Shown: one piece after another, positions 1 through 21,380 of the stretch
How positions within the stretch are numbered: the first letter of the stretch is position 1
Layout: the number at the start of each line of letters is the position of its first letter
IMG/VR virus record: IMGVR_UViG_3300031565_000449
Location: 1 to 21,380 of that record
Length of the DNA stretch: 21,380 bases
Reading direction: 5' to 3' (one strand)
DNA from: a virus
Position numbers and translations under genes: made by a program
The notes under the pieces: generated by a model
Told to the model about the DNA's origin: nothing
Database searches by the model: none
The model's input: only the letters and a program-made list of their open reading frames with translations

Positions 1-1853
1 GCAATTGCATTCCCTGCGTTAATAGCTATATCTGTGGCCTCATCTTCAGACATTCCCGAAGCAACCAATTGGCTTCTAACATCCTCTACACTACCCGTAA
101 GGCTACTTGCATATGAAGATATACCCATACCAAAAGCTCCTGCTCTAGGGCCCTTTAATCCCAATGCTTTAGTTGTCTTTCCCCCCGCTTTAATTAAGGC
201 ATAAAGATTTGTTATCATTTGAGTGGAACCTTGTAATAAAGATCCTGCTGTCCAATTTGCAACCTCTTCTGTTACGTCTTTTGACCTTACTATTATGTCG
301 GATACCTCTTTTGGATTAAGTATGTCATTAACAAGTACATTTGTTTTTCCGTCAAATACTTGTCCATTTTTATCTACAATATATTCTTCTCCTTTGTATA
401 ATACAGGTTTTCCTTGCTGAAAGGTTCTTCTGCTTACGGGCGCTAACCCTTCCATATCTATATGATCAGCAGAATCTGAAAGCATTTCAGATAAACCTTT
501 TAATATTCCCTTTTTTTCGTAACCTTTTTGATACAATCTTTGATCAAAAAACTCAGGTATAGATGCAAAAAAATCCGCGGCAAAATTAGATATAGTGCTA
601 CCAACAACTTTCTCTATGGTCTTTAAACCAACGCTTGCTTCTTCTCCACCACCTTCTCTAACTGCATTGTAAAGCTCTCTTCTTACTTCTAAATCTCTAT
701 CTACTTCATATTTTTTATACTTAGGGAATAAATCTGCGACACCCTGCATCTCAATAGCTGTGTTCAAAAAAGACTCTTCTAGTCCTTTTCTTTGAGACTT
801 TAGTTCTTTTATTTCGTTTGGATCTGTAGCAAGAGCTAACGCAGAATCAATTCTTGATAAATCTACTGTAACATCATTTAAAAGAGAGGCTTTATAGCTC
901 TGTATTCTTTCGTACTGTTGCTTTTCTTTTTCATACTGATCGCCCTCATCACTTGTCATTAGTGTTTTGAAAAATCTATACCCCGCAGAATCCTTTCTTG
1001 TGTTGTTTTTTTTCCACTTTAAGTAATCTTCTTTGTTTACGTTGGCTGCTTGAAATATAGTTTCGTCAATTCCTCCCTCGTCCTGTTTTTCATCTTCTGT
1101 AAGCTGCGTTTCAGCTCGTTTTGAGTTTGTATAGCCAAAGCCTGTTTTTTGAAGTAATGGCTCATCTGTCTTTTTTTTGTAAAACTCAATTGCTTCGACC
1201 ACTTCTTCTGGAAGCTCTGATGCTTTTTTAAAAACAAACTCTCCATTTTTATCTTTAACTCTATATGACTTTTCTTTATTAGCCATCATTTCTTGTTGCC
1301 AAGGCGGAAGCTCTGCCATTAAATTAAGATTTTCTGCTATCCCCATAAGAGGGCTATCTTCATTAGCCTCAATGTATCCAACTGAGTTTAGAAGCTCTAA
1401 GTTTTTGTTTCCTACAATTAATTGATTTTGAACTTCTTCTGAGTTTGGATCAAAAGTATCCTCCTCTTCTACAAGAACATTTTCTTCAGGTTGGTTTTCT
1501 GATAGTGTAAGTGTTCCGTCATTTACTAAATTGTAAAAGTCGTTTCCATACTTTTTTAACAACTCCTCTTGTTTGTAAGTATTTCCAACAGGAGTGGTAA
1601 ATAAAGAGTTCTTATTTGCTAGTATTGGATTTAAAGAATCCGAAGAGCCAGGTTGTTCTTCCGTTTCTGTAGTAGATTCCGTAACTTCCACTTCCAAATC
1701 TGAATCTGAGGTGTCGCTTGGATTTTTTTTTTCATCTGAGCCAACTAAAACCAAAGTTCCGTCAGCAACCAAAGAATCAAACTGATCACCATACTTAGCT
1801 CTCAATTCATCTTCAGAATATGTATTTCCCGCAGGAGTTTTGTACTTATTCAT
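1..1853 (-). CDS. Giant internal virion protein, N-terminal 617 residues (runs off left edge)
   Basis: The reading frame is open from ATG at 1853 to the window edge; I translated it in full and found no stop. Residues 4-37 and 85-118 are two copies of one module (TPxGNTY, then EL, KYG, F, LV, DGTL), 19 of 34 positions identical, joined by a Ser/Glu/Thr-rich acidic linker. Lys/Glu-rich helical sequence follows, then a less polar stretch near residues 410-440 and a Gly/Ala/Thr-rich part near 535-590. Its start lies one base after the stop of the preceding gene (TAATATG), so translation is probably coupled. As third and largest gene after the 334-aa and 674-aa proteins it sits where T7 places gp16, the large ejected protein. 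That role is inferred from position and size. No enzymatic motif is visible in the part present; a lysozyme or protease domain could lie beyond the edge. Confidence 0.7.
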   Translation of the reverse strand, partial: MNKYKTPAGNTYSEDELRAKYGDQFDSLVADGTLVLVGSDEKKNPSDTSDSDLEVEVTESTTETEEQPGSSDSLNPILANKNSLFTTPVGNTYKQEELLKKYGNDFYNLVNDGTLTLSENQPEENVLVEEEDTFDPNSEEVQNQLIVGNKNLELLNSVGYIEANEDSPLMGIAENLNLMAELPPWQQEMMANKEKSYRVKDKNGEFVFKKASELPEEVVEAIEFYKKKTDEPLLQKTGFGYTNSKRAETQLTEDEKQDEGGIDETIFQAANVNKEDYLKWKKNNTRKDSAGYRFFKTLMTSDEGDQYEKEKQQYERIQSYKASLLNDVTVDLSRIDSALALATDPNEIKELKSQRKGLEESFLNTAIEMQGVADLFPKYKKYEVDRDLEVRRELYNAVREGGGEEASVGLKTIEKVVGSTISNFAADFFASIPEFFDQRLYQKGYEKKGILKGLSEMLSDSADHIDMEGLAPVSRRTFQQGKPVLYKGEEYIVDKNGQVFDGKTNVLVNDILNPKEVSDIIVRSKDVTEEVANWTAGSLLQGSTQMITNLYALIKAGGKTTKALGLKGPRAGAFGMGISSYASSLTGSVEDVRSQLVASGMSEDEATDIAINAGNAI

Positions 1854-1854
1854 A

Positions 1855-3879
1855 TTATTGATTCATTTTATTCAGAAACGACTGAACTCCTCCCTGAAGT
1901 ATCGAATCACCATCATCCGATGCGTTTCCAATATCCGAGATTGTTTCTTTTACTGTGATTCCTTCTGCGTCTATAGCGCTTATTATTAAATCGTTATCAC
2001 TAGCTGTAACATCAAATCCTTGAGGTAATGACAATCCCATTGCATCATAAGAACTTCCTATTGCAGCTTCTACACCGCCTACTAAAACTGACATATTTTG
2101 ACCTCCGTAAGAAGCTGTATCAGCTTTATCAAAAGCATTTGTTAATTGAGTACTTAAACTTGTTTTACTTCCACCAAGATTATATTCACCTGAAAGAGTT
2201 ACGTTTTTAGTTTGTTTGTATGTTCTTGTTCTAGCTCCTTCGCCTGGTTGAGATACGTCTTCAAATAGAGTGTTTCCTCGTTTTTTGAACTCGTCAAACC
2301 CTATATCTGCAGAAACACCACCCTTGTTAAAGTATTCGTAGTTGGCTTTCACAAAATCCTCACCACTACTTTGCTTAAACACATTTCTTCCTTGCCCATC
2401 TTGGACAACCTCACCAAACTCCACAGGTATGATTTGACCTCCTAAATTAAGATTTACAGCAGTAACTACTTCCTCTTCTGTAAAACCTCCTTTTCCATTA
2501 GGAACAGATACGGTTTGTGTTGTTTCGCTAATATCAGAATAACTTAAACCAGATATTCCTTGAAGCTCTTGAATCGCCAATTCCATATCTTGTTTCGTTG
2601 TTGCTCCCCTAAGGTTGTTAAGCGCAGCAATTGTTCTAGTTCCTTTATCAATATCACTTTGACTACCGCCTCTTTTTTGAGGGGTATTTTGATCAAACTC
2701 ACTTCTTTTAGTTCCTTTAGATATTTTTCTTTGAAGCGCGTCTGCATAGCTTTTACGCAAATAACCCTGAGCTGCGTTTATTTGGTCTTCATCCATTTCA
2801 GGAACAATGGCATTATTTTCATTTGCTGCTGCTACTCTGACGTATTTTTTAACATTAACGGATTTTTCCTCCATGTTTTCATCAAGAACAGTTATCTCAA
2901 TTGTTTCATTTTTATCTGCGTCACTCAGCATATCCCATTCGTTAAATGGCACATATTCTGTTGGTATACCATTATCTTTGCTAAGTATACTTGCGACTTG
3001 CTGTATTCCTGAAGAGTCAGCTGCTACAGCGTTATTAAGAATACTTGCTCGATCTGGGTTGTTTCTAAGATCAGTAATAACATTTCCAACCATTAGTCCT
3101 TCTGTTGCCATAACATCATATGTACTAGCTAAACCTTTTTTAGTAAAAGTCTCTGTTAAGCCACTAACATTAACTCTATCAGCACGACCATTCGCTTTGT
3201 GTTTTAAAGCAAGAACACTCATGTTGCTTTGACCTTTGATAGGAATTTTGTTTCCGTTTTCATCAACTTTTGGTCTATATGTGTGAGTTTTTGGATCTAC
3301 TTCCATTTGGAAAAAGTCTATTTGACCCATTCCCCTTTCACTAAAGTTTATGTCTATACCTGATAATGTTCCAATAGCTGTTTGAATTTTCTGCATTGCA
3401 GATTCTAACTCTCCTGAAGTTGGCTTCACAAACTCACCTGTCGTGGGATCTGTATACCCTTGAGCTCTTTTCTTTGTTAGCTCAAGCTCTTCGTCGTAAC
3501 TAGCTACGTTTTGAGCAAATATATCAAAGCTTTGTTTTCCGTTTTCAAAAAAGATTAAGTTTTCCTGAGGAGGAACTGATCCATTACGAACCAACCTCTC
3601 ATTAATAAGCATTTGATCTTTGTACTTCGCTAAACCTTCTAAAACCTTTGCCTGAGCAGTTTCATCGGAAGGCATGTTTTCGTAAACCTTCAGTTCAGCT
3701 TCTCGAATTTGTTTAGCGGTAGTTTGCTTTAATTCAAGGCGTTGCTTGTCAATATTGGCTTTCCAATCCTGAACACCTTTAATACCTTTGTCAATAGCCG
3801 CTAACTTGCCTTCTAAAGGATTTTTTCCTATAAAACCTGCGGTAACCGCAGCCATTGTTGATTGTAATGCGTTACTCAT
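1855..3879 (-). CDS. Probable internal virion (ejection) protein, 674 aa
   Basis: No enzyme motif or signal peptide is visible. Residues 1-100 are mostly charged helix with a short Ala/Gly-rich beginning (AAVTAGF); the middle and C-terminal parts are mixed, with Gly/Ser/Asn-rich beta-prone stretches, and the chain ends in a short helix (QSFLNKMNQ). It follows the Ala-rich 334-aa gene by 10 nt (AAATAAAAT leader) and is followed after one base by the giant gene. A small Ala-rich protein, a medium one and a giant one in this order, downstream of the tail hub, resembles the gp14-gp15-gp16 internal proteins of T7 and the cargo proteins reported for crAss-like phages. The function is inferred from context; an unassigned structural protein is the fallback call. 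Confidence 0.62.
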   Translation of the reverse strand: MSNALQSTMAAVTAGFIGKNPLEGKLAAIDKGIKGVQDWKANIDKQRLELKQTTAKQIREAELKVYENMPSDETAQAKVLEGLAKYKDQMLINERLVRNGSVPPQENLIFFENGKQSFDIFAQNVASYDEELELTKKRAQGYTDPTTGEFVKPTSGELESAMQKIQTAIGTLSGIDINFSERGMGQIDFFQMEVDPKTHTYRPKVDENGNKIPIKGQSNMSVLALKHKANGRADRVNVSGLTETFTKKGLASTYDVMATEGLMVGNVITDLRNNPDRASILNNAVAADSSGIQQVASILSKDNGIPTEYVPFNEWDMLSDADKNETIEITVLDENMEEKSVNVKKYVRVAAANENNAIVPEMDEDQINAAQGYLRKSYADALQRKISKGTKRSEFDQNTPQKRGGSQSDIDKGTRTIAALNNLRGATTKQDMELAIQELQGISGLSYSDISETTQTVSVPNGKGGFTEEEVVTAVNLNLGGQIIPVEFGEVVQDGQGRNVFKQSSGEDFVKANYEYFNKGGVSADIGFDEFKKRGNTLFEDVSQPGEGARTRTYKQTKNVTLSGEYNLGGSKTSLSTQLTNAFDKADTASYGGQNMSVLVGGVEAAIGSSYDAMGLSLPQGFDVTASDNDLIISAIDAEGITVKETISDIGNASDDGDSILQGGVQSFLNKMNQ

Positions 3880-3889
3880 ATTTTATTTG

Positions 3890-4894
3890 TTATTGAGTTC
3901 CATCAAATTTAAAGTTTTTAAAAAGCTCACCTAAATCCAATGGGTTATCTAACGTTCCAAAAAGATTAGCAAGGTTGTTTGGATCTGCTAATTGTTGGTC
4001 TCCGCCAACACTTCCTGTGTTTTGAAAGTTTACTAAGTTTTTAGCTTGCTGCCCTAGGTTTTTTAATGAATCTCCTAATCCCGCACCAATAATTTGAGGT
4101 TCTTGACCTGGAAGTTGAAAATTAAAAGAAGGTTGATCGGGAGTAACCCCTACAGGCAAAGCACCTACATCAGATCCCGCTGCTGAAGCAAGACCACTCG
4201 TTGTTCCTGATTTAGCTACTTGTCTTAAATCCTTATTAGAAAGAACACCGTCTCCAAGCATTTTTAAGGCATCTGTCTTACTTGCTGCCTCTCCAGATCC
4301 TACTAAAGAATCTACAGCCCTGCCTTCTGCGCCCCCAAACGCTCCAGCTGCTGCTGACAAAGCACTTACTCCTGCATCAATAAAAGCTCCCGTAGAGGCT
4401 GCGCTTAATTGATCTGCTTCAGATCTTTTTGCTTTTGCTTCTAATCCTGCTGCTGCTGCTCTATCATCCATCAGAGCTGCTATTCGAGCTGCATCTGTTT
4501 CATCTGCTTGAGCTCTTTTCATGTCAATATTAAGCTTTTGCATAGCCATCTTGTCTGCAATTGCACCTGTTCCCACATCTTGAACTTGCTTTACTTTTCC
4601 TGCAGTTGCCGCAACGCCTCTTTGGTCTCCTTCTTGAGCTGCCTCAAGTAATTGAGATCCCTGTACGTTTGCTAATTGAAGTTGCTTGTCGTAAATGTCA
4701 GTAGTAGCCCTTATTGCATCATAAAAGTTTTGTTCTAATCGAGCAACAGATTCTTGCTGTAATTGTTCTTGTTTTATTTCGAGACGACCTGCCTCACGGG
4801 CTGCAACTTTTGCTGCATCTCCCGCCAAAAAACCTTTAGCTGCCGAACCGCCTACCGCTACTGTTGCTGCTGCTATTGTTGTAAATGCTGCCAT
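3890..4894 (-). CDS. Ala-rich probable internal virion (ejection) protein, 334 aa
   Basis: The N-terminus (about residues 4-25, TTIAAATVAVGGSAAKGFLAG) is a hydrophobic Ala/Gly segment able to insert into or lie on a membrane. It is followed by a long Gln/Glu/Ala-rich helical region (about 30-165) with coiled-coil character, a second Ala/Gly segment near 170-190 (SALSAAAGAFGGAEG), and a Gly/Asn/Gln/Pro-rich, probably disordered C-terminal third. T7 gp14 and P22 gp7 are likewise Ala-rich ejected proteins with N-terminal hydrophobic helices, and the gene precedes two larger virion-type genes as gp14 does. The start ATG lies one base after the acetyltransferase stop (TAATATG). The ejection role is inference; the coding call is secure. 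Confidence 0.62.
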   Translation of the reverse strand: MAAFTTIAAATVAVGGSAAKGFLAGDAAKVAAREAGRLEIKQEQLQQESVARLEQNFYDAIRATTDIYDKQLQLANVQGSQLLEAAQEGDQRGVAATAGKVKQVQDVGTGAIADKMAMQKLNIDMKRAQADETDAARIAALMDDRAAAAGLEAKAKRSEADQLSAASTGAFIDAGVSALSAAAGAFGGAEGRAVDSLVGSGEAASKTDALKMLGDGVLSNKDLRQVAKSGTTSGLASAAGSDVGALPVGVTPDQPSFNFQLPGQEPQIIGAGLGDSLKNLGQQAKNLVNFQNTGSVGGDQQLADPNNLANLFGTLDNPLDLGELFKNFKFDGTQ

Positions 4895-4895
4895 A

Positions 4896-5306
4896 TTATA
4901 ATAATTTCATCATTTCTGCGTTATAAGCATCTGCTTTTATATATCCATTACCTTCATACACCTCTATTAAAGATTCGTGTTTTAGTAATGCATATCCATA
5001 TTTGCATCCACTTAACTTTAGCGTGTGACTTAGTGTTTGAACTAAATACGACAACGCTTTTTTTCTTTTCTTCCTGTTTTTGTATTCTATGTTGGATATA
5101 ATCCAATCGCACCAACCTACTTTTGAGTTAGTTACATACATAAAACCTGCGCAAACAGGTGTGTCTTTGTCGTAAACTATAAATCCGCCTTTGCCGTTAT
5201 CTGGAAGAAAATCTTGGGGGACGGGTGTCCATCTCCAATCTTTCCACCACTTTAGCAAAATGGTTTCATAATCTTTATTATTTAATTTTCTTATAGTAAA
5301 TTCCAT
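4896..5306 (-). CDS. GNAT-like N-acetyltransferase, 136 aa
   Basis: The length and layout fit a compact GNAT fold: an N-terminal strand and helix (IRKLNNKDYETIL), a Trp-rich loop (KWWKDWRW, residues 19-26), central strands (GGFIVYD, VCAGFMYVT), the core strand (VGWCDWIIS, 63-71), and a C-terminal motif B-like segment (ESLIEVYEGNGYIKA, 111-125) matching the YExxGF element of the family. The acetyl-CoA pyrophosphate loop, normally Q/R-xx-GxG/A, should follow the core strand, but here it reads NRKKRKKAL with no glycine. Similar small proteins sit among virion genes of other Bacteroidota and marine phages, as I recall. The substrate is unknown; a phage structural protein or host target is possible. 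The gene opens the segment leading to the internal virion proteins, and a promoter-like box lies six bases upstream of its ATG. Confidence 0.72.
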   Translation of the reverse strand: MEFTIRKLNNKDYETILLKWWKDWRWTPVPQDFLPDNGKGGFIVYDKDTPVCAGFMYVTNSKVGWCDWIISNIEYKNRKKRKKALSYLVQTLSHTLKLSGCKYGYALLKHESLIEVYEGNGYIKADAYNAEMMKLL

Positions 5307-5311
5307 TTGCG

Positions 5312-5319
5312 CAAAGATA
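5312..5319 (-). promoter_or_regulatory. Promoter -7-like box TATCTTTG before the acetyltransferase gene
   Basis: In the 20-nt gap upstream of the acetyltransferase, the minus strand reads TATCTTTGCGCAAATG, matching the Bacteroidota -7 consensus TAnnTTTG. The box ends five bases before the ATG, so a start point about seven bases downstream would fall on or beside the start codon, giving a nearly leaderless mRNA. TTTGCGCAAA (5306-5315) is a perfect 10-bp dyad overlapping the box. I see no clear -33 TTTG at normal spacing. Confidence 0.5.
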
Positions 5320-5326
5320 CAAAAAA

Positions 5327-6118
5327 CTAAGGATTACTTTTGAAGACTTCTGAATCGACAGTAAATAGTTCTACTGCGTCTGTATTATTGTTTGTTATCT
5401 TGAACTCCATAAAGTATCCAGTTGCACCATAAGATTCAGCAACAGGGTCTTTTAACGCTAATATATAAGCTTGAACAGGCACTTGTTGACCTGGTGTTAA
5501 TGCAGTTGGATTTACCACAATAGTCTTTCTGTCACTTGATATTTCAGTTATAGGCCCTATCTCTATGGGATCTGAAAAGTCATTTGGATTAGGTCCTACA
5601 AAATTACTATAATAAACATCGTCTCCAATTGAAATCATTGAAGTTACTTTTGAAGAAAACTCAATAGTTATTAGGTTTGGAGAAATGCCTGTTGAATTAA
5701 GGTTTCTACCGACACCCTGAGTTGATCTTAGGGATAGGTTTTTAGAACCTGTTATTCTTTTAATATACGCAAAGTAGCTACCTTCTTTTTCTACAAAATC
5801 AGTATTTGACATGAATCCTGCACCAAGATCTGTTGTCAAGTTAATATCCCATGAATCATCACTTTCAAGCTCAATGGTCTTGAAAACTTTTACAGTTGTA
5901 GGCTCTTGATTAAATACACCTGTAAGCGTAGATGGGTAGTTTACACCATAGTATTGATTTCTAACATCGCCTGTATTGTGTCTATAAAGATTACCACCCT
6001 TAAATGTATAAAGATACTGATTCATGGCCAATATAAAATCAGGGTAATAGCTGTAAAAAGAAGGCCACCCTTTTACAGATTCGCTGTATGTTAAAGTATA
6101 ATTAAGTTCTGCTGCCAT
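5327..6118 (-). CDS. Tail structural protein with hub-type GW-SF motif, 263 aa
   Basis: The N-terminal 90 residues carry the pattern YSESVKGWPSFYSYYPDF, then a YTFKGGNLYRHN segment, a YYGVNYPS turn and VKVFKTIELES. I recognise this series from the last part of large T7 gp12/P22 gp10-like tail hub proteins of marine and Bacteroidota podoviruses. Here it forms a free-standing small protein. The remainder is beta-rich, with DDVYYSNF and a conserved-looking TEISSDRKTIVV segment. No signal peptide or membrane segment is present. It follows the 307-aa adhesin-like gene by 10 nt and ends 20 nt before the acetyltransferase. Probable role: part of the tail tip or hub complex. The coding call is firm, the detailed role inferred. 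Confidence 0.65.
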   Translation of the reverse strand: MAAELNYTLTYSESVKGWPSFYSYYPDFILAMNQYLYTFKGGNLYRHNTGDVRNQYYGVNYPSTLTGVFNQEPTTVKVFKTIELESDDSWDINLTTDLGAGFMSNTDFVEKEGSYFAYIKRITGSKNLSLRSTQGVGRNLNSTGISPNLITIEFSSKVTSMISIGDDVYYSNFVGPNPNDFSDPIEIGPITEISSDRKTIVVNPTALTPGQQVPVQAYILALKDPVAESYGATGYFMEFKITNNNTDAVELFTVDSEVFKSNP

Positions 6119-6128
6119 ATGTTTTTTT

Positions 6129-7052
6129 TTAAGGGCCTACACAATTTTGTATACTGCTCACAACCCCTTGTGTTACTGTTATTACTTGATTGTTATCCAT
6201 TATATAGTTTTGATCAGTTGCTCTGCTTACTCCATCATGATCTAAAAAGACAGGATTGTTAACTATTGGATAGGGATTTGTTTCATTTATAAATCTACCA
6301 AAATACAAGGTAGTATTTGTGGCCTGACAAATATTACCTGCGCCTATACCCCTAGCTTCAAATGAAGGCAAAGCAGCAGGACATCGAACATTTATACCCC
6401 AAGCAGTATCGGCACAGGGGCCTAATACTTGAATAGTTACAAGACCTGGTAGTCTGTTGGGTTTAGGAACGATTAACAAGTTATCCTGACTTTGTCCACC
6501 TCTAACATCATCTCCGCTATTTATAGTTACTGATTGAGGCGTTGGGCTTCCAGGCAACCAACCTGTTCCATCAAACCCATCGAAAAAAGCATAGTTGCTT
6601 GTGTTCGGAGTGTTAGGAACGCATGTATTTGTGGGGCTTCCTAATATTGTAAATGCATCTGCAACTCCACTTGTGGATTGTATGTTTCCATCATCAGGAG
6701 ATGAAACTCTGTTGTAGAATACTCCGTCATAAAACACCCTAATCCCATCTGGTATACTAGCGGGATTAAAATATATTGAAATAGCTCCTGTATCATTTTC
6801 ATCTGTACCTGCGTTAAATTGTAATTGATAAAGCCCTGTTGCACCCGAAGGAGGACTTATTGTTCCTCCACAAGGTATACCACATTGCTCACAAATAAAC
6901 GAAGGTCCTAGTTCTCCATTTAATTGATACCTGTATGTATCATTGCTCTGATAGTATCCGTCTGCAGATTTTGTCAGTAAGTTGGCATCGTCATAAACAG
7001 CTGTTGCTGTTAAAAAATCTGATGAATCAATATATTTATTTAATAAACTCAT
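6129..7052 (-). CDS. Adhesin-like tail protein with two terminal repeat modules, 307 aa
   Basis: A beta-rich, Gly/Asn/Thr/Pro-rich and Cys-containing protein without membrane segments. Residues 18-57 (AVYDDANLLTKSADGYY, then YRYQLNGELG and a closing Cys) and 267-304 (VFLDHDGVSRATDQNY, then VITVTQGVV and a closing Cys) are two copies of one module: aromatic, Asp-containing turn, small residues, aromatic, a short strand, a Gly turn and a Cys. The same pattern recurs in the C-terminal part of the adjacent hub protein. Such modules are frequent in distal tail proteins of Bacteroidota phages as I recall, and suit binding to a surface polysaccharide or receptor, but no known binding site can be pointed to. 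It follows the hub gene by 10 nt (AAATTAAATT leader). Likely a tail fibre, tip or receptor-binding component. Confidence 0.6.
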   Translation of the reverse strand: MSLLNKYIDSSDFLTATAVYDDANLLTKSADGYYQSNDTYRYQLNGELGPSFICEQCGIPCGGTISPPSGATGLYQLQFNAGTDENDTGAISIYFNPASIPDGIRVFYDGVFYNRVSSPDDGNIQSTSGVADAFTILGSPTNTCVPNTPNTSNYAFFDGFDGTGWLPGSPTPQSVTINSGDDVRGGQSQDNLLIVPKPNRLPGLVTIQVLGPCADTAWGINVRCPAALPSFEARGIGAGNICQATNTTLYFGRFINETNPYPIVNNPVFLDHDGVSRATDQNYIMDNNQVITVTQGVVSSIQNCVGP

Positions 7053-7062
7053 AATTTAATTT

Positions 7063-10000
7063 TTAAGGACAGAAGAATATATTAGCATTCCACCCCGTTG
7101 CTTGATCATAATAAAAAGCATTATTGTTTCCGCTCTTCAAATACCAACCTGTAGGTATCTCTCTTAATGGGGAATCAATTGCTTTGCTTGTATATATTTT
7201 AGTTCCTGTTGATGGATTTCCTGCCTGTTGATTGAAACTATAGTAGTAAGAAATATAGTATGTCGGATAAGGAAATGTGTTTTTTGCATTACACGCTGCA
7301 GTACCCGACACAAATGGAACTACGTTATTGTTGTCTTTCCAATCTTCGCTAAAACAGCATCCGCTTGTTGAGCAACCCGTGCTACATCCATTTACTGATG
7401 CAGGAGCGATACCGAAAGTAAAAAATTGACATTGTGGTGTTCCTGACGTTAGGGATACTACCCCTGTAGCGCTTTGATCATATTCAAGAGCTAATCCCGA
7501 GGGATTACCACCTACGTTTGTGTAAGTCCACCATCCATCAGGAAGCTCAGTTCCTGTCAAATATTCAGACAGGTATAACCTATCGTTAAAATATGGGTGT
7601 GCTGGTGAATTGTTGGGTGTCTGAGCAAAAAAGTACTCAGTAGTAAATCCAATCGCATTATTTCCTATCGCATCACAAGTGCTAATTGCAGGACCCTCTT
7701 GAGTATATATAAATACTGAATATGATGGAGGGGGTGCGTTTTGTGTAACTGTAGCTGTAATAATCAACACCTTAGTCTCATCACAATATCCGTGAGTAAA
7801 GTCCTCGTTTGATGGATTATTAAAATCAGGATTGCCTGCCCATGAAAACACAGGAGCAGATGAAAAGCTGTAATTAGGCGCTAAAGTAACACTTGATGTG
7901 AATGTTGATACTGCACCTGGTACAGCTGTTTTAACAGTTCCTGAAGCATCACCTCCAATTGTGTATCCCGCTGCATCTCCTGTAATGTTGTTTTGAACCG
8001 TTAAAGTTATAGTAGTGCTTTCACATCCTGAAATATCAATACTCAAGACATTTGAAGATGCCCCTATTTCCATATATCCTATTCTATTTCCATCAGCCCC
8101 AAGTGCATAAAACCCTGCGCTAAGACTAGCTCCTGTTTGATTGTTTGAAACAATATCTCCAACCTCAGGGTATGTTAATAGTGGATTTCCGTCATGAGTG
8201 TATTCTGTCGTTCCTGTTAATTCATTACAGCATATTTCTGTTGCGCTTGGCTGAGAGTCTGTGCTTCCCAAAAATTCAGGCTCTGTTACTCCACAACCAC
8301 ATGAATTAAATGTAATATTTAAAGCTGCGGGAACTGAAGTAAATTCAGTAGCGGATATTACGGCAAAAGCCCCTGGCCCAATAACCTCGCTATCAGCAAT
8401 TCCATCACAATCAAAGTAAGAAACCGTTTCGTTTCCTCCACCTGTGTTAGTTACTGTATATTGATTTGCAATTTCAGTACAATCAGCTGCAGATGAAACC
8501 TGTATAAATGTAACTGTATCTGTTTGTCCTGGAGCCTCGGCTTGAACTGAATAATGACAAGTATCCACACCTTCTCCAAAAGACTGAGCCAAAACAATAT
8601 CTCCAACTTCCATAGGACCTGTTGCATATTCCGTGGAAGGAGTTAACCCTGAACCTGGAGCTAAACATTGTAGCAATTCAAAAGTTGCAGGGGGAGTGCA
8701 ATCACAACATGCGTCTGTTGGACTTGAATCGTCATAACACAAAGTTATAGGAGTTGGCTCTCTTAAATCCCAAACCAAATACAAATAATCTTTAGCTGAA
8801 GTGTAGTTAAAAGATGCTTGATAGTTTTCAGGCCCTCCTGTTATTGGTGTAGCTGTATTAAGGAATGGCAGCAATGCAGGTATATCTACTTCGTTAAAGT
8901 TTGAATTTGAAGCAAAGTATTTAAACTTATCTGTGCTTGAATCAAACTCATACGTTTGCCCTGGATTTTGTCTACTTTCCATTATAACAGTTGCTCCTTC
9001 TGGTGGTAAAGCTCCAAATGAAGATTGACCTGTTGATTGACTAAATAATGAAACTCCGTCTTCTTCTAATACCACTACGTTTGTGCTATATGGACTCGTA
9101 TCTACGCCAAGTTGCCACCTGTATCTTGTTGTTGTAGTAAGACTTGCATCTCCTGAAAAGTTTATAACAATTTCTTTTACCGTTATAGTTTCTGCTTGAG
9201 GACAATTGAAATCAATAACATATGTAGACTCCTCTAATGGAGTTATAACAACATTGGCATTTGTTGGGTTGTTTTGATTTTTTGTAAAAGTCACAAAACC
9301 TACTCCCGATACATCCTGATTTACAACCTCAATTCCATTGTACTCTATAGCTATATTTACTTGACCCGTAACATTGTAATCAAACTGAACATCTCCAATA
9401 ATGGTTGTTAAGTTGACGGCAATTTCATAGGGGTTGAAAGTGCCTTGCAAGGACAACGTATATCCACAAACTCTTTCAATTGGCGGTTGTGGAATTACTG
9501 ATGTGTTAGAACTTAAAACATATTCGTTCATGTATGGATCAAATCCACCCAACTTTTGAGTCTCAAAAGAAGATGTAAATAAATCCCTAAACCATGAGCG
9601 CATACCTACTTCAGATATTACTCCTAGCTGATCTGTTTTTGCGCTACCACCCTTAAGCTGTATTACAGAACTTCTTTTAGCATCTGTAAAGAAAACATCA
9701 TATCCATATGATGTAAAGCTTTCAGGGTTATTACTAATTCCATACTCTTCTATTCTAGCCAATTGAGTTCCTAAAACCTCTGGAACAGAGGTAATTGCTC
9801 CACCTGCAGCTGCATCAGACAAAAGGTTTTTTCCAACTAAAACATAAGATATTTTATCCTCTTGCAGGGTAAGTATATCGGTTTGTCTAGCATGCATCTT
9901 TCTTATAGACCCGTAAGCTGTTTCTAGAGTTTTAAAGTTTGACAAAGCAAGATTAAACTGATTTAGCTTGTTTAAGTTTGTTTCTTGATTAAACACGCCA

Positions 10001-13000
10001 CTATAAGTAATATCGGCAAATCTATTTGCTTGCTTATATTGTTCCTCAGATACTGAGGTAACTTTTTCTCCTAATTGTATATATGGCTTTGTTAGTCCTG
10101 ACAAAACAAAGTTTTCTTCTACGCCATTGCCAAATGTGTAGCAATTAAAAAACGATAAATCAACCACAGCAGGCAAAGAAGCGCTTTGATCTTGATCAAA
10201 ATCACCTGTTCCTGACATATGATATCCATTTTCAATATCAAATGTCTGATTGTTTTCATAATACAATTCATCATTTGCCTCTAATGGCTCTGTTTCAAAA
10301 ACAGTTAAACTAGACGCTCTTTCAATTTGTATGTTTACGCCCGCATATGACCCCCTCTTGTCAGGTGAGCTACATTTAGGAGTACCTGGAGACCACCAAA
10401 AGAACAAGTTATTATTATTTGGTCTTCCATCTGCACTATTAGCGTCTTGCCTTTGAAAACCAACATAGCTTTGTCCACCACTACCTCTAACAGAGTAATC
10501 TGCAAAACCTTTTATATCATCATATTGGTTTACTACATTTATAGTGTCATCACTTCCAGAAGTAATTCCACTTGTAAGGTCAATCCTGTCTCCTACAATA
10601 AAAGAATGTAAATTAGCATAGTCTGTGGAGGCAACAAAATTTTTATCATAAACATATTCTCTACTACCACACCTGCTTCCTCTACGTCTTCTTTTTGCGT
10701 CAAACTTTATATTAATCAAAGATCCCGCAGGAATATCTATATCTATAAATTCATCCCCTCCGCCTACAGCATCGGGATTTTCAAAAGAAACACTAACCGC
10801 AACGACAGGATAATTATCTCCACCACTACCTCTTCTTTCTACAAAAGAATTAGGAGGTTTGTTAGCCGCAAAATTAGAAGGCTTTAACCTCATGTATGTG
10901 CCTGTTGGCTGACCACATGTTCCTTCAATTACATCACCATCTGCATTTTTTTTACATAAAAAATCTTCAGCTTCAGATCCAAAACCTAAAACCTTAGTAG
11001 ATGCGCAATTTAAAACAGGGCCATTGGTGTCTGATTTAATGTATAAAATAGAGTTGTCTTTTACTTTATCTCTATTATCTCCATCTAATAAGTAATATGC
11101 ATCACCTGTCTCTTCTTCTCTGAAAAATATATTACTATAAATCGTTCGGTATAGCCCCTTTGATTCCTTTATAACAAACTTATATTTAGTTGCCCAATAA
11201 GGAGGGTAGCTATTCATTGTTACCCTAATGTTATTTTTTTCTATTGATTTATTACATGGAACAAATACGGTGTTATCTGTATCAACTAAAGCAGTTGATG
11301 ATCTACCATATTCATCCATATATACAACTCCTACTTCATAATCTCTGTTGCTGTGTAAAGACTCTTTTGAAGAACTTTGAGAATATAAGCCTGTCGCACT
11401 TACGCATTGCAAATATTCATAAGCAATTACTTCTGGAACAACGGCAACAGGAGGTGTTACTGTTTGGTCAAATTCTTGAAATTTAATAGCAGGTAAAGTA
11501 AAGCTTATTTCTGTACTTCCCTGAGAAGCGCCAATCAATATTCCTTGAGGACTAGAGGTTAGACCAAAACCAACTTTTGAAAATCCGCTTTTAGCTACTG
11601 CGCCACAAACAAATACATCTGTAAGAGACGTTCCCTCGTCACCCGTTCCCGCAGGATTCCCTATACACGGGTTGTCTGCAATAGGAACAAACTCTTGTAC
11701 AGCTGCTATAAACTCTGGGCTAATTGCCATTTCATAAACACTAGAATAATCTTGCTGTAAAACAAATAGAAAAGTTTCTACAAATTCATTTTCAGGCTCA
11801 CTACCATCTGGATATGAGGGGTCTCCTGTGAATCCTGCGCTAATAAATGAAAAGTCAACACCTATTTGAGCGCCTTCTTCTAATATTATATTATCTCCTC
11901 CAAAATCAATAGTTGCGGTAGCGTTATTAACTGAGTTAGAACCATCTATGCTATATGTAAAATTAGATAAACTTCCTGTTATTTCATCAGCAGACAATGA
12001 TTCACTAATTAACTCTAAGTCATAATCCAAGTAAATATCAGCTCCGTTCTCATTAACAATATCATATCCATCTACATAGTTTCCATACATAAGCCTATTA
12101 CCCATAATGGTTTGTGCTTGTGCTTTTAAAGGAACGTTGTCATATAATCTAAGCAATTGCTCTTCGGGAAGAGTAGTATATATTTTTTTGTTTGTAAATG
12201 TAATAGACTGCTCAACATTGTCTAGCCATCCTTCATTTACTTTATTAAACCTCTCAATGACATTTACACTTTGACTTGTGCTAAATTTAAAAATTACGTC
12301 AATGTCTTTTACATTTCTTCCACCTGTTTCAAAATTAATTGAAACGCTATTGAAGATATTCCTCATACCCTCTTGATTGTAATTCGAATAATCAAAATTA
12401 AAAGGACCTGGGGTGAATGCATACTCACTAAATGGAGACATAGCGGAGTATTCTCCGTCCTCATATTGCCATCTATAAGCAAAGCTTATCAAAATTTCTT
12501 CCATGTAGTTTTCCCCTCCTCCGACTTTAAATTGTTGAATTGTAGGAGCGTTAAGTGGTGGCGCTAAAATAACGCCTATATCCTGTTCTGTAATTTGATC
12601 AACTGTCGTATTAACATCAGGCTGTAAATAACTTCTTGTTATGTTTATCTTTCTTGGTGGATTTAGATTATCTGTAAAAAACAATAAATCACCAATTAAA
12701 TTTAAACCATTAATCAAATAATCCTTATCAAAGTTCAAAATTGATGTCGAAATAACATGGTATGTTAAGGCGAAATTTCTTACGTTGTATGATACAATCA
12801 AATCTACTTTTCCCGTAGATGAATTAAGATTGTTTTCGTCATGAATAAACCAATATATGGTTTCGTTTGCTCCATCTTCGTAAGCTCCAATGCATTTCGC
12901 TTGATTGCTTAGTTGTGCGTTTTGAAATAAAACTTGAACCAATAATTCATTACCCTTAGAGTTTTCTACAGCACCTATTTCCGTGCCTTCAGTTGACCCT

Positions 13001-13104
13001 AACCGAACATTTAAAGCATCAATGTATTCACCTTGTGGAACAAGGCGCTCATCAACGCTTTTATTCATGCGTCCTTGTATAAAATTCTTTTGAATCTTAG
13101 GCAT
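7063..13104 (-). CDS. Giant tail hub (muzzle/nozzle) protein with C-terminal adhesive-like modules, 2013 aa
   Basis: The N-terminus (residues 10-49: QGRMNKSVDERLVPQGEY, IDALNVRLGSTEGTE, GAVEN) is the opening I recognise from crAss-like muzzle proteins and T7 gp12/P22 gp10-like hubs. Further hub landmarks follow in order: a fibronectin-like SNRDYEVGVVYMDEYGRSS near 583-605, RRRRGSRCGSREYVYDKNF near 805, GYDVFFTDAKR to GMRSWFRDLF near 1131-1173, DPYMNEYVLSSN near 1190 and DYLYLVWDLR near 1440. After a Cys cluster (CCDC, about 1466) come some 550 residues of beta-rich, Cys-rich sequence with about four copies of a short module (roughly 1499-1520, 1657-1693, 1839-1892, 1969-2013) related to the modules of the next gene. 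The core would plug and extend the portal channel; the C-terminal part probably displays receptor-binding domains. The reading frame is unbroken, and the start lies one base after the ring protein stop. Confidence 0.85.
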   Translation of the reverse strand: MPKIQKNFIQGRMNKSVDERLVPQGEYIDALNVRLGSTEGTEIGAVENSKGNELLVQVLFQNAQLSNQAKCIGAYEDGANETIYWFIHDENNLNSSTGKVDLIVSYNVRNFALTYHVISTSILNFDKDYLINGLNLIGDLLFFTDNLNPPRKINITRSYLQPDVNTTVDQITEQDIGVILAPPLNAPTIQQFKVGGGENYMEEILISFAYRWQYEDGEYSAMSPFSEYAFTPGPFNFDYSNYNQEGMRNIFNSVSINFETGGRNVKDIDVIFKFSTSQSVNVIERFNKVNEGWLDNVEQSITFTNKKIYTTLPEEQLLRLYDNVPLKAQAQTIMGNRLMYGNYVDGYDIVNENGADIYLDYDLELISESLSADEITGSLSNFTYSIDGSNSVNNATATIDFGGDNIILEEGAQIGVDFSFISAGFTGDPSYPDGSEPENEFVETFLFVLQQDYSSVYEMAISPEFIAAVQEFVPIADNPCIGNPAGTGDEGTSLTDVFVCGAVAKSGFSKVGFGLTSSPQGILIGASQGSTEISFTLPAIKFQEFDQTVTPPVAVVPEVIAYEYLQCVSATGLYSQSSSKESLHSNRDYEVGVVYMDEYGRSSTALVDTDNTVFVPCNKSIEKNNIRVTMNSYPPYWATKYKFVIKESKGLYRTIYSNIFFREEETGDAYYLLDGDNRDKVKDNSILYIKSDTNGPVLNCASTKVLGFGSEAEDFLCKKNADGDVIEGTCGQPTGTYMRLKPSNFAANKPPNSFVERRGSGGDNYPVVAVSVSFENPDAVGGGDEFIDIDIPAGSLINIKFDAKRRRRGSRCGSREYVYDKNFVASTDYANLHSFIVGDRIDLTSGITSGSDDTINVVNQYDDIKGFADYSVRGSGGQSYVGFQRQDANSADGRPNNNNLFFWWSPGTPKCSSPDKRGSYAGVNIQIERASSLTVFETEPLEANDELYYENNQTFDIENGYHMSGTGDFDQDQSASLPAVVDLSFFNCYTFGNGVEENFVLSGLTKPYIQLGEKVTSVSEEQYKQANRFADITYSGVFNQETNLNKLNQFNLALSNFKTLETAYGSIRKMHARQTDILTLQEDKISYVLVGKNLLSDAAAGGAITSVPEVLGTQLARIEEYGISNNPESFTSYGYDVFFTDAKRSSVIQLKGGSAKTDQLGVISEVGMRSWFRDLFTSSFETQKLGGFDPYMNEYVLSSNTSVIPQPPIERVCGYTLSLQGTFNPYEIAVNLTTIIGDVQFDYNVTGQVNIAIEYNGIEVVNQDVSGVGFVTFTKNQNNPTNANVVITPLEESTYVIDFNCPQAETITVKEIVINFSGDASLTTTTRYRWQLGVDTSPYSTNVVVLEEDGVSLFSQSTGQSSFGALPPEGATVIMESRQNPGQTYEFDSSTDKFKYFASNSNFNEVDIPALLPFLNTATPITGGPENYQASFNYTSAKDYLYLVWDLREPTPITLCYDDSSPTDACCDCTPPATFELLQCLAPGSGLTPSTEYATGPMEVGDIVLAQSFGEGVDTCHYSVQAEAPGQTDTVTFIQVSSAADCTEIANQYTVTNTGGGNETVSYFDCDGIADSEVIGPGAFAVISATEFTSVPAALNITFNSCGCGVTEPEFLGSTDSQPSATEICCNELTGTTEYTHDGNPLLTYPEVGDIVSNNQTGASLSAGFYALGADGNRIGYMEIGASSNVLSIDISGCESTTITLTVQNNITGDAAGYTIGGDASGTVKTAVPGAVSTFTSSVTLAPNYSFSSAPVFSWAGNPDFNNPSNEDFTHGYCDETKVLIITATVTQNAPPPSYSVFIYTQEGPAISTCDAIGNNAIGFTTEYFFAQTPNNSPAHPYFNDRLYLSEYLTGTELPDGWWTYTNVGGNPSGLALEYDQSATGVVSLTSGTPQCQFFTFGIAPASVNGCSTGCSTSGCCFSEDWKDNNNVVPFVSGTAACNAKNTFPYPTYYISYYYSFNQQAGNPSTGTKIYTSKAIDSPLREIPTGWYLKSGNNNAFYYDQATGWNANIFFCP

Positions 13105-13105
13105 A

Positions 13106-14029
13106 TTACTTTATCCATTTATTTTGGCCCCTTAGATTCATTAATAATCGTCCAGGGTGTATATTACTCAATCTTAATTTTGCATTCCTTAAAAGGGCTG
13201 ATTTTTCTTTTCTAACCCTATTTATAATAAACTCCTGAACACCTATTTTGCTGTTTAAGATTACGTACTTGATATAGGCGTATATAAATTCTTCAAATAA
13301 TTTATTTACACTAATCTTTGAGGCATCGCCTTTTTCCATTCCATCAGAAACATATTCAAGAACGCATAGTTCATTTGCCATATCAGAGCTAAAATTAATA
13401 ACTCCGCTCGCTTTATTTATTTTAAACGTAGGATTTTGATTTGCTGTTTCTGTGTTTAACCCATATCTTCCTCCAACAGGGTATTCAAAATACCAAAGTC
13501 CATTGTAAAAATATCCTTCTTGATTATTATAAGGACTTTGACTGTTTAAGTAAATACTTTTCTTTCCACCTGTAATTCTTTGTAAATCAACCGTTGATGT
13601 TGATGGTTTTAGTATATTTCCATCGTGATCAAATAAAATTCTACAATTGTTGTCTTGCAAATAAGCATCGCTCCAATTTGTTTGAATATTTTCTGTAAGT
13701 GGCATAAGCGTACCATTTTTATACAATGATAATCTCACCCAATTAACATAATCATGCGGAAGAACGTATCTTAGTGTGTCGCAAACCTCTAGCTCTAAAA
13801 CCTTAATTTCCTTCATTGAATCATAGTTCAATTCTTGAATAGCTCTTTTTGCATGAAACAACACATTGTATCTTTCAACATTGTTTATCAATTTATCATT
13901 ACCTACATACATGAGCATAAAATTGGTTACAATATCATCTAAAGTCATGTATTGATATGAACCCCAATTCTCATCCTCAGGAAGGTTTCCGTTGTTTTCG
14001 TAATATTGATACTCTGTTAAAAATGCCAT
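13106..14029 (-). CDS. Tail ring/tubular (stabilization) protein, T7 gp11/P22 gp4-like, 307 aa
   Basis: The N-terminal segment MTLDDIVTNFMLMYVG (28-43), followed by ERYNVLFHAKRAIQELNYD (52-70) and LPHDYVNWVRLS (90-101), is a pattern I recognise from the tail-tubular or ring proteins of crAss-like and related podoviruses. A central Tyr/Gly-rich beta region (160-220) and a C-terminal helical pair (about 235-290) follow; the chain ends strongly basic. Family members form a ring between the connector and the hub. The gene lies exactly between another connector-type gene (2 nt upstream, TAATTATG) and the hub (1 nt downstream, TAATATG), which supports stoichiometrically coupled translation. The ring function is inferred from family resemblance and position. 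Confidence 0.75.
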   Translation of the reverse strand: MAFLTEYQYYENNGNLPEDENWGSYQYMTLDDIVTNFMLMYVGNDKLINNVERYNVLFHAKRAIQELNYDSMKEIKVLELEVCDTLRYVLPHDYVNWVRLSLYKNGTLMPLTENIQTNWSDAYLQDNNCRILFDHDGNILKPSTSTVDLQRITGGKKSIYLNSQSPYNNQEGYFYNGLWYFEYPVGGRYGLNTETANQNPTFKINKASGVINFSSDMANELCVLEYVSDGMEKGDASKISVNKLFEEFIYAYIKYVILNSKIGVQEFIINRVRKEKSALLRNAKLRLSNIHPGRLLMNLRGQNKWIK

Positions 14030-14031
14030 AA

Positions 14032-14991
14032 TTATTGTCCTTCTTGATTATTAGCTTCAGTTTCTTCTGCCTTTCCAAATTGCGCAACTATAGTATCTCT
14101 TATGGATACGCCTGCATACTGAAGGATTTTATTTATCAAATTCGTTTCGTCTGATTTTGGTAATTCAAAATCCTGATAGTCAGCAGCCGTTTCTTCAAAC
14201 GAAGGCTCTCCTCCAGGCAACTGAACATATGTCCAATTGGGATCTTTTGGATACCTTATGTATTGACTAATAACCGTTCCTACCGTGTTAATGCTGTCTG
14301 GGTATACTGTAATGGTATTTCCATATAGAGATGCTGTAGCCCCACCCAATACGTAAGCAGGGTATAGTTTGCTTGGCTGAGTTAAGTGAGATGCGTTTAA
14401 ATAGAATATCTTGTTTTGAGAAACTCTTTCAATTTCTCTCATTGCGCTATTTTTTACAATTGCATATTTATTTCCTAAATCCCATATTTGCGTTCCAACT
14501 AAAGCGGTTTGACTAATTACCTGCTGTACATACCCAAACTCTCCTGTGGTTAGGTTTGAAATAACATCTCCTGCTTGTACGCCTGAACTGGAAAAAGTGG
14601 CCGTGGTGTCTGTAAGTGTTGTAGACGCGGGAGGCGTTACTGAATCTACTAATCCTGAATCAACTAGGGTAGGATAGTAGTTTATCTTGTTAATCAAATA
14701 ATAATCTTCAGGTAAGTCAAATAAATTTAATGAAGAATTGAACAAAGCTTTTGTTGATGAAAAACTATCTACAACCTCTTCTAATCCTTTTACAATATCT
14801 GCATAACCTGTTCCAGACTGTCTAACATTCTGCTTGACATTCCAACTATTATATTGATAAAAGTAATCTTCAAATAAATCTAGCTGAGCTTGTTTTGCAT
14901 ATAAGTTAAAATCATTAGGAGTGATATATCCAAAATTATTCTTATTTGCAATGGAAAGCACAGTAGCTCTGACTGTATTGATTAACGACAT
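14032..14991 (-). CDS. Head-to-tail connector/ring protein, 319 aa
   Basis: The N-terminal helices read SLINTVRATVLSIANKNN and ITPNDFNLYAKQAQLDLFED, followed by FDLPEDYYLINKINYYP (about 92-108). A beta-rich insert covers roughly 115-165, and the C-terminal helix LINKILQYAGVSIRDTIVAQFG (near 285-306) ends in an acidic tail. I recognise this layout as a structural protein placed between capsid and ring protein genes in Bacteroidota podoviruses, where it probably binds the portal base. It is the first gene of a new transcription unit: an intrinsic terminator and a promoter-like box precede it in a 69-nt gap, and there is no Shine-Dalgarno site before the ATG (AGAGCAGAATG). Confidence 0.7.
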   Translation of the reverse strand: MSLINTVRATVLSIANKNNFGYITPNDFNLYAKQAQLDLFEDYFYQYNSWNVKQNVRQSGTGYADIVKGLEEVVDSFSSTKALFNSSLNLFDLPEDYYLINKINYYPTLVDSGLVDSVTPPASTTLTDTTATFSSSGVQAGDVISNLTTGEFGYVQQVISQTALVGTQIWDLGNKYAIVKNSAMREIERVSQNKIFYLNASHLTQPSKLYPAYVLGGATASLYGNTITVYPDSINTVGTVISQYIRYPKDPNWTYVQLPGGEPSFEETAADYQDFELPKSDETNLINKILQYAGVSIRDTIVAQFGKAEETEANNQEGQ

Positions 14992-15005
14992 TCTGCTCTA
15001 TTTTT

Positions 15006-15020
15006 CTTTGTACAAAGATA
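15006..15020 (-). promoter_or_regulatory. Promoter -7-like box TATCTTTG with 12-bp dyad before the tail operon
   Basis: On the minus strand TATCTTTG (15020-15013) matches the Bacteroidota -7 consensus TAnnTTTG. It overlaps a perfect 12-bp palindrome, CTTTGTACAAAG (15017-15006). It lies directly after the U-run of the preceding terminator and 21 nt before the ATG of the 319-aa connector gene. No convincing -33 element is visible; the usual position is occupied by the terminator stem-loop. Confidence 0.55.
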
Positions 15021-15022
15021 CG

Positions 15023-15058
15023 AAAAAAAAAGAGGCCTCTTTTTTTTGAGGCCTCTTT
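15023..15058 (-). terminator. Intrinsic terminator after the 248-aa gene
   Basis: Read on the minus strand: an 11-bp perfect stem AAAGAGGCCTC / GAGGCCTCTTT with an A8 loop, running into nine consecutive T. The stem begins two bases after the stop codon of the 248-aa gene. Each arm contains the self-complementary 8-mer GAGGCCTC (15032-15039 and 15048-15055). This is a textbook rho-independent terminator closing the head gene unit. Confidence 0.9.
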
Positions 15059-15060
15059 GA

Positions 15061-15807
15061 CTAATCTAATTTAGATTCTAATATTCTTAGGACTTCTAGC
15101 CCTTCATCGCTTTGCAAAAACGATGCTAAAATAAACAATGGATCTTCTCCATAAGGAACTGTCAACAACTTGTTTTTATTTCCTTTTAAGTTATAATAAA
15201 CATCTTTTTTGTTTTTCAAAACAAGTAAACCTTCGCCAAAGAATTTAGAACACTTGTTCTGTAGTGAAAGTAATGGATCATTGATTGACTCCATAAACTC
15301 ATCAGGGTATCTTTTCGCAAAAACCCTAACATCTCTTTTTAGTTCTGCTGAAGTCATTTTTTCAATATTCAATCCTATTACAACTCTTGCAATAGTTTCT
15401 AGCATCTCAACATCTAAATCTTTTGCCAACATCTGAGCATCTAGTGCCAAATCTAATTTTTCAACCTCAACAGAAGCATCAGCTTCCTTATCCACCTCTA
15501 CAAACTCTTTTCCGTTTGCAGGATGAAAAGCTAAAAACTCTTGAAGTATTTGATTTTGCTTAGAAACTCTTAAGAATCCATCTTCAAAGATAATCGGTTC
15601 TAATATTACATTTCCGTCTTGCTCTTCTTCAAAAATACTTCTTTGATTTTTAGCATAACGAATTGCCCTATTAACTCCCGTGGATTCGTCAAAATATAAT
15701 AGTGATTTTCTCTTGGTATGTCGAGAAGCAATTGTGTAGCTCAATGGAGCCTTTTCTTTAGTTAGTTTGTAGACCTTGTCTACAAATGTCTTATTACTTT
15801 TTTTCAT
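15061..15807 (-). CDS. Uncharacterised head-region protein, 248 aa
   Basis: I do not recognise a functional domain. The N-terminal third is basic (KKSNKTFVDKVYKLTKEK, SRHTKRKSLLYF) with an NRAIRYAKNQRS segment; a beta-like region (GNVILEPIIFEDGFLRVSK) follows. The central part is strongly acidic and helical (KEADASVEVEKLDLALDAQ, about 108-126). The C-terminal half alternates helices and short strands (FFGEGLLVLKNKKDVYYNLKG) and ends acidic. I recall similar hypothetical proteins next to capsid genes in Bacteroidota phages. Placed between capsid and connector genes, with a hairpin before it and a terminator after it, it may be a head completion, decoration or assembly factor. It could equally be a non-structural regulator. 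Confidence 0.55.
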   Translation of the reverse strand: MKKSNKTFVDKVYKLTKEKAPLSYTIASRHTKRKSLLYFDESTGVNRAIRYAKNQRSIFEEEQDGNVILEPIIFEDGFLRVSKQNQILQEFLAFHPANGKEFVEVDKEADASVEVEKLDLALDAQMLAKDLDVEMLETIARVVIGLNIEKMTSAELKRDVRVFAKRYPDEFMESINDPLLSLQNKCSKFFGEGLLVLKNKKDVYYNLKGNKNKLLTVPYGEDPLFILASFLQSDEGLEVLRILESKLD

Positions 15808-15819
15808 TTTATTTAATTT
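15808..15819 (-). promoter_or_regulatory. A-rich translation leader AAATTAAATAAA
   Basis: The twelve bases immediately before the 248-aa gene ATG are identical to those before the scaffold gene. There is no Shine-Dalgarno sequence. A-rich positions close to the ATG are the known initiation signal in flavobacteria. Confidence 0.5.
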
Positions 15820-15834
15820 AAATTTTATTAAAAG

Positions 15835-15873
15835 TAATAACTACCCTCGTCATTTCAACGAGGGTAACTACTA
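15835..15873 (-). terminator. Hairpin after the capsid gene (attenuator or weak terminator)
   Basis: The core is a 9-bp perfect stem, TACCCTCGT / ACGAGGGTA, with a 7-nt loop. In minus-strand RNA the stem extends seven more pairs (UAGUAGU with GUUAUUA), three of them G-U, to 16 bp; in the opposite strand those wobble positions would be mismatches. It begins 18 nt after the capsid stop and is followed by CTTTTAATAAAATTT rather than a solid U-run. This suits partial termination or a 3' stabilising structure that raises capsid expression over downstream genes. Confidence 0.7.
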
Positions 15874-15891
15874 CATATTATAATCTACCTC

Positions 15892-17325
15892 TTAATTAGT
15901 AAAGATGAAGAAGTTGTTAGCACCTAGAGTACATAAAGCTCTTTCAGACAAGAAGTTAACTTCCATCGCATCAAGATCCGATGTAGCTGCTCCTCCTGCA
16001 GAACCTGTAATCCACGTCTTATAACGTCTATCTTCAGTTTCACTCGCTCTATAACGAACATGCAAGAAAGGTCTCTTAGCGTTTTTACCTAACACTTGGT
16101 CATATACTGTTGTAGAACCTGCAGGTACTAATACCCCATTAATAGCTCCACCAACAATATCACCACGCATAGTTGGGTCATTAAGATACTTCCAGTCTGT
16201 TTTATAAAAGTCATAACCTCTACGGAATCCTGAGAAACCTAAATTTAAAGCCATTTCCTTGTCATTGTCAAATAGACCAAAAGAAGCTGCGTTAGAAGCT
16301 CCACCTGCTACGTAACCATTTAATCCAGCTAACATGTCATCAATGTCAAATCCAAATTCACGATTTACGAAAAGCACATTTTCTTCAATAGAACCTTGCT
16401 TATCTAATCTTTGTATGATAGCATCAAAGTCTGTAAGAGCTGTTGGGTTGCCACCGCTCCAAACATTTCCTCTTTCTTCAATTACATAGAACAATCCTTC
16501 AGAACCTTTGTTACCAACACCTGAAGCTACACCTTGAGCGATAGCCGCAACACCTGAATTGGCTTCGGCAGGAACTGCTTCGACCATTGCTGTTTCAAGA
16601 TAGTCTTCGAATCTTAGTCTTGTTTCATGCTCTGATTTTAGATACCACAAGAATCCTGTAGCTCCGTTTTCAGTTGTAACTTCAATCCACCCAATCTGAG
16701 CCATGTCAGATCCACTAACTGCATAGTGGTCTTTGATGATGATTGGTGAATTTTCGAAAATAAAATCATCAGCTTCTAATTGCCCTTGCATACCGAAAGT
16801 TCCTTTTTGAAATTCAGAACCGTAGATAAACAATGAACATTGTACATTTATAGCCATTGACTGACCTGCTGCTTCATAATAAGCTACGTCAATTGTTCCT
16901 GCTGCTGTATCAACAGCAGTAACAAGTGCTTTGTTGCTGTTTGTAGAAGCCGCTGTGCTGTCAGATAACATAATTGTTTGTCCTACTCTAATAGCAATTG
17001 AACCTGTACCAGGTGCAAGTACATCATTAATTGTTAGAGTGGCTGTATCGGATCCCGCTGCTGCTCCCGACTCAACGTCTGTGTATTTAGTGTGTAATCT
17101 TCCTTGCTCTGCCCACTTAATAAGGTCAGAGTTAGAAGGCATTTCAGCGCCTACCATTCGTAAGAATGATGCTACTGTACGATTACCATAACGCTCGAAT
17201 TCTTTTTCATAAGTATCTGGAAGATACTGATTCAAAAAGTCAAAGTTGGTAATGTAGTTTGTCTGTAATAAAACCTGTTCTGAACTTGGTTGTAAGTCAA
17301 ACCCAGGTACTGCATTTACTGCCAT
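15892..17325 (-). CDS. Major capsid protein, HK97-fold, crAss-like type, 477 aa
   Basis: The C-terminal half carries features I recognise from crAss-like capsid proteins: NREFGFDIDDML (about 321-332), WKYLNDPTMRGDI, NGVLVPAGSTTVYDQ, KRPFLHVRYRASETEDRRY (about 414-432) and FLSERALCTLGANNFF close to the end. The N-terminal part (NYITNFDFLNQYLPDTY) would be the arm. Residues of roughly 90-165 form a Thr/Ala/Gly-rich beta insertion (TATLTINDVLAPGTG to VQCSLFIYG), placed like an extended loop or insertion domain. The length is close to the roughly 500 residues I recall for this group. It follows the scaffold-like gene by 26 nt and is followed by a hairpin that could limit readthrough. No separate protease gene is seen in the window. 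Confidence 0.87.
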   Translation of the reverse strand: MAVNAVPGFDLQPSSEQVLLQTNYITNFDFLNQYLPDTYEKEFERYGNRTVASFLRMVGAEMPSNSDLIKWAEQGRLHTKYTDVESGAAAGSDTATLTINDVLAPGTGSIAIRVGQTIMLSDSTAASTNSNKALVTAVDTAAGTIDVAYYEAAGQSMAINVQCSLFIYGSEFQKGTFGMQGQLEADDFIFENSPIIIKDHYAVSGSDMAQIGWIEVTTENGATGFLWYLKSEHETRLRFEDYLETAMVEAVPAEANSGVAAIAQGVASGVGNKGSEGLFYVIEERGNVWSGGNPTALTDFDAIIQRLDKQGSIEENVLFVNREFGFDIDDMLAGLNGYVAGGASNAASFGLFDNDKEMALNLGFSGFRRGYDFYKTDWKYLNDPTMRGDIVGGAINGVLVPAGSTTVYDQVLGKNAKRPFLHVRYRASETEDRRYKTWITGSAGGAATSDLDAMEVNFLSERALCTLGANNFFIFTN

Positions 17326-17351
17326 AACTAATGTTTTTTAAATTTTTAAAC

Positions 17352-18470
17352 TTATTTTTTTTTACTTCTAATTCTTAATCCTTTACCACTATCCTGAGAC
17401 AAAGGTCTAGCCTTAAATCCTGTGTCGCCAATTGCTTGAGGCGTTTGCCTTATATTCATGTTGATGTTTTTACTCTTTCTCGAAACATCTCCAATAGCAT
17501 CTGCCTTACCTTGCTCATAAAAATACTGAGCAAACTTTTGAGGATTTACCGCTGCACTTAGTGCAGAGTGCCACCCCTTAGCGTCACTTATTAATCCATC
17601 TTCGCCTAAAAATTTATTTACAAAACTATCTAGACTAAGCTGCTTAGACCTCATCTCTTGAGTATCCCCATATGCATACGATATTACTTTATCTCCTACA
17701 TTGAACTCAAAACCTTTGAACTCGGAATCAAAAACTTTATCAGTTTGCTTTAAAAAATATTCATTCTTCTTTTGGTTCGCCTCTTGAGCGGTTTTGGATT
17801 GTTGTACGTAATTTCTGTAAGCTTGAAGTTCGCCTAAAGTCTCCTTAGAAACAGAATCCCCACTTGACTCAAGAGGGATACTATATGTTTCTTTAAGCTC
17901 ATTTAGATGCTTTTTAGCTTTAGAAATTTCTCTTTTCTTAGCAATATTCTTTTTCTTGATATCTTTTGGCTCATCAAGTTCTTCGTCATACCCGAACTTG
18001 TCTTCCATTAAATACTGAATATCTTCAGCATCTAAATCAGATTCAGTCATAGAATAATACTCTCGCAGGAGCTGATCATCAGATAAACCTGAAAGGTCAC
18101 GATTTGCTTTCACAAAATCTTCAAATCCTCTTCCTGTATTTTTTTTAAAATCCAAATATTTAGACACATCTTCAGGTAGTGGTTCGTTTTGCTCTTGTTG
18201 AGTAAACAAATCATCTACAGAAGATATATCTTTATTATATCTATTCTTAATATATGAAAGAACGTCTTCGTCTTTTATAGTTGAACTTTCAACTTCCGAG
18301 ACAGACTCGGTATTTTGTTCTACAGTAGGCTCTACAGCCATTTCTGTAGCGGTATTTTCAACCTTTTCGGAGTTTTTGTTTTCTTCTTCGTGTTTTTTAA
18401 GTAGTTTCGCCTCTACTTCCTGTACAGATTTTTCCTCCAAAGGGGTTACTTCTTTAATTTTTAATTCCAT
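17352..18470 (-). CDS. Probable scaffolding/head assembly protein, 372 aa
   Basis: A hydrophilic, highly charged protein. The first 65 residues are Glu/Val/Thr-rich and probably disordered; about 65-150 is acidic helix (DEDVLSYIKNRYN, DDQLLREYYSM, AEDIQYLMEDKFGYDEEL); about 165-245 is a Lys/Gln-rich helical region with coiled-coil character. The C-terminus is basic and ends RIRSKKK. Scaffolding proteins are typically acidic, helical, encoded between portal and capsid genes, and bind coat through a basic C-terminal segment as in P22. All of this is matched here, but sequence identity to a known scaffold is not something I can claim. A promoter-like box and an AAATTAAATAAA leader precede it, so it and the capsid gene may form one unit. 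Confidence 0.68.
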   Translation of the reverse strand: MELKIKEVTPLEEKSVQEVEAKLLKKHEEENKNSEKVENTATEMAVEPTVEQNTESVSEVESSTIKDEDVLSYIKNRYNKDISSVDDLFTQQEQNEPLPEDVSKYLDFKKNTGRGFEDFVKANRDLSGLSDDQLLREYYSMTESDLDAEDIQYLMEDKFGYDEELDEPKDIKKKNIAKKREISKAKKHLNELKETYSIPLESSGDSVSKETLGELQAYRNYVQQSKTAQEANQKKNEYFLKQTDKVFDSEFKGFEFNVGDKVISYAYGDTQEMRSKQLSLDSFVNKFLGEDGLISDAKGWHSALSAAVNPQKFAQYFYEQGKADAIGDVSRKSKNINMNIRQTPQAIGDTGFKARPLSQDSGKGLRIRSKKK

Positions 18471-18482
18471 TTTATTTAATTT
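18471..18482 (-). promoter_or_regulatory. A-rich translation leader AAATTAAATAAA
   Basis: The twelve bases before the scaffold gene ATG are identical to the leader of the 248-aa gene. No Shine-Dalgarno site is present, consistent with flavobacterial initiation. Confidence 0.5.
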
Positions 18483-18486
18483 TACG

Positions 18487-18494
18487 CAAAGTTA
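18487..18494 (-). promoter_or_regulatory. Promoter -7-like box TAACTTTG before the scaffold and capsid genes
   Basis: In the 51-nt gap between portal and scaffold, minus-strand TAACTTTGCGTAAA matches TAnnTTTG and resembles the boxes at 5312 and 15013, with an imperfect dyad TTTGCGTAAA. It ends 16 nt before the ATG, giving a predicted leader of about ten bases. No clear -33 TTTG was found. Confidence 0.5.
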
Positions 18495-18518
18495 ATATAT
18501 AATTTGTTATAAAATTTA

Positions 18519-18532
18519 AGCCTATCTAGGCT
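18519..18532 (-). terminator. Short inverted repeat at the portal stop codon
   Basis: AGCCTA and TAGGCT flank two bases across the portal stop codon, followed on the minus strand by TTAAATTTTAT. The physically possible stem is only about 4 bp with a 6-nt loop, so termination here would be weak at best. Confidence 0.22.
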
Positions 18533-20957
18533 CAAATTCTGCTAAGTCAAAACCATCTAAACTATCTTCGTTTGATTCAAAACTAAGAGCTGGCAAATTG
18601 TTTTTACGCTGCTCAATAAGCTTTGATTGTTCTGTATTTGCTTGAGATATTCTATTTGATTTTGCTGTTTCTCTTTGTGACTCTCTATCCCTAAGTGCTT
18701 TTGCTTCTGCTTCTTTTATTCCCATTTGCAAATTAAACTCTAATTGCATAAGCTCGGCCTTAATCGCAGCTTCTCCTTTCATCTTCTCTACAGAGAATTT
18801 AGCTTTAGCCTGCTCAATCTCCATTTGAGCTTGAGTCTCCATTTGAAGTTTTTGCATTGCTGTTTGTGCAGCCATTTGCTGAGACTGCATGTTGATTTGA
18901 GCTTGCTGTTGAGACTTAACCTGTTGAGCTTGTTGCTCCTTATCTTCTTTGGCTTTTCTTCTGACCTTAAGCATTTGATTAGCTAGCTTAATGTTTTTTA
19001 TCTCACGAATATCAATAGCGTCTTCTAAATTAATGTCTTGTTTAGATAGTGCCATTTGAATATTTTGCTCAAGCTGAGCTCTTTGCTCTTCATCTGGAGC
19101 TATTTCAATAAATATCCCAAAGTCGCTTAAATATAGTTGAGATATTTCTTCAAGAATTCCAACATTAAATTTTCCAACCTGATTCACAAACTCTTCTCTA
19201 AAGTCAGAATACTCAATTAAATCTGCAATACGACTAGATAAAGCTGTGCATAATCTTTCACTCATTGCTAATCCCGCATCTAGTATATGACGAGTGGCTG
19301 TGTTGCTACTTAGTGCTGCTAGCTTCTGTAATCCAACTAACGAATAAGAATCAGGTGTTGCTCCGTCTCTTGCTTCATTTAAGCCCGTTACATCGCGAAG
19401 CATTGCCATATAGTGATTATATGTACCCACTAAACTCTGAATTTTTCCTTGACCAGAATTACTATTCAACTGCTGAATAGGAACTTTTGCATTATTGAAA
19501 TCTCCATCTTGTGTAAATGATCTACCGATAACAGAACCTGTTTGGAAGAACATCCTTAATGCATCTTCAGGATTGTACGCTTGCCCTGTTCCTAAATCAA
19601 CTTCATTTAATCCATCCGCATCAATAAACACTCCATCTGGAACGATCCTAGATATTACTTGTTGCATTTTTAGGTGAGTAATTTGAATCAAGTCTGCAAA
19701 CGTAATCATACGCCTAACTAAAGATTCAACCGCTCCTTTATACATTCTTGGTGCGGAAGCAATATATTCAGGATAAACTTCCTGAGAAGCTGATGCAGGT
19801 CGAGCCATATTTTCAGACATTTGCCACTTAAGGAGTATGTTGGTTCCCATAACCATTACCCCCTCATACCAAACATCAATGGTCTTGCTAACTTTTTCAA
19901 AGTTCCCTTCCTCTTGCATTTCTACCGTTGGATTAAAAGTATCTTCTTTTTCAATAACTTTTTCTGCTCCAACCGCATTTGTTTTTTTCTTGTATGTAAA
20001 TGTGTGCGTGGTCTTATAATTAAAGAACAACACAGTAGCGCTATCTTTGCTAAATAAACTATTATTATAATATTGAGATGTATTGTTATAGTCGTACCAA
20101 CTTTGACTGTATTTGGATATTTCATTCATATCAGCTCTAGTTAGACTTGGATCTATTTTCTTAAGCTCAATAATAGGTAGTGTCTTTATTTCGCCCCAAT
20201 AAAAACAATCTTTAAAATGAGGGTCTTCTGTATAACTATACACGACATTTGCAGGATCAACATATTCTATACCTATCCCCGAACCTGGCTTGAAGGAGTG
20301 CTTGCAAATAGAAAGCCCCAAAACCATTTGATCATAATACAATTGTTTTTGTAAATCATGATATCTATTTTCTGCAAGTACAGTATTTATTGCTTCTTCT
20401 TCTGCAATCTCTATGGCAGGCTTGTATTTAATCTGCATGTGCAAAGCTAGCTCCTCATCACTTTCAGGAACTTCATCTTCACTCATTCTGAATGTGTTAA
20501 CACCCATCTGCTTTTGAACCTGTTTCATTATAGGTTTTGCCAACATATCCTTTTCAAGCTCTTCTTGATATTTGCTTCGCTTATCTAAAGACATTCCGTC
20601 CTGAGCATAAGCCTTGACCTTAAATATTCTGTCGGCCATTCCATTTACTACAATATCTACAAACTTAGGAATAATTGGAACGGGTGTCCAATCTAAATTA
20701 AGATAGCTAAGATCACCATCTATTGCTAATTCGTTTTTATACTTTTGAACTGATTGCTCTCCTCGAGCATATAGGCGCAGCCTATGGAAGTCAGCCCATT
20801 GATTATAGAATCGGCTTTGCCCCCCATCTTTTCTAAACCATTCATATTGTATGGCTTGACCTATTTGTAATCCAAACTCAAAACTGTCTTTTACCCTATC
20901 AGACACAAATTGACTTGGAAAACCCTGAGCGTTAATTGCTATTTTTACGTCCTCCAT
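18522..20957 (-). CDS. Portal protein, 811 aa
   Basis: The N-terminal region includes YNQWADFHRLRLYARGEQS (51-69) and LDWTPVPIIPKFVDIVVNGM (88-107), which I recognise from portal proteins of crAss-like and related Bacteroidota phages. Around residues 500-590 follow RDVTGLNEARDGATPDSYS and a helix-rich segment ending in a region (IGIFIEIAPDEEQR-type, near 625) typical of portal clip and stem. The last 150 residues are Gln/Ala/Met/Glu-rich continuous helix (about 655-775), expected for a C-terminal barrel, and end in an acidic DLAEFEPR-type tail. Portals form the dodecameric vertex that the terminase docks on and the connector extends. It starts directly after the terminase stop (TAAATG) and is followed by the scaffold-like gene, the usual head order. 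Confidence 0.87.
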   Translation of the reverse strand: MEDVKIAINAQGFPSQFVSDRVKDSFEFGLQIGQAIQYEWFRKDGGQSRFYNQWADFHRLRLYARGEQSVQKYKNELAIDGDLSYLNLDWTPVPIIPKFVDIVVNGMADRIFKVKAYAQDGMSLDKRSKYQEELEKDMLAKPIMKQVQKQMGVNTFRMSEDEVPESDEELALHMQIKYKPAIEIAEEEAINTVLAENRYHDLQKQLYYDQMVLGLSICKHSFKPGSGIGIEYVDPANVVYSYTEDPHFKDCFYWGEIKTLPIIELKKIDPSLTRADMNEISKYSQSWYDYNNTSQYYNNSLFSKDSATVLFFNYKTTHTFTYKKKTNAVGAEKVIEKEDTFNPTVEMQEEGNFEKVSKTIDVWYEGVMVMGTNILLKWQMSENMARPASASQEVYPEYIASAPRMYKGAVESLVRRMITFADLIQITHLKMQQVISRIVPDGVFIDADGLNEVDLGTGQAYNPEDALRMFFQTGSVIGRSFTQDGDFNNAKVPIQQLNSNSGQGKIQSLVGTYNHYMAMLRDVTGLNEARDGATPDSYSLVGLQKLAALSSNTATRHILDAGLAMSERLCTALSSRIADLIEYSDFREEFVNQVGKFNVGILEEISQLYLSDFGIFIEIAPDEEQRAQLEQNIQMALSKQDINLEDAIDIREIKNIKLANQMLKVRRKAKEDKEQQAQQVKSQQQAQINMQSQQMAAQTAMQKLQMETQAQMEIEQAKAKFSVEKMKGEAAIKAELMQLEFNLQMGIKEAEAKALRDRESQRETAKSNRISQANTEQSKLIEQRKNNLPALSFESNEDSLDGFDLAEFEPR

Positions 20958-21380
20958 TTATCTTATAATTTGGCTAAAACCTCCCCTATTGTCATATCTT
21001 GCAAAGTTAAGTTTTATTTTTGATTTATTTTTAACGGGTTGATACAGGTGTCTCTGTATAGCCATAACGGCTAAACCTGAGCTAATAGATGCATCAAACT
21101 TAGTTCTATTATTAATATTGAACCTTGCCCAATCTTCTAAAGTTCTACTAAAATACATAGTTCCCATACTATCAGCATCTCTAAAATTTCCTAAAAAATC
21201 CAACCCAACATATTTTTCTATGTAAGATTCTATTGCAGCTGCATGCGCCTGCTTTACGTCTTCGCTAGAGTTTGGTATTCCCCCAAGCTCCTTTTCTGAT
21301 TTAGATAGCTTTGTGTAAGATTTATCTGGCCTATTCATTGAATAACCTCTATACCCTCTGTTTTTGAAATGATACAACAA
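20958..21380 (-). CDS. Large terminase C-terminal fragment (gene enters from right edge)
   Basis: The frame is open at the right edge, so the first codons shown (two TTG) need not be a start. The visible 140 residues include DFLGNFRDADSMGTMYFSR, LEDWARFNINN, KFDASISSGLAVMAIQRH and a basic C-terminus. The FDASISSGLAVMA helix resembles the end of the nuclease domain in large terminases of Bacteroidota podoviruses, and terminase directly upstream of portal is the standard order. The ATPase (Walker) and main nuclease acidic residues would lie outside the window, so the call rests on this short segment plus position. A head-packaging accessory protein is the alternative. The stop codon abuts the portal ATG. 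Confidence 0.58.
   Translation of the reverse strand: MLYHFKNRGYRGYSMNRPDKSYTKLSKSEKELGGIPNSSEDVKQAHAAAIESYIEKYVGLDFLGNFRDADSMGTMYFSRTLEDWARFNINNRTKFDASISSGLAVMAIQRHLYQPVKNKSKIKLNFARYDNRGGFSQIIR
21002..21009 (-). promoter_or_regulatory. Promoter -7-like box TAACTTTG inside the terminase end
   Basis: Minus-strand TAACTTTGCAAG lies inside the terminase coding region, 44 nt before the portal ATG, and shares TAACTTTGC with the box at 18487. Because it is coding sequence and matches occur by chance in AT-rich DNA, this is the weakest of the four boxes. Confidence 0.28.

Follow-up and report, generated by a model that had tools for sequence, protein, structure and literature searches.

A crAss-type muzzle, the gated structure that ends a podovirus tail, is probably encoded in two pieces by the DNA analysed here, and a 2013-residue protein is its N-terminal chain. 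The site of the cut carries interchangeable cassettes of modules, one of which forms the C-terminal tail of the protein and would act as an adhesive at the tail tip. This is the best explanation we can offer, and the word probably refers to it as a whole. The crAss muzzle is known as a single gated chain; new here is the split, cassette-bearing variant, of which no description was found in the literature searched, which lacked most subscription papers.

Genes in the window

The window (the whole stretch of DNA analysed, 21,380 nucleotides, positions 1 to 21,380 of IMG/VR record IMGVR_UViG_3300031565_000449) contains the structural gene block of a tailed phage, with all genes on the minus strand. 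It holds the portal (18522-20957, minus, phrog_6547), a capsid-type virion protein (15892-17325, minus, phrog_13704) and two virion structural genes (13106-14991, minus), which occupy the positions of the crAss001 ring and tail tubular genes just upstream of the 2013-residue open reading frame. The latter is found at 7063-13104; the preliminary description gave no strand for it. It is read from the minus strand, and the plus-strand frame over the same interval has stops throughout. Behind it lie the gene of a 307-residue protein, here called the middle gene (6129-7052, minus; HMM modules and AlphaFold), and a gene for a 263-residue product, the muzzle C-chain (5327-6118, minus; Pfam crAss_MUZ_C). 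Directly after the C-chain follows a 136-residue gene product (4896-5306, phrog_17252), which is kept in nearly all relatives and is annotated as an acetyltransferase subunit in MW202828, an uncultured podovirus (Manatee Spring) and the nearest complete annotated genome. The group consists mostly of uncultured viruses of Bacteroidetes-type bacteria; single loci are given below by their L numbers where they have to be told apart.

Identity of the protein

The first 755 residues of the 2013-residue protein match phrog_14478 with an E-value of 1.9e-238. The muzzle core, residues 1-1198 (9511-13104, minus), has ring-joining, propeller, Ig and crass-fold regions that could be aligned to gp44-type proteins, strongly to gp97 of Cellulophaga phage phi38:1 and gp25 of Flavobacterium phage elemoA (1e-122 in profile alignment) and weakly to crAss001 gp44 itself (4e-6, hhalign probability 87%), where the alignment extends across the length. 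The C-chain matches Pfam crAss_MUZ_C (E 2.2e-17, 63.7 bits against a cut-off of 27), as members of the gp44 family do, and it aligns to residues 1198-1289 of gp44 and to the C-termini of the phi38:1 and elemoA proteins. Profile searches of the PDB with the N-chain and the C-chain did not recover gp44, although gp44 was present in the PDB set; the link to gp44 comes from Pfam, blastp and hhalign.

A tail hub with a core ending near residue 1446 had been proposed for this protein. The conserved tail-tip core agrees with the proposal, but the protein is not the whole hub, as the last part is the separate crAss_MUZ_C gene. Likewise, family conservation does fade near residue 1446, but the ancestral hub already stops at about residue 1198, and residues 1200-1446 are a group-wide insertion.

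Muzzles of the gp44 family are described as hexamers that gate the tail tip, and no counterpart to the crass domain of the crAss muzzle is known. In an alignment of N-chains the crass region (about residues 750-900) varies more than any other part of the core. The gp44 propeller is seven-bladed in the gp44 structure (PDB 7qok, 7qol, 8ckb; PMC10172136). Phage phi13:2 was treated as an outgroup in that work (PMC10172136), and in NCBI taxonomy phi38:1 belongs to Pervagoviridae and phi18:3 to Pachyviridae, neither with the order Crassvirales.

The split of the muzzle chain

The two muzzle halves are encoded by separate open reading frames in all 65 group loci that hold both halves, the window included, at distances of 1 to 3779 bases or with a slight overlap. 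To our knowledge, the gp44-family muzzle is a single chain in every member described so far, whereas core and MUZ_C lie on separate frames in the window and 64 further loci. Homologous core and C-terminal parts are found in phi38:1 gp97 (1324 residues), elemoA gp25 (1470 residues) and gp060 of Tenacibaculum phage Gundel_1 (1386 residues), but these are single chains. The gene order of crAss001 is the same, with the muzzle after a gene of the tail tubular type, and the C-terminal domain of its gp44 corresponds to the C-chain of the window; gp44 differs in being one chain of 1371 residues, with MUZ_C from about residue 1198, and in having no Ig insertion, no module tail and no middle gene at the loop.

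Profile alignment was used for locating the cut. Because window residue 1198 (in EYVLSS) and the start of the C-chain (YTLTYSES) adjoin in phi38:1, the window muzzle is cut inside a short beta-propeller hairpin, and we infer which propeller blade holds it. The halves are separated by 4-5 residues (HEKG) in phi38:1, giving the hairpin EYVM-HEKG-VFTTAYS, and their equivalents by about 20 residues in elemoA. Both downstream genes of the window have their own ATG behind an A-rich leader.

The muzzle of Cellulophaga phage phi18:3 is cut at the same place, into gp114 (1612 residues) and gp115 (241 residues), both annotated in GenBank as found by virion MS/MS. Its N-chain gp114 has the same Ig-like insertion and a long C-terminal tail; in contrast to the window, this tail is made of a Big_9/cadherin-like domain and a second unclassified stretch, and no middle gene lies between the halves. 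In a quick core tree with long branches phi18:3 groups with the single-chain phages phi38:1 and Gundel_1, which suggests two origins of the split, or reversals.

Two further muzzle genes are broken in other ways. In Maribacter phage Panino (L090:5777-9690) the gene is annotated as 946 + 320 residues, but its frame breaks elsewhere than the window muzzle, at the equivalent of window residue 1072 or so, and the missing part runs on in another frame; this is probably a sequencing frameshift. In L033:4643-9526 the N-chain lies in at least 7 overlapping frames, probably owing to sequencing errors in the contig.

Cassettes at the cut site

After the propeller strand EYVLSS follows an Ig-like insertion, residues 1199-1446 (8767-9510, minus), which is conserved in the group and in phi18:3, whereas phi38:1, elemoA and crAss001 lack it. 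Next comes a conserved hinge, LCY..s..dACCDC in an alignment of 53 N-chains, residues 1447-1470 (8695-8766, minus). The N-chains of many relatives stop at the hinge, and some relatives repeat it. Tails counted from the end of the motif YLYLVWD are 19-614 residues long and mostly mutually unrelated; in many relatives they comprise just 19-28 residues. In phi18:3 the Big_9 Ig domain (E 1.3e-19) starts exactly at the equivalent junction.

Loci L005-L010, with an N-chain of 1625 residues, are 84% identical to the window in the core and have a tail of some 175 residues unrelated to that of the window, yet L003, with a core about 72-73% identical, has the window's tail at 77% identity. These comparisons show cassette exchange. 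The other components of the locus vary as well. The middle protein is fused to the N-chain in L032, and a module found in middle genes (module A, see below) is fused to the N-chain in L037, L040, L048 and others. MW202828 shares the split muzzle, a middle gene with module A and the C-chain, and differs in a tail of 90 residues and a middle gene of 183 residues annotated as 'putative glycosidase'. From these comparisons the cut site is, as far as sequences can tell, a hotspot of interchangeable module cassettes placed on the N-chain, in the middle gene or on the C-chain, and the 567-residue tail of the window is one of them. The modular appendix beyond the conserved core proposed earlier is therefore upheld: unrelated tails stand beside a shared core and are exchangeable between phages. 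This pattern, in which the core is kept while the domain next to it varies and is exchanged, is one expected of receptor-binding proteins.

Two further arrangements were seen in other loci. A DUF5122 beta-propeller is fused to the N-terminus of the C-chain in L021:14159-16039 (E 9.5e-32), and also in L022 and L023. Loci L041, L043, L044 and L047 lack the middle gene and encode in its place an unrelated protein of about 144 residues that matches the C-terminus of phrog_5194.

The tail of the window is carried by five other contigs (L001, L002, L003, L004, L086), against hundreds of core homologues. Compared with L003, it is 77% identical (core about 73%) with a dN/dS of about 0.16, a value obtained with synonymous sites near saturation. 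The tail is under purifying selection among its carriers. The hypervariability that, according to the preliminary description, would have supported receptor binding was not found, the tail being as conserved as the core; variability lies in the presence and type of cassette and not within this tail.

Loci L065 (9001-20881) and L064 have a split muzzle with long linkers, (PT)n or (SPTP)n, in tail, middle gene and C-chain. Three genes lie between their middle gene and C-chain: one for a 2OG-Fe(II) oxygenase (PF13640) of the prolyl-hydroxylase type, one for a radical SAM-SPASM protein and one for a GlcNAc transferase (PF11397, E 9e-36), to whose family hydroxyproline GlcNAc transferases belong. 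This looks like a putative phage-encoded hydroxylation and glycosylation of the phage's own tail-tip linkers. Close relatives of the GlcNAc transferase in IMG/VR were found in the L064 and L065 contigs only.

Modules of the tail and the middle gene

The Cys-rich C-terminal region covers residues 1447-2013 (7066-8766, minus); it had been recognised before, with an end at 8630 that drops about 45 residues. Its Cys content is 3.9% against 0.9% before it (Fisher p = 2.5e-5), and the clusters CCDC, SCGCG and CSTGCSTSGCC are all present as described.

Following the hinge, residues 1471-1545 (8470-8694, minus) form module D and residues 1546-1606 (8287-8469, minus) module C, a small beta domain. The L039 middle gene also contains module C (E 3e-6), and the L073 middle gene has a match to the D-C pair (E 1e-4); no match was found for module D alone. 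Module B copy 1 (SAGFY, Cys-flanked) comprises residues 1607-1697 (8014-8286, minus; profile match 1613-1695) and is followed by an unclassified segment without a match, residues 1698-1800 (7705-8013, minus). Copy 2 (PDGWW, YDQSATG) comprises residues 1801-1893 (7426-7704, minus; profile match 1808-1884), and a Cys-rich linker with CSTGCSTSGCC, residues 1894-1928 (7321-7425, minus), connects it to copy 3 (PTGWY, YDQATG), residues 1929-2013 (7066-7320, minus; profile match 1929-2013).

The module-B profile was built from modules of other phages, with no tail sequence from the window in it. Copies 1, 2 and 3 score 12.8, 6.8 and 5.7 bits, and copy 1 is the sole copy that individually exceeds all 500 shuffles (best shuffle 8.9). 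Jointly, the sum of the top three is 25.3 against 11.9 for the best shuffle, and none of the 500 shuffles had even two matches above 5.5 bits. Copy 3 also pairs with copy 2 (hhalign P 0.002). Three copies of module B together with two other module types are thus supported by the profile comparisons; about four copies of a GWY/YDQATG module had been counted before, of which three stand and the likely fourth (1471-1545) is a different module. An AlphaFold prediction of the tail from six sequences had a mean pLDDT of 31.7, residues 1546-1601 alone being near 80.

The middle protein consists of module A (residues 1-60), a jelly-roll-like domain (about 58-228) and module B (230-305). Module A, of about 57 residues, has repeats in middle genes and, in other phages, in N-chain tails, is homologous to module B (hhalign probability 97.6%, E 2.7e-12) and gave no match among plasmids. 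Neither the tail nor the middle gene had a match in Pfam, NCBIfam or a tblastn search of phage records. The AlphaFold model of the middle protein (pLDDT 88.7) has a beta-sandwich as central domain, and its structural matches in VIA, with Z about 8-10 and at most 9.7 for beta-sandwich folds, included the SIDT1 ectodomain and a collagen-binding domain. These matches are generic to a common beta-sandwich arrangement, and a specific kinship was set aside. Foldseek against the PDB gave nothing below E 0.001, and eight clear relatives were found in BFVD. A related phage fragment (L096, PIVJ01000179.1), binned in a Bacteroidetes metagenome-assembled genome, has a middle gene of 568 residues that is likely a duplication of the 307-residue type.

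Function and alternative explanations

We propose that the separate C-chain would complete the muzzle propeller in trans with the N-chain, and that the cut loop would face outward. The tail modules, possibly braced by disulfides, may form an adhesive skirt suspended from the tail tip. This skirt could bind a glycan or a protein on the surface of the Bacteroidetes host, and the exchange of cassettes would then track changing host surfaces. For gp44, it has been proposed that contact of its crass domain, at the tip of the tail, with the cell surface triggers opening of the gate (PMC10172136). By analogy, the cassette is most likely an exposed, swappable adhesive decoration of the tail tip, and the tail a putative receptor-binding part. 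A fusion of hub and receptor-binding functions in place of separate fibres, as suggested in the preliminary description, is doubtful: MW202828 encodes a separate 648-residue protein, judged fibre-like by its repeats and without a family match. The idea that the muzzle tail replaces fibres was dropped after this gene had been found. As the fibre-like protein is present, the role of main adhesin may not fall to the muzzle tail, and together with the variable crass region this protein casts doubt on a sole receptor-binding role of the tail.

The same fibre-like protein favours a different reading, in which tail and middle gene are passive structural or protective decoration (a stabilising collar, a capsule spacer or general glycan stickiness) and a separate fibre recognises the host. 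The very short tails of many relatives and the frequency of jelly-roll and Ig-like folds in decorations fit this as well, but proteins that face variable surfaces typically swap unrelated payloads next to a conserved core, and cassettes differ even between phages 84% alike in the core; we regard passive decoration as unlikely, though with a real share of the probability. That the tail is instead an integral part of the muzzle, required for assembly, is very improbable. Its conservation among carriers, equal to that of the core, would suit such a role, but this reading is largely refuted by the rarity of the tail among the core homologues and by close relatives with an intact core that have no such tail or unrelated ones.

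In some crAss-like groups conserved genes are interrupted by introns and inteins (PMC7886860), and the muzzle gene of Panino has a frame break elsewhere, so that an intron, intein, frameshift or assembly error might hide a continuous chain in the window. Against this, the same break occurs in 65 loci with varied intervening genes, the intervening frames encode structural modules, and the downstream genes have separate starts. No Rfam intron was found and no intein domain in the Pfam search, and both were rejected; a merely apparent break is scarcely credible. Diversification of the tail by a diversity-generating retroelement might be considered for an exchangeable tail-tip domain, but it is the least credible of these readings: the tail is under purifying selection, and no reverse transcriptase (PF00078) was detected in 38 related records, some near 60 kb and many of them fragments including the window, while controls were detected.

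Within the preferred explanation of a split muzzle with adhesive cassettes, the break might itself be functional, the C-chain closing the gating propeller in trans and cassette binding loosening or displacing it, so that the gate opens. We hold this to be a long shot; if true, the cut site would combine the roles of sensor and trigger. A large lineage with its muzzle cut at one loop, where exchangeable modules and entire genes gather, is a natural experiment on the places at which the muzzle accepts change and on the face that it turns to the host. The cassettes at the cut site are a concrete candidate for how host range evolves in environmental Bacteroidetes phages, for which the cultured phi18:3 offers a test system.
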